Below are positions 1 through 64,000 of a stretch of 64,000 nt of DNA, one piece after another (positions within the stretch are counted from its first letter, which is position 1; every line of letters begins with the position of its first letter). The DNA comes from Bacillota bacterium (GTDB lineage Bacteria; Bacillota; Sulfobacillia; Symbiobacteriales; ZC4RG38). The stretch covers positions 1-64,000 of the forward strand of contig JAKKUO010000008.1 in assembly GCA_021890795.1 (NCBI GenBank), in the 5' to 3' direction. The notes beneath the pieces were generated by a model. That model saw nothing but the letters and a program-made list of their open reading frames with translations. It had not been told where the DNA came from and did not search any database. The position numbers and the translations under genes were made by a program.

Positions 1-58
1 TCCCGCCTGAGATGACGGAAGAATACGCCCCTTGCGAAGGTGAGGAGGAGTGGAAACG
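1..58. other. Window edge upstream of thrC
   Basis: This short stretch holds the ribosome binding site of thrC (AGGAGG at 43-48). A stop in frame with base 1 occurs at 13-15, so the end of an upstream gene could lie here, but too little is visible to name it. In related genomes homoserine dehydrogenase often precedes thrC; that is inference only. Confidence 0.3.
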
Positions 59-1099
59 ATGCCCTGGCCCGGCGTCATCGCCGCGTACCGGCGGTACCTG
101 CCGGTCTCCGATGCCACCCCGGTGGTCACCCTGCTGGAGGGGGGGACGCCCCTGGTGCCGGCGCCCCGGCTGGGCCGGGAACTGGGGGTAGAGCTCTACC
201 TGAAGTTCGAGGGGCTGAACCCCACGGGCTCCTTCAAGGACCGGGGCATGACCGTGGCGGTCTCCAAGGCCCTGGAGACCGGCGCCCGGGCGGTGATCTG
301 CGCCAGCACCGGCAACACCTCCGCCAGCGCCGCGGCCTACGCCGCCCGGGCCGGGATCCGGTGCTATGTGGTCATCCCCGACGGGGCGGTCGCCCTGGGA
401 AAGCTCGCCCAGGCCATCGCCTACGGCGCCCGGGTGCTGCAGATTGCGGGCAACTTCGACGACGGCCTGCGGCTGGTCCGGCAGATCGCCGCCGCCCGGC
501 CGGAGATCGCCCTGGTCAATTCCGTGAACCCGTACCGGCTCCAGGGGCAGAAGACCGCCGCCTTCGAGGTGGTGGACGCCCTGGGCGGCGCCCCCGCGGC
601 CCTGGCGATTCCGGTGGGGAACGCGGGGAACATCAGCGCCTACTGGATGGGCTTCAAGGAGTACGGCCGGGGCCGGCCGGTGCTCCTCGGCTTTCAGGCC
701 GCCGGCGCCGCCCCTCTGGTCCGGGGGGAGCCGGTGCCCAACCCCGAGACGGTGGCCACCGCCATCCGCATCGGCAACCCGGCCTCCTGGCACCTGGCGG
801 TGGCCGCAGTGCAGGAGTCCGGCGGGGGCTTTTACGCCGTAACCGACGAGGAGATCCTGGCGGCCTACGAGGCCCTGGCCCAGATGGAAGGAATCTTTGC
901 CGAGCCCGCCTCCTGCGCGGCCATCGCCGGCCTCTTGAAGCTGGCCCGGGAGGGGCGGCTCGGCCCCTGGCGGGGGCAGCGGGTGGTGGCGGTGCTGACC
1001 GGTCACGGCCTGAAGGATCCGGGCACCGCCCTGCGGATCGACCGGCCGCCCCTTCAAGTCCCCGCGGAGTACGAGGCCCTGCTGGCGGCCCTGTCCTGA
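59..1099 (+). CDS. thrC: Threonine synthase
   Basis: PLP enzyme converting O-phosphohomoserine to threonine, the last step of threonine synthesis in the cytoplasm. The fold-type II signature with the PLP-binding lysine is seen as GSFKDRG, with Lys at about residue 60, followed by a [19 protein letters not shown] segment that binds the cofactor phosphate. Length (346 aa) fits the short bacterial class. I chose ATG at 59, ten bases after AGGAGG (43-48). An in-frame GTG at 50 sits one base from that site and is unlikely. The next gene, homoserine kinase, makes its substrate, so the two form a pathway pair. Confidence 0.94.
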
Positions 1100-1178
1100 G
1101 CCGCGGCCGTGCCGCCGCGTTTCCCGCCGTGGCTGCGGTCTCAAGCGTCCCTGTCCGAGATCCGGGAGGTTCCCCGTT

Positions 1179-2090
1179 ATGGTGAGGGTGATGGTGCCGG
1201 CCACCTCGGCCAACCTGGGGCCCGGCTTTGACACCCTGGGGGTGGCTCTGGAGCTGTACAACGTGGTGGAGATGGAAGAGACCGGGGTGGGGGAGGACGT
1301 CATCGAGGTGGAGGGGCACGGTGAGGCCCTGACCCGGCCGGAGAACAACCTGGTCTGGCAGGCGGCCCAGCAGGTCTTCCGGCGGGTGGGCTGGCGGCCT
1401 CACGGGCTTCTGATCCGGGAGGCCATCGGCATTCCTGTGGCCCGGGGGCTGGGCTCCTCGTCCGCCGCGATCGTCGCCGGGCTGGTGGGGGCCAACGCCC
1501 TGGCGGAGCGGGCCCTGGGCCGGCGGCTCCTGGGCCGGGAGGAGATCCTGGCCATGGCCGTGGCCCTGGAGGGCCACCCGGACAACGTCACCCCGGCCCT
1601 GGTGGGCGGGTTCACCGTCGCCTGCCTCGACGGGGGTCGGCCCCTCTACCTCCGGCTCGATCCGCCTCCTGGCCTGGAGGCGGTGGTGGCCATTCCGGAA
1701 CGGCCCCTGGAGACCCGCCGGGCCCGGGGGGTGCTGCCGGAGACCGTCGCCCTGGCCGATGCGGTCTACAACCTCAGCCGGGCGACTCTCCTGGTCGCGG
1801 CCCTGGCCACGGGCCGGCTGGACCTCCTCCCCGCGGCCACCCGGGACCGGCTTCACCAGCCCTACCGGGAGCGGCTGGTCCCAGGGCTGGGGGCCGTGAT
1901 CGAGGCCGCCCTGGCCGCGGGGGCCCGGGCCGCGGCCCTCTCCGGCGCCGGCCCCTCGGTCATCGCCCTGGTGGCCGCGGGGGGCGCCGAGCCGGTGGCC
2001 CAGGCGATGGAAGCCGCCTTCCAGTGGCACGGCAGCCACTGCCGGGTCCTGCCGGTGCGGCTGGCGGCCGCAGGGGCCCGGGTGCTGTAG
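1179..2090 (+). CDS. thrB: Homoserine kinase
   Basis: GHMP-family kinase that phosphorylates homoserine with ATP, feeding ThrC. The N-terminus has the typical PATSANLGPGFD segment at about residues 5-16, and the ATP-binding GHMP loop GLGSSSAA is near residue 90. A C-terminal SGAGPS glycine-rich motif completes the family pattern. Length (303 aa) is normal. A GGGAGG ribosome site lies eleven bases before the ATG at 1179. It is 79 bases downstream of thrC on the same strand, so co-transcription is likely. Confidence 0.95.
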   Translation: MVRVMVPATSANLGPGFDTLGVALELYNVVEMEETGVGEDVIEVEGHGEALTRPENNLVWQAAQQVFRRVGWRPHGLLIREAIGIPVARGLGSSSAAIVAGLVGANALAERALGRRLLGREEILAMAVALEGHPDNVTPALVGGFTVACLDGGRPLYLRLDPPPGLEAVVAIPERPLETRRARGVLPETVALADAVYNLSRATLLVAALATGRLDLLPAATRDRLHQPYRERLVPGLGAVIEAALAAGARAAALSGAGPSVIALVAAGGAEPVAQAMEAAFQWHGSHCRVLPVRLAAAGARVL

Positions 2091-2308
2091 GCCGCGGTTG
2101 GGGCTCAGGGCTCCGGCCCCCGGGGCGGTGGGTCGCCGCGGGCGCCATGGCTTTTCCGTTCCCGGTACTGGGAGCCCCCCGGTCCTGAATACTCCTCCTA
2201 GAGGGCTGGTTCCGGACCCTCCTCCGTCCGGGGGCGATGCCGGCCGGCGGGGCCGGCGGCAGCCCGGCAGGGAGGGGACCGCCCCGGGGCAGTCGGGAGG
2301 GGTGGGCG

Positions 2309-3670
2309 GTGGCGGACTGGGAGCAGAAGAGCTTCTGGCTGGAGACCGCGGGCCCGTATGAGCCGCAGCCGGCCCTGCAGGGGGACCGGGTGGTGGAGGT
2401 GGCGGTGGTCGGGGGCGGCTTTACCGGCCTCTCCACCGCCCTGCACCTCAAGGAGCGGCAGCCTGGCCTCCGGGTGGCGGTGCTGGAGGCCGGGGTGACG
2501 GGGTGCGGGGCGAGCGGCCGGAACGCGGGCTTTGCCATGACCCTTTTCGGCGTCTCCCTCACCATCACCGTCCTCCGCTGGGGCCGGGAGCGGGCCCGGG
2601 AGGCGGACCAGTACATGGTCCGGGCGGTGGAGTACACCGAGGCCCAGATCCGCCGGCTGGGGATCGACTGCGACTACGAGCGGCACGGGCTGCTGGCGGT
2701 CGCTGCGACCCCCGGCCAGCTCCGGCGGCAGCGGGAGGAGCAGGAGCTGGCCGAGGCGGCGGGGCTCCACCCGACCCGGTGGCTCGACCGGGAGGCGGTC
2801 CGGAACCTGGTGGACTCCCCTACGTACCTGGGGGGCCGGTACGACCCCCTCTGCGGCCTGCTGCACCCGGCCAAGCTGGTCCGGGGCCTGGCCCGGGCCG
2901 CTCTGGCCGCGGGGGTGGAGGTTTACGAGGGCACTCCCGTCACGGCCATCCACCCGGGGCGGCGGGTGCGCCTGGACACCCCCGGGGGCCGGGTGACTGC
3001 CGAGAAGGTGGTCCTGGCCACCAACGCATACACCTGCGCCTTCCCGGCGCTCCGCCACCTCCAGGTGCCGATGCACACTTACGTAGTCCTCACCGAGCCC
3101 CTCAGCCCCGCACAGCTCGCCGCCATCGGCTGGCGGCGCCGGGTGGGGGTGGAGGACGGCCGGAACTTCCTGCACTACTACCGGCTCACCCCGGACAACC
3201 GGATCCTGTTGGGGGGCCGGGATGCGCCCTACTACTACGGCAACCGGACCGGGGTAGACCGGCACCCGGGGCTCCGGGCCGCGCTGGCCGAGGAGCTCGT
3301 CCGGACCTTCCCGGCCCTCCAGGGGGTGCGGCTCACCCACCACTGGGGTGGGCCCATCTCCGCCACCCTGGACATGGTGCCGGCCATCGGCCGGATCGGG
3401 CCCAACCTCTTCTACAGCCTGGGCTGCATGGGCCACGGGGTGGCCCTCACCCAGCTCAACGGCCGCACCCTGAGCGACCTGGTGCTGGAGACCCCGAGCG
3501 AGCTGACGGCCGCCTGGTTTGTCGGCCGCCGGGCGCTCCCCCTGCCCCCGGAGCCCATCCGGTATCCCCTGGTCCAGGGGATCCGGGGGGCCCTCCGGCT
3601 CCTGGACGCCTGGGACGACTGGCGCAGCCGGCGCCGCCCGGTGCCCGCCGGGACGCCGGGGACCCCCTGA
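2309..3670 (+). CDS. FAD-dependent amine/amino-acid oxidoreductase (DAO family)
   Basis: Flavoprotein of the D-amino-acid-oxidase superfamily, most like glycine oxidase and gamma-glutamylputrescine oxidase groups. A dinucleotide-binding VAVVGGGFTGLS lies near residues 32-43, followed by the CGASGRNAGF segment common in PuuB-like oxidases. A late GCMGHGVALTQLNG motif is typical of the FAD-binding C-terminal part. I chose GTG at 2309, with GGGAGGGG just upstream; an upstream in-frame ATG at 2237 would add a low-complexity stretch. The true substrate cannot be told. It follows thrB after about 220 bases that show no recognisable feature. Confidence 0.8.
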   Translation: MADWEQKSFWLETAGPYEPQPALQGDRVVEVAVVGGGFTGLSTALHLKERQPGLRVAVLEAGVTGCGASGRNAGFAMTLFGVSLTITVLRWGRERAREADQYMVRAVEYTEAQIRRLGIDCDYERHGLLAVAATPGQLRRQREEQELAEAAGLHPTRWLDREAVRNLVDSPTYLGGRYDPLCGLLHPAKLVRGLARAALAAGVEVYEGTPVTAIHPGRRVRLDTPGGRVTAEKVVLATNAYTCAFPALRHLQVPMHTYVVLTEPLSPAQLAAIGWRRRVGVEDGRNFLHYYRLTPDNRILLGGRDAPYYYGNRTGVDRHPGLRAALAEELVRTFPALQGVRLTHHWGGPISATLDMVPAIGRIGPNLFYSLGCMGHGVALTQLNGRTLSDLVLETPSELTAAWFVGRRALPLPPEPIRYPLVQGIRGALRLLDAWDDWRSRRRPVPAGTPGTP

Positions 3671-3730
3671 GACCCGTGCCGGGGAGACCGCACCCCGGGA
3701 GACCGGGCGCTCCGGCAGGCTGGGCACCCC

Positions 3731-3759
3731 TTGACGCCCGGGGGGCGGATTGCTAAGAT
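3731..3759 (+). promoter_or_regulatory. Sigma-A-type promoter of the proC leader
   Basis: TTGACG (3731-3736) and an extended -10 TGCTAAGAT with hexamer TAAGAT (3754-3759) are separated by 17 bases, immediately before the T-box leader of proC. Confidence 0.75.
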
Positions 3760-3764
3760 AAGTG

Positions 3765-4090
3765 AAAACACCGGCACCAATGCCAATACGGCAACGCGAG
3801 GAAGGGGCCAGTAGGAAGCGGCCGGCCGCCCAGAGAGCCGGGGGACGGTGCGACCCGGTCGGACGGCGCTTCCGAACCCACCCCGGAGCAGCCGGCGACG
3901 AGCCGGCCGGCCACCCCGCCGATACCGGGGAGCCGGGACTCCCCGGGGTCCCCGCTGTGGGGGCTCTGGGGCCAGGGCGGGATGCCGGTCCTGCCCGGGA
4001 CCCGGGCTGAGGTGGGCGCCAACGGGCGCCAACGAAGGTGGTACCGCGGAAGCAACCCTTCCGTCCTTCGCCGGACGGAAGGGTCTTCGT
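3765..4090 (+). promoter_or_regulatory. T-box riboswitch, proline-specific (proC leader)
   Basis: A tRNA-sensing leader that should let transcription continue when uncharged tRNA-Pro accumulates. The conserved T-box GGTGGTACCGCGG lies around 4037-4049. The apical stem I motif CAGAGAGCCGGG is at about 3829-3840. The specifier loop reads GAA-CCC-A, with CCC at 3877-3879, a proline codon. The terminator stem (about 4055-4066 with 4073-4084) is followed by a U-rich tail. The specifier call comes from pairing the two flanking stem arms by eye and agrees with the downstream gene. Confidence 0.9.
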
Positions 4091-4130
4091 TTTTCCAGGA
4101 CCGACCGCCGCGAGAGGAGGGAGCGTCAGG

Positions 4131-4976
4131 ATGCTGGCACGTACGACCCTGGGGTTTCTGGGCGCCGGGGCCATGGCCGAGGCCCTCATCCGGGGGGTGC
4201 TGGCCGCAGGCCTGGTGGCGCCGGACCGGATCTGGGTCACCAACCGGAGCCACCGGGAGCGGCTGGAGAGCCTGGCCCGGCGGTTTGGGGTGCGGACCAC
4301 TCCCCGCAAGGCTGAGGTCGTGGCGGCCGCGGACCTGCTGGTGGTGGCCTGCAAGCCCAAGGATGTGCCGGAGCTCCTGGCGGAGGTGGGAGGGTGCACC
4401 CGGCCGGGCCAGGTCCTCCTCTCCGTGGCCGCCGGGGTCCCCACCCGCCGCTTCCTGGACGGGGTGACTCCGGGGGTGCAGGTGGTCCGGGCGATGCCCA
4501 ACACTTCCTGCCTCGTCCGGGAGTCCGCGACGGCTATCTGCGGAGCCCCGGGCACCGGGCCGGAGGCCCTGGCCCTCGCCCGGGAGCTCCTCGGGGCCGT
4601 GGGCCGGGTGGTGGAGGTGCCCGAGGACCTGATGGATGCGGTCACCGGCCTCTCCGGCAGCGGCCCGGCCTACGTCTACCTGATGGTGGAGGCGATGGAG
4701 CAGGCCGGGGTCCAGGTGGGCCTCGATTCCCGGGTGGCCCGGGAGCTGGCGGTCCAGACCGTCCTCGGGGCGGCCCGGATGCTGGTGGAGACCGGGGCGG
4801 ATCCGGCCCTCCTCCGGCAGCAGGTGACCAGCCCCGGCGGGACCACCATGGCCGGGCTGCAGGTGCTGCGGGAGATGGGGTTCGCCGAGGCCCTGGTGCG
4901 GGCGGTGGCCCGGGCGGCGGAGCGCTCCCGGGAGCTGGGGGCCCTGGTGGCGGCGCCGCAGGCGATGGGCGGCTGA
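4131..4976 (+). CDS. proC: Pyrroline-5-carboxylate reductase
   Basis: NAD(P)H-dependent enzyme making proline from pyrroline-5-carboxylate. The N-terminal Rossmann motif GFLGAGAMAEAL is at about residues 8-19. The family signature appears as LSGSGPAYVYLMVEAM and later SPGGTTMAGL. Start ATG at 4131 is ten bases after AGGAGG (4115-4120) and directly follows the T-box terminator; a longer in-frame reading from 4038 would overlap the terminator hairpin and is rejected. Length (281 aa) is normal. It seems to be a single-gene unit controlled by tRNA-Pro charging. Confidence 0.95.
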   Translation: MLARTTLGFLGAGAMAEALIRGVLAAGLVAPDRIWVTNRSHRERLESLARRFGVRTTPRKAEVVAAADLLVVACKPKDVPELLAEVGGCTRPGQVLLSVAAGVPTRRFLDGVTPGVQVVRAMPNTSCLVRESATAICGAPGTGPEALALARELLGAVGRVVEVPEDLMDAVTGLSGSGPAYVYLMVEAMEQAGVQVGLDSRVARELAVQTVLGAARMLVETGADPALLRQQVTSPGGTTMAGLQVLREMGFAEALVRAVARAAERSRELGALVAAPQAMGG

Positions 4977-4985
4977 CCGCCCACC

Positions 4986-5021
4986 GGTCCCGGGGCGCTG
5001 GCCCGGCCCCGGGACCCTCTT
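4986..5021 (+). terminator. Terminator after proC
   Basis: An 11-bp perfect stem (4986-4996 with 5006-5016), a nine-base loop and a short CTCTT tail sit between proC and the infC promoter. Confidence 0.65.
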
Positions 5022-5049
5022 GACGGCGCTGGGAAGGCCGTGCTATGCT
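5020..5049 (+). promoter_or_regulatory. Promoter of the infC-rpmI-rplT operon
   Basis: TTGACG (5020-5025), an 18-base spacer and an extended -10 TGCTATGCT (hexamer 5044-5049) precede the long infC leader. Confidence 0.75.
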
Positions 5050-5054
5050 GAATC

Positions 5055-5250
5055 AGTCAACTGGATAATCGGCCTCCAAGTGCCAAGCAGAAGCCACCGC
5101 GCTTCTCACCATACGGCACAGCCAGTATGGTCCGTAACGAGGCAGCAGAGGCGGGGCCCGGCCGGGTCACCCCCCGCGGTGGGGCAGGTCAGGCCGGTGC
5201 CGCCGTACCGGCTGGGGTAGCGCGCGGGTGGCACTGCCACCCGCTTTCAT
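5055..5250 (+). promoter_or_regulatory. Ribosomal-protein leader with attenuator (L20-leader type)
   Basis: About 270 untranslated bases separate the promoter from infC. They contain several hairpins and end in a GC stem (5224-5231 with 5237-5244) followed by a T-rich run, as in an intrinsic attenuator. In Bacillus the same operon is controlled by L20 binding its leader and favouring such a terminator. Assignment to that class is by position and layout; I did not match the consensus base by base. Confidence 0.6.
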
Positions 5251-5326
5251 CATGTTGTTGGACCTGCCTGGCGGGCCGGGCGCCCTGCCCGGTGCCCGAG
5301 GCACACTACCTGGGAGGTGTAAGGTT

Positions 5327-5896
5327 ATCAGCAGGGATCAGCAGCTCCGGGTCAACGAGCAGATCCGGGCCCGGGAGGTCCGTGTGATCTCGGAGACCGG
5401 CGAGCAGATCGGCATCCTCCCCTTGCGGGAGGCTTTGCGCATCGCTGCCGATCGTGGCCTCGACCTGGTGGAGGTGGCGCCCCAGGCCAGGCCCCCCGTT
5501 TGCCGCCTGATGGACTACGGCAAGTACAAGTACGAGCAGTCCAAGCGGGAACGGGAAGCCCGGAAGAAGCAGAAGGTCATCGATATCAAGGAGATCAAGA
5601 TGCGCCCGAACATCGAGGATCACGACTTCGAGGTGCGGGTGCGCAACGCCGAGCGCTTCCTCCGGGACGGGGACAAGGTGAAGGCCACCATCATGTTCCG
5701 TGGCCGGGAGATTGTCCACGCCGATCTGGGGAAGGCTGTGCTCGACCGGTTGTACGAGCGAGTCAAGGACCTCTGCGTTGTTGAACGGCCCGCCAAGGTT
5801 GAAGGCCGCAACATGATCATGATCCTCGCCCCCAAGCCTGGTCTGGCGGAGCGGGAGAAGCAGGAGCCTGCCCAGTCCGAGGCGCAGGCGGAGTAG
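5327..5896 (+). CDS. infC: Translation initiation factor IF-3
   Basis: IF-3 binds the 30S subunit and checks the start codon. The family opening [18 protein letters not shown], the [15 protein letters not shown] segment and the C-domain [14 protein letters not shown] are all clear. There is no ATG, GTG or TTG near the expected start. The family N-terminus begins at ATC (5327-5329), seven bases after GGGAGGTG, so I call ATC as the start. Rare AUU-type starts are known for infC and underlie its self-regulation. An in-frame ATG at 5252 has no ribosome site. The protein ends in a short acidic and Gln-rich tail. Confidence 0.93.
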
Positions 5897-5915
5897 ACAA
5901 AGGAGGAAGCGACTT

Positions 5916-6113
5916 ATGCCCAAGATGAAGACCCATCGGGGCGCCGCCAAGCGGTTCAAGGTCACTGCGACCGGCCGTCTGAAGCGGCAGAAGGGCTACC
6001 ATAGCCATCTGGCCACCCACAAGACCCGGAAGCGGAAGCGGCAGTTGCGGCGGCCGACCCTGGTCAGCGAGACCATGGAGAAGAACATGAAGCGGCTCCT
6101 GCCCTACCTGTAA
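5916..6113 (+). CDS. rpmI: 50S ribosomal protein L35 (bL35)
   Basis: Small basic ribosomal protein of 65 residues. The start [17 protein letters not shown] and the repeated KTRKRKRQL-type basic stretch are diagnostic of bL35. AAAGGAGG precedes the ATG at 5916 by a normal distance. It lies 19 bases after infC in the conserved infC-rpmI-rplT operon. Confidence 0.97.
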
Positions 6114-6147
6114 TTGAGCGGATGGTCCTATCGGAGGAGGAATTCCC

Positions 6148-6501
6148 ATGGCTCGTGTGAAGACCGGCAAGATCACCCGGCGCCGGCACAAGAAGATCCT
6201 GAAGCTGGCGAAGGGATACTACTCGGGTCGGCGCAAGCTGTTCCGCATCGCCAACGAAGCGGTTCTGCATTCCCTGGATTACGCCCGGCGGGACCGCCGG
6301 CAGAACAAGCGGAACTTCCGGCGGCTGTGGATCGCCCGGATCAACGCGGCGGCCCGGCTCCACGGCATCTCCTACAGCCGGCTGATGAACGGCCTGAAGA
6401 AGGCGGGGATCGCCATCAACCGGAAGATGCTGGCGGATCTGGCCGTGCGGGATGCGGAAGGCTTCCAGCAGTTGGTGGAAAAGGCGAAGGCAGCGCTGTA
6501 A
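6148..6501 (+). CDS. rplT: 50S ribosomal protein L20 (bL20)
   Basis: Assembly protein of the large ribosomal subunit and, in Bacillus, the repressor of its own operon through the leader RNA. The 117-residue sequence shows the family pattern: MARVKTG start, [15 protein letters not shown], and [25 protein letters not shown] lies just before the ATG. A U-tailed terminator follows, marking the operon end. Confidence 0.97.
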
Positions 6502-6514
6502 GGTTCCCGACGGT

Positions 6515-6544
6515 ACCCGGCCGGGAGACTGGCCGGGTCTTTTC
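6515..6544 (+). terminator. Terminator after rplT
   Basis: An 8-bp perfect stem (6515-6522 with 6531-6538), an eight-base loop and a CTTTTC tail follow rplT by about a dozen bases. Confidence 0.8.
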
Positions 6545-6625
6545 ACTCTCGGCGGTCGCCGTGAGGCTGGGGTGGGGGAGGTAAGCCCCCCGCCAGCGGC
6601 GGGCTGTCGCCTTGGAGGGATGGGG

Positions 6626-7282
6626 GTGGCCCCCCGGTTCTTCGTCGTCATCGGCCTGGGCCGGTTCGGCACCGCGGTGGCCCGGACCCTGGTCGCCGAA
6701 GGGCAGACGGTCCTGGCTCTGGATCAGGACATGGCCCGGGTCCAGGAGCTCTCCCACGTGCTGCCCCGGGTGGCCCGGTGCGATGCTACGGATATCGAGG
6801 CCCTCCGGGTGCTGGGTGTCCCCGGGGCCGACACCGCGGTCGTAGCGGTCGGGGACAGCGTGGAAGCCAGCGTTCTTGCGACGGTCAACCTCAAGGAGCT
6901 CGGGGTGCGCCGGGTGGTGGCCAAGGCGACCTCGAAGGCCCACGGGAAGGCCCTGGCACGCTGCGGGGCGGACCGGGTGGTCTACCCCCAGCGGGACATG
7001 GGGATCCGGGTCGCCCACAACCTGGTTTCCGCCAACGTGCAGGACTACGTGCGGCTCTCCGACTCCCACTCCATGGTGGAGATGGTCGCCACGCCGGGCA
7101 TGGTGGGCAGGTCCCTGGTGGAACTCGCCCTGGGCCGGCGGTACGGCGTCAACGTCGTGGCGATCCGCCGGGGTCAGCGGGTCATTGTCAGCCCCCGGGC
7201 CGAGGAGGTTGTCCAAGAGGGGGACGTGCTGGTGCTCATCGGCTCTGACGAGGGGATCCGGGAGATGGAGGAGGCGTCCTAG
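6626..7282 (+). CDS. TrkA-type potassium channel regulatory subunit (RCK), copy 1
   Basis: Cytoplasmic gating subunit that binds nucleotide and controls the adjacent TrkH-type channel. The Rossmann motif VIGLGRFGTAVART opens the protein. A C-terminal RCK_C domain follows, ending in the GDVLVLIGSDEGIREME type of sequence. The length of about 218 aa matches KtrA-like, single-RCK proteins. GTG at 6626 is chosen because GGAGG (6614-6618) is well spaced for it; ATG at 6620 would be only one base away. It is two bases upstream of the channel gene and is probably translationally coupled to it. Confidence 0.88.
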   Translation: MAPRFFVVIGLGRFGTAVARTLVAEGQTVLALDQDMARVQELSHVLPRVARCDATDIEALRVLGVPGADTAVVAVGDSVEASVLATVNLKELGVRRVVAKATSKAHGKALARCGADRVVYPQRDMGIRVAHNLVSANVQDYVRLSDSHSMVEMVATPGMVGRSLVELALGRRYGVNVVAIRRGQRVIVSPRAEEVVQEGDVLVLIGSDEGIREMEEAS

Positions 7283-7283
7283 T

Positions 7284-8672
7284 ATGGCGACCACCTCTGG
7301 GGGCCGGGGTCGGCACGGCCTCTTCCGGGCTCTTGGCGGGCGGGCCCGGGGCGGCTTCAGCCCCGCCCAGACCATGGTGCTGGGCTTTGCCGGCCTGATC
7401 CTGGTGGGCACCTGCCTCCTGGCCCTGCCCGCGGCCTCCGCCACCGGCGAGAGCATCGGCCTCGTCGACGCCTTCTTCACCGCGACCTCCGCGGCCTGCG
7501 TCACGGGCCTGCAGGTCCGGGATACCGCCACCACCTTTTCACCCTTCGGCCAGGCGGTGATCCTCCTCCTGGTCCAGGCCGGCGGCCTGGGCACCACCAT
7601 CCTCGCCACCCTGGTGGCCCTGATCCTCGGAAAGCGCATCTCCCTCCGGGAGCGGCTGGCCCTGAGCGAGACCTTGGGCACCCACGGGCCGTCCGGCGTC
7701 GTCCGGCTGGTCCGGGAGATCCTGGTCCTCACCGTGCTGGCCGAGGCGGCAGGGGCGCTCCTCCTCTTTGCCCGGTTCGCCCTGGAGCATCCCCCCGGCC
7801 GGGCGGTGTGGCTTGCGGTCTTCCACGCGGTCAGCGCCTACAACAACGCCGGCTTCGACCTCTTCTCCAGGAGCCTCCGGGGCCATGCGACCGACGGGTT
7901 TGTCCTCCTGGTGGTGGCCGGTCTCATCATCCTGGGCGGGATCGGCTACATCGTGGTCCTGGACGTCCGCCGGGCGGGACTCAGGTGGCAGGCGTACAGC
8001 CTGCACAGCCGTATCGCCCTGGCCACCACCCTGGGGCTGCTGGCCCTGGGGACGGCGCTCTTCGCGCTCCTGGAGTGGCACAACCCCCGGACCCTGGGGG
8101 CGCTGCCGCCGGCCTACCGGCTGCTGGCGGCCTTCTTCACCGCGGTCACCCCCCGGACCGCCGGCTTTGAGGTGGTGCCTACCGGCGGTCTCGCGGAGCC
8201 GAGCCTGCTCCTCACCATCGCCCTGATGTTCATCGGCGCTTCCCCCGGGGGTACCGGCGGCGGTATCAAGACCACCACCTTCGCCACCCTGCTCCTTGCC
8301 CTCCGGGCCGCGATCCGGGGCGAGGAGGCGGTGGTGGTGGCCGGCCGACACCTGCCCGATGACCAGGTGCGCAAGGCGTGGGTCATCGCCACCGCTGCTG
8401 CCGGGTGGGTCCTGGGGCTGACCGGGGTGCTGCTGGTGACCGAGGCCGGCCACCGGCTGACGGAGGTGCTCTTCGAGGTGGTCTCCGCCTTCGGCACCGT
8501 GGGGCTGACTACCGGCCTCACCCCGCAGCTCAGCCCGGTGGGGCGGGTGCTCATCGCCCTGATGATGTACTCGGGCCGGGTGGGCCCCCTCACCCTGGCG
8601 GTGGCCCTGGCGGAGCGGCGGCGCCCCCGGCCGTCCATCCAGTTCCCCGAGGAACGGGTGATGATCGGGTGA
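7284..8672 (+). CDS. TrkH/KtrB-type potassium uptake channel subunit
   Basis: Multi-pass membrane protein (462 aa) carrying K+ through four pore loops. The filter-like motifs can be read in order: AACVTGLQV, SAYNNAGFD, TPRTAGFEV and AFGTVGLTT. The size and the RCK partners on both sides fit the KtrB branch rather than the longer proteobacterial TrkH. The ATG at 7284 begins directly after the stop of the upstream trkA gene, with a GGAGGAGG ribosome site inside that gene. Confidence 0.92.
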   Translation: MATTSGGRGRHGLFRALGGRARGGFSPAQTMVLGFAGLILVGTCLLALPAASATGESIGLVDAFFTATSAACVTGLQVRDTATTFSPFGQAVILLLVQAGGLGTTILATLVALILGKRISLRERLALSETLGTHGPSGVVRLVREILVLTVLAEAAGALLLFARFALEHPPGRAVWLAVFHAVSAYNNAGFDLFSRSLRGHATDGFVLLVVAGLIILGGIGYIVVLDVRRAGLRWQAYSLHSRIALATTLGLLALGTALFALLEWHNPRTLGALPPAYRLLAAFFTAVTPRTAGFEVVPTGGLAEPSLLLTIALMFIGASPGGTGGGIKTTTFATLLLALRAAIRGEEAVVVAGRHLPDDQVRKAWVIATAAAGWVLGLTGVLLVTEAGHRLTEVLFEVVSAFGTVGLTTGLTPQLSPVGRVLIALMMYSGRVGPLTLAVALAERRRPRPSIQFPEERVMIG

Positions 8673-9325
8673 AACTCTTTGCCGTCATCGGCCTGGGCCG
8701 CTTTGGCTCCAGCGTGGCCCGGACCCTGGAGTCCCTGGGCCACCAGGTCCTGGGCATCGACCGGAACCCGGCCCGGGTGGCCCAGATGCGCCACGAGCTG
8801 ACCGACGTGCGGCAACTAGACGCCACCGATGAGGAGCACCTGCGGGAACTCGGGGTCGCCAACTTCGACGCGGTGGTGGTGGCCATCGGCCACAACCTGG
8901 CGGCCAGCGTCCTCTGCACCCTGCTCCTCAAAGAACTCGGGGCCGCCTGGGTGGTGGCCAAGGCCTCCAGCCCCATCCACGCCAAGCTGCTGACCAAGGT
9001 CGGCGCGGACAAGGTGATCCAGCCCGAGTGGGAGATGGGGTGCCGGGTGGCCCATCACCTCCTGAGCGGCACGGCCCTGGACTCCCTGGAGCTCGGCCCC
9101 GACTACCGGGTCCTGGAGGTGGCGGCAGCCCCGGTGATGTTCGGCCGTTCCCTCCGGGACCTGAACCTCCGGGCCCGGCTGGGCCTGAACGTCATGGCCA
9201 TCAAGCGGGGCGAGGATGTGATCGTCAATCCCGGCCCCGACGAGGTGATCCAGGCCGGCGACTTCCTGGTGGTCATGGGGGACGCGGGGAGCCTCAGGCG
9301 TCTCAACGAGATGGAACGAGACTGA
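8669..9325 (+). CDS. TrkA-type potassium channel regulatory subunit (RCK), copy 2
   Basis: A second RCK protein of 218 aa with the same layout as copy 1: FAVIGLGRFGSSVART at the N-terminus and an RCK_C domain ending in GDFLVVMGDAGSLRRL. Its GTG start (8669) overlaps the TGA of the channel gene as GTGA, which implies translational coupling. The two copies are clearly diverged paralogues, so they may form mixed gating rings or respond to different ligands; that is inference. Confidence 0.88.
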   Translation: MKLFAVIGLGRFGSSVARTLESLGHQVLGIDRNPARVAQMRHELTDVRQLDATDEEHLRELGVANFDAVVVAIGHNLAASVLCTLLLKELGAAWVVAKASSPIHAKLLTKVGADKVIQPEWEMGCRVAHHLLSGTALDSLELGPDYRVLEVAAAPVMFGRSLRDLNLRARLGLNVMAIKRGEDVIVNPGPDEVIQAGDFLVVMGDAGSLRRLNEMERD

Positions 9326-9347
9326 AGGAGAGGGGCAGGGAGCAGCC

Positions 9348-10163
9348 ATGGCCCAGATCTCGAGCCCCCGGAACGCGCTGGTGCGGCTGGTGCGGGCCCT
9401 GAACACCGACCGGCGGGAGCGGGAAGCAAGGGGAGAGGCGGTCATCGAGGGCATCCGGCTGACCGAGGAGGCCCTGGCGGCGGGGCTCACCCTCTCCTTT
9501 TTCTTCTACACGGCCGGCCTGCTGGAGAAGGAGCGGGGGCGGCGGCTGGTGGAGCGGCTGGCCGCGGCGGGGGTGCAGGGGTTTGAGGTGACCGAGGAGG
9601 TCCTGGAGAGGGTCGCGGACACCGAGACCCCCCAGGGCATCCTGGCGGTCTGCGCCATCCCCCGGCACCGGCCCGAGGCCCTGCCCCCGGGGCTGGTGGT
9701 GGTCGCCGACGGGATCCAGGACCCGGGGAACCTCGGCACCCTGGTCCGGGGGACGGAGGCCCTGGGCGGAGCCGGGGTGGCTGTCGGCGGCCAGACCGTC
9801 GACCCGTGGTCGCCCAAGGTGATCCGGGCGAGCATGGGCTCCCTCTTCCGGCTGCCGGTGGTGACGGCCAAGGCGACGGGCCCGCTCCTGGAGGCCCTGG
9901 CCAGCCGGGGCTTCCGGGTGGTGACGGCAGACCCCGGGGGCCGGCGGCTGCCCTGGGAGGTGGACTGGTCCGGACCCGTGGCCCTGGTCATCGGCTCCGA
10001 GGCCGCCGGCCCTTCCCCCGCGGCCCGGGCCCTGGCCGCGGAGACGGTCCGGATCCCGATGGTAGGCCCCACCGAGAGCCTGAACGCCGGGGTGGCCGGA
10101 AGCCTCCTGCTCTACGAGGCCCTGCGGCAGCGGCAGGCGCCGGGCGGAAGGCCGGTGCAGTAG
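9348..10163 (+). CDS. TrmH/SpoU-family RNA 2'-O-ribose methyltransferase (RlmB-like)
   Basis: SAM-dependent methyltransferase acting on rRNA or tRNA. The three SPOUT motifs are present in order: DGIQDPGNLGTLVR, LVIGSEAAGPSP and IPMVGPTESLNAGVAGS. The N-terminal part (about 100 residues) is the SpoU substrate-binding domain. A gene of this type (ysgA) lies just before pheST in Bacillus, as here. The exact target nucleotide cannot be told from sequence. Confidence 0.9.
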   Translation: MAQISSPRNALVRLVRALNTDRREREARGEAVIEGIRLTEEALAAGLTLSFFFYTAGLLEKERGRRLVERLAAAGVQGFEVTEEVLERVADTETPQGILAVCAIPRHRPEALPPGLVVVADGIQDPGNLGTLVRGTEALGGAGVAVGGQTVDPWSPKVIRASMGSLFRLPVVTAKATGPLLEALASRGFRVVTADPGGRRLPWEVDWSGPVALVIGSEAAGPSPAARALAAETVRIPMVGPTESLNAGVAGSLLLYEALRQRQAPGGRPVQ

Positions 10164-10220
10164 CAGCAGGCGCAGGGTAGGAGGCCGGGCGGACCGGGGC
10201 GGTGAGGAGTTTCTCCGCCG

Positions 10221-10250
10221 TTGCGCCGGCCTCCGCCGGTGTGGTACAAT
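10221..10250 (+). promoter_or_regulatory. Promoter before the YqzL-like gene
   Basis: TTGCGC (10221-10226), an 18-base spacer and extended -10 TGGTACAAT (hexamer 10245-10250). Confidence 0.6.
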
Positions 10251-10289
10251 GATTTGCGTCAGATTAATCAAAACCCTGCTGGAAAGGGA

Positions 10290-10388
10290 GTGGTCCCCCT
10301 GTCCCCAGCCCAGGTGTTCTGGAACCTCTTCCTGCGGACAGGTTCGGTGGTGGCCTACCTTCTGTACCGGCGCTTCTCTCTCCAGTAG
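10290..10388 (+). CDS. YqzL-like microprotein
   Basis: A 32-codon reading frame from GTG 10290 to TAG 10388. The peptide core FWNLFLRTGSVVAYLLYRRF closely resembles the Bacillus YqzL pattern (aromatic, then LF..TG, then YL.Y). YqzL is a tiny conserved sporulator protein of unknown function. A good promoter (10221-10250) and a GGAAAGGGAG ribosome site lie directly upstream. That ribosome site overlaps the GTG, so CTG at 10299 or another codon could be the real start. The recognition rests on memory of the family pattern, not on a search. Confidence 0.6.
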   Translation: MVPLSPAQVFWNLFLRTGSVVAYLLYRRFSLQ

Positions 10389-10402
10389 GGCTGTGCTATA
10401 AT
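10374..10402 (+). promoter_or_regulatory. Promoter of the pheST leader
   Basis: A consensus extended -10, TGCTATAAT (hexamer 10397-10402), with a weak TTCTCT at 10374-10379 seventeen bases upstream. It overlaps the end of the YqzL-like gene. Confidence 0.65.
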
Positions 10403-10407
10403 CTCCT

Positions 10408-10772
10408 ACACGAATAGCCCGCCGGGGAACCCGGATCCCGGCGGCGCCGGCCGGAGGAGGGGCCGGCCGGCAACGCGGCTGCAGGCGATGAAGGAGGAAA
10501 GTACGCCGCCAGGGCGGTGTCCAGAGACGGGGCCCTTGGCTGGAAGGTCCCGCTCCGCCGGCGTCGGAAGTTCCCTCCGGAGCTGCCGCCCTGAAGCATC
10601 GGCCCGGGCAGGGCCCGGGGCCGGTGTGGGTAGGGGCGGCCGGCGCGCCACCGTTATCCGGCGAGGGCATCGGCCAGCAGGCCCGTGCCCGGCGAGGGGG
10701 GCCGACCGGGCGGCCCAAGATGGGTGGTACCGCGGGAAGAACTCCCGTCCCATGCGGGACGGGGGTTTTGGT
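10408..10772 (+). promoter_or_regulatory. T-box riboswitch, phenylalanine-specific (pheST leader)
   Basis: tRNA-Phe-responsive leader. The K-turn and AGTA region GCGATGAAGGAGGAAAGTAC lies at about 10486-10505 and the CAGAGA apical motif near 10521. The specifier loop reads GAAG-TTC-C with TTC at 10571-10573, a phenylalanine codon. T-box GGGTGGTACCGCGGG is at about 10722-10736. The terminator hairpin (stem around 10740-10751 with 10756-10767) carries a GGTTTTGGTTTT tail. The base after the specifier is C rather than the more common purine. Confidence 0.9.
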
Positions 10773-10802
10773 TTTCCACGAGGTTTGCAGGAGGTGCATG
10801 TC

Positions 10803-11828
10803 GTGATCGAGGAGGTCAGCCGCATCCAGGCCGAGGCCCTGGCGGCCATCCAGGCGGCCGCCTCCACCGAGGAGCTGAAGGCCCTCCGGGTCCGGTACCT
10901 CGGCAAGAAGGCGGAACTGAGCCAGCTCCTGGGGCAGATCGGCCGGCTGCCGCCGGAAGAGCGCCGGGCCTTCGGGGCGGCCTGCAACCAGGCCCGGGAG
11001 GCCATCGAGGCGGCCCTGCGCGAGCGGGAAGAGGAGCTGCGGCAGCAGGAGCTTGCGGCCCGGCTGGAGGCGGAGCGGATCGACGTGACCCTTCCGGGCA
11101 CCTTCGTGCCCCGGGGACACCTGCACGTCCTCCGGCAGGTCTGGGAGCGGATCGAGGAGATCTTCATCGCCATGGGGTACGAGGTCTACGACGGCCCCGA
11201 GGTAGAGACGGACTGGTACAACTTCGAGGCCCTCAACATCCCCCAGGGGCACCCGGCCCGGGACGCCCAGGACAGCTTCTTCATCTCGGGCGAGGTGCTG
11301 CTCCGGACCCATACCTCTCCCTGCCAGATCCGGTACATGCAGTCCCGGGCTCCGGCCCTGCCGGTGCGGGTGATCGTCCCCGGCCGGGTCTACCGCCGGG
11401 ACTTTGAGGACGCCACCCACAGCGCGATGTTCCACCAGGTGGAGGCCCTGGTCCTGGACCGGGGGATCACCATGGGGGACCTGAAGGGGACGCTCCTGGA
11501 GATGGCCCGGGCCCTCTTCGGCCCCGAGACCCAGGTCCGGCTCCGGCCCTCCTACTTCCCCTTCACCGAGCCCAGCGCCGAGGTGGATGTGACCTGCATC
11601 TTCTGCCGGGGCGCGGGCTGCCGGGTCTGCAAGGGGGAGGGGTGGATCGAGATCCTCGGCGCGGGGATGGTCCACCCGACGGTGATCCGGAACGGCGGCT
11701 ACGATCCCGAAGAGGTGACGGGCTTCGCCTTCGGCGTGGGGCTGGAGCGGGTGGCGATGCTGATGTACGGCATCGAGGACATCCGGCACTTCTTCAACAA
11801 CGACCTGCGCTTCCTGCGCCAGTTCTGA
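10803..11828 (+). CDS. pheS: Phenylalanyl-tRNA synthetase alpha subunit
   Basis: Catalytic subunit of the heterotetrameric PheRS. An N-terminal coiled-coil tRNA-binding arm (about residues 1-85) is followed by the class II core, with HTSPCQIRYM, GRVYRRDFEDATHSAMFHQ (motif 2) and GFAFGVGLERVAML (motif 3). A cysteine cluster CIFCRGAGCRVCKG is the form usual in Bacillota. GTG at 10803 is chosen because AGGAGGTG is six bases upstream, giving 341 aa. It is transcribed with pheT. Confidence 0.96.
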   Translation: MIEEVSRIQAEALAAIQAAASTEELKALRVRYLGKKAELSQLLGQIGRLPPEERRAFGAACNQAREAIEAALREREEELRQQELAARLEAERIDVTLPGTFVPRGHLHVLRQVWERIEEIFIAMGYEVYDGPEVETDWYNFEALNIPQGHPARDAQDSFFISGEVLLRTHTSPCQIRYMQSRAPALPVRVIVPGRVYRRDFEDATHSAMFHQVEALVLDRGITMGDLKGTLLEMARALFGPETQVRLRPSYFPFTEPSAEVDVTCIFCRGAGCRVCKGEGWIEILGAGMVHPTVIRNGGYDPEEVTGFAFGVGLERVAMLMYGIEDIRHFFNNDLRFLRQF

Positions 11829-11842
11829 GGGGGTGACCGGCG

Positions 11843-14524
11843 GTGCGGGTATCCATCGACTGGCTGAAGGAGTACGTGGAGGTCCAGGAGGAGCCCCGGC
11901 AGCTGGCAGAGCTTCTCACCGGCGTCGGGGTGAAGGTGGAGGCGATCACCCCCCTGAACCAGGGGGTCCGGGGGGTGGTGGTGGGCCGGGTGGAGCGGAT
12001 CGAGCGGCACCCCAACGCCGACGCCCTCTGGGTCTGCACCGTGGATGTGGGCCGGCCGGAGCGGCTCACCATCGTCACCGGGGCCCAGAACGTCCGGGCC
12101 GGGGACCTGGTGCCTGTGGCGGTGCCCGGGGCGACCATCGCGGGGGGCAAGGCCATCGGGGTGGCGGAGTTCCGGGGGATCCGGTCCGAGGGGATGCTCT
12201 GCTCGCCGGAGGAGCTGGGCATCGCCGAAGGGGGCGACGGGATCCTGATCCTGCCCCCGGACGCCCCGGTGGGGGCCGACGCCGCCCGGTACCTGGGCCT
12301 GGACGACACGGTGCTGGAGCTGGAGCTTACGGCCAACTACGCCGCCCACTGCCAGGCGATGCTCGGGGTGGCCCAGGAGTACGGCGCTATCACGGGCCAG
12401 ACCCCCCGGTGGCCGGAGCCCCGGGTGGCGGAGGGGCCGGACCCGGTGACCGGGGCCCGGGACATCCGGGACCTCATCCGGATCCGGATCGACGCGCCGG
12501 ACCTCTGCTACCGGTACGCCGGCCGGATCATCCGGGGGGTGAAGGTGGGCCCCTCCCCGGGGTGGCTCCAGGCCCGGCTCCGGGCCGCGGGGATGCGGCC
12601 GATCAACAACATCGTCGACGTCACCAACTACGTCATGCTGGAGCTTGGCCAGCCGCTCCACGCCTTTGACTACGACCGGATCGCCGGCCGGGAGATCATC
12701 GTCCGCCGGGCCCGGCCGGGAGAGCGCATTGTCACCCTGGACGGCCAGGAGCGGGTGCTGGGCGAAGACGTGCTGGTGATCGCCGACGGGGAGAAGCCCC
12801 AGGTGATCGCCGGGGTGATGGGGGCCGAGGACTCGGAGGTGCGGCCGGAGACCACCACCGTCTTCCTCGAGGCGGCGATCTTCGACGGCATCAACAACCG
12901 GCGGACCAGCCGGCGGTACGGGATCTTCTCCGAGGCGGCCAGCCGGTTCAGCCGGGGGGTCGACCCCTCCGGGGTGATCCGGGCCCTGGACCGGGCGGCG
13001 GAGCTCATCGTCCAGGTGGCCGGCGGTCAGGTGGTGGCAGGAGTGATCGACCTCTATCCCCGGGTCGCGGTGCCCAGGGTGATCCCGGTCCGGCTCCGGC
13101 GGCTCTGGACCGTCACAGGCCTCGCCCTGGAGGAGCGGCAGGTGGCGGAGTACCTGAAGCGCCTGGGCTTTGCCGTCCTGCCGGCGGAGGACCTGCTCTT
13201 CACCCCGGACGGGGAGGAAGCGGCCGGGGGGAGCGCTGGGGACGGCGCAGCCGGCGCCCCGGAGGGTGACGGGGCGGACGCCCTGGCGGCCCTGGCGGAG
13301 CGGGACCCGGTCTGGGCGGCGATGGCCCGGGTCTCCCCAGTGCCCGACGACCCGGCGAACCGGTCGGCCTGGCTCCGGGCGGCCCGGCAGGAGATCGCCC
13401 GGGCCCGGGAGACGGTCCGGCCCTGGGCCGCGGATGAGGCGGGGCTCCTGGTCGCGGTGGTGCCCACCCGGCGGCTGGACGTGGCCATCGAGGCGGATAT
13501 CGCCGAGGAGGTGGCCCGGCTCCACGGCTACAACCGGATCGAAGCCACCCTGCCCCAGGGGCCGGCGGTCCGGGGCGGCCGGAGCCCGCAGGCGGCCATC
13601 ACCCTCCGGGCCCGGCGGATCCTAGCCGGGGCGGGGCTGGTGGAGGTGATGACCCATTCCCTCACCCATCCCCGGGTCTTCGACCGGCTGCGGCTGCCGG
13701 CGGACAGCCCCCTCCGGCAGGCGGTGACTGTCCAGAACCCCCTGTACGAGGAGCGGTCCATCCTCCGCACCCTGCTGGCCCCCGCCCTTCTGGACGTGGC
13801 CCAGTACAACGTCAACCGGCAGGTGCGGGACCTGCAGATCTTCGAGATCAGCCGGGTCTACCATCCCCAGCCTGGGGAGAGCCTGCCTCGGGAGGAGGAG
13901 CGGCTGGGGATCCTGGCCCTGGGCCAGGGGCGGCCCAAGACCTGGGACCAGCCCGCCAAGCCGGTGGACTTCTACTACCTGAAAGGGGTGGTGGAGCACC
14001 TCCTGGACAGCCTCGGGGTGCCCAGGGAGGCCTGGCGGCTGGAGGCCGGCACGGTGCCCTTCCTCCATCCGGGCCGGACCGCGCGGCTCTTCGTCGGCGG
14101 CGAGGAGGTGGGCTACCTCGGGGAGCTGCATCCCGAGGTGCAGGCGGCCTGGGACCTGCCCGGACGGACCTACCTGGCGGAGCTGCGCTGGGCGCCCATC
14201 GTGGGGGCGGTGGCGGAGAAGCCGGGCTACACCCCGGTTCCCCGGTACCCGGCGGTGGGCCGGGACGTGGCCATGGTCATTGGCCAGGAGGTGCCCGCCG
14301 CCCGGGTGGAGGCGGCGATCCGGCAGGCCGGTGGGGAGCTCCTGGAGGAGGTGCGGCTCTTCGACCTCTACCAGGGGCCGCCGGTGCCGCCGGGCAAGCG
14401 CAGCCTCGCCTACTCCCTCACCTACCGGGCCCCGGACCGGACCCTCACCGACGCAGAGGTGGAGGCGGTCCACAACCGGGTGCGGCAGGCGCTCCAGGAT
14501 CTGGGGGCGGAGCTGCGGTCCTGA
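11843..14524 (+). CDS. pheT: Phenylalanyl-tRNA synthetase beta subunit
   Basis: Editing and tRNA-recognition subunit. Domains in order: the N-terminal segment and EMAP-type tRNA-binding domain (about residues 40-155), the B3/B4 editing region, the B5 domain, the class II-like core, and a C-terminal FDX-ACB domain. At 893 aa it is longer than the usual 800 or so. The excess is an Ala/Gly/Asp-rich then helical insertion at about residues 450-525, inside the B5 domain between its two conserved strands. The GTG at 11843 is fifteen bases after pheS. Confidence 0.95.
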   Translation: MRVSIDWLKEYVEVQEEPRQLAELLTGVGVKVEAITPLNQGVRGVVVGRVERIERHPNADALWVCTVDVGRPERLTIVTGAQNVRAGDLVPVAVPGATIAGGKAIGVAEFRGIRSEGMLCSPEELGIAEGGDGILILPPDAPVGADAARYLGLDDTVLELELTANYAAHCQAMLGVAQEYGAITGQTPRWPEPRVAEGPDPVTGARDIRDLIRIRIDAPDLCYRYAGRIIRGVKVGPSPGWLQARLRAAGMRPINNIVDVTNYVMLELGQPLHAFDYDRIAGREIIVRRARPGERIVTLDGQERVLGEDVLVIADGEKPQVIAGVMGAEDSEVRPETTTVFLEAAIFDGINNRRTSRRYGIFSEAASRFSRGVDPSGVIRALDRAAELIVQVAGGQVVAGVIDLYPRVAVPRVIPVRLRRLWTVTGLALEERQVAEYLKRLGFAVLPAEDLLFTPDGEEAAGGSAGDGAAGAPEGDGADALAALAERDPVWAAMARVSPVPDDPANRSAWLRAARQEIARARETVRPWAADEAGLLVAVVPTRRLDVAIEADIAEEVARLHGYNRIEATLPQGPAVRGGRSPQAAITLRARRILAGAGLVEVMTHSLTHPRVFDRLRLPADSPLRQAVTVQNPLYEERSILRTLLAPALLDVAQYNVNRQVRDLQIFEISRVYHPQPGESLPREEERLGILALGQGRPKTWDQPAKPVDFYYLKGVVEHLLDSLGVPREAWRLEAGTVPFLHPGRTARLFVGGEEVGYLGELHPEVQAAWDLPGRTYLAELRWAPIVGAVAEKPGYTPVPRYPAVGRDVAMVIGQEVPAARVEAAIRQAGGELLEEVRLFDLYQGPPVPPGKRSLAYSLTYRAPDRTLTDAEVEAVHNRVRQALQDLGAELRS

Positions 14525-14544
14525 GGAAGCTGGGGGGTCGCCGG

Positions 14545-14584
14545 GGGCCGCGGGTCGCCGCCTGGCGGGGGCGACCCGCGGCCC
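14545..14584 (+). terminator. Strong GC hairpin after pheT
   Basis: A perfect 15-bp stem (14545-14559 with 14570-14584) with a ten-base loop and no U-tract. Probably the end of the pheST unit. Confidence 0.55.
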
Positions 14585-14624
14585 GGCGCCGGCTCTGGCG
14601 GCCCGCGGCCTGGCGCCGGGCAAC

Positions 14625-14653
14625 TTGCCCCACTGCCGCCGTTGGTGTACGAT
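14625..14653 (+). promoter_or_regulatory. Promoter of the peroxiredoxin gene
   Basis: TTGCCC (14625-14630), a 17-base spacer and TACGAT (14648-14653), about 65 bases before the start codon. Confidence 0.5.
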
Positions 14654-14718
14654 GGGTGGTACGGCAGGCGGTGGCAGGGGGTGCCACCGCCCACACAGAT
14701 GCCGGCGGGGAGGTTGCC

Positions 14719-15192
14719 ATGAGCCCAGAGGTTCAGGTCGGTATGCCGGCGCCGGACTTCCGGCTGCCCTCCACCCACGGGGAGATCGCACTGAGCGACT
14801 TCCGGGGCAAGAACGTGGTGCTCTACTTCTACCCCCGGGACAACACCCCGGGCTGCACCCGGGAGGCGGTGGATTTCCAGGAGCGGCTCGACCAGTTCGC
14901 GGCGCTGGGCACCGTCGTCCTCGGGGTGAGCACCGATTCCCTGGCGTCCCACCAGCGGTTCTGCGAGAAGCAGAACCTCACCTTCCCCCTGCTCTCGGAC
15001 GCCGACGGGGCGGTGGCCACCCGGTACGGGGCCTACGGCGAGAAGAAGATGATGGGCAGGACCCACATGGGGATTATCCGCTCCACCTTCGTCATCGACC
15101 GGGACGGCATCGTCCGGTACGCCCGGCGCGGGGTGAAGGTGGAGGGTCATGCCGAGGAGGTGCTCCGGTTCATCCGGGAGCACCTGCGCTGA
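14719..15192 (+). CDS. bcp: Thioredoxin-dependent peroxiredoxin (Bcp/PrxQ type)
   Basis: Reduces hydrogen peroxide and organic peroxides using thioredoxin. The peroxidatic cysteine sits in NTPGCTREAVDF at residue 46. Most Bcp proteins have a resolving cysteine five residues later; here that position is valine, so this one is a 1-Cys form or uses the other visible cysteine in RFCEK. Length (157 aa) is normal. ATG at 14719 follows GGGGAGG by five bases; an earlier in-frame GTG at 14656 overlaps the promoter and is rejected. Confidence 0.92.
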   Translation: MSPEVQVGMPAPDFRLPSTHGEIALSDFRGKNVVLYFYPRDNTPGCTREAVDFQERLDQFAALGTVVLGVSTDSLASHQRFCEKQNLTFPLLSDADGAVATRYGAYGEKKMMGRTHMGIIRSTFVIDRDGIVRYARRGVKVEGHAEEVLRFIREHLR

Positions 15193-15215
15193 AGGAGGCG
15201 GGCACCAGCAGAACA

Positions 15216-15258
15216 GGGTACGGTCCCCACCCCGGTACCCGGAGTGGGGACCGTACCC
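15216..15258. terminator. Bidirectional hairpin between convergent genes
   Basis: A perfect 15-bp inverted repeat (15216-15230 with 15244-15258) with a 13-base loop lies between bcp and the reverse thiamine-binding gene. Neither strand has a U-tract. Confidence 0.6.
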
Positions 15259-15281
15259 GTCCCTGTCCGCCTTCCGGCGGC

Positions 15282-15605
15282 TCAGCCGGCCTCTCCCTTC
15301 AACTTCTCCTCCACCGACCGCACCTTGCCCTCCATGGAGGCGGGCTTGTCCCGGCGGTCGTCGATGCGAATGGAGGTGGAGACCCGCACGGCCCCGGCGG
15401 CAAAGACGGCCTCGTGGGCCTTGCGGATGGCAGCCAGGATCCGGTCCAGGTCCCCCTCCAGGATGGTGGCCATGGGGGTCAGCATCGTCTTCAGCCCTGC
15501 GGCCTTGGCTTCCTCTTCCAGCACCTGATGGGCCCGGGCCACCCAGGGGCTGAGGCTAGGGGTGGCGGTGCCCAGGGGCACGATGGTAACCTCGACAATG
15601 GCCAT
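15282..15605 (-). CDS. Thiamine-binding protein of the MTH1187/YqgV family
   Basis: A 107-residue ferredoxin-fold protein. The opening AIVEVTIVPLGTATPSLSPWV and the middle LTPMATILEGDLDRILAAI match the MTH1187 (former DUF77) family, which is known to bind thiamine or related pyrimidines; the physiological role is unclear. ATG at 15605 is used because a GGAGAGG site lies upstream; an in-frame extension to 15653 has no support. It is a single reverse gene convergent with bcp. Confidence 0.82.
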   Translation of the reverse strand: MAIVEVTIVPLGTATPSLSPWVARAHQVLEEEAKAAGLKTMLTPMATILEGDLDRILAAIRKAHEAVFAAGAVRVSTSIRIDDRRDKPASMEGKVRSVEEKLKGEAG

Positions 15606-15730
15606 GGGGTGGCACCTCTCCTTCCAAGGGGGCCGTTTTTCCCCTGAGGCCAATTTCGCCGGGAGCGGGCCGGCCCCCTGCCGGCCGGCAGCCCCTCGGC
15701 AGCGCCGCGGCAGATCCGCAGGGAGGCACC

Positions 15731-16537
15731 GTGGAGGAGATTCGCGACTGGCAGATCCTGGACGAGAGCGAGACGGTGGCGACCGGGCCCCTCGAGGATC
15801 AGTTCGAGGCGGATCAGAGGCTACTCCGGGAGGTGGCTGCGGGAAAGCGGCCGCCCACGGTCCGGCTCTGGCGGCACCGGGGGGCCTTGGCCCTGGGCCA
15901 CCGGGACACCCGGCTCCCCGGGTGGCGGGAGGCCGCAGACCGGATCGCTGCCCGGGGCTACGCGGTGGCCGTCCGGCCCTCCGGCGGCCTGGCGGTGCCC
16001 CTGGACCCGGGGGTGCTGAACATCGGCCTCTTCTACCCCGACCCCACCGGGGCCGTGGACCCGGGCTTCCGGGCCATGCACCGGCTCCTGGCCGCCTGCC
16101 TCCGCTCCCTGGGGCTCCAGCCCCGGGTGGGGGAGGTGCCGGGGGGTTACTGCCCCGGCCGGTCGGACGTCAGCGTCGGGGGCCGGAAGGTGGCAGGAGT
16201 CGCCCAGCGCCGGACCCGGGGCGGGGCCGGGGTGGTGGCCTTCCTCCTGGTGGAGGGGGAGGGGGCGGCCCGGGGGCGGCTGGCCGCGGAGTTCTACCGG
16301 CTGGCCGCCCGGGCCGGAGACGCCCTGGAGCCGGCGGCGGCGTCGCCGGACCGGACCCCCGGGGTGGACATGGGGAGTCTTGGCCCCGGGCCCTTTCTCC
16401 AGGTGCAGCCCGAGGCGATGGTCAGCCTCCAGGAGCTCCTCGGCCCCACTATTACCGCCCAGAAGGTGGCGGCCCGGCTGAGGGCGCTCCTGACCGCCGG
16501 GGCCGTGCGGCTGTTCGCTGACGGGCCGGAGGTGTGA
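15731..16537 (+). CDS. LipL-type octanoyl-GcvH:protein octanoyltransferase (lipoate ligase family)
   Basis: Biotin/lipoate protein ligase fold protein of 268 aa. The central GGYCPGRSDVSVGGRKVAG places a cysteine at residue 141, the position of the catalytic cysteine in Bacillus LipL, which moves octanoyl from GcvH to the E2 subunits of 2-oxoacid dehydrogenases. LplA ligases lack a cysteine there, which favours LipL or LipM. GTG at 15731 has GGGAGG four bases upstream. No lipoate-using gene lies nearby. Confidence 0.78.
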   Translation: MEEIRDWQILDESETVATGPLEDQFEADQRLLREVAAGKRPPTVRLWRHRGALALGHRDTRLPGWREAADRIAARGYAVAVRPSGGLAVPLDPGVLNIGLFYPDPTGAVDPGFRAMHRLLAACLRSLGLQPRVGEVPGGYCPGRSDVSVGGRKVAGVAQRRTRGGAGVVAFLLVEGEGAARGRLAAEFYRLAARAGDALEPAAASPDRTPGVDMGSLGPGPFLQVQPEAMVSLQELLGPTITAQKVAARLRALLTAGAVRLFADGPEV

Positions 16538-16565
16538 ACAGGTCGGGCCCCACACGAGGGATGTG

Positions 16566-18581
16566 ATGGCAGTGGCGGTACTAACCGTGCAGGGTGCGAC
16601 CAAGTACTACGGTGGCTTCAAGGTCTTTTCCGATGTCTCGTTTCTCCTCAACGAGGGGGAGAAGGTGGCCCTGGTCGGCCCCAACGGGGCGGGGAAGTCC
16701 ACCCTGCTCCGGGCGGTGGCCGGGCTAACGGAACTGAGCGCGGGGCGGATCAGCCTTGCCCCCGGCACCCGGGTCGGGTACCTGAGCCAGGACCCGGAAC
16801 TCGATCCCCGGCGGACGGTGGAGGAGGAGGCGGCCCAGGCCTTTGCCCACCTGGCTGCCTGGGAGCGCCGGCTCCGGGAACTGGAGGTCCGGATGGCGGA
16901 GGTCCGGGAGGGTCCGGAGGCCGAGGCCCTGATGGCGGAGTACGGCCGGCTCCTCCACCGGTACGAGGCGGCCGGGGGCTATAACGTGCCGGCCCGGGTC
17001 CGGCAGGTGCTGGCGGGCCTGGGCTTCCGTCCGGAGCAGTACAGCCTGCCCGTGGGGGCTCTCTCCGGCGGGCAGAAGGTGCGGCTGGGGCTGGCCAAAC
17101 TCCTCCTCACCGCACCGGACCTGATGCTCCTGGACGAGCCCACCAACCACCTGGACCTGGAGGCCACCGAGTGGCTGGAGGAGTTCCTGCGCCAGTCCAG
17201 GGCGGCGGCCCTCATCGTCTCCCACGACCGGTACTTCCTGGACCGGGTGACCAGCCGCACCCTGGAGCTGGCCGGCGGCCAGGCCACCCTCTACCATGGG
17301 AACTACAGCTACTACCTCGAGGCCCGGGAAGTCCGGCTGCGGCAGCAGGAGGCCGAGTGGCGCCGGCAGCAGGAGGAGGCCGAGCGGCTCCGGGAGTACA
17401 TCCGGCGGTACAGCGCCGGCAACCGGGCCCGGCAGGCCAAGAGCCGGGAGAAGATGCTGGAGCGGCTGGAGGCTCAGATGGTGGAGCGGCCGCGCCCCGT
17501 CCGGACCGACCTCAAGCTCCGGTTTGAGATCGGCTACGAGAGCGGCGACGAGGTCCTGGCCGTGGAAGGGCTCACCAAGGCGTACGGGGACCGGGTGGTC
17601 TTCTCCGGAGTGAGCCTCCGGGTGCAGCGGGGCGACCGGATCGGGGTGGTCGGCCCCAACGGCGCGGGCAAGACCACCCTCCTGAAGGTCCTCCACGGCC
17701 TCATCCCGGCCAGCGGCGGCCAGGTCTGGTGGGGGGTAGGGGTGACCCGGGCCTACTTCTCCCAGGACCTCGACCAGCTGGACGGGACCGGCACGGTGCT
17801 GGACGAGATCCTCCGGCTGCCCGGGATGACCATCCACACCGCCCGTTCCCTCCTGGCCCGGTTCCAGTTCCGGGGGGAGGAGGTGGAAAAGCCGGTGGCC
17901 GCCCTCTCCGGGGGCGAGCGGAACCGGCTGATTCTGGCCAAGCTGGTGCTCTCCGGCGCCAACGTGCTGCTCCTCGACGAGCCCACCAACCACCTGGACC
18001 TGGAGGCCCGGCAGGCTCTGGAAGAGGCCCTTCAGGCCTACCCCGGCACCCTGATCGTGGTCAGCCACGACCGCTATTTCCTCGACCGGGTGGCGACCAA
18101 GATCTGGGAGGTGGCCGGCGGGGCGGTCACCGAGCATCCGGGCACCTATTCGGAATGGCGGGCCCGCCGGGCCGCGGAGACTGCCCTCACCGCCGGTGCG
18201 GGGGCCGGCGCCGGCCGGGGGACGGGCCCCGCCAGTGGGGCAGGGGCCGGCAGCGGGGCGGTCGCCGGCCGGGAGCGGGGCGAGCCTGCCCCCGGATCGG
18301 CCGGGCCGGGCGCCGGGGCGCCCGGCCGCCGGGAAGCCGGGGGGCGGCCCCGGGGCGGGGCGGCCCGGGAAGCCCGCCGGGCCCAGGCCCTGGTCCGGCA
18401 ACTGGAAGAGCAGATCGCACGGCTGGAGGAGCGGAAAGCGGAACTGGCCGCCCGGCTGGGGGATCCCAATACCTACCGCAGCCTCCTGGGCCGGGAGCTG
18501 GTCGCCGAGTACGAGGCCCTGGAGCGGGAGCTGCAGCGGCTCTACCGCGCCTGGGAGGAGGCGGCAGAGGAGGTGCTGTGA
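16566..18581 (+). CDS. ABC-F family ATPase (YdiF/Uup type)
   Basis: Soluble ATPase with two ABC domains and no membrane part; ABC-F proteins act on the ribosome. Walker A motifs GPNGAGKST (about residue 38) and GPNGAGKTT (about 361), and signatures LSGGQ and LSGGE, are present. A long basic linker with SAGNRARQAKSREKMLERL joins them. The C-terminus has a Gly/Ala/Pro-rich low-complexity stretch (about residues 540-605), then a coiled coil typical of the Uup C-terminal domain. ATG at 16566 follows GAGGGA by five bases. Whether it is a housekeeping or a resistance type cannot be told. Confidence 0.9.
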   Translation: MAVAVLTVQGATKYYGGFKVFSDVSFLLNEGEKVALVGPNGAGKSTLLRAVAGLTELSAGRISLAPGTRVGYLSQDPELDPRRTVEEEAAQAFAHLAAWERRLRELEVRMAEVREGPEAEALMAEYGRLLHRYEAAGGYNVPARVRQVLAGLGFRPEQYSLPVGALSGGQKVRLGLAKLLLTAPDLMLLDEPTNHLDLEATEWLEEFLRQSRAAALIVSHDRYFLDRVTSRTLELAGGQATLYHGNYSYYLEAREVRLRQQEAEWRRQQEEAERLREYIRRYSAGNRARQAKSREKMLERLEAQMVERPRPVRTDLKLRFEIGYESGDEVLAVEGLTKAYGDRVVFSGVSLRVQRGDRIGVVGPNGAGKTTLLKVLHGLIPASGGQVWWGVGVTRAYFSQDLDQLDGTGTVLDEILRLPGMTIHTARSLLARFQFRGEEVEKPVAALSGGERNRLILAKLVLSGANVLLLDEPTNHLDLEARQALEEALQAYPGTLIVVSHDRYFLDRVATKIWEVAGGAVTEHPGTYSEWRARRAAETALTAGAGAGAGRGTGPASGAGAGSGAVAGRERGEPAPGSAGPGAGAPGRREAGGRPRGGAAREARRAQALVRQLEEQIARLEERKAELAARLGDPNTYRSLLGRELVAEYEALERELQRLYRAWEEAAEEVL

Positions 18582-18649
18582 TCCGCTGCCCGTCCGCCGG
18601 CGCATAGCCCCCCGGGGCGCGGGCATAGCCTCCGGCAGGGGGTGGTGGG

Positions 18650-19498
18650 ATGCTGGCGGCGGTGGTGCCGGCCCGGGATGAGGAAGGCCGCATCGGGCGG
18701 GTGCTGCAGCGGCTCCTGCGGTTGCCCCTCGACCTGATCATCCCGGTGGTCAACGGGTCGGCGGACCGGACCTGGTCCGAGGTGCTGGCGATCCGGGACC
18801 CCCGGGTCCAGCCCCTCCACTACGCCGAGGCCCTGGGGCTCGACGTGCCCCGGGCCGTGGGCGCCCGGGCGGCCCTGGCCGCGGGGGCCCAGGGCGTGCT
18901 CTTCGTCGACGGGGACATGGCCGGCCACCTGGAGCCCGCCCTGCGGATGCTGCTCCAGTGGGTTCGCACCGGGCGGCTGGACATGGCCCTCTGCCACGTC
19001 CGGCGAACCCCGCCGGTCCATCCCGGCTCCATGGCTTCCCGGGTCCAGGCCCTGCGGCTGGAGCTGAACCACGTCCTCGGCCTCCGGGCCCTGGGGGACG
19101 CGATTCCGTCCCACGGTCCCCACGCGGTCTCCCGCCGGTTCCTACAAGCGGTACCCCTCCGGGAACTGGCCCTGCCGCCGGTGAGCCAGGCCCTGGCGGT
19201 CCGGGCGGGGCTGCGGGTGGGGGTGGGAGCGCTTCTTGACCACCGGGACCTGGGCCACTGCCCCCGCCCGGCGGAGCACCGGCGGCGGGTGGGGGAGACC
19301 CTGGTCGGGGACTGCCTGGAGGCGATTGCCGCCTACCGGGGCGAGCCCCGGACCCGGGAACGGGACGGGGTTGTCTACCTGGGATACCACCCGGAGCGCC
19401 GGCTCGACCTCCTGGAAGATGCCGGCGGGGCAGGGAGGGAGCTGGGCGGTGCCGGGGCGCGGGAGGTGCAGGCCCCGTCCGCGGAATGGACATCCTAA
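18650..19498 (+). CDS. GT2-like family glycosyltransferase, function unknown
   Basis: The start LAAVVPARDEEGRIGRVL is the classic family 2 nucleotide-sugar-binding opening, and GVLFVDGDMAGHLEPAL supplies the metal-binding acidic motif. The rest (about residues 130-282) does not match any enzyme I know. No membrane segment is visible. It lies about 70 bases after the ABC-F gene and 40 bases before a YetF-type gene. The acceptor and donor are unknown. Confidence 0.65.
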   Translation: MLAAVVPARDEEGRIGRVLQRLLRLPLDLIIPVVNGSADRTWSEVLAIRDPRVQPLHYAEALGLDVPRAVGARAALAAGAQGVLFVDGDMAGHLEPALRMLLQWVRTGRLDMALCHVRRTPPVHPGSMASRVQALRLELNHVLGLRALGDAIPSHGPHAVSRRFLQAVPLRELALPPVSQALAVRAGLRVGVGALLDHRDLGHCPRPAEHRRRVGETLVGDCLEAIAAYRGEPRTRERDGVVYLGYHPERRLDLLEDAGGAGRELGGAGAREVQAPSAEWTS

Positions 19499-19537
19499 GG
19501 GGCGGTTCGGGGGAGCACGGAGCCGGGGGGAGACGGG

Positions 19538-20449
19538 TTGTCCGGCGCGTTGTGGTACGAGGTCATCCGGGACGTACCGGCCCTGGCGCTGCGCACCATC
19601 CTGTTGTACGGTGTGGTGCTGGCCACCATGCGGTGGACCGGCAAGCGGACCGTGGCCACCATGGCCCCCTTTGACCTCGCCCTGATGATCATGATCAGCG
19701 AAGTCGCGGCCATTCCTATCACGGAACTGAACGTGGACCTGGCCCACGGCCTGGTACCGGTGATCCTGCTCGGCGCGCTCCACGTGCTGGTGACCACCAT
19801 CAACCTGCGGAGCCGCCGGTTTGAAGCCCTCACCGAGGGGAGGCCGACCCTCCTGATCGCCCGGGGCCGGGTCCTGATGGAGAACCTGCGCCGGGAGCGG
19901 GTCAGCCTCGCCGATCTGAGTGCCGCCCTCCGGCTGCAACAGGTCACCCACCTGGAGCAGGTGGAAGCGGCCTGGCTGGAGCCGGGGGGCGGCGTCAGCA
20001 TCCTCTTGCGGCCGGCGGACCGGCCGGTGACGGTCCGGGACCTCGCAGCCCTGGCCGGGGCGGTGGGGCCAGGGCGGGCAGCCCCGGCCGCGGGGACAGG
20101 GCGGGCTTCTCCGGCCCAGGGGCCGGGGCAGGCCCTGACCTGGCCGGCCGGAACGGGGCAGGCCTCCCCCGCGGCGGGAGCCCGGGCCCCGGGGGGCGGA
20201 GCGGCGTACGCGCCGGTGGCTTCTCGCCCCGGGGCCGGTGCGGAGCCGGCCCCCGGTTCCGGGGAGCCGCCGGACCTGGGGCTGATGGCCGACGACCTTC
20301 TCCCGGGCCTGGAGGCTTATGCGCCGGGCCCGGAGGGCGATGCGGCTGCGGGCGGGGGCCGGGAGGCTGGACCGGGGGCGCCGGTGGGGACCGGGGTGGC
20401 GGAGGAGGCCCCGGGCCGGGGGGGCGGCCGGCAGGATCCACCGGGGTAG
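19538..20449 (+). CDS. YetF/DUF421-family membrane protein with a long low-complexity tail
   Basis: The first 100 residues contain the hydrophobic segments and RILLYGVVLATMRWTGKR-like and MAPFDLALMIMISEV patterns of the YetF (DUF421) family, whose members occur widely in spore formers and include germination-related proteins. The soluble domain follows to about residue 175. The remaining 125 or so residues are a Gly/Ala/Pro-rich region of simple composition that I have not seen in the family. TTG at 19538 has a GGGGGGAGACGGG stretch upstream. Confidence 0.8.
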   Translation: MSGALWYEVIRDVPALALRTILLYGVVLATMRWTGKRTVATMAPFDLALMIMISEVAAIPITELNVDLAHGLVPVILLGALHVLVTTINLRSRRFEALTEGRPTLLIARGRVLMENLRRERVSLADLSAALRLQQVTHLEQVEAAWLEPGGGVSILLRPADRPVTVRDLAALAGAVGPGRAAPAAGTGRASPAQGPGQALTWPAGTGQASPAAGARAPGGGAAYAPVASRPGAGAEPAPGSGEPPDLGLMADDLLPGLEAYAPGPEGDAAAGGGREAGPGAPVGTGVAEEAPGRGGGRQDPPG

Positions 20450-20543
20450 GCGGAGAAGGGCTCAGCAGCCCGGCCGCCTGCGGAGCCCGGGGCGCGGTCC
20501 CCCGGGGTCCGGGACGGGCGGCACTTCCGGGGAGGGATCCCGC

Positions 20544-21644
20544 TTGGCTTTCCTGCTCCTCTTTGTCGACGGCATCGGCCTGGGCCGCCGGGATCCGGCG
20601 GCCAACGTCTTTCTGCGGGCCCGGATGCCCCACCTGGAAGGGCTCCTGGGGGGGCAACCCCTGGTGGCGGGGAGTCTGCCCGCCACCGGTCCCCGGTCCG
20701 CCGGGGTACCGGTGGACGCCACCCTGGGGGTGCCGGGGATCCCCCAGAGCGCCACCGGCCAGACCGCGATCCTCACCGGGGTGAACGCCCCCCGGGCCAT
20801 CGGCCGTCACCTCAACGGCTATCCGACTCCCCGGCTCCGGCAGATCCTGATGGCCCACAGCCTCTTCAAACGGATCCGGGACCTGGGCCGGACCGCCACC
20901 TTCCTCAACGCCTACCGCCCCGAGTTCTTCCGGTGGCTCGAGGCCACCGGGGGCGACCCGGACCGGGCGGATGAGGAGGTTCTGGACCGGATTTTCAACC
21001 CCGCCGGCGCCGCCCCAGGGTCCGGGCTGCCGCCGGAGTGGTCGGCCCGGGCCGCCCGGCGGTACCGGCCCTCGGCTTCCACGGTCGCGGTCCTGGCCGC
21101 CGGCCTCCCCTTCCGCACCCTGGACGACCTGGCCGCGGGGGAGGCGGTCTACCACGACATCACCCGGGCGACCCTTCGGGCCCAGGGCTACCCGATCCCC
21201 CTCCGGGCCCCGGAGGAGGCGGGAGCGGACGCGGCCCGGGTGGCCCGGCGGTACGACTTTGCCATGTTCGAGTACTTTCTGACCGATCTCGCCGGCCACG
21301 CCCAGGATCCCGACCAGGCGGTGGCGGTGCTGGAGACCTGGGACCGGTTCCTCGGCGGGGTGCTCGCTGGTCTCGACCCGGACCGGGATACGGTGCTCAT
21401 CCTGAGCGACCACGGCAACCTGGAGGACCTGGCGGTGCGGACCCATACCCGGAACCCGGTACCGGCCATCGCCTGGGGCGCCGGGGCTCAGGCGCTGGTG
21501 GGTGGGCTTCGGGACCTGACCGATGTCGCCGGGGCCATTCTCTCCGCCCTGGGTCTCTCCTCTCCGCCCCGGAAACCGCCCCTGGACACCGTTGGCAGGG
21601 CCCCGGATGAACCGCACGGCGGGCCCCACCCGTCCAAAGGGTAG
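20544..21644 (+). CDS. Alkaline-phosphatase-superfamily metalloenzyme (phosphoglycerate-mutase-like)
   Basis: The protein begins LLLFVDGIGLGRRDPAANVF and contains IPQSATGQTAILTGVN and ILSDHGNLEDL. These are the two-metal site motifs of the phosphopentomutase, independent phosphoglycerate mutase and alkaline phosphatase group. Length (366 aa) is shorter than iPGM, and the insert domain is different, so the substrate is unknown. TTG at 20544 is eight bases after GGGGAGG; a longer frame from 20319 would overlap the upstream yetF-type gene. Confidence 0.75.
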   Translation: MAFLLLFVDGIGLGRRDPAANVFLRARMPHLEGLLGGQPLVAGSLPATGPRSAGVPVDATLGVPGIPQSATGQTAILTGVNAPRAIGRHLNGYPTPRLRQILMAHSLFKRIRDLGRTATFLNAYRPEFFRWLEATGGDPDRADEEVLDRIFNPAGAAPGSGLPPEWSARAARRYRPSASTVAVLAAGLPFRTLDDLAAGEAVYHDITRATLRAQGYPIPLRAPEEAGADAARVARRYDFAMFEYFLTDLAGHAQDPDQAVAVLETWDRFLGGVLAGLDPDRDTVLILSDHGNLEDLAVRTHTRNPVPAIAWGAGAQALVGGLRDLTDVAGAILSALGLSSPPRKPPLDTVGRAPDEPHGGPHPSKG

Positions 21645-21663
21645 CAGCAGCGAGGTGACACCC

Positions 21664-23832
21664 ATGTGGCGACGCCGCATTCTGGCACTCATTGCGGGGC
21701 TGGCCCTGGCGGCCCTGCCCGGGGCGGGACTCCGGGCGGTGGCCGGTCTCCGGAACGCCCGGCCGAACGCCCTGGCCGATCCCGTGGCTGTTGTGGACCC
21801 GGGAGAACCCGGGGCCGCCGGGCGCGACAACGGAGCCCCCACCTTGTTGGACCTCACGCTCCCCGCCCGGGTGGCGGCTGAGGAGCCCTTTCCCATCACC
21901 GCCCGGGTGCTCCCCCCGCCGGCCGGGGTCCGGGACGCGGTGGTGGTCCTCCGTTCCCCCGGTGGGCAGGAGGTGGAGGTCCGGCTCCTCGGGGACAGCC
22001 GGGGCGAGGTGCTCACCGGCACCGGCCTCCTCCCGGCCTTTGCTGAGCCGGGGGCGTGGACGGTGGAGCGGGTCTTCCTGGTGGATAACCTGCGGCAGGT
22101 CTTTGCCGTGGATCGGGGGCCGGGGGTGGGCCGGCGGCTCGAGGTGGAGGGCCCGGGACCGGTGGACCTGACGCCGCCGGCGGTGCTCCAGGTGACCGTC
22201 TCCCCCGAGGAGGCGGCCCCGGGGCAGCCCCTCCTCATCGCCGCGGTGGTGACCGACGACCTGGCGGGGGTCCGGTCGGTCCGGGCGGCCCTGGCCCCGA
22301 CGGCCCGGCCGGATCCGGGCTGGTGGAACGAGGTCTCCCTCCGGTGGAACCCCGGGGCGGGCCGCTGGGAGGGAATCGCCTACGCGCCCTTTGACCCGGG
22401 CCCCAGCGGCCAGGTCTACGTCCGGTGGGTGGAGGCCCGGGATCGGGCGGGTAACGCCAGCCTGTGGCAGGCGGACCTGGTGGGGCCCCGGGAAGCCTGG
22501 TCGGTCCGGGTGACCGCCCCCCGGCAGGTGCCCGGGGCCCTCAAGACCACCGCCCGACTGGCGGTGCTCCACGGGGAGGAGCTGCCCTTTGACGAGTGGG
22601 TGCGCCGGGACCGTCAGCGGGTCCTCGGCTACCTGGCCCTGAGCCCGGCACCCCCCGGCCTCCGGCAGACCATCCGGCAGGAGCTGGATGCCCTGGTGGC
22701 CGCGGCCGGCGCGGTGGCGGCGGAAGCCTACCGGCCCCCGGCCGGGGGGCTGGCGGTGGTGCCGCCGGCCACCACGGGCAAGGCCTGGGCCCTGGCCGGG
22801 GCCATCCGGGCCCGGCTGCTCCTGCTGATGGAAATGGACCGGCGGGAGGGCCGGCGGCCGGACCTGCCGGCTGCCGGGCCCGCGCAGATCCAGGCCGCCT
22901 ACCTGCTCCCCGACAGCGTCGGCCTCCGGCCCCTGCCGCCGGCGGTGCTGGAGACCTTGGGGCCCGCCTACGCGGCCTTTATTGCCCAGGTGGTGGCAGA
23001 GAGCAGCATCCCCGCGCCGCTCCTGGCGGCGGCCCACCGGGGGCCTACCTGGGGCGCCGCGGACTTCCTGCCGGACCACATGATCTGGGTGGCCCCCGGC
23101 AGCTACGACCAGTACCTGGGCAAGCACAAGGCAGGGGAGATGGAGCTGATCCTGCCCCTCGACCCGCTCCACCTCCAGGACCCCACGGGCCTGGCGGGGA
23201 CGGTGATCCACGAGTTGGGCCACCACCTGCACATGGTGCTCCTCGATGCCCCCTCCCCCCGCTCGCCCCTCTGGCAGGAGTACCTGCGGATCCGGGGCGG
23301 CTACGAGTTCGCGCCGGCGACCCTGGGCCACGACGCCTGGCCCGAGGAGAACTTCGCCGAGGACATGGTCTACCTCTTTGCCCCCCGGCCGGTGGCCGCG
23401 GCTCGGTTTGACCCCCTCAGCTTTGCCCGGCAGTCCTACCCCCGGCTGGACCAGGAGCCCGAGATGGCCCAGGCCCTGCGCCAGTTCGTGGCGGAGCGGA
23501 TGGTGGCCGGCATCGAGCCGCCCCTCACCGTGGACTTGCCCGCGGCGGAGCTGGTGCTTGCCGCCGGGGAGCGGCTCACCCTCACCGGCCGGTGGCAGCC
23601 CGGCGGGGAGGTGACGGGGTACTGGGTGGAGGGCCACCCTGCGGAGATCCTGGGGGGCGCCTACCCCCTCCAGCCCCGGGGCGTCGTGACCGGGAGGGCC
23701 GGGGCCGACGGCCGGTTCCGGCTGGAGCTCACCGGGCTCCCGGCGGGCCGGCCGGCGGTGGTGATGGTCGAGGCCCGGGACGGCCAGGGGCAGGTCCGGC
23801 GGAGCCGCAGCTTCTGGGTGCTGGCGCCGTAA
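21664..23832 (+). CDS. Secreted or membrane-anchored zinc metalloprotease (HELGHH), uncharacterised
   Basis: A 722-residue protein with an N-terminal signal sequence (WRRRILALIAGLALAALPGA). Two Ig-like beta domains seem to follow (about residues 50-280), the second with VSPEEAAPGQPLLIAAVV typical of bacterial adhesion folds. The catalytic motif HELGHH lies at residues 516-521, and ENFAEDM 46 residues later offers Glu566 as the third zinc ligand, as in gluzincins. Another beta domain ends the protein (about 620-722). I do not recognise the family. It starts 20 bases after the preceding enzyme gene and may share its transcript. Confidence 0.7.
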   Translation: MWRRRILALIAGLALAALPGAGLRAVAGLRNARPNALADPVAVVDPGEPGAAGRDNGAPTLLDLTLPARVAAEEPFPITARVLPPPAGVRDAVVVLRSPGGQEVEVRLLGDSRGEVLTGTGLLPAFAEPGAWTVERVFLVDNLRQVFAVDRGPGVGRRLEVEGPGPVDLTPPAVLQVTVSPEEAAPGQPLLIAAVVTDDLAGVRSVRAALAPTARPDPGWWNEVSLRWNPGAGRWEGIAYAPFDPGPSGQVYVRWVEARDRAGNASLWQADLVGPREAWSVRVTAPRQVPGALKTTARLAVLHGEELPFDEWVRRDRQRVLGYLALSPAPPGLRQTIRQELDALVAAAGAVAAEAYRPPAGGLAVVPPATTGKAWALAGAIRARLLLLMEMDRREGRRPDLPAAGPAQIQAAYLLPDSVGLRPLPPAVLETLGPAYAAFIAQVVAESSIPAPLLAAAHRGPTWGAADFLPDHMIWVAPGSYDQYLGKHKAGEMELILPLDPLHLQDPTGLAGTVIHELGHHLHMVLLDAPSPRSPLWQEYLRIRGGYEFAPATLGHDAWPEENFAEDMVYLFAPRPVAAARFDPLSFARQSYPRLDQEPEMAQALRQFVAERMVAGIEPPLTVDLPAAELVLAAGERLTLTGRWQPGGEVTGYWVEGHPAEILGGAYPLQPRGVVTGRAGADGRFRLELTGLPAGRPAVVMVEARDGQGQVRRSRSFWVLAP

Positions 23833-23941
23833 AGCGGGGATTGCGCCTCTCCGGAGCCCACGGCACAATGGGAAAGGCGCGGGGAAGGGCGCGGCCGGCC
23901 CGGCCGCGCCCTGGCGCCGCGAAAGGACGGGATGAACGGCG

Positions 23942-26359
23942 ATGGATGAGCGGGTCCTCCGCACCCTCGAATTCGACAAGATCCGAGAGCGGCTGGTGGA
24001 GAAGGCCGCCACCCGGATGGGGAAAGAGCTCTGCGCCTCCCTGATGCCGTCCACGAAGATGCTGGAGGTCCGGCACCGGCTCCGGGAGACCTCCGAGGCC
24101 CGGGCGCTTCTGCGCTCCGGCAGCTCCATCCCCCTCGGGGGCATCCACGACCTCCGGCCAGTGGTCCGCCGCGCGGCCCTGGGCGGGATCCTGGAGCCCG
24201 CGGAACTCCTCGACGTGGCCGACACCGCCGCCGCGTGCCGGCGGCTGAAGAAGTTCCTGCTCGACCATCGGGACGAGGCCCCCACCCTGGCCGCGTACGG
24301 CAACCAGATCGGTGTTTTCGCCAACCTGGAGGCGGAGATCCGGCAGGCCATCACCGATGAGGGCGAGGTGGCCGACGACGCCTCCCCGGCCCTCAGCCAG
24401 ATCCGGAAGCAGATGCGGGTCCTCCAAGCCCGGGTCCGGGAGCGGCTGGAGGCCATGATCCGCAACCCGAACATGCGGACCTACCTCCAGGACGCGATCA
24501 TCACCATCCGGGACGACCGCTACGTCCTCCCGGTCAAGGTCGAGTACCGCTCCCAGGTGCCCGGGATCGTCCACGACCAGTCCGCGAGCGGCTCCACCCT
24601 CTACATCGAGCCCATGGCGGTGGTGGAGCTGAACAACGAGCTGAAGCGCCTCGCGCTGGAGGAGCGGGAGGAGATCCGGCGGATCCTCACCCGGCTGTCG
24701 GACCTCGTGGCCGCCGAGGCCGAGGCCTGGGACGCCACCCTGGAGGCGGTGGGGAGAATCGACCTCTGCGCCGCCAAGGGGCTCCTCTCCCAGGAGATGG
24801 ACGCGGTGGCCCCGGAGCTGAACGACCGGGGGGTGGTGGTGATCCGCCAGGGCCGGCACCCCCTGCTGCCGGGGAGGCCCGTGCCCATCGACCTGCACCT
24901 GGGCAAGACCTTCGACGTCCTGGTCATCACCGGCCCCAACACCGGCGGCAAGACGGTCACCCTGAAGACTGTCGGCCTCTTTGCCCTGATGGCCCAGGCC
25001 GGTCTCCATGTCCCCGCGGCCTACGGGACGGAGCTGGCGGTCTTCCCCCAGGTCTTTGCCGACATCGGCGACGAGCAGTCTATCGAACAGTCCCTCTCCA
25101 CCTTCAGCTCCCACATGAGCCGGATCGTCGAGATCCTGAACCAGCTCGAGCCCGGGGCCCTGGTGCTCCTCGATGAGATCGGGGCCGGTACCGATCCCAC
25201 CGAGGGCGCGGCCCTGGCCATGGCGATCCTCGACCACCTCCAGGCCCGGGGGGCCCGGGTGGTGGCTACCACCCACTACTCGGAGCTGAAGGCCTTCGCC
25301 TACAGCCGCCCCCGGGTGGAGAACGCCTCGGTGGAGTTCGACCTGGAGACCCTGCGGCCGACCTATAAACTGGCCATCGGCGTTCCCGGGGCCTCCCAGG
25401 CCTTTGAGATCTCCCTGCGCCTGGGGCTCAGCCCCGTGCTGGTGGAACGGGCCCGGGGGTTCCTCACCCGGGACGAGGAGAAGGTGGAGCGGCTCCTTGC
25501 CCAGATCCAGGCCTCCCGGGCGGAGGCGGAGCGGGAGCGGGAGGCGGCCTACCGGGCCCGGGCGGAAGCGGAGCGGCTCCGGGCCGAGGCGGAGGCCCGG
25601 CTGGAGGAGGCCCGGCGCCGGGAGAAGGAGGTGGTGGAGCGGGCCCGGGCGGAGGCCGCCCGGATCCTCCAGGAGGTGCGCCGGGAGGCCGAGACTCTGA
25701 TCGAGGATCTGAAGGCCGCCCGGCGGCAGCAGCTGGCCCTGGAGCAGGAGCGGGCCATCGAGGCGGCCCGGAGCCGGGTCCGGGGGCTGGAGCAGCGGGT
25801 CGCGGCCCTGCAGCCGGCGGAGGCCCCGCCGGCCGGACCGCCGCCGGAGGACCTCCGGCCCGGGGAGGAGGTCCGGGTCCGATCCCTGGACGTCCGGGCG
25901 ACGGTCCTCACCCCGCCCGACGCCGACGGAAACCTCCAGGTCCAGGCCGGAATCCTGAAGGTGACGGTGCACATCACCGACGTGGAGCGGCTGGAGCCGG
26001 CCAAGGCGGGGACCGGCGCCCGGCGGGGCGCGCAGGGGCTCCCGGCGGGAGCGGCGGGTCCGGCCGGCTACCGGCCCGGCGGCGTACCCCTCGCTGCCGG
26101 CAAGGCCGCGGGCTTCCGGCCGGAGCTGGACCTCCGGGGAGTGACGGTGGAGGAGGCCCTGGCCAAGGTGGACAAGCACCTGGACGACGCGGTCCTCGCC
26201 GGCGCACCCCAGGTCCGGATCATCCACGGCCGGGGCACCGGGGCCCTGCGCCAGGCGATCCAGAAGTTCCTCAAGGAGCACCCCGCGGTGGTCAGCTTCC
26301 GGCTGGGGAGCGTCGGCGAGGGGGGCGACGGGGTGACCATCGTCCGGCTGCAGGAGTAA
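23942..26359 (+). CDS. mutS2: Endonuclease MutS2 (Smr-domain MutS paralogue)
   Basis: DNA- and ribosome-acting ATPase that suppresses recombination and, in Bacillus, helps rescue collided ribosomes. Walker A is GPNTGGKTVTLKT at about residue 330 and Walker B is DEIGAGTDP. A long coiled coil (about residues 500-620) precedes a KOW-like region and the C-terminal Smr domain, which starts LDLRGVTVEEAL and has IIHGRGTGALR. The mismatch-recognition domain of MutS is absent, as expected. Its stop is one base from the stop of the reverse gene ytrI. Confidence 0.95.
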   Translation: MDERVLRTLEFDKIRERLVEKAATRMGKELCASLMPSTKMLEVRHRLRETSEARALLRSGSSIPLGGIHDLRPVVRRAALGGILEPAELLDVADTAAACRRLKKFLLDHRDEAPTLAAYGNQIGVFANLEAEIRQAITDEGEVADDASPALSQIRKQMRVLQARVRERLEAMIRNPNMRTYLQDAIITIRDDRYVLPVKVEYRSQVPGIVHDQSASGSTLYIEPMAVVELNNELKRLALEEREEIRRILTRLSDLVAAEAEAWDATLEAVGRIDLCAAKGLLSQEMDAVAPELNDRGVVVIRQGRHPLLPGRPVPIDLHLGKTFDVLVITGPNTGGKTVTLKTVGLFALMAQAGLHVPAAYGTELAVFPQVFADIGDEQSIEQSLSTFSSHMSRIVEILNQLEPGALVLLDEIGAGTDPTEGAALAMAILDHLQARGARVVATTHYSELKAFAYSRPRVENASVEFDLETLRPTYKLAIGVPGASQAFEISLRLGLSPVLVERARGFLTRDEEKVERLLAQIQASRAEAEREREAAYRARAEAERLRAEAEARLEEARRREKEVVERARAEAARILQEVRREAETLIEDLKAARRQQLALEQERAIEAARSRVRGLEQRVAALQPAEAPPAGPPPEDLRPGEEVRVRSLDVRATVLTPPDADGNLQVQAGILKVTVHITDVERLEPAKAGTGARRGAQGLPAGAAGPAGYRPGGVPLAAGKAAGFRPELDLRGVTVEEALAKVDKHLDDAVLAGAPQVRIIHGRGTGALRQAIQKFLKEHPAVVSFRLGSVGEGGDGVTIVRLQE

Positions 26360-26360
26360 C

Positions 26361-26921
26361 TTACCCCGGCCCCGGCGCTGGCGCCGGGGCGATGCGGACG
26401 TTCAGGGCGAGCCGGGTCCAGATCGCGACGGTCAGCACCTCCGCCCGGTACATCCGGCCGTCTACCTCCCAGGTGGCCCGCTGCAGCCGCCAGACCACCG
26501 GCGCCGGGTCCAGTTCCTCCAGCCGCCGCCCCACCAGCCCCGTCAACTCCCGCTCGAGCCGGCGCTGCATCTCCACCCGCACCCGGTCGTCCGGGGCGTC
26601 GAAGACCCGGACCGCCACCTCCTGGACCCGGGGGCCCCGGCCCTGGGTCCGGACGCTCTCCTGGAGGGCCCGGAGCTCCTTCCGGGTGGCGTCCAGCTCC
26701 GCCAGGGCCTGATCCCGCTCGAGCCGGAGCCGCTGGACGGTCCGGCCCGCGCCGAGGGAGGCCCCGCCGGCGCCCAGGAGCGCGCCGAGGCAGAGGGCTG
26801 CAACCAGCCGCCAGGCCGGCCCCGGAGGTGCCGCGCCGCCCGGGGGCACCGGGGCGGGTCCCCAGGGGGGCACCGGGGGGCTTCCCCCCGGCGGCACCGG
26901 GGCGCTTCCCCCCGGGGTCAC
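26361..26921 (-). CDS. ytrI: YtrI-like sporulation membrane protein
   Basis: A single N-terminal membrane segment (WRLVAALCLGALLGAGG) follows a proline-rich cytoplasmic leader of repeated PPGG units and precedes a short coiled coil (LERDQALAELDATRKELRAL). The C-terminal domain has no motif I can name. Identity rests on layout and on pairing with ytrH, as in Bacillus, where ytrH-ytrI are sigma-E genes needed for normal spores. GTG at 26921 overlaps the ytrH stop as GTGA, with GGGGAG upstream. Confidence 0.65.
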   Translation of the reverse strand: MTPGGSAPVPPGGSPPVPPWGPAPVPPGGAAPPGPAWRLVAALCLGALLGAGGASLGAGRTVQRLRLERDQALAELDATRKELRALQESVRTQGRGPRVQEVAVRVFDAPDDRVRVEMQRRLERELTGLVGRRLEELDPAPVVWRLQRATWEVDGRMYRAEVLTVAIWTRLALNVRIAPAPAPGPG

Positions 26922-27247
26922 CGGGGCTCCCCGGCCAGGGCCCGGAGGAGGAGGAAACCGGTGTGGGCCCCGCTGAGCGCGGCCACCACCCACAGCACCT
27001 GCTTGGCCAGGACCCGGAGGTCCAGGTAGAAGAGCCCCTGCTCGATGCCCCGGAGGGGGTCAAAGCTGCCCCCCAGGGCCGCGATGGCCCCCCAGAGCCG
27101 CAGCTCCTCGGCCCAGGCTCCCAGGGTCCGGAGGGGATAGCCCCCGGTCAGGGCTGCCGCCGCCGCGGCCAGCAGGGCTCCCCCCAGGTCGACCCCGAGG
27201 GCCACCGCAAAGGCCTGGACCAGGGTCCAGGCGAACCCGCCAGACAT
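26918..27247 (-). CDS. ytrH: YtrH-family sporulation membrane protein
   Basis: A 109-residue integral membrane protein with about three hydrophobic segments. The patterns LGVDLGGALLAAAAAALTGG, WGAIAALGGSFDPLRGIEQG and a final SGAHTGFLLLRAL match YtrH closely. The family is restricted to endospore formers and is expressed in the mother cell in Bacillus. ATG at 27247 is chosen; GGGGGGATT lies before it. It is coupled to ytrI by a four-base overlap. Confidence 0.85.
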   Translation of the reverse strand: MSGGFAWTLVQAFAVALGVDLGGALLAAAAAALTGGYPLRTLGAWAEELRLWGAIAALGGSFDPLRGIEQGLFYLDLRVLAKQVLWVVAALSGAHTGFLLLRALAGEPR

Positions 27248-27373
27248 GTGACAATCCCCCCGCACCCCATGGGTACGGGGGGATGTTGTCTGCCATGCCT
27301 TGGATGGCCGCACCCGGTGCCCGGGGGCCTTCCGGCGGCCTCCGCCCGCCCGGTGCCCGGCGCTACGGGGGCC

Positions 27374-28633
27374 TCAGCCCGCCTCGGCCCGGTATTCGCT
27401 CGGCAGACCGAACTCCTCCTCGCAAGCCCGGCGCACCGCCTCCCGGTGCTCGGCGGGGGCAAAGACCATCAGCCGCCAGAGCTCGCCGTACTCCCGGGCC
27501 AGGGCCGCGACGTCGCCGGAGAGGGGGGAGTCGAGGCTGGAGAGGGGCATCACTCCCCGGGTGGTCCGGACGGGCACCGCCACCTCCTTGAAGAAGGTGG
27601 CCTTCGGGCAGTAGACGATCACCTGCCCGGGCCGGAGCCCGGCCCGCCGGGCCAGGGTCTCCTCCAGGTGCTCCCGCTCCCGGGACTGGCCGGAGAACCG
27701 CTGGATGATCTGGGCCGTCTGGGCCCCGAGGCTCGCACCGGAGAGGACGTAGGCCCGCTTGTAGAGCCGCCGAAGCCGGACCCGCTCCGCCAGCTCTGCC
27801 ACCGTCGGGTCCGGAAACCGGGTGAGGAGGTCCAGGAAGAGTTCGTCGCTCAGGGTGTAGAGCTGTTCCTCCCGGAGCCAGGTCCGGGCCGCGATCTCCA
27901 CCGCCTTGGCGATCATCGCGCCCGAGGCCACCTTGGCGTGGTGGAGGTAGACCCGCTCGGTGAGGTAGTAGCGGATCCGCAGGAGGTGGAGGATCTCCGA
28001 CCGGGCGTCGGGCCGCTCCTGCTGGTGCCGGGACATGTTCATGACCAGGTGGTCGTCCACCAGGATGAAGTAGGTGAAGATCCGGTCGTCGTAGTCGTGC
28101 CGGAGGCCGGCGAAGTAGGAGTCCCGGCGGAGGTAGTCCAAAAGGTCCGCATCGACGGTGGAGGCGATGAGTTCGGACATCCAGGGCCGGGGCCCCTGGC
28201 CCTGAAGGATGGCCCGGACCGGCTCCAGGACCCCCAGCCGGCGGAGGGTCTGGCCCAGTTCCGTCTCCGGGCTGAGGAAGTATTGGAGCCGGTGGCCGCT
28301 GTCGTGCCGGGGCCAGATCTGCCGCTCATCCTCGAAGGTGTGGCCGAAGGGAACGTGGGTGACGTCGTGAATCAGAGCCGCGATGGTCACCAGTTCCTGC
28401 TCCTCCGGCGGGATGGACCAGCCGGCCCACTCCAGGTGCCGGAGGATCCGGCGTGCCGTGGCCAGCACCCCCAGGGAGTGGTCGAAGCGGGTGTGGACGC
28501 AGCCCGGGTAGACCAGGTACGCGGTGCCGAGTTGCTTGATGCCCCGGAGCCGCTGGACCTCCCTGCACTCCAGGACCGCCCGTTCGTTTTCGGTCAGGTA
28601 GATATCGCCCTGGACTGGGTCCCGCACCAGCAC
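27374..28633 (-). CDS. HD-domain phosphohydrolase (YwfO/dGTPase-like)
   Basis: A 419-residue metal-dependent hydrolase. The HD ligands are visible in CVHTRFDHSLGVLATARRIL, ALIHDVTHVPFGH and STVDADLLDYLRRDS, the same order as in YwfO and deoxynucleoside triphosphatases. The substrate is unknown; nucleotides are likely by family. GTG at 28633 has GAGGTGAT seven bases upstream. It follows the penicillin-binding protein gene on the same strand, with a strong hairpin between them. Confidence 0.85.
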   Translation of the reverse strand: MLVRDPVQGDIYLTENERAVLECREVQRLRGIKQLGTAYLVYPGCVHTRFDHSLGVLATARRILRHLEWAGWSIPPEEQELVTIAALIHDVTHVPFGHTFEDERQIWPRHDSGHRLQYFLSPETELGQTLRRLGVLEPVRAILQGQGPRPWMSELIASTVDADLLDYLRRDSYFAGLRHDYDDRIFTYFILVDDHLVMNMSRHQQERPDARSEILHLLRIRYYLTERVYLHHAKVASGAMIAKAVEIAARTWLREEQLYTLSDELFLDLLTRFPDPTVAELAERVRLRRLYKRAYVLSGASLGAQTAQIIQRFSGQSREREHLEETLARRAGLRPGQVIVYCPKATFFKEVAVPVRTTRGVMPLSSLDSPLSGDVAALAREYGELWRLMVFAPAEHREAVRRACEEEFGLPSEYRAEAG

Positions 28634-28677
28634 GCCGGCATCACCTCGGGGTTCGGTTGCGCTTGGGCTCTGCCGTT

Positions 28678-28701
28678 ACCGCCCCCCGGCCGGGGGGCGG
28701 T
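28678..28701 (-). terminator. 24-bp perfect palindrome after the penicillin-binding protein gene
   Basis: A perfect palindrome (28678-28701) touches the stop codon of the reverse PBP gene and precedes the HD gene. It would fold into a GC-only hairpin without a U-tract. Confidence 0.5.
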
Positions 28702-31559
28702 CAGCCGTCGCCCCTCGGCCGGAAGAATTGGGACAGGTTCAGCCAGGAAGGGTCGCTCCCCTGGCCCGGGGCTTCCGGTTTGCCGCCGCCTCGGTTGCCG
28801 GAGCCCCCGGGGGTCTGGCCCCCGCCGGACTGGCTGCCGCCCTCGGACGGCGGCTGGTTCCCCTGGGGCGGCTGGTTCCCCTGGGGCGGCGGCTGTTGGA
28901 CCGGAGGCTGGTCGCCCGGAGGCTGGGTACCCCCGGGCCCCGGGCTAGGCCCCTGGCCACCCGGAGACCCGGGGCCGGGCGGTTCCTGCCCCGGGGCCCC
29001 CTGGCCCGGCGGCCGGCGCCCTGGATCCCCATGCCCAGGCGGTTGCACCGGCTGTCCGCCCTCGCCAGGGCCACCCGGCCCGGTCTCACCCCCGGGGAGC
29101 CAGGGGAGGTCGGGGTTCTCCAGGCCGGGGCCTTGGTTCCCGGCACCCCCGCCGGGTCCCGGGGTGCAGTACTCCGTGGGCAGGGTCATGGCCGCGTCCT
29201 TGGGCACGTACCGAGGGTTATAGGGATCCGTCGGATGCCGGGGGAAGGGCGGCCGGACCAGGAAGACCCGCTGCTCAGGCCGGCCCGGGCACCCGGGCTG
29301 CCACAGCCGCCAGACCGTTACCGTCTCGCCATTTGGCCGGGTCACCGTCTCCTGTACCACGTAGGCCGTGACCCACCAGTCCACGTCGTACTGGGTGGGC
29401 TGGCTCTCCGCGGCGAAGAGGGCCCGGGTGGTCTTCGGGCAGAGGGGGCTCGGGAGCAGCCCCGTCTTCTCGCAGATCTCCACCTCGACCACGTTCTGCG
29501 GCCGGGGCCAGTCCGCTGGCGGCCCGTCCCGGTAGACCTGCTTCATGAACTCGTACCAGATGGAGACCGGGACGTAGGCGCCGGTATACGGCAGGTACCG
29601 GGGCTTATCCCGGTTGTCGTACCCGTTCCAGACGCCGACTACCAGGTCGGTGGAGAAGCCGAGGAACCAGGCGTCGATGTTGTGCTCCGTAGTGCCGGTC
29701 TTCCCCGCGAAGGGCCAGCCATTGAAGCCGCCGGTGCGGCCCCGGGCGGTCCCCTGCCGGATGGTCTCCTTCATCGCCTGGATCATCAGGTAGGCGGTGG
29801 AGGGCTTGATCACCTGCCGCTGCTGGGGCCGGGCTTCGTAGATCACCGTGCCGTTCCGGTCGACGATCTTCTCGATCACCACCGGGTCGATCCGCTGCCC
29901 CAGGTTGGCGATGGTGGAGTACGCGTCGGTCATCTCCAGCAGGGTGACTCCCTGGGTGAGGCCCCCCAGCCCCATGGCCAGGTTCATGTCGTTGGCAGGG
30001 CCGGACTTGACCAGGCTGCGGATACCCAGGGCCTCGGCGATGGCCGCGGCCCGCTCGACGCCCACCTTGTTGAGGACCTGGACGGCCGCCGCGTTCTTGG
30101 ACTGGGCCACTGCCCGCCAGAGGGGGATCAGCCCCTCGTAGCTCTTCTCGAAGTTCTCCGGCCAGAGCTGCTTGAGCTGCGGGTCCCACCGGATGGGGGC
30201 GTCGTCCACCGCGGTGCCCGTGCCGTAGCCCAACAGCTCGATGGCGGGGACATAGACCGCGATGGGCTTGAAGGTGGACCCCGGCTGGCGGCGGACGTCC
30301 GTCGCCCGGTTCAGCTCCCGCATCGCCTGGTGGGTGCGGCCGCCGACGATGGCCCGGACCCGGCCGGTCTTGACCTCCTTGACCACCATCGCACCCTGGA
30401 TCCACTCCTCCGGGTGCTCCGGGTCCATCCGGAGTTGCTTCCAGTTCTTGGCCTGCTCGTTCATCACCCGGCGCAGGGTCTCCTCCGCCAGGCGCTGGAG
30501 GTCCGGGTCCATGGCGGTGTAGATCTTGTAGCCGCCCCCGTAGAGCTCCTCGGCATCAAAGGGCTGGATGCCGTACTGCTCCGCCAGACCCGGGGTGGTC
30601 AGGATGTTGATCACGTAGTCGACGTAGTGGGCGCCGGTGAAGTCGATGGGCTGCCCTTCGTCCGTCTGTACGGCTTCGGCCGTCTGGTCGGACTGGCGCT
30701 CGCCCGCCAGGGTCAGCTTCTCGGCCTTGGCCGCGGCAGCCTGCTCCGGGGTGATAAAGCCCCACTTGGCCATCAGGTCGAGGACGATCTCCTGCCGGCG
30801 CTTGGCCTCGTTGTAGTCCACATACGGGTTGAGGGCGTTGGGCGCGGGCAGGATCCCGGCCAGCATCGCCCCTTCCGCCAGGGTCAGCTGGTCCGGGGTC
30901 TTGCCGAAGTAGTACTGGGCGGCGGCGTAGATGCCGTAGGCGCTGCCGCCGAAGTGGACCTCGTTCAGGTACCGCTCCAGGATCTCCTCCTTGGTGTAGA
31001 CCCGCTCGAGCTTGAGGGCCAGGATCATCTCCTTGACCTTGCGCTCCAGGGTCTGGTCGAGGGTGAGGAACTGGTTCCGGGCCAGCTGCTGGGTGATGGT
31101 GCTGGCCCCCTGCAGGGTCCCCTTGCCGGTGAGGAAGTACTTGAGGTCCGCCCAGGCCGCGCCGAGGATGCGATAGGGGTCAATCCCCTTGTGGTGCCAG
31201 AACCGGACGTCCTCGCTGGCCACCACCGCGTCCTGGACGTGCTTCGGGATCTGCTTGATCGGGGTGTAGATCCGGTTCTCGCCGCTGCTGGGCACCAGGG
31301 TGTAGACCTTGTTGCCCTTGGCGTCGTAGATTTCCGAGGAAAGGTCGGACATGAACTCGTCGAGGTTGGCGGTGAGGTGCTCGACTTCCTTGTACTGGTC
31401 GTATACGTACATCGCAGCGGCGACGCCCGCGGCGAGCATCAAGAAGAACAAGGCAACAAAGGTGTAACCCACAAAGCGCCAGAACCGGCGGCGGGCACGC
31501 TTCGGTCTCTTCCCGGCCCGAAGGGATGGCGCGGTTTGCGCGGGGTACCGTGGCGGCAA
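28701..31559 (-). CDS. Class A penicillin-binding protein (PBP1A family)
   Basis: Bifunctional peptidoglycan synthase. A basic cytoplasmic leader and one membrane anchor (about residues 27-52) precede a GT51 transglycosylase domain with SEDVRFWHHKGID and GASTITQQLARN. The transpeptidase motifs are STFK, SKN and KTGTT, all intact. From about residue 840 the tail is Pro/Gly/Gln-rich and likely disordered in the wall. TTG at 31559 is chosen because GGAGGTGG lies seven bases upstream; an in-frame TTG at 31631 has no ribosome site. Confidence 0.93.
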   Translation of the reverse strand: MPPRYPAQTAPSLRAGKRPKRARRRFWRFVGYTFVALFFLMLAAGVAAAMYVYDQYKEVEHLTANLDEFMSDLSSEIYDAKGNKVYTLVPSSGENRIYTPIKQIPKHVQDAVVASEDVRFWHHKGIDPYRILGAAWADLKYFLTGKGTLQGASTITQQLARNQFLTLDQTLERKVKEMILALKLERVYTKEEILERYLNEVHFGGSAYGIYAAAQYYFGKTPDQLTLAEGAMLAGILPAPNALNPYVDYNEAKRRQEIVLDLMAKWGFITPEQAAAAKAEKLTLAGERQSDQTAEAVQTDEGQPIDFTGAHYVDYVINILTTPGLAEQYGIQPFDAEELYGGGYKIYTAMDPDLQRLAEETLRRVMNEQAKNWKQLRMDPEHPEEWIQGAMVVKEVKTGRVRAIVGGRTHQAMRELNRATDVRRQPGSTFKPIAVYVPAIELLGYGTGTAVDDAPIRWDPQLKQLWPENFEKSYEGLIPLWRAVAQSKNAAAVQVLNKVGVERAAAIAEALGIRSLVKSGPANDMNLAMGLGGLTQGVTLLEMTDAYSTIANLGQRIDPVVIEKIVDRNGTVIYEARPQQRQVIKPSTAYLMIQAMKETIRQGTARGRTGGFNGWPFAGKTGTTEHNIDAWFLGFSTDLVVGVWNGYDNRDKPRYLPYTGAYVPVSIWYEFMKQVYRDGPPADWPRPQNVVEVEICEKTGLLPSPLCPKTTRALFAAESQPTQYDVDWWVTAYVVQETVTRPNGETVTVWRLWQPGCPGRPEQRVFLVRPPFPRHPTDPYNPRYVPKDAAMTLPTEYCTPGPGGGAGNQGPGLENPDLPWLPGGETGPGGPGEGGQPVQPPGHGDPGRRPPGQGAPGQEPPGPGSPGGQGPSPGPGGTQPPGDQPPVQQPPPQGNQPPQGNQPPSEGGSQSGGGQTPGGSGNRGGGKPEAPGQGSDPSWLNLSQFFRPRGDG

Positions 31560-31634
31560 CGGGGATCCACCTCCATAGCCCCAAGACAATTCGACCTGCC
31601 GGGGCGCCTTCCTGTCCCTTGCAAGACGCAAGAT

Positions 31635-31678
31635 TTGCCGACGGCTCCGAGACTATGCTAAAATGGAAGCCAAGTCAA
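31635..31678. promoter_or_regulatory. Overlapping divergent promoters for tyrS (+) and the PBP gene (-)
   Basis: Forward: TTGCCG (31635-31640), 18 bases, extended -10 TGCTAAAAT (hexamer 31659-31664). Reverse: TTGACT (complement of 31673-31678), 17 bases, TAGTCT (complement of 31650-31655). The two promoters occupy the same DNA, so binding of RNA polymerase to one should exclude the other. Confidence 0.55.
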
Positions 31679-31965
31679 GGGCGATGACGGAGCGAAGTAG
31701 GCCACGGCGGGCCTTGCAGAGAGGTGGCGGGAGCCTGCCCGCGGGGTGGGCATCGGTGCGAGCCACTGGCCGTCTGGCTGAAATACCCTCCTGAGCTGCC
31801 TGCCGAACCCGGGGCTGCCGCCCGGCAGCGGACGCTAGTAGGCAGAGCCGGTCGCCTGCCGTTATCAGGCCAGAGCGGGGGCCCGTGCCCGGCGGGGTCG
31901 GGCTCCAACTAGGGTGGTACCGCGGTACGCCCGTCCCTAGGCTGGGACCGGGCGTTCTTCATTTT
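31670..31965 (+). promoter_or_regulatory. T-box riboswitch, tyrosine-specific (tyrS leader)
   Basis: K-turn and AGTA region GCGATGACGGAGCGAAGTAG is at about 31689-31708. The specifier loop reads TGAAA-TAC-CC with TAC at 31784-31786, a tyrosine codon. T-box AGGGTGGTACCGCGG is at about 31911-31925. The terminator stem pairs ACGCCCG (from 31927) with CGGGCGT (to about 31955), then TTCTTCATTTT. Confidence 0.92.
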
Positions 31966-32038
31966 GGTACCTCTTTTTGGTACCTGCCGATTCGATTCTT
32001 CCCCTTCCTACCCTTAAGTTTAGAGGAGGGACGAGGCC

Positions 32039-33256
32039 GTGAAGTTCCCGCCGGTCAAAGAACAGATGGAGTACCTGCTCCGGGGTGTGGCGGAGGTGGT
32101 CTCCGTTGAGGAGTTGGAGCGGAAGCTGACCGAGTCGTACCGTACCGGCCGGCCGCTGCGGGTCAAGCTCGGCATCGACGCCACGGGCCGGGAGCTGACC
32201 CTGGGCCACACCGTCCCCCTGCGGAAGCTGAAGGCCTTCCAGGAGTTGGGGCATCAGGCGGTGCTGATTATTGGGGACTACACCGCCATGGTCGGGGACC
32301 CCACCGGCCGGAACGAGGCCCGGCCCCAGCTCAGCCACGAGGAGACCCGGGCCAACGCCGCGACCTACGTGGAGCAGGCGGCCAAGGTGGGGCTGGACAT
32401 CCGCCGGACGGAGATCCGGTACAACAGCGAGTGGCTGGCGTCCATGACCTTCGCGGACGTCATCCGGCTGGCGTCGAAGATGACCGTGGCCCGGATGCTG
32501 GAGCGGGAGGACTTTTCCAAACGGTACGCCGAGGGCCGCCCCATCTTCCTCCACGAGTTCTTCTACCCGCTGATGCAGGGGACCGACTCCGTCGCCGTGC
32601 AGGCGGATGTGGAGCTGGGCGGCATCGATCAGAAATTCAACCTGCTGGTGGGCCGGGACCTGCAGCGGGATGCGGGGCAGGAGCCACAGGTCTGCCTGAT
32701 GACCCCCATCATCGAGGGGATCGACGGCGTCGAGAAGATGTCCAAGTCCCTGGGGAACTACATCGGCCTGAATCACCCGCCGGAGGAGATGTACGGCCGT
32801 ACCATGTCCATCCCGGACCATCTTATCATCCGGTACTTCATCCATTTCACCGAGGTGCCCATGGAGCGGATCCGGGAGATGGAGGCGGCCATGACCGCGG
32901 GCGCCAATCCCCGGGACTTCAAGATGGCCCTGGCCCGGGAGATCGTCCGGCTCTACCACGGCGAGGAGGCGGCCCAGGCAGCGGAGGAGCACTTCCGGAC
33001 CGTCTTCCAGCGCCGGGAGCTCCCCGAGGACCTGCCGGAGGTGACTCTGGCGCCGGGGAGCTACCCCCTGGCCCGGCTGTTGGTGGCGGTGGGGCTCGCC
33101 CCCTCGAACTCCGAGGCCCGGCGGCTGATTCAGCAGGGGGGCGTCGCCGTCGACGGCGAGAAGGCCACCGACCCCCTGGCGGAGGTCCAGGTCCGGGACG
33201 GAATGGTGCTCCGGGCAGGCAAGCGCCGGTTCTGCCGGCTGCGGGTGACATCGTAG
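32039..33256 (+). CDS. tyrS: Tyrosyl-tRNA synthetase
   Basis: Class I synthetase of 405 aa. The HIGH-like motif is LGHTVPL and the KMSKS loop is intact in EKMSKSLGNYIGL at about residue 232. GIDQKFNLLVGRDLQRD is the tyrosine-site region of the TyrZ-like branch. A C-terminal S4 RNA-binding domain ends the protein. GTG at 32039 follows AGAGGAGGG. It is controlled by the tyrosine T-box directly upstream. Confidence 0.95.
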   Translation: MKFPPVKEQMEYLLRGVAEVVSVEELERKLTESYRTGRPLRVKLGIDATGRELTLGHTVPLRKLKAFQELGHQAVLIIGDYTAMVGDPTGRNEARPQLSHEETRANAATYVEQAAKVGLDIRRTEIRYNSEWLASMTFADVIRLASKMTVARMLEREDFSKRYAEGRPIFLHEFFYPLMQGTDSVAVQADVELGGIDQKFNLLVGRDLQRDAGQEPQVCLMTPIIEGIDGVEKMSKSLGNYIGLNHPPEEMYGRTMSIPDHLIIRYFIHFTEVPMERIREMEAAMTAGANPRDFKMALAREIVRLYHGEEAAQAAEEHFRTVFQRRELPEDLPEVTLAPGSYPLARLLVAVGLAPSNSEARRLIQQGGVAVDGEKATDPLAEVQVRDGMVLRAGKRRFCRLRVTS

Positions 33257-33290
33257 GGGCCGCGGGGGCCATCCCCGGGGCCCTTCTGTC
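33257..33290 (+). terminator. Hairpin after tyrS
   Basis: GGGCC-G-CGGGG pairs with CCCCG-G-GGCCC across 33257-33283 with one mismatch, followed by TTCTGTC. Confidence 0.45.
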
Positions 33291-33434
33291 ATGGGAACTT
33301 CTGCCCCGGGGCTCCTTGCCCCCCTTCCGGGTCTCCCGGCCGGGGTCAAAGCCGCCAGGGCTGCGTATGACTGGCAGCACCGGACCCTCCGGGAAGGCGC
33401 TTCCTTCCCTCAGGCCGGGAGATGGGGTGGTCCC

Positions 33435-34130
33435 ATGCGACGGTTCCGGCGCCGGCGGCCCCGGCTCCGCCGAAGGGTGTGGCTCCTCTGGGCGGCCCTG
33501 GCCGCCGGCTTGGTCGGGCTGTGGCTCGCCGGCCGCAGCCTGGGCCCGGTGGTCGGGACCGTGGCGGAGATGGAGACCCGGGCCGCGGCCCTGGAGCTCG
33601 TAAACCGGGTGGTGGCGGCGGAAGTGGTGGGGGCCGCGGCCGCGGAGGACCTGGTCCGGTATGAGACCGACGGTGCCGGGAACGTGACCCTCTTGCAGGT
33701 CAACACCCCGGCGGTCAACCGGCTGGCCGCCCGGGCGGTCACCGCGGTGGAGCGGGAGCTGCGGGGGCTCACCGCCCGGCGGTTCACCTTGCCCCTGGGG
33801 GAGCTCCTGGGCAATCCCTTTCTGGCCCACCTGGGTCCCCGGGTGCCGGTCCAGTTGAAGCCCGTGGGGGCCGTGACCGCCCGGGTGCGGCAGCAGTTTG
33901 ACGCCGCGGGCTTCAACCAGACCCGGCACCAGGTGCTGCTGGACCTGGAGGTCCGGGTACGGGTGGTGGTGCCGCTCATCACCCGGGAGGTCCAGGTCAC
34001 CTCCACCCTGCCCCTGGCGGAGACGGTGATCGCGGGGCGGGTGCCGGCCCAGCTCTGGCTCGGCGCCGGGGCGGGGACGGTGCCCTTCGTGCCCGGGGGA
34101 GCCGGCGGCAGCCCCGGCGGCGGGTCCTGA
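33435..34130 (+). CDS. yunB: Sporulation protein YunB
   Basis: A 231-residue protein with a basic start and one membrane segment (WLLWAALAAGLVGLWLAG). It then shows the YunB pattern: EDLVRYETDGAGNVTLLQVNT, FTLPLGELLGNPFLAHLGPR, and FNQTRHQVLLDLEVRVRVV. YunB is a mother-cell (sigma-E) protein in Bacillus whose loss impairs sporulation; its biochemical role is unknown. ATG at 33435 is used; an in-frame start at 33291 would overlap the tyrS hairpin. The C-terminal residues are Gly/Pro-rich. Confidence 0.88.
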   Translation: MRRFRRRRPRLRRRVWLLWAALAAGLVGLWLAGRSLGPVVGTVAEMETRAAALELVNRVVAAEVVGAAAAEDLVRYETDGAGNVTLLQVNTPAVNRLAARAVTAVERELRGLTARRFTLPLGELLGNPFLAHLGPRVPVQLKPVGAVTARVRQQFDAAGFNQTRHQVLLDLEVRVRVVVPLITREVQVTSTLPLAETVIAGRVPAQLWLGAGAGTVPFVPGGAGGSPGGGS

Positions 34131-34195
34131 GGGACGTTCTCCCCGGCCGCGCCCCGGCGCCCCAAGGGTTTGTTAAGAATAATCAACACTGTGAT

Positions 34196-34228
34196 TTGAA
34201 TCCACCATGCCGCGCCGCATGGTATAAT
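34196..34228 (+). promoter_or_regulatory. cysK promoter with an embedded inverted repeat
   Basis: A consensus extended -10 TGGTATAAT (hexamer 34223-34228) lies 57 bases before cysK, with TTGAAT at 34196-34201 spaced 21 bases. Between them ACCATGC (34204-34210) and GCATGGT (34217-34223) form a perfect 7-bp inverted repeat that overlaps the -10 edge, as a repressor operator would. An AT-rich stretch (34169-34190) lies upstream. Confidence 0.6.
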
Positions 34229-34284
34229 AACCCACAGAACCCCCATAAACCCGATTAGTTTATCGTAGTTTGGGAGGCGATAGC

Positions 34285-35238
34285 GTGGCGGCGCCTGTGC
34301 GGCCCCGGATTGCCCAGAACGTCGGGGAGCTGATCGGTTACACCCCCATGGTCCGGCTCAACCGGGTCACCCAGGGGGCGGTGGCCGAGGTAGTGGCCAA
34401 GCTGGAGATGTTCAACCCGGCCTCCAGCGTCAAGGACCGGATTGGCCTGGCGATGATTGAGGCCGCGGAGCGGGAGGGGAAGATCACCCCCGGCAAGACC
34501 GTCATCGTCGAGCCCACCTCGGGGAACACCGGCATCGCCCTGGCCTTCGTGGCGGCGGCGAAGGGTTACCGGTGCATCCTGGTGATGCCCGAGACCATGA
34601 GCCTGGAGCGCCGGAAGATCCTGAAGGCCTTCGGCGCGGAGCTGGTGCTCACCCCGGGCCCCGAGGGGATGAAGGGAGCCGTTGCCCGGGCCGAGCAGCT
34701 CCTCCGGGAGATCCCCAACGCCTGGATGCCCCAGCAGTTCCAGAACCCGGCCAACCCGGAGATCCACCGGCGGACCACCGCCGAGGAGATTTGGCACGAC
34801 ACCGAGGGGAAGGTGGACATCTTCGTCGCCGGCATCGGCACCGGCGGCACCATCACCGGCGTCGGCGAGGTGCTGAAGTCCCGGAAGCCGGACGTCAAGG
34901 TGGTCGCGGTGGAGCCGGCAGCCTCCCCGGTCCTTTCCGGCGGTAAGCCCGGTCCCCACAAGATCCAGGGCATCGGCGCCGGGTTCGTCCCGGAGGTGCT
35001 GAACCGGGAGATTATCGACGAGGTCATCACGGTGACCGACGAGGACGCCATCGAGACGGCCCGGCGGCTTGCCCGGGAAGAAGGGCTCTTCGTCGGGATC
35101 TCCTCCGGCGCCGCGGCCTGGGCGGCCCTGCAGGTGGCCCGGCGGCCGGAGAACGCGGGCAAGCGGGTCGTGGTGGTGCTGCCGGACACCGGCGAGCGGT
35201 ACCTCACCTCGGTCCTCTGGCAGCACATCGAGGTGTGA
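34285..35238 (+). CDS. cysK: Cysteine synthase (O-acetylserine sulfhydrylase)
   Basis: PLP enzyme forming cysteine from O-acetylserine and sulfide. The PLP lysine is in NPASSVKDR, the phosphate-binding loop is [10 protein letters not shown], and [14 protein letters not shown] is the second glycine-rich loop. The length is 317 aa with GTG at 34285, seven bases after GGGAGG; the in-frame TTG at 34270 sits before that site. It has its own promoter with a putative operator. Confidence 0.95.
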
Positions 35239-35256
35239 CGGAGACCACCCCCAAGA

Positions 35257-35307
35257 GGGGCCGGCGGCCCGGCCCGGCGGCGGCCGGGGCTGCCGGCCCC
35301 TTCCGTT
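35257..35307 (+). terminator. Probable terminator after cysK
   Basis: GGGGCCGGC (35257-35265) pairs with GCCGGCCCC (35292-35300), enclosing a self-complementary GC loop, then TTCCGTT. Confidence 0.45.
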
Positions 35308-35320
35308 CCCACCAGGCTCC

Positions 35321-35400
35321 GGCGCCCGCGCCTTGGCCCCAGGCCCCGGTACCCGTGCCTTGGCCCCGGGCCCCGGGTGCCCGTGCCTTGCCCCGGGGGC
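35321..35400 (+). repeat. Short GC tandem repeat before nadE
   Basis: Nearly three imperfect copies of a 27-28 base unit. The core CCTTGGCCCC recurs at 35331 and 35358 and as CCTTGCCCC at 35386. It lies in the cysK-nadE gap and ends at the putative nadE -35. Confidence 0.6.
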
Positions 35401-35417
35401 GGGCCGAGGGGGATAAT
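35388..35417 (+). promoter_or_regulatory. Candidate nadE promoter
   Basis: TTGCCC (35388-35393), 18 bases, GATAAT (35412-35417), 37 bases before the nadE start. Confidence 0.45.
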
Positions 35418-35454
35418 ACCGGGGGAAAGCCTTGCCAGGGGGAGGGGGCCTGCC

Positions 35455-36186
35455 ATGTCGGAGAGCCTGACGGAGCGGCTCGCAGAGTGGCTCAGGGAAC
35501 AGGTGGAGGCGGCCGGCGCCCGGGGGGTGGTGGTGGGGCTCTCCGGGGGCATCGACTCGGCGGTGGTGGCGGGGCTCGGCGCCAGGGCCCTGGGGCGGGA
35601 GCGGGTGCTGGGGCTCATCCTGCCCTGCCATTCGGACCCGGTGGACGCCGAGTACGCCCGGATGGTGGCGGAGGCTTTTGGCCTCCGGTGTGAGACCGTA
35701 GACCTGACCCCGGTCTACGATGCCCTGGTGGCCCGGCTCACCCCGGCAGGGGAGGGGACCGAGCTCCGAAAGCTCGCCCTGGCCAACCTCAAGCCCCGGT
35801 TGCGGATGGCCACCCTCTACTTCTACGCGCAACTCCACGGCTACCTGGTCGCCGGCACCAGCAACCGGAGCGAGCTGTACGTGGGGTACTTCACCAAGTG
35901 GGGCGACAGCGGCGCCGACCTCCTGCCCATCGGCGGCCTGGTGAAGGAGCAGGTGCGGGCGGTGGCCCGGGAACTCGGCGTCCCCCAGCCCATCATCGAC
36001 CGGGTGCCCACTGCGGGCCTGTGGCCGGGCCAGACCGACGAGGGGCAGATGGGGATCACCTATCAGGAACTGGATCGACACATCCTGGGCGGTCCGGTGG
36101 ACCCGGGGGTGGCGGCGCGCATCGAGGCCATGCACCGGGCCAGCGCCCACAAGCGGCGGCTGCCGCCCATCGGGCCTACCCCATGA
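35455..36186 (+). CDS. nadE: NH3-dependent NAD+ synthetase
   Basis: Last step of NAD+ synthesis, amidating deamido-NAD. The ATP-pyrophosphatase loop GLSGGIDSAVVAGL is near residue 28. YLVAGTSNRSELYVGYFTKWGD and PTAGLWPGQTDEGQMGITY are the substrate and ATP-binding segments. At 243 aa there is no glutaminase domain, so ammonia is the nitrogen donor. ATG at 35455 follows a GGGGGAGGGGG stretch. Confidence 0.94.
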   Translation: MSESLTERLAEWLREQVEAAGARGVVVGLSGGIDSAVVAGLGARALGRERVLGLILPCHSDPVDAEYARMVAEAFGLRCETVDLTPVYDALVARLTPAGEGTELRKLALANLKPRLRMATLYFYAQLHGYLVAGTSNRSELYVGYFTKWGDSGADLLPIGGLVKEQVRAVARELGVPQPIIDRVPTAGLWPGQTDEGQMGITYQELDRHILGGPVDPGVAARIEAMHRASAHKRRLPPIGPTP

Positions 36187-36295
36187 ACCCCGGGACCGCC
36201 GACTCCTGTCAAGCCGGCCCTGCCCGGGGGTCCGCCAGGGGTGCGGCCAGCCCAGGCATCCGCTTGCCCTGCACGGGGCGGCCGGGGCGGTTCCG

Positions 36296-36325
36296 TTGCT
36301 GCCTTCGGGCCCGGTGTGGTAAAAT
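36296..36325 (+). promoter_or_regulatory. Promoter of yebC
   Basis: TTGCTG (36296-36301), 18 bases, extended -10 TGGTAAAAT (hexamer 36320-36325). Confidence 0.65.
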
Positions 36326-36417
36326 ACTGCAGCAGCCCAGCGGCCATCTGGTCGCCGGGCACTCTTGTGCGTGTTTCCCTATTTTAGGTGAAATCTCCAT
36401 TTCCGGGAGGTTCCCGT

Positions 36418-37173
36418 ATGGCCGGACACAGCAAATGGGCCCAGATCAAGCGCACCAAGGCGAAGGTGGATGCCGAACGCGGCCGGCTTTTCTCCCGGCT
36501 GGCCAAGGACATCATGACCGCGGCCCGGAACGGGGGGCCGAATCCCGAGGCCAACCTGCGGCTGAAGGTGGCCATCGAGCGGGCCCGGGAAGCCAACATG
36601 CCCAACGAGAACATCCAGCGGGCCATCCTCAAAGGGTCCGGCCAGTTGCCCGGGGCCAAGTTCGAAGAGGTGGTCTACGAAGGGTACGGTCCCGGCGGCG
36701 TCGCCATCATGATGGAGGCCCTGACGGACAACCGGAACCGGACGGCGGCCGATATCCGGGCCATCTTCAACAAGTGCGGCGGCAGCCTGGGGGAGAGCGG
36801 CTCGGTCAGTTGGATGTTCCAGAAGAAGGGGATCATCACCGTCAGCCGGGCGGAGAACAACATCTCCGAGGACGACCTCCTGGCGATCGTCCTGGAGGCC
36901 GGGGCGGAGGACATGCAGACCAGCCCGGAGGTCTTTGAGATCACCACCGCCCCCGAGGACCTGGACAAGGTCCTCCAGGCTCTGCAAGCCCAGGGCGTGA
37001 AGGTGGAAGAGGGCAAGGTCGCGCTGATTCCCTCCACCACCGTGGAGGTGACCGGCGAGACCGCCCAGAAGGTCCTCCGGCTGATGGAGATGCTCGAGGA
37101 GAACGACGACGTCCAGAACGTCTACGCCAACTTTGAGATTCCGGACAGCGAACTGGCGGCTATGGAGCGGTGA
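36418..37173 (+). CDS. yebC: YebC/TACO1-family protein
   Basis: Conserved protein known as a transcriptional regulator (PmpR) and, in recent work, as a factor aiding translation of proline stretches. The start AGHSKWAQIKRTKAKVDAER, with NMPNENIQRAI and VYEGYGPGGVAIMME, is diagnostic. Length is 251 aa. GGGAGG precedes ATG 36418. It opens a run matching the Bacillus yrbC-bofC-ruv-queA-tgt neighbourhood. Its stop codon lies just before the first JAMM gene. Confidence 0.95.
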   Translation: MAGHSKWAQIKRTKAKVDAERGRLFSRLAKDIMTAARNGGPNPEANLRLKVAIERAREANMPNENIQRAILKGSGQLPGAKFEEVVYEGYGPGGVAIMMEALTDNRNRTAADIRAIFNKCGGSLGESGSVSWMFQKKGIITVSRAENNISEDDLLAIVLEAGAEDMQTSPEVFEITTAPEDLDKVLQALQAQGVKVEEGKVALIPSTTVEVTGETAQKVLRLMEMLEENDDVQNVYANFEIPDSELAAMER

Positions 37174-37175
37174 CC

Positions 37176-37610
37176 ATGTCCCTCCTGACCATCCCCCGTC
37201 CCCTCTACCAGCGGCTCCTGGATCACTGCCGGGAAGAGTGGCCCCGGGAGGCCGTGGGGGTCCTCCTGGGCCGGGACGGCCGGGTGGAGCGGGGGTACGC
37301 CCTGCCCAACGTTCACCCGGACCCGGAGCGGCACTTCGCCCTGGATCCGGTGGACCAGGAGGAGGTGCTGCGGCCGGTGGCGGCCGGCCTGTGCGAGTTC
37401 CTGGCCCTCTACCACTCCCACCCCCGGACCGTGGCGGTCCCCTCGCCCCAGGACCTGGCCGGCGCTGCCGGCGCGGGGTACCTGCTGATCATCTCCCTGG
37501 CCCAGGAGCCGCCGGATGTCCGGGCCTACCGGATTGACCGGGGGCAGCCCCTGCCGGTGCCCCACCGGAAGGGGGACGGGATGGCCTGGGAATGGTTTGA
37601 CCTGCGGTAG
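37176..37610 (+). CDS. JAMM/MPN-domain (M67) metallopeptidase family protein, copy 1
   Basis: A 144-residue single-domain JAMM protein. The zinc motif is complete: the Glu in WPREAVGVLLG, then YHSHPRTVAVPSPQD with both His, Ser and Asp. Bacterial stand-alone members cleave ubiquitin-like sulfur carriers (as Mec does with CysO in Mycobacterium) or act in related sulfur chemistry. It starts two bases after the yebC stop (ATG 37176; GTG 37170 is an alternative), so it is coupled to yebC. Confidence 0.85.
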   Translation: MSLLTIPRPLYQRLLDHCREEWPREAVGVLLGRDGRVERGYALPNVHPDPERHFALDPVDQEEVLRPVAAGLCEFLALYHSHPRTVAVPSPQDLAGAAGAGYLLIISLAQEPPDVRAYRIDRGQPLPVPHRKGDGMAWEWFDLR

Positions 37611-37816
37611 CCCGCCCGGCCACCCGGCCTGCGGTTCCCTGGCCTGGCTTGACCCCCAGTCTGCCATACGCTTTCGCCTACCCGAGCCATCCGGCCTGCC
37701 CGTCCCTGACCCCAGCCTATCCTTGCCGAGCCCCGGCACCCGCCGGGGCTGCTTGACATAACTTACTACGGGGCGTTCGGGCCCCGATTTCCGTGGCAAG
37801 GTTGGCGAGGGCTGTG

Positions 37817-38257
37817 GTGGCCAAACGGCTGGTGATTCCCGGCAACCTGTACGATCGGGTGCTGGCCCAGTGCCAGGAGGACTGGCCCAAGGAGGCCTGC
37901 GGGATCATGACCGGGCACGGGGAGGTGGTCCGGCGGGTCTATGCCCTCCCCAACGCCCACCCCAACCCGGTCAGCCGGTACCAGATCGACCCTGCGGATC
38001 AGCACCGGGCGATGAGCGGGGTGCTGGCCGGCCAGGAGGAACTGGTGGCCATCTACCACTCCCACCCTTCCACCCCGGCGTACCCTTCCCAGACGGACAT
38101 CGCGATGGCCAACTACCCCCAGGCGATCTACCTCATCATCTCCCTGGCCCGGGAGGTGCCGGAGGTGGCCGCTTTCCGTATCGTCCAGGGCCACGTCACC
38201 CCGGTGCCGGTCCGCCGGGTGGGGACCCTCATCGGCGAGTGGGTGGACCTGCGGTAG
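37817..38257 (+). CDS. JAMM/MPN-domain (M67) metallopeptidase family protein, copy 2
   Basis: A paralogue of the preceding gene with the same layout. The Glu is in WPKEACGIMTG and the metal motif is YHSHPSTPAYPSQTD. The matched ending EWVDLR compared with EWFDLR in copy 1 supports tandem duplication. Several GTG codons could start it: 37793, 37814 or 37817. I chose 37817, which is best spaced after GAGGG. A consensus TTGACA at 37753-37758 lies upstream but I see no matching -10. Confidence 0.83.
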   Translation: MAKRLVIPGNLYDRVLAQCQEDWPKEACGIMTGHGEVVRRVYALPNAHPNPVSRYQIDPADQHRAMSGVLAGQEELVAIYHSHPSTPAYPSQTDIAMANYPQAIYLIISLAREVPEVAAFRIVQGHVTPVPVRRVGTLIGEWVDLR

Positions 38258-38393
38258 GTTGGCCTGCCCCGGCGCCGCCGGCGTGGCCGGCTGCCGGTGC
38301 ATGGGGGATGGCGAAAAAGGGAAGACTTCCCTGCAGACGGGCCGGGCCGGCCGCGGGCGGGCCCGGGACCGGAGAGCCGGGAGGGAAGGCGCC

Positions 38394-38996
38394 GTGGGCA
38401 GGGGAGGCAAGGGCGAGGCCGGGAGGGGTGGCCCGGCCGGCCGGTGGTGGCTGGCGGCGGTCGGGCTGGCCGCGGCGGCGGGGCTGTGGGTCGGCCGGAC
38501 GGGGGTGAAGCTCCCCTGGTCGCCCGCCAGCCGGCCGCCCCGGGCCGGGGTTCAGGAGACCGGGGCTGCCCGGGGAGCCGTGGGGGCCATCGGCCCGGAG
38601 ACCGAGCTGCTCTACCGCACCCGGTTTCCCGGGTGTCTGGAACCGGTCCAGGAGGAGCTGCGGCCGGCGCCCCCGGCCCTCCACGGGATGGACCTGGAGG
38701 ACCTCGCCCGGCTGTACAGCCAGTGGCGGGTGGTGGCCTTTGATCCCCGGCTGGTGGTGCTGGAGCAGGAAGGAACCGGGCCCTGCCCGGGGGATCTGGC
38801 GGAGTGGCGGCACGTCCGGCTGGTGGACGGCGTGGTCCACATCTACTACGGCCACAGCGGCCGTCTCGGCCCCCTGAAGGAGCGGACCGGCATCACCCGG
38901 GACCAGTTGCCGCCAGCGGAACGGCTCCGGCTGGAGCGGGGGGTCGACCTCCAAGGCGACGAACAGGTCCGCTCCTTCCTGGAGCGGGACCCCTAA
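38394..38996 (+). CDS. bofC: BofC-like sporulation protein
   Basis: A 200-residue protein with a membrane anchor (WWLAAVGLAAAAGLWVG) and an extracytoplasmic domain. The patterns TELLYRTRF, ALHGMDLEDLARLYSQW and VDGVVHIYYGHSGRLGPLKE resemble BofC, the forespore protein that controls the SpoIVB signal in sigma-K activation. The position between yebC and ruvCAB is the same as in Bacillus. GTG at 38394 follows GGGAGGGAAGG; longer readings from 38259 add only low-complexity sequence. Family assignment is by pattern and context. Confidence 0.7.
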   Translation: MGRGGKGEAGRGGPAGRWWLAAVGLAAAAGLWVGRTGVKLPWSPASRPPRAGVQETGAARGAVGAIGPETELLYRTRFPGCLEPVQEELRPAPPALHGMDLEDLARLYSQWRVVAFDPRLVVLEQEGTGPCPGDLAEWRHVRLVDGVVHIYYGHSGRLGPLKERTGITRDQLPPAERLRLERGVDLQGDEQVRSFLERDP

Positions 38997-39046
38997 AAAA
39001 GGGACAGGGCCAGGCGGACCCACCACGGGGCTACCTGGCCCGTCCC
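38995..39046 (-). terminator. Terminator of the reverse LCP gene (shared with bofC)
   Basis: A 13-bp stem with one bulged base joins 39001-39014 with 39034-39046. On the reverse strand it is followed by TTTTTT (complement of 38995-39000), a full intrinsic terminator. Confidence 0.85.
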
Positions 39047-39079
39047 GCGCGCTTCCAACCCGGGCTCTTCCGGGGCGCT

Positions 39080-40006
39080 TCAGTCCCTGGCCGGGGGCTT
39101 CACCTCCAGGATCGCCTCCCGCACCACCTGCCGGGTGCCATCGGGATCGCCGATCCAGTAGGAGAGCCCGTCGATGGTCCGGGACCGGCCGGGGATGGTG
39201 TAGACCCGCAGGGATTCCCGGTCGAGATCCTGGGCCGCCTGGGCCAAAGCGACCAGGGTGCCGAGGTCCAGGTTGGTCCGGACGTAGGGGTAGAGCTCGA
39301 CGGCCAGCCGGGGCAGGCGGCGCATGCCGCCGTTCTCCTGCAGGCTTTCCAGCACCGCGTAGAAGAACTTCTGGGTCCGGGCGATCCGGCCGATATCCCC
39401 CAGGCCGTCGCTCCGGTACCGGACGTATTGCAGAGCCTTTTCGCCGTCGAGCCGCTGGCGGCCGGGCTGGAGATGGATCCGCAGGTTCTGATACGGGTCG
39501 ACGTACACCATCGGTTTCTCCACGTCGATGGTGACGCCGCCCAGGGCGTCCACGATCCGGGCAAACCCCTCAAAGTCGACCTCCACGTAGTACCGCACCG
39601 GGACCCCCAGGTACTGGGAGACGGTCCGGGTGAGCAGCTCCGGGCCCTGGCCCCGCACCTCGCCGTAGGCGTGGACGTGGGCCAACTTGTCAGGGGACCG
39701 GCACCCCTTGATGTCCGGCGGGCAGGGGATCTCCACCCGCAGGTCCCGGGGCAGGGAGATCAGGCTGAGGACCCGGTACCGGGGTTCCCAGTGGGCCAGG
39801 ACCACCACGTCGGACCGGGCTCCGCCCCTGTCCACCCCGATGAGCAGGACGTTCAGGGGACGGAGGGTGGCCGCGTGCACCTGGTAAACCTTCAGCCCCA
39901 CCGCGGCGATGAGGAGGAGGATCCCCATCAGCAGGGGCCCCCGGGGCGGGCGGGGCCGGGAAGCCCGGCCGGCGACGTTCCGTGGTCCGTAGCGGGCGGT
40001 GTCCAT
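39080..40006 (-). CDS. LytR-CpsA-Psr (LCP) family cell-wall transferase
   Basis: Membrane-anchored enzyme attaching anionic polymers to peptidoglycan. After one N-terminal membrane segment (LLMGILLLIAAVGLKVYQV) the LCP domain shows LNVLLIGVDRGGARSDVVVLA, SLPRDLRVEIP and the late YVRYRSDGLGDIGRIARTQ, which carries the Arg pair that binds the lipid pyrophosphate. The length is about 308 aa from ATG 40006; an in-frame GTG at 40045 is possible. It interrupts the forward bofC-ruvC order and is read backwards. Confidence 0.9.
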   Translation of the reverse strand: MDTARYGPRNVAGRASRPRPPRGPLLMGILLLIAAVGLKVYQVHAATLRPLNVLLIGVDRGGARSDVVVLAHWEPRYRVLSLISLPRDLRVEIPCPPDIKGCRSPDKLAHVHAYGEVRGQGPELLTRTVSQYLGVPVRYYVEVDFEGFARIVDALGGVTIDVEKPMVYVDPYQNLRIHLQPGRQRLDGEKALQYVRYRSDGLGDIGRIARTQKFFYAVLESLQENGGMRRLPRLAVELYPYVRTNLDLGTLVALAQAAQDLDRESLRVYTIPGRSRTIDGLSYWIGDPDGTRQVVREAILEVKPPARD

Positions 40007-40084
40007 GGCGGTCTCACGCTCCGGTCTTCCATCCCGGTCTGCCACAGGCCGGGGAAGATTTCGGCCTACCCAGGGCCGGCTGAC

Positions 40085-40113
40085 ATTCTACCACTCCCGC
40101 CCGGGGCGGACAA
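40085..40113 (-). promoter_or_regulatory. Promoter of the LCP gene
   Basis: On the reverse strand TTGTCC (complement of 40108-40113), 17 bases, then an extended -10 TGGTAGAAT (hexamer complement of 40085-40090). Confidence 0.65.
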
Positions 40114-40287
40114 CCTCAGGGCCCTGGGGCGGGTCCCCGGGGGCCTTCCGGCCGCCGGCCCCGGACCCCGGCCACCGCTTCCGGGGCCCTTCCGGCCCCG
40201 CCCCAGGCGGTTCTTCCCTCCACAGGCAGGAATGGCCTTTACGGGAGGCGAAAGGAGAGGGAGAGGCCGAGCAGGGGGGGAAGCGTT

Positions 40288-40812
40288 CTGCGGGTACTGG
40301 GAATCGACCCCGGCATGGCCCTCCTCGGGTACGGGGTGGTGGAAGGGGACGGCAGCCGCCACCGGGCCCTGGCCTATGGTGCCCTGAGCACGCCGGCCCG
40401 GATGCCCCTGCCCGAGCGGCTCCTCCGGCTCCACCAGGGGGTGCGGGAGCTGATCGAGGGGCACCGGCCGGACGTGGTCGCGGTGGAGGAGCTCTTCTTC
40501 GGCCGGAACGTCACCACGGCCTTCACCGTCGGCCAGGCCCGGGGGGTGGTGCTTCTGGCCGCCGCCCAGGCCGGCATCCCCCTGGCGGAGTACACGCCGA
40601 TGCAGGTCAAGCAGGCGGTGACCGGCTGGGGCCGGGCGGACAAGGCCCAGGTCCAACAGATGGTCGCCCGGCTGCTGGGCCTGGGGCAGGTGCCCAAGCC
40701 CGACGATGTGGCGGATGCCCTGGCGGTGGCCCTCACCTGCCTCTGCAGCCACCCCTTCTCCCAGCGGCTCGAGGCCCTGGCGGCCCGGCAGCAGACGGCG
40801 GAACGGAGGTAG
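40288..40812 (+). CDS. ruvC: Holliday junction resolvase RuvC
   Basis: Endonuclease that cuts Holliday junctions with RuvAB. The first catalytic Asp lies in the family opening [15 protein letters not shown], which is encoded upstream of the first ATG (40315). In that frame no ATG, GTG or TTG exists nearby, so CTG at 40288, after a G-rich site, is the probable start. The other acidic residues are in [11 protein letters not shown] and [12 protein letters not shown]. Length becomes 174 aa, normal for RuvC. It heads ruvC-ruvA-ruvB. Confidence 0.92.
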
Positions 40813-40824
40813 CGAGGGGACGGC

Positions 40825-41469
40825 ATGATCGCACATCTGCGCGGTCGGCTGCACGCAGCCGGACCCGATCAGGTGGTGGTGGACGTCGGCGGCGTGGGCT
40901 ACCGGGCCTACGTGCCGGCATCGACCCGATCCCGCCTGCCGGCCACCGGCCGGGAGGTTTTTCTCTATACGTCGCTGCAGGTCCGGGAGGAGAGCCTGAC
41001 CCTCTACGGCTTCCTGGACCGGGCGGAGCTGGAACTCTTCGAGGCCCTCATCGGCGTCAGCGGCATCGGCCCCAAGGTGGCCCTGGCCATCCTCTCCGCG
41101 GCCAGCCCGGAGGAGCTGCGCCGGGCCATCGCCCTGGGGGATGTGGCCTTCCTCACCCGCTTGCCCCATGTGGGGAAGAAGACAGCCCAGCGGCTGGTGC
41201 TGGAGCTGAAGGAGAAGCTCGGCGGGATGGCTGGGGCGGCCAAGGGGCAGCCCGGTGCGGCCGCGGCCGCAGCGGAAGGCGCGGCTCCGGCCGACCCGGC
41301 GCTTCAGGCCTGGTCGGAAGCGATGGAGGCCCTGGTCAGCCTCGGGTACACCCGGGCCGAGGCCAGCGAGGCCCTGGAGCAGGTCCGCCCCGGGCTGCCC
41401 CCGGACGCGGGCACGGCGGAACTGGTCCGGGCCGCGCTCCGCTGGCTGGGCGCGGCCCGGTCCCGGTGA
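40825..41469 (+). CDS. ruvA: Holliday junction branch migration protein RuvA
   Basis: Tetrameric junction-binding protein. The OB-fold start MIAHLRGRLHAAGPDQVVVD, the helix-hairpin-helix LIGVSGIGPKVALAILS and the second LPHVGKKTAQRLVLELKEKL are typical. An Ala/Gly-rich flexible linker (about residues 135-158) joins domain III, which binds RuvB. It starts twelve bases after ruvC. Confidence 0.96.
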   Translation: MIAHLRGRLHAAGPDQVVVDVGGVGYRAYVPASTRSRLPATGREVFLYTSLQVREESLTLYGFLDRAELELFEALIGVSGIGPKVALAILSAASPEELRRAIALGDVAFLTRLPHVGKKTAQRLVLELKEKLGGMAGAAKGQPGAAAAAAEGAAPADPALQAWSEAMEALVSLGYTRAEASEALEQVRPGLPPDAGTAELVRAALRWLGAARSR

Positions 41470-41572
41470 GGTCCGGGCCCGGCGGCGGGCCAGCCGGGCG
41501 CAGAGCCGGCCGGGTATCCTGTAACCATGAACCTTTCACAGCCGTCAAATATTCGTGGGCAGGTGGAAACCT

Positions 41573-42607
41573 TTGTCCGAAGAGCGCCTTGTCTCTGGCC
41601 GGGAGCGGCCGGAGGACCTCCCCCTGGAGGGGAGTCTGCGGCCGCGGCGGCTGGCCGAGTACCCAGGGCAGGAGCGGGCGAAGGAGCAGCTGTCCATCTA
41701 CATCGCCGCGGCCAAGAGTCGGGGCGAGCCCCTGGACCACGTGCTCCTGTACGGCCCGCCGGGCCTGGGCAAGACCACCCTGGCCCACATCATCGCCCAC
41801 GAGCTGGGGGTGAACATCCGCACCACTTCGGGGCCGGCCATCACCCACGGGGGTGACCTGGCCGCGATCCTGACCAGCCTCTCGGAAGGGGATGTCCTCT
41901 TCGTCGACGAGATCCACCGGCTGAGCCGCCAGGTGGAAGAGGTGCTCTACCCGGCGATGGAGGACTTCTGCCTCGACCTGGTGCTGGGCAAGGGGCCCTC
42001 GGCCCGGACCCTCCGGCTCGAGCTGCCCCGGTTCACCCTCATCGGCGCCACCACCCGGTACGGGGCCCTCACCTCCCCGCTCCGGGATCGGTTCGGCGTG
42101 GTGATTCAGCTCCAGTACTACTCAGTGGAGGAACTGGTGGAGATCCTGATGCGGTCCGCCCGGATCCTGGGGGTGCCCCTGGACCCCGGCGGGGCCCTGG
42201 AGATCGCCCGGCGGTCCCGGGGAACCCCCCGGATCGCCAACCGGCTCCTCAAGCGCCTCCGGGACTACGCCCAGGTCCGGGCGGACGGGGTGATCACCCG
42301 GGAGGTGGCCGAGGCAGGGCTGGAACTCTTGCAGGTGGACCGGCTCGGCCTCGACCACGTGGACCGGAAGATGCTCCGCACCCTGATCGAGAAGTACGGC
42401 GGCGGGCCCGTGGGGCTCGAGACCCTGGCCGCGGCCACGGCGGAGGAGGCCGAGACCGTCGAGGATGTCTACGAGCCGTACCTCATGCAGATCGGCTTCC
42501 TCCAGCGGACTCCCCGGGGGCGGGTGGCCACCCGGGCGGCCTACGAGTACCTGGGCATCCCCTACCCGGAGGACCGGGCACAGGACAACCAGATCCGGTT
42601 CTTCTGA
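41573..42607 (+). CDS. ruvB: Holliday junction branch migration ATPase RuvB
   Basis: AAA+ motor. Walker A is [12 protein letters not shown], Walker B is LFVDEIHRL, and the arginine-finger region [18 protein letters not shown] is present; a winged-helix domain ends the protein. The start is taken as TTG 41573 (SEERLVSG), seven bases after AGGTGG, which agrees with the family N-terminus; GTG 41555 has no ribosome site. The gap from ruvA is about 100 bases. Confidence 0.96.
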
Positions 42608-42679
42608 GGGTCCCGCGGGCCCGGGGGCCCCGGTAGCAACCGGGGACTCCGACAGGGGGAAAGGAGGAGGGGATGCGGG

Positions 42680-42898
42680 ATGACGGAGTTCGGCCGGATG
42701 CTGATGCTGATGGGCGGCATCATCTTTGCCCTCGGACTGCTGATGACCCTTGCGGAGCGGGTGCCGGGGGTGGGCCGGCTGCCCGGGGACATCCTCATCC
42801 AGCGGGGGAACTTCACCTTCTACTTCCCCATCATGACCAGCCTGTTGCTGAGCGTCGTGCTCAGCCTATTCTTCTGGGTTATCAGCCGGCTGCGGTAG
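42680..42898 (+). CDS. DUF2905-family small membrane protein
   Basis: A 72-residue protein with two membrane helices joined by the conserved loop VGRLPGDILIQRGNFTFYFP, the hallmark of DUF2905. The function is unknown; the gene often follows ruvB in Bacillota. GGAGGAGGGGAT lies upstream of ATG 42680. Confidence 0.88.
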   Translation: MTEFGRMLMLMGGIIFALGLLMTLAERVPGVGRLPGDILIQRGNFTFYFPIMTSLLLSVVLSLFFWVISRLR

Positions 42899-42981
42899 GC
42901 GCGGCCTTTCCAATTTTCCCCTTTCCGGCCAACCCCCGCATGGGACGGGGGGCCGGGCGAAGCATCTGACAGGAACGCGGG

Positions 42982-43842
42982 GTGAAGGTGCCCATGGGGT
43001 TTCTCACCGGCCTGTGGGCCTTGTTGGCCGGGTTTGCCGGGGAACCCTCCGCCCCGCCCCCCGATTCCCTCATCGCGGCGGCCCGGGATGGGGATCAGCA
43101 GGCCCGGGAGGATCTCATCCGCCAGTACCTGCCGCTGGTTCTCAAGGTAGGGGCCCAGGTGAGCGGCCGCTACCTCCGGGTGGGCCAGGATGAGGAGATC
43201 AGCGTGGGGATGCTGGCCATCAACGAGGCCATCGACCGCTACGATCCGGAGCGGGGCGCATCCTTTCTCACCTTCGCGGAGATGGTGATCCGCCGGCGGC
43301 TCATGGATTACTACCGGCGGCAGCGGGGGGGCCGGGAGATTCCCCTCTCGGAGCTGCAGGGGGAGGATGAGGAGGGCAATCCCCTGGCCGGGGCCGAGGA
43401 ACGGGAGGCCCTGGCCCAGCACGCAGCGGAGCTGGAGGCCGAGGAGCGCCGGGAGGAGATCGCCCAGTACGCCCGGCGGCTCCTGGAGTTCGGCATCCGG
43501 TTCCGGGACCTCGTCCGGGAGTCGCCCCGGCACGCCGACGCCCGGGAGCGGGCCATCGCCTGCGCCCGGCTGGTGGCGGAGACGCCGGCCCTCCGGGAGC
43601 ACCTCCTGCGCCGGCGGGAGCTTCCCCTCAAGGCTCTGGAGGCTATCGCCCCGGTGAGCCGCAAGACCCTGGAGCGGCAGCGCCGGTACATCATCGCCGT
43701 GGCCCTGATCTGGATCGACGGCTACACCCACCTGCAGCGGTACCTGGAGCCGCTGGCTGGCGGTAACCGAGACGGAGGAGGCGAGGGCAAGTGGGCAAGG
43801 GAATCCTCCTGGAACGGGACGGCCGGTACGGCGTCGTCCTGA
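42982..43842 (+). CDS. sigI: RNA polymerase sigma factor SigI
   Basis: Sigma-70-family factor of the SigI group, linked to heat and cell-wall or surface-carbohydrate responses. Region 2 is visible as IRQYLPLVLKVGAQVSGRY and VGMLAINEAIDRYDPERGAS, followed by FLTFAEMVIRRRLMDYYRR. The SigI-specific C-terminal domain ends VSRKTLERQRRYIIAVALIW. GTG at 42982 or ATG at 42994 may start it. Its 3' end overlaps its anti-sigma partner by 52 bases. Confidence 0.9.
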   Translation: MKVPMGFLTGLWALLAGFAGEPSAPPPDSLIAAARDGDQQAREDLIRQYLPLVLKVGAQVSGRYLRVGQDEEISVGMLAINEAIDRYDPERGASFLTFAEMVIRRRLMDYYRRQRGGREIPLSELQGEDEEGNPLAGAEEREALAQHAAELEAEERREEIAQYARRLLEFGIRFRDLVRESPRHADARERAIACARLVAETPALREHLLRRRELPLKALEAIAPVSRKTLERQRRYIIAVALIWIDGYTHLQRYLEPLAGGNRDGGGEGKWARESSWNGTAGTASS

Positions 43843-45023
43843 CTCCGCAGGGGGAGTTCCGGCGGGTCCGCCTGCCCCCGGGGGCTGCGGTGGGTGAGGA
43901 GGTAGAGTTCCGGGACGAAGCCGCCGCCACCGGCCGGGCCTGGTGGATCTGGGCCGCGGCGGCCGCGGTGTTGGCCCTGGCCATCCTGGCCGGCCCGGCG
44001 GTCTGGCGGGGCTTCGGCCCGGTGGCCGTGGCGACCATCTCCGTAGACATCAACCCCTCGGCGGAGTTCGACGTAGACCGGGAGGACCGGGTGCTGGCGG
44101 CCCGGCCCCTCAACGACGACGCCGCGGCGATCCTGGCGGACCTCGCCTGGCGCCGGCAGCCGGCGGACGAGGTGGTGGCCCGGTTCGTCGCCGAGGCCGC
44201 GAGGCGCGGCAAGCTGGCGGTCGGCGACCCTCAGTCGGCGGTGGTGATTGCGGTGGCGCCCGTCGCGGCCCCCAAGGCGGAGGTGCCGCCGGAAGAGGTT
44301 GACCAGTTGAAGGAGCGGCTGGAGGCCGCCGCAGCCCGGGTGGTCCCGCCGGCATCCGAACCGGACGGCGGGGCTCCGGGCGCCCAACTGGTGGTGCTGG
44401 CAGCGCCGGAGACGGAGGTGGAGGCGGCCCGGGCCGAGGGCCTCTCCCTGGGCCGGCATCTCCTGTACGCCGCGGTCCGGGAAGAGCGGCCGGACCTGCC
44501 CCTCACGCCGGCGGAGACCCGGCAGCGGCCCGTCGGCGAACTGGTCCAGCTCCTGGCCCGCCCCGGTGAGGGGCCGGGCAAGGCTCTGGAGCGGCTGGAG
44601 GAGCGGCTGCGGAAGCGGGAGAAGGAGAAGCGGGAGCCGGATCAGAAGGGCCGGGAGGGCCGCCGTCCGGAGGGGGAGGGACGCGCCGGAAAGGACGGGC
44701 GCCGGACCGAGCGAGACGACCCGGGCGGGCGCTGGCCGGCCTTCGCCCCCGGCCGGGGAGCCGTCCCTGTCTGGAGCCGGCCGCCGGACCGGGGTTCCCC
44801 GGAGCGGCCGGACCCACCGGGGCAGAAACGGGAGGGGCCGACCGGCAAGCGGGATCCGGGCCGGGCAGAGGAGGACCGGCGGTCGCCGGGCTCCCGCCCC
44901 GGAGACCGGGGCCGCGGCGGTGAGCCGAATGCCGGCGGGAAGCGGGAGAACCACCCGGGCCCGAAGGAGGGCCCCAAGGACAAGGGAAAGAATGACCGGG
45001 GCCGCCGGGGCGGCCGGGCCTAG
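43791..45023 (+). CDS. rsgI: Anti-sigma-I factor RsgI-like, with long charged tail
   Basis: Membrane anti-sigma factor holding SigI. The N-terminal RsgI domain reads GILLERDGRYGVVLTPQGEF. One membrane segment (WWIWAAAAAVLALAILAGPA) follows, then the conserved periplasmic VDINPSAEFDVDREDRVL. From about residue 265 to 410 the tail is an Arg/Glu/Gly/Pro-rich, highly charged, low-complexity region. In some clostridia this part is a carbohydrate sensor; here no such domain is visible. GTG 43791 lies inside sigI after GGAGGCGA. Confidence 0.88.
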   Translation: MGKGILLERDGRYGVVLTPQGEFRRVRLPPGAAVGEEVEFRDEAAATGRAWWIWAAAAAVLALAILAGPAVWRGFGPVAVATISVDINPSAEFDVDREDRVLAARPLNDDAAAILADLAWRRQPADEVVARFVAEAARRGKLAVGDPQSAVVIAVAPVAAPKAEVPPEEVDQLKERLEAAAARVVPPASEPDGGAPGAQLVVLAAPETEVEAARAEGLSLGRHLLYAAVREERPDLPLTPAETRQRPVGELVQLLARPGEGPGKALERLEERLRKREKEKREPDQKGREGRRPEGEGRAGKDGRRTERDDPGGRWPAFAPGRGAVPVWSRPPDRGSPERPDPPGQKREGPTGKRDPGRAEEDRRSPGSRPGDRGRGGEPNAGGKRENHPGPKEGPKDKGKNDRGRRGGRA

Positions 45024-45156
45024 GGACCGGCCGCCCCGGCGCAGCCGCGCCGGCAGCCGCCGGCAGGAAGTGCGGCCGGCGGCGCCGAAGGTAAAACGAC
45101 GTTGTCCACCTGGAGACGAAGTAGCAGAGACTGCCGCCACCGGAGGGAAAGAGGCG

Positions 45157-46602
45157 ATGACGCAGCCGGGGAAGGTGACCGGCTGGGGCCGCAGCCTTGC
45201 GGCCTTTTTGATCTGTCTGTGCGGGTTGGCCCTGGCGCCGGAGGGGGTGGCCGGATCGGAGGCGGCCGCGAGCCTCCCACCTGCCGGTGCGCCCGCCGGT
45301 GAGCCGACCTTCGGGGGGCCCCTGATCCGGGTCGGGGTTGGCCGGGGGGTGCCCTCCGCGGCTCTGACCGTGGAGGGGCCGGCCCAGCTCCTGGGGCCCG
45401 ATGGGGCCGTCCTGGCGGGGATTCCCGCCGGCGCGGAGGTGACGGTCTCCCCGGAGGGGGCCGGCCTGCGGGTGGCAGTGGCGGGGCTGCCCCCGATCAC
45501 CGCCGCCGGGCCCCTGCGGCTGGTGCCCGGTCAGGGCCCCAATGGCGCTCCGGCCCTCATCCGGTACAAGGGCCAGCGGTACCGGGGAGAGATGGAGGTC
45601 CGACGCGCCCCAGCCGGGGGGCTGACGGTGATCAACGTCCTGCCTCTGGAGGAGTACCTCCGGGGCGTGGTGCCCAAGGAGATGCCGGCTTCCTGGCCCC
45701 AGGCGGCCCTGGAGGCCCAGGCGGTGGCTGCTCGGACCTACGCCCTGCGGATGAAGGCCAGTGGCCGGTATGCCGCCGAGGGCTTTGACGTCACCGACGA
45801 CGCTGCCAGCCAGGTCTACGGCGGGGCCGACGCGGAGCATCCCCGGTCCGATGCCGCCATCGCTGCGACCGCGGGCCGGGTGATCACCTACCAGGGGAAG
45901 CTGATCGACGCCGTCTTCCACTCCCACTCCGGCGGCCACACCGAGGACAACGAGGTGGTCTTCACCGGCGGTGCCCCGGTGCCGTATCTTCGGGGAGTGG
46001 AGGATTACGACCAGGGGGCGCCCTACTACCAGTGGGAGGTGACCCACACCCCGGAGGAGCTGGCCGCCCTGCTCCAGGCCTCGCCGCTCACCGCCGGCGT
46101 GGGGGAGCCCCTGCGGGTGGAGCCCGCGGGGAAGCGGGGCTCCGGGGGCCGGTGGAGCCACTGGCGGATCATCGGGACCAAGGGAGAGGTGACGGTCACC
46201 GGGGAGCAGCTCCGGCAGCTCCTCGGCCTCCGGTCCGGCCCCCGGGAGGTGGTGGTCTCCCGGGACGGGGGGAGCCGGGGGCTGACCTACAGTCCCAGCC
46301 GCACGGTGACCGTCCGGGGGGCGGGCGGGGTGACCCGCACCCTCCGGGTGGGGGAGGTCTACGTGGTCGGGGCCGGTTCGCCGCCGGTGCCCCGCCCCGC
46401 TCCTGCGGGCGGGGTGGCGGTCCAGGCCTCGGGCCCGGGGGCCCCATCCGACGGCGTGGTGGTGGTCCGGGGCGGCGGCTGGGGCCACGGGGTCGGGCTC
46501 TCCCAGTGGGGCGCCCGGGGCCTGGCCGAACAGGGAAAGACTTACACGGAGATCCTGACCCACTTCTACCGCGGCACCCAGGTGGAGCCGTACCAGCCTT
46601 GA
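45157..46602 (+). CDS. SpoIID/LytB-domain protein
   Basis: A 481-residue exported protein with a signal sequence ([21 protein letters not shown]). The SpoIID domain is clear: [35 protein letters not shown], and [16 protein letters not shown]. SpoIID-type enzymes are lytic transglycosylases acting on peptidoglycan without stem peptides during engulfment. A late [20 protein letters not shown] is the usual C-terminal motif. ATG 45157 follows GGAGGG. It could be SpoIID itself or a vegetative homologue. Confidence 0.88.
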
Positions 46603-46681
46603 GGGCGTCGCGGCCGGCGGAGGCGGCCCGGCGCCCACCCAGAGGACCCGCCTCCCCGGGTGCCGGCAAGGAGGTCCGCCG

Positions 46682-47713
46682 TTGTCCTTGAAGGTATCGG
46701 ATTTTGACTACGAACTGCCGCCGGATCGCATTGCCCAGCACCCCGTGGAGCCCCGGGACAGCTCGCGGCTCATGGTGCTTGACCGGAGCCGGGACGTGCT
46801 GGAGCACCGGATCTTCCGGGACCTGCCCGAGTACCTGCGCCCGGGGGACGCCCTGGTGCTCAACGATACCCGGGTGATGCCCGCCCGGCTCATCGGGGAG
46901 CGGGTGGGCACCGGGGCCCGGATCGAGGTGCTGCTGCTCAGGCGCCTGGACCAGGACCGGTGGGAGACCCTGGTCCGGCCGGGCCGGAAGGCCCGGCCGG
47001 GGGACCGGATCCGCTTCGGCGACGGCCGGCTGGAGGCGGAGGTGGAAGGGCCGACCCCGGTGGGGGGACGGGTGCTCCGGTTCTACTACGAAGGGGTTTT
47101 CGAGGAGGTCCTGGATGAACTCGGGCAGATGCCGCTGCCGCCGTACATCCGGGAGCCCCTCGAGGACCCGGAGCGGTACCAGACGGTCTACGCCCGGAAC
47201 TGGGGGTCGGCGGCGGCTCCCACCGCCGGGCTCCACTTCACCCCGGAGCTCCTGGACCGGATCCGGGCGATGGGGGTGCACCTGGTCTTCATCACCCTGC
47301 ACGTGGGCCTCGGCACCTTCCGGCCGGTCCAGGTGGAAGAGGTCGAGGCCCACGTGATGCACAGCGAGTACTACGAGGTCTCGCCGGAGGCGGCCGCCAC
47401 GCTGAATGCCGTGCGGGCTGCCGGGGGCCGGATCATCCCGGTGGGGACCACGGCTCTGCGCACCCTGGAGACCGTGACCGGGGAGGACGGGGTGGTCCGG
47501 CCCGGGTCCGGTTGGACCGACCTCTTCATCTACCCGGGCTACCGGTTCAAGGCCACCGACGGCCTGGTGACCAACTTCCACCTGCCCCGGAGCACCCTCC
47601 TGATGCTGGTCAGCGCCCTGGCCGGCCGGGAGCGGATCCTCCACGCCTACCAGGAGGCGATCCGCCTGGGCTACCGGTTCTTCAGCTTCGGGGATGCCAT
47701 GCTGATCCTATAG
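46682..47713 (+). CDS. queA: S-adenosylmethionine:tRNA ribosyltransferase-isomerase
   Basis: Makes epoxyqueuosine in tRNA from preQ1-tRNA and SAM. The opening [33 protein letters not shown], and [15 protein letters not shown] are family signatures. Length (343 aa) is normal. TTG at 46682 follows AAGGAGG. It lies 27 bases before tgt, which acts one step earlier. Confidence 0.96.
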
Positions 47714-48907
<1,194 letters not shown>

Positions 48908-49043
48908 TCAGAAGCCTTGCCCGGGTCGCCTTGCGGCGGCCCGGGCGGGGATGTACCATTGGCAGTGGATTCCGACCGGCGGCCGTCCGCCGGGGAGGGG
49001 ATGGTCCCGCCCGGCCCGCCGGTCCGCAAGGGAGCGTGCACCG

Positions 49044-49523
49044 TTGGTCGAGTACCGCGCTGCCAGGCCCGAGGACCTGCCGACCCTCCTCCCCCTGGTG
49101 GAGGCCTTTGCCCGGGAGCGAGCCGCGGCCCAGGGGCACCAGGCGCTGCGCCCGGATTTCATGGAGCATGCCCGGGCGGGGATGGAGCAGGCCCTGGCCC
49201 ACCCCGCGGCTTTCGTGATCCTGGCGGAGGAGAAGGGGGAGCCCGTCGGCTACGGCGTGGGCACCCTCCAGGAGCCGCCCCCGCCCTTCGAGCCCCGGCC
49301 CTACATTTTTATCAGCGACCTCTACGTCCGGCCGGATCGCCGGGGGCAGGGGATCGGCACCGCCCTGGTGGAGCGCATCCGGGGTTGGGGGCTGGTGAAG
49401 GGGGTTTACCGGCTGAGCATGGTGGTGCCCCTGTCGAGTCCCGCCGCGGTGCGGCTGGGGACCCGGCTGGGGTTCCGGCCGGTGGAACAGCTCTTCTTCT
49501 GGCAGGATTCGTCCGACGAATAG
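49044..49523 (+). CDS. GNAT-family N-acetyltransferase
   Basis: A 159-residue acetyltransferase with acetyl-CoA loop VRPDRRGQGIGTALVERI and the start YRAARPEDLPTLLPLVEAF. The substrate is unknown. TTG 49044 follows AAGGGAGCG; a longer in-frame reading from 48951 adds unconserved sequence. It separates tgt from yajC, which are adjacent in many Bacillota. Confidence 0.82.
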   Translation: MVEYRAARPEDLPTLLPLVEAFARERAAAQGHQALRPDFMEHARAGMEQALAHPAAFVILAEEKGEPVGYGVGTLQEPPPPFEPRPYIFISDLYVRPDRRGQGIGTALVERIRGWGLVKGVYRLSMVVPLSSPAAVRLGTRLGFRPVEQLFFWQDSSDE

Positions 49524-49661
49524 CGAAGGAATTCTGCGGCGACTTGTGCACAACCGAGTTGGGAAGAAAGGAAGATGGCCGCGGGGCCAGGCCGGCCGGT
49601 GGGCAGACGGGGTTCGGCCGGCCCGGGTGCGCGGCCAGGAATCGGCAAGGGAGGCGATCTT

Positions 49662-49934
49662 TTGGATCCACAACTGCTCAACCTGATCTTCCTCGCGGTG
49701 ATGTTCGGGCTCCTCTGGCTGATGGTCATCCGCCCCCAGCAGCAGCAGGCCAAGAAGCGGCAGGCCATGCTGGCCTCCCTCAAGGAAGGCGACAAGGTGA
49801 TCACCATCGGGGGGATCCACGGCACCATCCGGAGCCTGACGGACAAAGAAGTAGTGCTGCGGATTGCGCCCGGGGTAGACATCACTGTGCAGCGGTCGGC
49901 CATCGGCAGCGTCCGGAACGAGGAGAGCCGGTAG
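49662..49934 (+). CDS. yajC: Preprotein translocase accessory protein YajC
   Basis: A small membrane protein of the SecDF-YajC group. One helix (LLNLIFLAVMFGLLWLMVI) is followed by RPQQQQAKKRQAMLASLKEG and the soluble KVITIGGIHGTIRSL. TTG 49662 is used, after GGGAGGCGATCTT, giving 90 aa. secD and secF are not in the window. Confidence 0.92.
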   Translation: MDPQLLNLIFLAVMFGLLWLMVIRPQQQQAKKRQAMLASLKEGDKVITIGGIHGTIRSLTDKEVVLRIAPGVDITVQRSAIGSVRNEESR

Positions 49935-49963
49935 GAGTATTTTCTAAAAGCGGGTGACCTCCC

Positions 49964-51271
49964 ATGTGTGCGGCCAAACTTCCGGATCCGGGGATCCGCC
50001 CGGTGGCGGATGTCGATACGGGCGGAAGGGAGACCCTCAACCCCTTCCACAGCGCCCAGATGCTCATCGGCAACGCCTGCCGGGAACTGGGCCTGCCCCA
50101 GGCGGTCTACGAGTACCTGAAGGAGCCGGCCCGGGTGCTGATCGTCAGCATCCCCGTCCGGATGGACAACGGCGAGATCCGTACCTTCATCGGCTACCGG
50201 AGCCAGCACACCGATGTCATCGGCCCCACCAAGGGCGGGGTCCGGTTCCACCCCCAGGTCGACCTGGACGAGGTCAAGGCCCTCTCCATGTGGATGACCA
50301 TCAAGTGCGGGGTCCTGGGCCTGCCCTACGGCGGCGCCAAGGGAGGGGTGGTCTGCGACCCCGGCCAGCTCTCCCGGCGGGAGCTGGAGGCCTTGGCCCG
50401 GGGGTACATCCGGGCCATCGCCAACATGGTCGGCCCGGAGAAGGACATTCCGGCCCCGGACGTCAACACCAACCCGCAGGTCATGGGCTGGATGATGGAC
50501 GAGTACTCCAAGCTCCGGGGCTTTAACGCGCCGGGGCTGGTTACCGGCAAGCCCATGATCCTCGGCGGCTCGGCGGGCCGGGCGGAGGCGACCGGCCGCG
50601 GGGTGGTGATCTGCGCCCGGGAGGCGATGCGCCGTCTGGGCCGGAGCCTCCGGGGCGCCACCGCTGCAGTGCAGGGCTTTGGCAACGTCGGCTCCAACGC
50701 CGCCCGGTTCCTCTACGAGGAAGGGGCGAAGGTGGTGGGGATCTCCGATGTCCGGGGCGGCGTCTACAACCCGGACGGGATCGACGTCTACCAGGCTCTG
50801 GAGTGGGCCCGGGAGCACGGCACGGTGGCGGGGCTTCCCGGGACCCAGCCCATCGGATCCGCCGACGTCCTCTATCTCCCCGTGGATGTGCTGATCCCGG
50901 CCGCACTGGAGAACGTCATCACCCTGGAGAACGCCGACCGGATCCAGGCCCGGGTCATCGTCGAGGCGGCCAACGGCCCCACCACCCCGGAGGCCGCCCG
51001 GCGGCTGACCCAGCGGGGGATCTTCCAGGTCCCCGACATCCTGGCCAACGCCGGCGGGGTGACGGTCTCCTACTTCGAGTGGGTTCAGAATCTCCAAAAT
51101 TACTACTGGCCCGAGGAAGAGGTCCTCGAAAAGCTCGAGCAGATGATGGTGAACGCCTTCAACGCGGTCTACAAGGTCCACCAGCAGCGGGGCGTCTCCA
51201 TGCGCCGGGCGGCCTACATGGTGGCGGTGAAGCGCCTGGCCGATGCCATGCAGGCCCGGGGCTGGATCTGA
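49964..51271 (+). CDS. gdhA: Glutamate dehydrogenase (Glu/Leu/Phe/Val dehydrogenase family)
   Basis: NAD(P)-dependent interconversion of glutamate and 2-oxoglutarate. The glutamate-binding GPTKGGVRFHP, the catalytic lysine in GLPYGGAKGG, and PAPDVNTNPQVMGWMMDEY match the 420-residue hexameric enzymes. The Rossmann motif AAVQGFGNVGSNAARF is intact. The cofactor preference cannot be read safely. ATG at 49964 is 29 bases after yajC. Confidence 0.93.
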   Translation: MCAAKLPDPGIRPVADVDTGGRETLNPFHSAQMLIGNACRELGLPQAVYEYLKEPARVLIVSIPVRMDNGEIRTFIGYRSQHTDVIGPTKGGVRFHPQVDLDEVKALSMWMTIKCGVLGLPYGGAKGGVVCDPGQLSRRELEALARGYIRAIANMVGPEKDIPAPDVNTNPQVMGWMMDEYSKLRGFNAPGLVTGKPMILGGSAGRAEATGRGVVICAREAMRRLGRSLRGATAAVQGFGNVGSNAARFLYEEGAKVVGISDVRGGVYNPDGIDVYQALEWAREHGTVAGLPGTQPIGSADVLYLPVDVLIPAALENVITLENADRIQARVIVEAANGPTTPEAARRLTQRGIFQVPDILANAGGVTVSYFEWVQNLQNYYWPEEEVLEKLEQMMVNAFNAVYKVHQQRGVSMRRAAYMVAVKRLADAMQARGWI

Positions 51272-51292
51272 CGGCCCCCGGGACCGAGGTCC

Positions 51293-51324
51293 GGGCCACC
51301 CCGGGGTTCTCCCCGGGGTGGCCC
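51293..51324 (+). terminator. Perfect GC hairpin after gdhA
   Basis: A 14-bp perfect stem (51293-51306 with 51311-51324) with loop TTCT and no U-tract. Confidence 0.6.
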
Positions 51325-51381
51325 CGTCGCGTCCGGGAGCCCGAGGTGGGGGCGATGAAGGGAAGCGGCGAGTCGGCGCGG

Positions 51382-51426
51382 GATGAGAGGCGAGATGAGG
51401 AACGAGATGAGGAGCGAGATAAGAGG
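51382..51426 (+). repeat. 12-bp purine-rich tandem repeat before panE-like gene
   Basis: About three and a half copies of a GAGATGAGGAAC-like unit. Each copy holds an ATGAGG and an SD-like GAGG, and in one frame it encodes repeats of the RNEM type. It ends at the ribosome site used by the next gene. Confidence 0.65.
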
Positions 51427-51439
51427 AGGCGGCGACAGG

Positions 51440-52438
51440 ATGGAGATGGGCGGCTCGCAGCGGGAGGCCTCCGGCGCCGGGATGCGGGTGGCGGTCCTGG
51501 GGGCCGGGGCCCTGGGCAGCCTCTTCGGCGGCCGGCTGGCCGCCGCGGGGGTGCCGGTGACCCTGATCAGCACCCGGGCGGAGCACATCGCCGCTATCCG
51601 GGCCCGGGGGCTCACCATCACCGGCCCGGGCCCCGGGGAGGAGCAGGTGATACCGGTGGCCGCGGCCACCGACCCGGCCGCGGCGGGGGGGCCCTTTGAC
51701 CTGGTGCTGCTGACGGTGAAGGCCCCGGCCACGGCCAGGGCCCTGGCGGCCATGGGGCCGCTTCTGGGACCGGAGACCCTGGTGCTCACCCTGCAGAACG
51801 GCCTGGGCAACGCCGAGGCGGTGGCGGCCCGGGTCGGGTCTGCCCGGACCCTGGTGGGGGTGACGGCCCAGGGGGCCCGGGTGACCGGTCCGGGGCGCAT
51901 CCATCACGCGGGGGGCGGGCTTACGGAGATTGGGCCGTACTGGGAAGGGCCGGCGGCGGAGCCGGAGCGGGTGGCCGCGGTGGCCGGCCTCCTCCGCCGG
52001 GCGGGGTTCGCCGTGGAGGTGCTGCCGGCGCCGGAGGTCCGGTCCGCGGTCTGGACCAAGCTCTTGGTGAACGCCGGGATCAACGCCCTCACCGCCCTGC
52101 TGGGGGTGGCCAACGGCCGGCTGCCGGAGCTGCCCTCGGCCCGGGAGCTGGTGGCTGCGGCGGTGGCGGAGGGGGCGGCGGTGGCCCGGGCCCTGGGGAT
52201 CCCCCTCCGGTGTCCGGACCCGGTGGCCTACACCCTGGCGGTGGCCGCGGCCACCGGGGCCAATCGCTCCTCCATGTTGGCGGACGTAGAGCGCCGGCGG
52301 CCCACGGAGGTGATGCAGATCAACGGGGCCATCGCCGCCGCGGCGGAGCGGATCGGGCTGGCGGCGCCGGTCAACCGGACCCTGGCCCTTCTGATCCGGG
52401 CCCTGGAGGAGAGCTGGGAGGAGACGCAGGCGAGGTAA
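51440..52438 (+). CDS. Ketopantoate reductase-like protein (PanE/ApbA family)
   Basis: NADPH-dependent 2-dehydropantoate 2-reductase type enzyme for pantothenate and CoA synthesis. The Rossmann start RVAVLGAGALGSLFGGRL, LLTVKAPATARAL and LVLTLQNGLGN match. The catalytic lysine is in WTKLLVNAGINALTALLG, and SSMLADVERRRPTEVMQING is conserved late in the family. Many genomes hold paralogues of unknown substrate, so panE is not certain. ATG 51440 is ten bases after GAGGAGG; an upstream ATG at 51383 would translate the tandem repeat. Confidence 0.82.
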   Translation: MEMGGSQREASGAGMRVAVLGAGALGSLFGGRLAAAGVPVTLISTRAEHIAAIRARGLTITGPGPGEEQVIPVAAATDPAAAGGPFDLVLLTVKAPATARALAAMGPLLGPETLVLTLQNGLGNAEAVAARVGSARTLVGVTAQGARVTGPGRIHHAGGGLTEIGPYWEGPAAEPERVAAVAGLLRRAGFAVEVLPAPEVRSAVWTKLLVNAGINALTALLGVANGRLPELPSARELVAAAVAEGAAVARALGIPLRCPDPVAYTLAVAAATGANRSSMLADVERRRPTEVMQINGAIAAAAERIGLAAPVNRTLALLIRALEESWEETQAR

Positions 52439-52561
52439 GACCGGGGGGATGCGGGGCCGGCTTCGCCGGCGCTGGGGGGACGGCGAAGGCAGCGGTGAAG
52501 CGCCGCGGGGACGGGCACCCTGCCGGGGGATGGGGGCCTTGTCACCCTGCGGTACTACCCC

Positions 52562-52819
52562 GTGGGGCACCCGGAATTCGACGGGGCCATCGTCCAGGCC
52601 TTTGCAGACGCCCATGGCCACATCCGGGTGGCCCAGGTGACCCCGGAGGGGGATCCCCGGACCCAGGTGCTCTCCCTCATCGATGCCGGGGAAGTGGACG
52701 TGAAGACCCGGGGGAGCCCGGGCGATGGCCCGGGGGCTGCTAGGGCCGCGGCCGGCCCCTGGCGCGCCGAACCCCACCGGTTTGCACCGGTGGGGTTCGG
52801 TACGGCCGCCGTTCCGTGA
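52562..52819 (+). CDS. Doubtful small hypothetical protein
   Basis: The gap from 52439 to 52848 has no clear gene. An 85-codon frame from GTG 52562 could be coding at its start (GHPEFDGAIVQAFADAHGHI looks protein-like and the frame extends further upstream without a canonical start). It runs through the strong hairpin at 52767-52800, which argues against it. I recognise no family. It may be a gene remnant or chance. Confidence 0.25.
   Translation: MGHPEFDGAIVQAFADAHGHIRVAQVTPEGDPRTQVLSLIDAGEVDVKTRGSPGDGPGAARAAAGPWRAEPHRFAPVGFGTAAVP
52767..52800. terminator. Bidirectional hairpin between convergent transcripts
   Basis: A perfect 14-bp stem (52767-52780 with 52787-52800), six-base loop, no U-tract on either strand. 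It lies between the panE-like gene and the reverse cstA-type gene. Confidence 0.6.
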
Positions 52820-52848
52820 ACGATGCAGCGATCGGGGACGATGCAGCG

Positions 52849-54285
52849 TTACGAGTCCATGGTTCCCGGGGCCGGGGTGAGCCCGTGCCGGCCCTTTACC
52901 CGGCTTGCGAACAGCGCCACCACGGCCGCGGTAATGGCCAGCCCCGCCGGGTAGGAGATGGTGGTGGGCAGCCGGAAGCCCTCAGGGGCCTGCAGGATGT
53001 AGGTGAAGCTGACCGCGGTCATAAAGGCGGCCGGTACGCTGGCGATCAGGTGGTTCTTGCCCTGGGCCAGCAGGTAAGCCGCTGCCGCCCAGAGCATGAT
53101 CATCGCCGTGGTCTGGTTGGCCCAGGCGAAGTACCGCCACAGGAAATCGAAGTCAGTCATGGTGAGGCCGAAGCCGACAACGAAGAGAGGCACCGCGATC
53201 AGCAGCCGCTTGGCGATCTCCTTCTGGGGCATGTTCAGCATCTCCGCAAGCACCAGCCGGGCACCGCGGAAGGCGGTGTCGCCGGAGGTGATGGGCAGCA
53301 CCACGACCCCCAGGATCGCCAGGACGCTGCCGACGCTCCCCATCGTCAGGATCGCGATCTGGCGCACCACGCCGGCCGGACCGCCATACTGGGCCAGGGC
53401 CTCCTTCAGGCCGGCGGGGCCATCAAAGAGGGTCATGCCCGCAGCCGCCCATACCAGGGCGATGAGCGCCTCGCCGATCATCATGCCGTAGAAGACAAAC
53501 CGGCCGTTCCGCTCGTTCTGGACCACGCGGGCAACGATGGGGGACTGGGTGGCGTGGAAGCCGCTGATCGCGCCGCAGGCGATGGTGACGAACATCAGCG
53601 GCCAGATGGGCAGGCCATCCGGATGCAGGTTCGCCAGGGTCAGCTCAGGGATCGGCTTGTCCCCCAGCAGCAGTCCGGCGCCCACCCCGAGGGCCATAAT
53701 CAAGAGCAGGGCGCCGAAGAAGGGGTAGACCCGGCCGATGATCTTGTCCACCGGCAGCAGGGTGGCCAGGATGTAGTAAACGATGATGACCGTGACCCAG
53801 AATCTCCTATCCATCCAGGCGGGGGTCAGGGTGGCGAGGAGGTCCGCCGGCCCGGTGACAAAGACCGCGCCCACCAGGATCAGCAGCACGACGGTGAAGA
53901 CGTTGACAAAGGCCCGCATCCCCTTGCCCAGGTAGGTGCCGACCAGCGCGGGCATGTTGGCGCCGCCGTGGCGGACGGACATCATCCCGCAGAGGTAGTC
54001 GTGGACGGCACCGGCGAAGATGGAACCCAGGACGATCCAGATGAAGGCGGCGGGGCCCCACAGCGCCCCCAGGATCGGGCCGAAGACCGGACCCAGGCCC
54101 GCGATATTCAGCAGCTGGATGAGTGCGGCGCGAGGGGTGTCGAGGGGCACGTAGTCCACGTCGTCCCGCATGGCGTACGCGGGCGTGGGCCGCTCCGGCT
54201 GGATCCCGAAGACCTTCTCCACCAGCTTGCCGTACACAAGGTAGCCGACGATGAGGAGCGCGACGGAGGCGAGGAAGGTGATCAC
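52849..54285 (-). CDS. cstA: CstA-family carbon starvation transporter
   Basis: Multi-pass membrane protein (478 aa) of the CstA/BtsT family, which takes up peptides or pyruvate. Signatures include FGPILGALWGPAAFIWIVLG, AGAVHDYLCGMMSVRHGG and SGFHATQSPIVARV. It is shorter than the E. coli 700-residue forms, as usual in Bacillota. GTG 54285 is used. Just upstream on the same strand is a LytS/LytTR system of the type that controls btsT or pyruvate transporters. Confidence 0.9.
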   Translation of the reverse strand: MITFLASVALLIVGYLVYGKLVEKVFGIQPERPTPAYAMRDDVDYVPLDTPRAALIQLLNIAGLGPVFGPILGALWGPAAFIWIVLGSIFAGAVHDYLCGMMSVRHGGANMPALVGTYLGKGMRAFVNVFTVVLLILVGAVFVTGPADLLATLTPAWMDRRFWVTVIIVYYILATLLPVDKIIGRVYPFFGALLLIMALGVGAGLLLGDKPIPELTLANLHPDGLPIWPLMFVTIACGAISGFHATQSPIVARVVQNERNGRFVFYGMMIGEALIALVWAAAGMTLFDGPAGLKEALAQYGGPAGVVRQIAILTMGSVGSVLAILGVVVLPITSGDTAFRGARLVLAEMLNMPQKEIAKRLLIAVPLFVVGFGLTMTDFDFLWRYFAWANQTTAMIMLWAAAAYLLAQGKNHLIASVPAAFMTAVSFTYILQAPEGFRLPTTISYPAGLAITAAVVALFASRVKGRHGLTPAPGTMDS

Positions 54286-54400
54286 GCGCTGGCCCCCCTT
54301 TTCCGGGTCTGACAGTTCTGGGTTGTCCAGATGTCATGATACCGGACAGGGGAGCGGGACCGCCGGGAGTCGCGCCTGAGATGTTCGATCCACGGCTGAA

Positions 54401-54418
54401 GTGTCGATTTCCGTGTCT
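54401..54418 (-). promoter_or_regulatory. Candidate LytTR-binding direct repeat upstream of cstA
   Basis: In the regulator-cstA gap GACAC-type half-sites repeat at a 12-base period (complements of 54401-54406 and 54413-54418). LytTR domains bind such direct repeats. A TATCAT (complement of 54336-54341) with no -35 lies downstream, as expected for an activated promoter. Confidence 0.4.
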
Positions 54419-54464
54419 GAACGGCAGTCGCCCGGTGGATAGCAGCGGCCCTCGGGGACCGGAC

Positions 54465-55262
54465 TCAGAACCCCAGCAGCTCCCGCAGCCGCCGGGCAGA
54501 GCCCCGGCTGACCGGGATCCGGGTGCGCTCCCGGTCCGCCATCACCAACTCGTAGGCGCCGTTGAACCAGGGGTGGATCTCGGCGATCCGGCCCACGTTG
54601 ACCAGGTAGGCCCGGTGGGGCCGGAAGAACGGGTGATGCTGCAGCCTCTCCTCCAGTTCCTGGAGGCTCATTCGGGTGCGGTAGACCTGCCCGTCCGCGG
54701 TCTTGATCACCGTGCACCGTTCCTCCCGGGTGGCAAAGACGATGGCTTCCGGCGGGATCAGGACGATGCGTTCGCCGGTCTCCACCGCCAGCCGGTCGAA
54801 CCCCGGCGGGGAGGCGGGCAGCCGTCCGGCCGGCGGCCGTCCTGCCGGCAGCCGCTCCGGCGAGGCGAGGTCCTCCGACCGGATCTCGCCGAACCGGAGG
54901 GGCATCTCCCGGAGCCGGGCCACGGTCTCCGCCACCCGGTCCCGGGTGAAGGGCTTGACGATGTAGTCCAGGGCCTTCACCTCAAAGGCCTGGAGGGCGT
55001 ACTGGTCGTAGGCGGTGGCGAAGACCACCCGGGGAGGCGGCCGGAGGGTGAGAAACTGCCGGGCCACCTCCAGCCCGTTGGTATCGCCCAGGTTGATGTC
55101 CAGGAAGACCACGTCGGGTTGGAGGGTGCGGGCCAGTGCCAGGGCCGTCTGGCCGTCCTCCGCCTCGCCGACCACCTCAACCCCCGGGTGCTGGCTCAAC
55201 AGGTAAGCGAGTTCATCCCGGGCCAGCGGCTCGTCATCGACGATGAGAACCCGAATCGGCAT
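54465..55262 (-). CDS. LytTR-family response regulator
   Basis: A 265-residue regulator. The receiver domain begins IRVLIVDDEPLARDELAYLL, with the phosphoacceptor Asp in VVFLDINLGDTNGLEVA and KPFTRDR near its end. A Pro/Ala/Gly linker (about residues 133-155) joins the LytTR DNA-binding domain, which ends RPHRAYLVNVGRIAEIHPWF. ATG 55262 follows GAGGAGG and overlaps the 3' end of the kinase gene by 29 bases. It probably activates the adjacent cstA-type gene. Confidence 0.92.
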   Translation of the reverse strand: MPIRVLIVDDEPLARDELAYLLSQHPGVEVVGEAEDGQTALALARTLQPDVVFLDINLGDTNGLEVARQFLTLRPPPRVVFATAYDQYALQAFEVKALDYIVKPFTRDRVAETVARLREMPLRFGEIRSEDLASPERLPAGRPPAGRLPASPPGFDRLAVETGERIVLIPPEAIVFATREERCTVIKTADGQVYRTRMSLQELEERLQHHPFFRPHRAYLVNVGRIAEIHPWFNGAYELVMADRERTRIPVSRGSARRLRELLGF

Positions 55263-57021
55263 CTGAATCCTCCTCGGCGGAGGTCTCCAGGGGCAGGATG
55301 ACCGTGACGGTGGTACCGGACCCCGGCGCCGACGCGATCCGGAGGCCCGCCCGGGGGCCAAAGAGCCCCTGGAGCCGCTGGTGGACGTTGTAGAGGGCAA
55401 GGCCGTTTCCGCCCTGGGAGCTTGCCGGCCGCTCCAGAAGCCCCTGCAGCCGCTCCGGTTCGATGCCCCGGCCGTTGTCCGCCACGGTGATGACCACCGT
55501 GTCGTCCTGCCGGTTGGCGGCGATGTGGATCCGACCGTCCCGGCGGACGGCCTTCAGGCCGTGGACGATGGCGTTCTCCACCAGGGGCTGCAGGGTGAGG
55601 GGCGGGATCCGGGCCGTCAGCACTCCCGGGGAGACGTCGTAGGTGACCGTCAGCCGCTGGCCGTGCCGGGCCTGCTCAACCGCCAGGTAGTCCCGGACGT
55701 GCTCCAGTTCCTGCCCCAGGGTGACGGTCTCGCACTGTGTGGTCTGAAGATTCCGCCGGATAAAATCCCCGAGGTGACCCAAGACGTCCCGGGCCTGTTC
55801 CGGGTCCCGGCGGATCAGCGCCATGACGGTGTTCAGCGCGTTGAAGAGGAAGTGAGGCTGGATCTGGGCCTGCAGGGCCCGGATCTCCGCCTTGGCCAGG
55901 AGGGCCGCCTGTTCTTCCGCCCGGGCGAGGGCCAGTTGGGTCGAGAAGTGGTAAGCCAGCCCCTGGGCCAGTTCCACCGGCGCCCGGGAACGGGTGGGAT
56001 CGTAGTAGAGTTTCAAGGTGCCCACAATCCGCTGGTTCTCATGGAGGGGCACCACCACCGCCCCCTGTAGGGGGCAGCCGGGCTCGTCACAGGCGATCTC
56101 CGCTTGCCCTTCCGCCACCACCATCCGGTTCTCCTGGATGGCCTGCCGGGTGGCGCTGGTGCGCAGCGGCCGCCCCGGGAGGTGATGGTCCGCACCCACT
56201 CCCACGTGGGCGAGGATCCGCTCGGTGTCCGTGAGGGCCACCGCGGCCACCCCGGTCACCTCGTGGATGACCGTCGCCGCGGCCATGGCCGACTCGTAGT
56301 TCAGCCCCCGGCGCAGGTACGGGAGGGTACGGGTGGCGATGGTGAGGGCCTTGCGGGCGGCATCGCCCTCCCTTTCAGCCTCCTTGCTGAAGATGCTCTG
56401 AATGAGGAGGATGAAGAAGGCGACGCCGGCACTGTTGGCCGCGATCATCGGCACCGCGATCCGCCGCACCAGGGCCACCGCTGCCGGGGTGGGGCGGGCC
56501 AGGAGGAGGATGAGGACCATCTGCACCAGTTCCAAGAGCGCCGTCAGCCCCAGGCCCACCCGGGGCGAGAGCCGGTTGCTCCCCGCCTCCAGCCGCCGGT
56601 GGAGCAGCCCGCTGACGAGACCCTCCAGGGCGGTGGCGAGGGCACAGGGCAGGGCGGTGAAGCCGCCCACGGAATAGCGGTGGATGGCTGCCACCAGCCC
56701 GGCCCCCAGACCCGTGATCGGTCCGCCCAGGAGGCCGGCGATGATGACGCTCACCGCCCGGGAATTGGCGATCGCGTCCTCGTGCGCCAGCGGACCGGTG
56801 ACCAGGATATCCCAGTCCGCCCCATCGGGCCGGACCCGTACCCCGGTGTAGGTGCCCAGGATCCCGAAGGCGCCGAAGACGAGGGCGAGCAGGAGCTGCT
56901 CCCGGCGGCGGACTTGTCTCCAGACCAGATGCCGGAAGCTCCCCGATTGGGTGGCCAGGAAGGCCAGGCCCACGAGCAGCCCGAGCCGTTCGACCAGCGA
57001 GACCAGGAGTTCGATAGGCAC
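55234..57021 (-). CDS. LytS-type sensor histidine kinase
   Basis: A 595-residue membrane sensor. The N-terminal 5TM-LYT module contains SRAVSVIIAGLLGGPITGLG. A GAF-like domain follows (about residues 230-360), holding a cysteine pair in CDEPGCPLQG. The histidine-kinase domain has QIQPHFLFNALNTV with the phosphorylated His, and the ATPase box is VADNGRGIEPERL. GTG 57021 follows GGAGGGGGG. It pairs with the LytTR regulator and the CstA-type transporter, a layout like the pyruvate-sensing BtsS/YpdA systems. Confidence 0.92.
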   Translation of the reverse strand: MPIELLVSLVERLGLLVGLAFLATQSGSFRHLVWRQVRRREQLLLALVFGAFGILGTYTGVRVRPDGADWDILVTGPLAHEDAIANSRAVSVIIAGLLGGPITGLGAGLVAAIHRYSVGGFTALPCALATALEGLVSGLLHRRLEAGSNRLSPRVGLGLTALLELVQMVLILLLARPTPAAVALVRRIAVPMIAANSAGVAFFILLIQSIFSKEAEREGDAARKALTIATRTLPYLRRGLNYESAMAAATVIHEVTGVAAVALTDTERILAHVGVGADHHLPGRPLRTSATRQAIQENRMVVAEGQAEIACDEPGCPLQGAVVVPLHENQRIVGTLKLYYDPTRSRAPVELAQGLAYHFSTQLALARAEEQAALLAKAEIRALQAQIQPHFLFNALNTVMALIRRDPEQARDVLGHLGDFIRRNLQTTQCETVTLGQELEHVRDYLAVEQARHGQRLTVTYDVSPGVLTARIPPLTLQPLVENAIVHGLKAVRRDGRIHIAANRQDDTVVITVADNGRGIEPERLQGLLERPASSQGGNGLALYNVHQRLQGLFGPRAGLRIASAPGSGTTVTVILPLETSAEEDSDADSGSHRR

Positions 57022-57136
57022 AGCATCCCCCCTCCGATCCCTTACACCCGGCAGTTTCATTGTCGAGCCTTCCCGGCCGGGACGTCAAAGGGCGGCGGCG
57101 CTCCAGCGGCCGGCTTAAGGCCGGTCACCGGGGATC

Positions 57137-58192
57137 TCACCTCAGGCGCTCGGGTTCCTCCCGGGCCCAGGGGGGCAGGAGGGACAGGACCTCCTGCACC
57201 GGTAGGCCGGGGACCGCGACGCCGCCGTCCCCGGCCATGGGTCCGGCGGTGAAGAGGGCGCTCAGGATCGCCTCCTCGGTGGCCTCCACCGCTGCCAGGA
57301 AGAGGAGGTCCAGGAGGGCCGGGGGCGGCGGCTCCGCTGCCGGTGGCCGGACAGCGAAAGCGAGGGCGAAATCGCCGCTGCCGTGGTGGGCCACCCCGCC
57401 GGTGCGGGCCATCCCGAGAGGTGCCCGCCGGGCCAGCCGGCGGAGGGTGGTGGGGTCCAGGGGGGCGTCGGTGGCCAGGAGCATGATGATGGAGCCGGTC
57501 CGGTCCGGCGGCGGGGTGGGCCCCGGGGGCCGGGGGAGGAGCCGGCCCACGGGCACCCCGGCCACCGTCAGTTCCTCCCAGCGGCCAAAGTTGGCCAGCA
57601 CCAGGGCGCCGACGGTGAGCCGGCCCGGAGGCTCGCCGGCTGGCGGCTCCCCTGCTGGAGAGGGCCGGAGCGCTGCCCGGAGCCAGGGGACCGCCTCCGG
57701 GGGCACCGGCACCTGCCGGGAGGCGGAGCCGACCCCGCCCTTCACCTGGAAGGCCACCATCCCGGTGCCGGCCCCGACGCTCCCCTGGGCCAGGGGGCCC
57801 GGGTTGGACGCGGCCTCCGCCAGGGCAGCGGCCACCGCCGCCGGGGTGACGTGGTGGACCCGGATGCCGCTCAGCCGCCCGTCGTTGCATTCCAGGACCA
57901 CGGGGTTGACGGTCCGGAGGTCCGGGTGCCGGGCCAGGACGTAGTCCGCTAGGGCCTCGGCGCACCGCCAGACGTCCAGGGTGTTGGTGAGGAGGATGGG
58001 GGTCTCCAGCCGGCCCAGCTCCTCCACCTGGGGCAGGCCGACGGCCTTGCCGTAGCCGTTCAGGACAAAGCACCCCGCCGGCACCGGCTGCGCCACCAGG
58101 TCGCCGGGATGGGGCAGCACCGCGGTCACCCCCGTGCGAGCCGGGGGCCGCCCCGGGGGGTCCGCGATCACCGTGGCGTGGCCCACCCGCAC
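57137..58192 (-). CDS. S58 (DmpA/BapA) family aminopeptidase
   Basis: Self-cleaving N-terminal-nucleophile peptidase. The nucleophile serine lies in RTGSIIMLLATDAPLDP (Ser at residue 234), where processing makes two subunits; GSVGAGTGMVAFQVKGG and VLECNDGRLSGIR are also conserved. The family N-terminus (IGHLPPGPWNDLTDVPGV) is encoded further upstream, to about 58243, after a stop at 58256-58258. No ATG, GTG or TTG exists there. GTG 58192 is therefore a conservative start and the real one may be ATC 58243 or CTG 58234. Confidence 0.85.
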   Translation of the reverse strand: MRVGHATVIADPPGRPPARTGVTAVLPHPGDLVAQPVPAGCFVLNGYGKAVGLPQVEELGRLETPILLTNTLDVWRCAEALADYVLARHPDLRTVNPVVLECNDGRLSGIRVHHVTPAAVAAALAEAASNPGPLAQGSVGAGTGMVAFQVKGGVGSASRQVPVPPEAVPWLRAALRPSPAGEPPAGEPPGRLTVGALVLANFGRWEELTVAGVPVGRLLPRPPGPTPPPDRTGSIIMLLATDAPLDPTTLRRLARRAPLGMARTGGVAHHGSGDFALAFAVRPPAAEPPPPALLDLLFLAAVEATEEAILSALFTAGPMAGDGGVAVPGLPVQEVLSLLPPWAREEPERLR

Positions 58193-58402
58193 CCCGGGGA
58201 CGTCGGTGAGGTCGTTCCAGGGTCCCGGCGGCAGGTGGCCGATGCGAACCCCGAGTTACCGGGGGGTGGGTCGCGCAGGGGATGGATGCATAGGGATCCC
58301 TCCTGCCAGCGGAGATACCAGCCGGGCTCTATTTTTCGGCCTTGACCCCGGTATGCCTGCTGCCCCGGCGGCGGCAGACTACTCCCGGGGGAGGGGACCG
58401 GG

Positions 58403-59467
58403 ATGGACATCGGCTACGCCTGCCTCAGCGTAATGGTCCGAGACGCCTCCTGCGCCCGGACGGTCACGGTGCGCCGGGCCCTGTCCCTGCCTGATGACGA
58501 AACCCGCCGGGAACTCTGCCGCCGGGTGGCCCGGTCCAACCTGGCCAACACCCGGCGGCTGGTCTTTCACAACGCGGCCCATGGCCTGCGGCTCTACCGG
58601 ATCACTCCCCAACTCGTCCCCCTCGCCACCCATCCGATGATGGCCGGCTGGGACTGGCAGGAGGAGTTGCGGGAGGATTTCCGGGCCGTGGGGGAGGCGA
58701 TGCGGACCTACGGGCTGCGGATCAGCTCCCACCCCGGCCAGTACGCGGTCCTGAGCAGCCCCCGGCCCCAGGTGGTGGAGGCGGCCATCCGGGACCTCAC
58801 CTTCCATGCGGACCTGCTGGATCTGTTGGGGTACGGGGAGACAGGCCGGATCGTCCTCCACGTCGGAGGTGGTCAGGGTGGGAAGGCCGCGGCCATCGAC
58901 CGCTTCCTCCGGGTGCTGGACCGGCTTCCGGAGCGGGTCCGCCGGCGGCTCGCAGTGGAGAACGACGACACCCTCTTCCACGTCGACGACCTGCTCACCC
59001 TCTGCCAGCAGGGGGAGGTGCCCCTGGTGCTGGACCTCCACCACGACCTGGTCAACCCGGGTCACCGGCCCCTGGACCCCGACCGGGTGGGAGCGATCTT
59101 CCGCACCTGGCCAGCGGGGGAGCGGCCCAAGATCCACGTCTCCAGCCCCCGGGACCCCAGGGACCCGAAGGCCCATGCAGACTACGTCGACCCCGGCCCG
59201 GTCCGGGCTTTCCTCCGACTGGCGGAGGGGTACGACTTCGACATCATGGTGGAGGCCAAACAGAAGGACGCCGCTGCCCTGCGGCTGGCTCGAGACCTGG
59301 GCCTGGAGCTGAGGCCGCTCCGGCCCCTGGCCGGGGTTACGCCAAGAGATACCGCCGGGTGTGGCGCCCGGGATTGGCACCCTCAGGATGACGGGACCGA
59401 GACCCCGGTACCGGCCCGTGCCCCAGACAGGACCGGGCTCCCTGTGACCCGCGGCGGGGCCGGATAA
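58403..59467 (+). CDS. uvsE: UV damage endonuclease UvsE
   Basis: TIM-barrel nuclease that nicks 5' of UV photoproducts, an alternative to UvrABC. The start [20 protein letters not shown] and [13 protein letters not shown] are family signatures. Metal ligands appear in [32 protein letters not shown] and [12 protein letters not shown]. The length is 354 aa, of which the last 45 or so form an unconserved hydrophilic tail. ATG 58403 follows a GGGGGAGGGGACC stretch. Confidence 0.93.
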
Positions 59468-59470
59468 ATT

Positions 59471-59502
59471 GGAGCCCCCGGGGCGGGCGCCCCGGGGGCT
59501 CC
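59471..59502 (+). terminator. Perfect GC hairpin after uvsE
   Basis: A 14-bp perfect stem (59471-59484 with 59489-59502), four-base loop, no U-tract. It starts three bases after the uvsE stop. Confidence 0.6.
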
Positions 59503-59531
59503 GCCAGTGGCCCGCCCCGCACCCTACGGCG

Positions 59532-59645
59532 TCAGGACCCCGCCGCGGCCACGGAGATCACCGGCTCATAGGCGACGGGGTAACCCATCCCCGCCTCGCC
59601 GCTGTTCCCCGCAGAGGCAACGAGGATCACCCCCTGCTCCGGCGG
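59532..59645 (-). pseudogene. Remnant of a subtilisin-like (S8) serine protease
   Basis: On the reverse strand about 35 codons read [17 protein letters not shown] followed by [13 protein letters not shown] and a stop. This is the typical S8 segment around the oxyanion-hole Asn, but nothing before or after matches a protease: no Asp, His or Ser blocks are found. It lies in the 379-base gap between uvsE and the mutase gene, so it seems to be a decayed fragment. Confidence 0.6.
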
Positions 59646-59702
59646 CCGGCACCCCGCCCCGACCTCCGGGCCATAGCGCCGCGGGCAGGACTTTTTCCCT
59701 TG

Positions 59703-59720
59703 GACTCGAAATTCGACTCG
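59703..59720 (+). promoter_or_regulatory. Candidate operator upstream of the mutase operon
   Basis: TCGAAATTCGA (59706-59716) is an 11-base palindrome, flanked by direct repeats GACTCG at 59703 and 59715. It is in a locally AT-richer stretch about 130 bases before the mutase start. I see no convincing promoter pair. Confidence 0.35.
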
Positions 59721-59846
59721 GACACGAAAATCGGTCGAAGGGACCAAGTGCGGCGAATCCCCGGGCCGGCTGCCCTCGCCGGCGTCCCGGCAGGCCCCTT
59801 GCCTGGGCAGCGGACCGGGGGCCGAAGATGGGCCGTGAGGGGTGAG

Positions 59847-61541
<1,695 letters not shown>

Positions 61542-61566
61542 GACCGTCTGGGGTGAACGCCTCAGC

Positions 61567-61638
61567 CCGTTGCCGTGGTTTTCGCAATCCCTTGCGGCTC
61601 TTCGGTACCCGTTCCGGTGGTCCTCGAATCCGTTGCGG
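61567..61638 (+). repeat. Imperfect direct repeat in the mutase intersubunit gap
   Basis: Two roughly 30-base copies beginning CCGTTGCCGTGG (61567) and CCGTTCCGGTGG (61609), each ending TTGCGG, at a 42-base period. They fill most of the 113-base gap between the two mutase subunit genes. Confidence 0.55.
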
Positions 61639-61654
61639 TGGGAAGGTGGCTGCG

Positions 61655-62071
61655 GTGGAGGAGCGGATCCGGATCCTGGTGGCCAAGCCCGGGCTGGACG
61701 GCCATGACCGTGGAGCCAAGGTGATAGCCCGGGCCTTCCGGGATGCGGGGTTTGAGGTGATCTACACGGGGATCCGGCAGACCCCGGCCCAGATCGCGGA
61801 GGCGGCCCTCCAGGAGGATGTGGACGTGGTGGCCCTCTCGAGCCTCTCCGGGGCCCACAACACCCTCTTCCCCCGGGTGGTGGCCGAGCTCCGGGCCCGG
61901 GGGCTGGAGGACGTCCTGGTCATCGGCGGTGGGATCATCCCCGCGGCGGATATCCCCCGGCTCCAGGCTGCGGGGGTGGCGGCGATCTTTACCCCTGGCA
62001 CTCCGACCTCGGAAGCCATCGCCTTTGTCCGCAACTGGTTCGCCGCCCGCCGGGCCCCGGCGGGGGCGTGA
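61655..62071 (+). CDS. Acyl-CoA mutase B12-binding subunit
   Basis: A 138-residue cobalamin-binding domain. The B12 motif is complete: [18 protein letters not shown] with the lower-ligand His, then ALSSLSGAH, and [11 protein letters not shown]. It joins the preceding large subunit to form the holoenzyme. GTG 61655 is six bases after GGAAGGTGG; GTG 61646 is an alternative. Confidence 0.92.
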
Positions 62072-62149
62072 CCTGGCGGCGGAGGCGTGACCTGGGGGCA
62101 GCCGCTATGACTTGCTCTTAGAAGCTGGTCATAAGGGGGCGGCTCTGGT

Positions 62150-62608
62150 ATGATGATCAAGAAAGTCGACCACCTGGGCGTCGCGGTGCGGGACCTGGCC
62201 GCCGCCATTCCCCTCTACCGGGATGTCCTGGGCCTGCCCCTGGAGAAGGAGGAAGAGATCCCCACCCAAGGGGTGCGGGCAGCCTTCTTGGCCGCCGGGG
62301 AGGTCCACCTGGAGCTCCTGGCGCCCACGGACCCCGAGGGCCCCATCGCCCGGTTCCTCGCCCGGCGGGGGGAGGGGATCCACCACGTCGCCTTTGCGGT
62401 GGAGGATATCCGGGAGGCCATGGCCCGGGCCCGGGCCGCGGGGCTGGAGCTGCTCTCCGATGAGCCCCGGCCCGGGGCCGGCGGTGCCCTGGTGGTCTTC
62501 ATCCATCCCCGTTCAACCCGGGGGGTGCTGATCGAGCTGGTCCAGCGCCCCCGGGGCCCGGCGCATCCGCCAGACCCTAGGGCCCGGGAGGTGGAACCGG
62601 AGGCATGA
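62150..62608 (+). CDS. mce: Methylmalonyl-CoA epimerase
   Basis: VOC-fold metalloenzyme that interconverts the (S) and (R) forms of methylmalonyl-CoA. Metal ligands and family patterns are in KKVDHLGVAVRDLAAAIPLY, EVHLELLAPTDPEGPIARFL and GEGIHHVAFAVEDI. Length (152 aa) is normal. ATG 62150 or 62153 may start it. Its stop overlaps the start of the carboxyltransferase gene. Confidence 0.94.
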   Translation: MMIKKVDHLGVAVRDLAAAIPLYRDVLGLPLEKEEEIPTQGVRAAFLAAGEVHLELLAPTDPEGPIARFLARRGEGIHHVAFAVEDIREAMARARAAGLELLSDEPRPGAGGALVVFIHPRSTRGVLIELVQRPRGPAHPPDPRAREVEPEA

Positions 62609-64000
62609 GCATGGAGGAGCGGATGGCCCAGCTGGCCGCGGAGACCGAGCGGCTCCGGCTGGGCGGCGGTCCCAAGGCCATCGAGAAACGGCACAGCCAG
62701 GGGAAGCTCACCGCCCGGGAGCGGCTTGCGCTGCTCTTTGACCCGGGCACCTTTACCGAGACCGACCTCTTTGTCAAGCACCGGGGGACGGAGTTCGGCC
62801 TGGAGAACCGGGAGCTGCCCGCGGACGGGGTGGTGACCGGCTTCGGCCAGGTGGACGGCCGGACGGTCTTCGCCTACTCCCAGGACTTCACCGTGGCCGG
62901 CGGCTCCCTCGGCGAGATGCACGCCAACAAGATCGTCAAGATCCTGGAGATGGCGATGAAGGCCGGGGCGCCGGTGGTGGGGATCAACGACTCCGGCGGC
63001 GCCCGGATCCAGGAGGGCATCGACGCCCTCAACGGCTACGGGAAGATCTTCCGGGCCAACACCCTGGCCTCCGGGGTGATCCCGCAGATCGCGGTGATCA
63101 TGGGCCCCTGCGCCGGCGGCGCGGTCTACTCCCCGGGGCTGATGGATTTTGTCTTCATGGTGGACCAGGGCTCGTACATGTTCATCACCGGCCCCGAGGT
63201 GATCAAGGCCGTCACCGGCGAGGAGGTGACCTTTGAGACCCTCGGGGGCGCCCGGGTCCACGGCACCCGGTCCGGGGTGGCCCACTTCGTCGCGCCCTCG
63301 GAGCAGGAGGCTATCGCCCAGGTGCGGCGGCTCCTCAGCTTCCTTCCCAGCAACAACATGGAGGACCCGCCCCGGCTGCCGGTGACGGACCCCATCGACC
63401 GGGCGGAACCGCGCCTCGCGGAGATCGTGCCGGCGGATGCCAACAAGCCCTACGACATGCGGGACGTCATCCGGGCGGTGGTGGACCACGGCGACTTCCT
63501 CGAGGTCCACGCGGAGTGGGCGATGAACATCATCGTCGGCTTTGCCCGGATCGGCGGCATGCCGGTGGGGATCGTGGCCAACCAGCCCCGGGTGCTGGCC
63601 GGGACCCTGGACATCAACGCCTCGGACAAGGCGGCCCGGTTCGTCCGGTTCTGCGACTGCTTCAACATCCCCATCGTCACCTTTGTGGACACTCCCGGGT
63701 ACCTCCCGGGCACCGCCCAGGAGCACGGGGGGATCATCCGCCACGGCGCCAAGCTCCTTTACGCCTACGCGGAGGCGACGGTGCCCAAGATCACCGTGGT
63801 GGTGCGGAAGGCCTACGGCGGCGCGTACCTGGCCATGTGCGCCCAGTCCATGGGGGCGGACTTCACCATGGCCTGGCCCACCGCCGAGATCGCGGTGATG
63901 GGGGCCGAGGGCGCGGCCAACATCCTCTTCAAGCCCCCGGAGGGGGCGGCGGACGTGGCCCAGGCTCGCCGGGAGTGGATCGAGGAGTACCGGCGGCGGT
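62605..64000 (+). CDS. Acyl-CoA carboxylase carboxyltransferase subunit (propionyl/methylmalonyl-CoA), partial
   Basis: Biotin-dependent carboxyltransferase, cut by the window end after about 465 codons of an expected 510-520. Patterns include IEKRHSQGKLTARERLALLF, NDSGGARIQEGIDALNGYG, PCAGGAVYSPGLMDFVFMV, LDINASDKAARFVRFCD and VVVRKAYGGAYLAMCAQSM. It is either the beta chain of propionyl-CoA carboxylase or the alpha part of a sodium-pumping methylmalonyl-CoA decarboxylase. The ATG at 62605 overlaps the epimerase stop as ATGA, so translation is coupled. Confidence 0.93.
   Translation, partial: MSMEERMAQLAAETERLRLGGGPKAIEKRHSQGKLTARERLALLFDPGTFTETDLFVKHRGTEFGLENRELPADGVVTGFGQVDGRTVFAYSQDFTVAGGSLGEMHANKIVKILEMAMKAGAPVVGINDSGGARIQEGIDALNGYGKIFRANTLASGVIPQIAVIMGPCAGGAVYSPGLMDFVFMVDQGSYMFITGPEVIKAVTGEEVTFETLGGARVHGTRSGVAHFVAPSEQEAIAQVRRLLSFLPSNNMEDPPRLPVTDPIDRAEPRLAEIVPADANKPYDMRDVIRAVVDHGDFLEVHAEWAMNIIVGFARIGGMPVGIVANQPRVLAGTLDINASDKAARFVRFCDCFNIPIVTFVDTPGYLPGTAQEHGGIIRHGAKLLYAYAEATVPKITVVVRKAYGGAYLAMCAQSMGADFTMAWPTAEIAVMGAEGAANILFKPPEGAADVAQARREWIEEYRRR

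What the first reader, a model, noticed from the sequence alone, without database searches (positions are those of the whole stretch)
21664..23832. Possible new family of exported HELGHH metalloprotease with Ig-like domains
The protein has a signal sequence, HELGHH at residues 516-521 and a candidate third ligand Glu566 in ENFAEDM, between beta-rich flanks. I cannot match it to a known peptidase family.
Basis: partly seen in the sequence, partly recalled or inferred. Interest (0 to 1): 0.5.

Follow-up and report, generated by a model that had tools for sequence, protein, structure and literature searches.

The report
Unannotated family of exported zinc proteases
The gene encodes an exported enzyme that probably cuts proteins with a zinc atom; it belongs to a bacterial family without a name in the libraries searched, whose fold most resembles the Pro-Pro endopeptidase / lethal factor catalytic domain, with Ig-like modules at both ends in this bacterium.

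Summary
Window 21664-23832 (+) is a real, conserved gene: 722 aa, signal peptide, HELGHH at 516-521, ENFAEDM at 562-568. Pfam-A, NCBIfam and PDB sequence searches give nothing for it at E<=10. It is not an orphan: a ~300-residue core (residues 289-617) recurs, in full or over its catalytic stretch, at E<=0.001 in 19 of 154 genomes of its class and 44 of 398 sampled across its phylum. A model of the core (pLDDT 86, pTM 0.86), aligned to 806 of Foldseek's 814 candidate PDB chains, gave M34 peptidases as all 34 top rows (anthrax lethal factor Z 8.5; PPEP-1/-3 Z 7.0-7.4), though Foldseek itself was not significant. Ig-like flanks are supported by fold. One correction: the third zinc ligand is probably Glu562, not Glu566. 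Glu562 is kept in 42 of 43 rows; the exception also lost His516 and Glu517 yet keeps Glu566. It also fits the PPEP ligand by spacing and Glu-Glu tandem. The oxyanion-hole Tyr of PPEPs, 7 residues before the ligand Glu, is absent (1 of 42 rows). I read it as an unclassified, M34-like gluzincin family. Peptidase activity and substrate are inferred.

The parts
21664..23832 (+). Whole gene, 722 aa, exported M34-like metallopeptidase (P0001)
   Evidence: open frame, coding GC pattern, purifying selection against L002
21652..21658 (+). GAGGTGA, ribosome-binding site 5 bases before ATG 21664
   Evidence: sequence printed; reading is mine
21664..21744 (+). Signal peptide, residues 1-27, likely cut AVA|G
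   Evidence: by eye; hydrophobic helix 2-16 in model
21835..22086 (+). First Ig/FN3-like beta sandwich, residues 58-141
   Evidence: strands in model, middling confidence; multi-domain FN3/Ig rows of high rmsd starting at 53-61
22180..22524 (+). Second Ig/FN3-like beta sandwich, residues 173-287
   Evidence: Z 12.0, rmsd 2.5, 107 aligned, Cwp6 5j72_A
22528..23514 (+). Conserved core, residues 289-617: helical N-part plus M34-like catalytic fold
23209..23226 (+). HELGHH, residues 516-521: zinc ligands His516 and His520, general base Glu517 (roles by analogy)
   Evidence: His516 42, Glu517 41, His520 43 of 43 rows
23281..23283 (+). Tyr540, in the W537-x2-Y540-x3-R544 motif; candidate oxyanion stabiliser (guess)
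   Evidence: Y in 41 of 43 rows, F in 2
23347..23349 (+). Glu562, probable third zinc ligand (second Glu of the Glu561-Glu562 tandem)
   Evidence: 42 of 43 rows; register with the PPEP ligand
23359..23361 (+).
   Evidence: Glu in 42 of 43, Asp in L003, kept in the degenerate row L099
23518..23829 (+). C-terminal FN3-like beta sandwich, residues 619-722
   Evidence: Z 8.9, rmsd 2.1, 82 aligned, 5z1a; FN3 rows 6msv 8.4, 2obg 8.3, 4lxo 7.9
20319..21644 (+). Upstream gene (true start probably further in), alkaline-phosphatase-superfamily 'Metalloenzyme' domain; ends 19 bases before the ATG, so possibly co-transcribed
23942..26359 (+). Downstream gene, MutS2

Best explanation
A secreted zinc endopeptidase of the gluzincin type. 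The signal peptide takes it out of the cell. His516 and His520 of HELGHH and Glu562 on a later helix hold the zinc; Glu517 activates the water; Glu566 and Asp567 support the site as second-shell residues. The catalytic part has the arrangement of M34 peptidases (Pro-Pro endopeptidases, lethal-factor catalytic domain), preceded by a helical segment outside the part that aligns with PPEPs. The Tyr that stabilises the oxyanion in PPEPs is missing; the near-invariant Tyr540 (or Trp559) may do that job. The Ig/FN3-like modules at both ends probably hold the enzyme at the cell wall or present extracellular protein to it. The likely task is trimming or releasing proteins at the cell's own surface. 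Shown here: the gene, the motif, the conservation, the family and the predicted fold. Inferred: zinc, peptidase activity, role of each residue, place of action and substrate.
For: Family: a profile of 5 rows, then of 30, finds the core at E<=0.001 in 14 then 19 of 154 class genomes and in 41 then 44 of 398 phylum genomes; part of these matches cover only the catalytic stretch. Fold: core model pLDDT 86, pTM 0.86; of the 50 VIA-align rows shown, ranks 1-34 are all M34 (anthrax lethal factor 8.5 to 6.9; PPEP-1/-3 7.4 to 7.0, rmsd 3.4-4.5 over 143-167 residues, 17-21% identity). Ligands: His516 42, Glu517 41, His520 43, Glu562 42 of 43 rows; His520 to Glu562 is 42 residues (35-51 over 42 rows), against 40 in PPEP-3 (His157 to Glu197); PPEP-1 and -3 also have a Glu-Glu tandem that includes the ligand. 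Export: 38 of 42 relatives have a hydrophobic signal-like segment before or at the start of the trimmed core (hydropathy only). Surface: SLH domains in 10 of 38 relatives, Cu_amine_oxidN1 in 5, glucosaminidase in 2, CWB2 in 1; most of those I looked at singly are distant members that match only over the catalytic stretch, but the fuller member L005 has three SLH repeats. Weak sequence echo of Pfam ATLF in 4 of 38 relatives (best E 0.0038, below cut-off) and of Zmp1/PPEP-1 and lethal factor chains at E 0.14-1.8.
Against: Foldseek alone gives no significant match to the core (best E 0.54). The PPEP oxyanion Tyr, 7 before the ligand Glu, is absent: 1 of 42 rows has Tyr there. P0001 and its orthologue also lack three residues just before the ligand helix, which puts Trp559 at -3 instead of -6. 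PDB sequence matches are not significant: the best for the core profile are CapP toxin (E 0.055) and another zincin, 3e11 (0.11), before lethal factor (0.14) and Zmp1 (0.87); the 5-row profile finds neither M34 protein. Other subthreshold echoes exist in relatives: Peptidase_M78 E 0.0011, DUF6055 0.0019, NCBIfam MYPU_1760 metalloprotease 9.8e-6 but 25 bits against a cut-off of 175. No gene for a surface substrate lies next to it in the window. Two relatives have lost catalytic residues (L090, L099), so not every member is an active enzyme.
Confidence: 0.72

Rival explanations
1. A true member of peptidase family M34, working as a Pro-Pro endopeptidase on surface proteins.
For: M34 chains fill ranks 1-34; similar ligand spacing and Glu-Glu tandem; secreted or surface-bound like PPEPs.
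Against: PF07737 (ATLF) does not match P0001 nor any of 154 class genomes at E<=0.001; best relative seen 17.4 bits against a cut-off of 27.4. The PPEP oxyanion Tyr is missing. A helical N-part lies outside the PPEP-1-aligned range 73-326 of the core model.
Confidence: 0.12
2. A gluzincin whose nearest kin is another branch (for example M1-like), with the M34 resemblance reflecting only the shared zincin core.
For: M1 rows (ERAP1 6.8, M. tuberculosis aminopeptidase N 6.5, LTA4 hydrolase 6.2) and a Bacteroides putative metallopeptidase 4l7a (6.1, 187 aligned) follow closely; Foldseek E 0.54.
Against: The M1 spacing HExxH-x18-E (recalled) would put the ligand at Glu539, which is Glu in only 17 of 43 rows and Arg or Lys in 10. 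M34 rows rank first throughout and the PPEP-1 rows have lower rmsd.
Confidence: 0.2
3. A non-peptidase: the zinc site serves another chemistry (for example an HExxH oxygenase or esterase) or binds without catalysis.
For: The top Foldseek hit, though insignificant, is an HExxH alpha-ketoglutarate oxygenase (8s5f, E 0.54); catalytically degenerate relatives exist (L090, L099).
Against: 8s5f falls to Z 5.2, rmsd 7.0. Export, the Glu517 general base (41 of 43) and a Glu third ligand fit peptidases.
Confidence: 0.08

Closest known systems
Pro-Pro endopeptidases PPEP-1/Zmp1 (C. difficile) and PPEP-3 (Geobacillus thermodenitrificans), peptidase family M34
   Same: Secreted; HExxH helix; Glu ligand on a later helix, in a Glu-Glu tandem, 40 residues after the second His in PPEP-3 (42 here); fold match Z 7.0-7.4, rmsd 3.4-4.5 (PMC12828418 passages).
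   Different: No significant sequence match; oxyanion Tyr at -7 absent; extra helical N-part; Ig/FN3 flanks; Pro-Pro specificity untested.
Anthrax lethal factor catalytic domain (family M34, Pfam ATLF PF07737)
   Same: Best-ranked fold (Z 8.5, rmsd 5.3, 179 aligned).
   Different: Below Pfam's cut-off in the rows examined; 9-12% identity in the aligned rows. Nothing here suggests a toxin: no delivery domain in the Pfam scan, and the one named relative is a compost MAG.
M1 aminopeptidases (ERAP1, LTA4 hydrolase)
   Same: Gluzincin-type catalytic arrangement, Z 6.2-6.8.
   Different: Ligand spacing x18 not conserved: Glu539 in 17 of 43.
N-terminal sandwich of Cwp6 (C. difficile) and FN3 domains
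   Same: Fold of residues 173-287 and 619-722.
   Different: Only the accessory modules match, not the enzyme.

Membership tests
Gluzincins (clan MA(E)) | HExxH with a Glu third ligand C-terminal to it | tested here: met
   by conservation: H516 42, E517 41, H520 43, E562 42 of 43 rows; metal not measured
Gluzincins (clan MA(E)) | zincin fold with the two motif helices | tested here: met
   core model pLDDT 86; helices 507-526 and 560-572; ranks 1-36 are M34 or M1 enzymes; Foldseek alone not significant
M34 (ATLF/PPEP) | sequence match to Pfam PF07737 over its curated cut-off | tested here: not met
   P0001 no match at E<=10; 0 of 154 class genomes at E<=0.001; best relative seen L018 17.4 bits vs 27.4
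M34 (ATLF/PPEP) | catalytic-domain fold closest to M34 | tested here: inconclusive
   ranks 1-34 of 50 shown are M34, but Z 6.9-8.5, PPEP rows tied with ERAP1 6.8, and Foldseek E 0.54
M34 (ATLF/PPEP) | oxyanion-hole Tyr 7 residues before the ligand Glu (Tyr190/Glu197 in PPEP-3) | tested here: not met
   Tyr at -7 in 1 of 42 rows; Trp at -6 in 36 of 42; PPEP numbering
Pro-Pro endopeptidases | cleavage between two prolines | not testable with these tools
   needs a peptide assay
M1 | HExxH-x18-E (recalled) | tested here: not met
   position 539 is Glu in 17 of 43, Arg in 7, Lys in 3
Ig/FN3-like domains (flanks) | beta-sandwich fold | tested here: met
   Z 12.0 for 173-287, Z 8.9 for 619-722; the first domain 58-141 appears only in multi-domain rows of high rmsd

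The most novel reading that the evidence does not exclude
A new peptidase family of its own, sister to M34, in which the PPEP oxyanion Tyr has been replaced by a Trp-centred site with Tyr540 as the stabiliser, spread through deep Bacillota as a surface-protein trimming enzyme and having given rise to a lineage of catalytically dead surface paralogues.
Probability: 0.35. Interest if true: 0.55.

Novelty: new variant of a known kind. Interest (0 to 1): 0.4.

Why it matters
No Pfam-A or NCBIfam model finds the window's core, and none that would name the enzyme reached its cut-off in the relatives I looked at singly, although 44 of 398 genomes sampled across the phylum carry the core or its catalytic stretch. 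It offers an outgroup to M34, a family (from memory, a small one) that includes a major toxin component and the Pro-Pro endopeptidases, and so a way to ask how those specialised enzymes arose from ordinary surface proteases. The degenerate sister lineage is a natural test of which residues matter.

Tried and rejected
Glu566 as third ligand: rejected in favour of Glu562, see report. Glu539 as an M1-type ligand: rejected, not conserved. The long antisense ORF 21397-24474 (-) as the real gene: rejected, its codon-position GC (0.83/0.60/0.81) lacks the high third position and the + frame is conserved. An earlier start at 21523: rejected. A phage or plasmid origin: no match by tblastn in phages or plasmids at E<=0.01, no relative among 53 pattern matches in viral contigs, no BFVD fold match at E<=0.001. 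Fold search with the full-length model: filled by FN3/Ig domains, so silent on the core; repeated with the core alone.

Gene neighbourhood as a clue to function: 8 loci fetched, 40 neighbouring ORFs of 100 aa or more listed, 10 of them, from 7 of the 8 loci, scanned. One shared neighbour: an HhH-GPD DNA-repair protein beside the member in G495 and G514, two genomes of one family (f141). The rest scanned differ. Not followed further.

Not listed and so not excluded: other zincin families. Not done: MEROPS search, searches outside Bacillota other than one close-relative scan of genome contigs, profile-profile comparison with M34 (no M34 alignment was built), signal-peptide prediction by program, distances in the models (coordinates not available in the Python box).

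How rows were chosen: I took, for each of 49 loci (L007-L055), the ORF with HExxH, preferring one with a following ExxA[ED]; loci without HExxH (L017, L022, L023, L024, L026) dropped out there. L090 and L099 (the same places as L017/L023 and L022/L024) came back without that filter and are in A6; L026, and the fragment L046, are not. Matches over the catalytic stretch only (for example L025, L044, L045, L047, L049-L052, L054, L055) were left out of A6, so its counts lean to the fuller members. A3 (38 rows) includes those and gives His516, Glu517, His520, Glu562 and Ala565 as invariant, but lacks the two degenerate rows. The C20 tree has long, weakly placed branches.

Full report
What is there. 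Window 21664-23832 (+) encodes a 722-residue protein. The frame has the codon-position GC pattern of a gene (0.81/0.54/0.93) while the possible upstream extension 21523-21663 does not, and GAGGTGA precedes the ATG at 21664. The same-genus orthologue L002 has 71 amino-acid differences in 722, 23 of them in the 330 residues 288-617; dN is 0.054 and dS 0.229. The residues after the ATG read as a signal peptide (my reading).

No described family by sequence. P0001 gives no family in Pfam-A or NCBIfam at E<=10 and no PDB chain at E<=10. Pfam's ATLF family finds nothing at E<=0.001 in any of 154 genomes of the class, the window's own included. Among 38 relatives scanned one by one, enzyme families appear only weakly: Peptidase_M78 (best E 0.0011), DUF6055 (0.0019), ATLF (0.0038) in Pfam (25 of 29 families were shown), metzin_BF0631 (0.00032) and MYPU_1760 metalloprotease (9.8e-6) in NCBIfam (25 of 32 shown). 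Where I looked at single rows these stay far under the curated cut-offs (ATLF 17.4 of 27.4 bits; MYPU_1760 25 of 175).

It has many relatives. A first protein search matched 5 of 61 genomes, the own one included. The window and the four places outside it, aligned over the core (A2), gave a profile that matched 14 of 154 genomes of the class and 41 of 398 drawn across the phylum at E<=0.001. A 30-row profile (A5) raised this to 19 of 154 and 44 of 398, and found 13 of 17 genomes of one class (one search is the same set again) and 10 of 29 of another. Part of these matches cover only the catalytic stretch. The smallest full members are little more than a signal-like segment and the core (L036, L037: 1 residue after the core). 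SLH (10 of 38), Cu_amine_oxidN1 (5), glucosaminidase (2) and CWB2 (1) domains occur among the relatives. Of the carriers seen singly, L005 is a fuller member with three SLH repeats; L025, L045, L047-L050 and L053-L055 match only over the catalytic stretch or little more. A hydrophobic signal-like segment lies before or at the start of the trimmed core in 38 of 42 relatives (a hydropathy threshold, not a signal-peptide program). No relative was found among phage, plasmid or viral records at the sensitivities used.

The organism. The contig of G001 that holds the orthologue has the length (9735) of QGUP01000045.1, MAG 'Bacillota bacterium isolate ZC4RG38', and both match P0001 at 90% over 1-722. 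The MAG's accession series is in the data list of a thermophilic composting study (PMC8434746, one passage seen). PMC9826295 (passages seen) names a family ZC4RG38 under Symbiobacteriales. That the window comes from that lineage is an inference from these.

Fold. The full-length model (32-row alignment, pLDDT 68, pTM 0.59) shows a beta sandwich at 60-141, a second at about 173-287, a helical and catalytic part 309-615 and a C-terminal sandwich. The second matches Cwp6 (Z 12.0, rmsd 2.5, 107 aligned) and the last matches sandwich domains (5z1a, Z 8.9, rmsd 2.1, 82 aligned; FN3 rows 7.9-8.4). So 'Ig-like' is right for these two. The first is supported by the model and by multi-domain rows with high rmsd only. 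The core modelled alone with 43 rows is confident (pLDDT 86, pTM 0.86). Foldseek has no significant PDB match for it (best E 0.54). Of Foldseek's 814 highest chains, 806 were aligned by VIA-align: the first 34 rows are all M34 peptidases, anthrax lethal factor at Z 8.5-6.9 and PPEP-1/Zmp1 and PPEP-3 at Z 7.4-7.0, followed by ERAP1 (6.8) and, lower, other M1 enzymes. The PPEP-1 rows have the lower rmsd (3.4-3.8 over 143-148) and 19-21% identity. By the tool's own notes Z under 8 may reflect a common arrangement, and more for helical models, so I take the gluzincin fold as met and M34 as the nearest known kin with moderate confidence. A profile of the core touches lethal factor and Zmp1/PPEP-1 chains at E 0.14-0.96, below significance, behind CapP toxin (0.055) and 3e11 (0.11) and mixed with other zincins.

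Third ligand. In 43 aligned rows (A6) His516 is kept in 42, Glu517 in 41, His520 in 43, Glu562 in 42, Glu566 in 42 and Asp567 in 42. Counts alone do not separate 562 from 566. Three facts do. First, row L099 has Tyr-Gly in place of His516-Glu517 and His in place of Glu562, yet keeps Ala565-Glu566-Asp567: the ligand set is lost together and Glu566 is not part of it. This is one row. Second, L003 has Asp at 566. Third, in PPEP-3 the ligand Glu197 lies 40 residues after His157 and is the second of a Glu196-Glu197 pair, and PPEP-1's pair Glu184-185 includes its ligand (PMC12828418, passages); here Glu562 lies 42 after His520 and is the second of Glu561-Glu562, while Glu566 would be 46. Position 561 is Glu in 25 of 43 rows. 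The counts lean to fuller members, see Tried and rejected. No distance was measured.

Departure from M34. PPEPs have an oxyanion-hole Tyr (Tyr190 in PPEP-3, Tyr178 in PPEP-1), 7 residues before the ligand Glu in PPEP-3. Here Tyr is at that place in 1 of 42 rows; instead Trp stands at -6 in 36 of 42. The window protein and L002 lack three residues there, so their Trp559 lies at -3. The best-kept Tyr of the region is Tyr540 (41 of 43, Phe in 2), in a W-x2-Y-x3-R motif. That it takes over the oxyanion role is a guess.

How it most likely works. Exported; zinc held by His516, His520 and Glu562; water activated by Glu517; substrate an extracellular or surface protein, with the Ig/FN3 modules as tether or reader. 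By analogy PPEP-1 releases C. difficile by cutting its adhesins (PMC11460543, abstract start and passages); Zmp1 needed its HExxH Glu and second His for full activity (PMC3841139, passages). Whether the present family cuts at prolines is open; the PPEP-like C. difficile protein CD1597 showed no such activity in its tests, a warning that fold does not give specificity. In the window the neighbours are an alkaline-phosphatase-superfamily protein upstream and MutS2 downstream, which give no hint of a substrate. In one relative (G049, L119) a gene about 1 kb away, with two small ORFs between, encodes an SLH protein with invasin/Big_1 domains, a possible substrate.

Tree. In a tree of the 43 cores the window and L002 join L003 of the same order (98/92), and these three share Ig-like sequence before the core (alignment). 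Deep branches are long and the place of the window clade within the family is not resolved.

Literature. Searches of the open-access library returned PPEP and lethal-factor papers but none that I recognised from its listing as describing this family. A phylogenetic study of the PPEP domain (PMC8610288, seen only as a reference) is not held and may bear on it. From memory, other conserved-domain collections hold further M34-like models; these were not tested.

Verdict. New variant of a known kind: an unclassified, M34-like gluzincin family found across several classes of Bacillota.

Noticed in passing
L099 (G030:C135) and L090 (G077:C110): Two relatives with damaged active sites form a supported clade (99/99). 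L099 lacks the equivalents of His516, Glu517 and Glu562; L090 has Leu for Glu517. G030 also carries an intact member (L011). They look like a lineage of dead paralogues.
   Followed up: partly
L119:1-2013 (-), about 1 kb from the member at L119:3009-6245: Encodes an SLH protein with Invasin_D3/Big_1 domains, a possible surface substrate or partner.
   Followed up: no
L116:4232-5110 (-) and L118:1672-2358 (+): In two genomes of one family (G495, G514) an HhH-GPD DNA-repair protein lies beside the peptidase gene, in the same orientation.
   Followed up: no
window 20319-21644 (+): Alkaline-phosphatase-superfamily 'Metalloenzyme' protein ending 19 bases before the peptidase ATG; its first 75 or so residues look untranslated by eye, so the start is probably further in.
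   Followed up: no
window 28701-31652 (-), repeats at 28848-28895: PBP1A-family penicillin-binding protein with a short 18-base tandem repeat near its C-terminal end.
   Followed up: no
L053/L105 and L048/L107: Distant relatives join an HExxH...AED catalytic stretch to a glucosaminidase domain and an SLH domain in one protein, a combination worth a look.
   Followed up: no
window 14280-15647 (+): 455-aa ORF without any Pfam (E<=0.01) or NCBIfam (E<=0.0001) match; it did not pass my coding-GC filter, so the true gene here is unclear.
   Followed up: no
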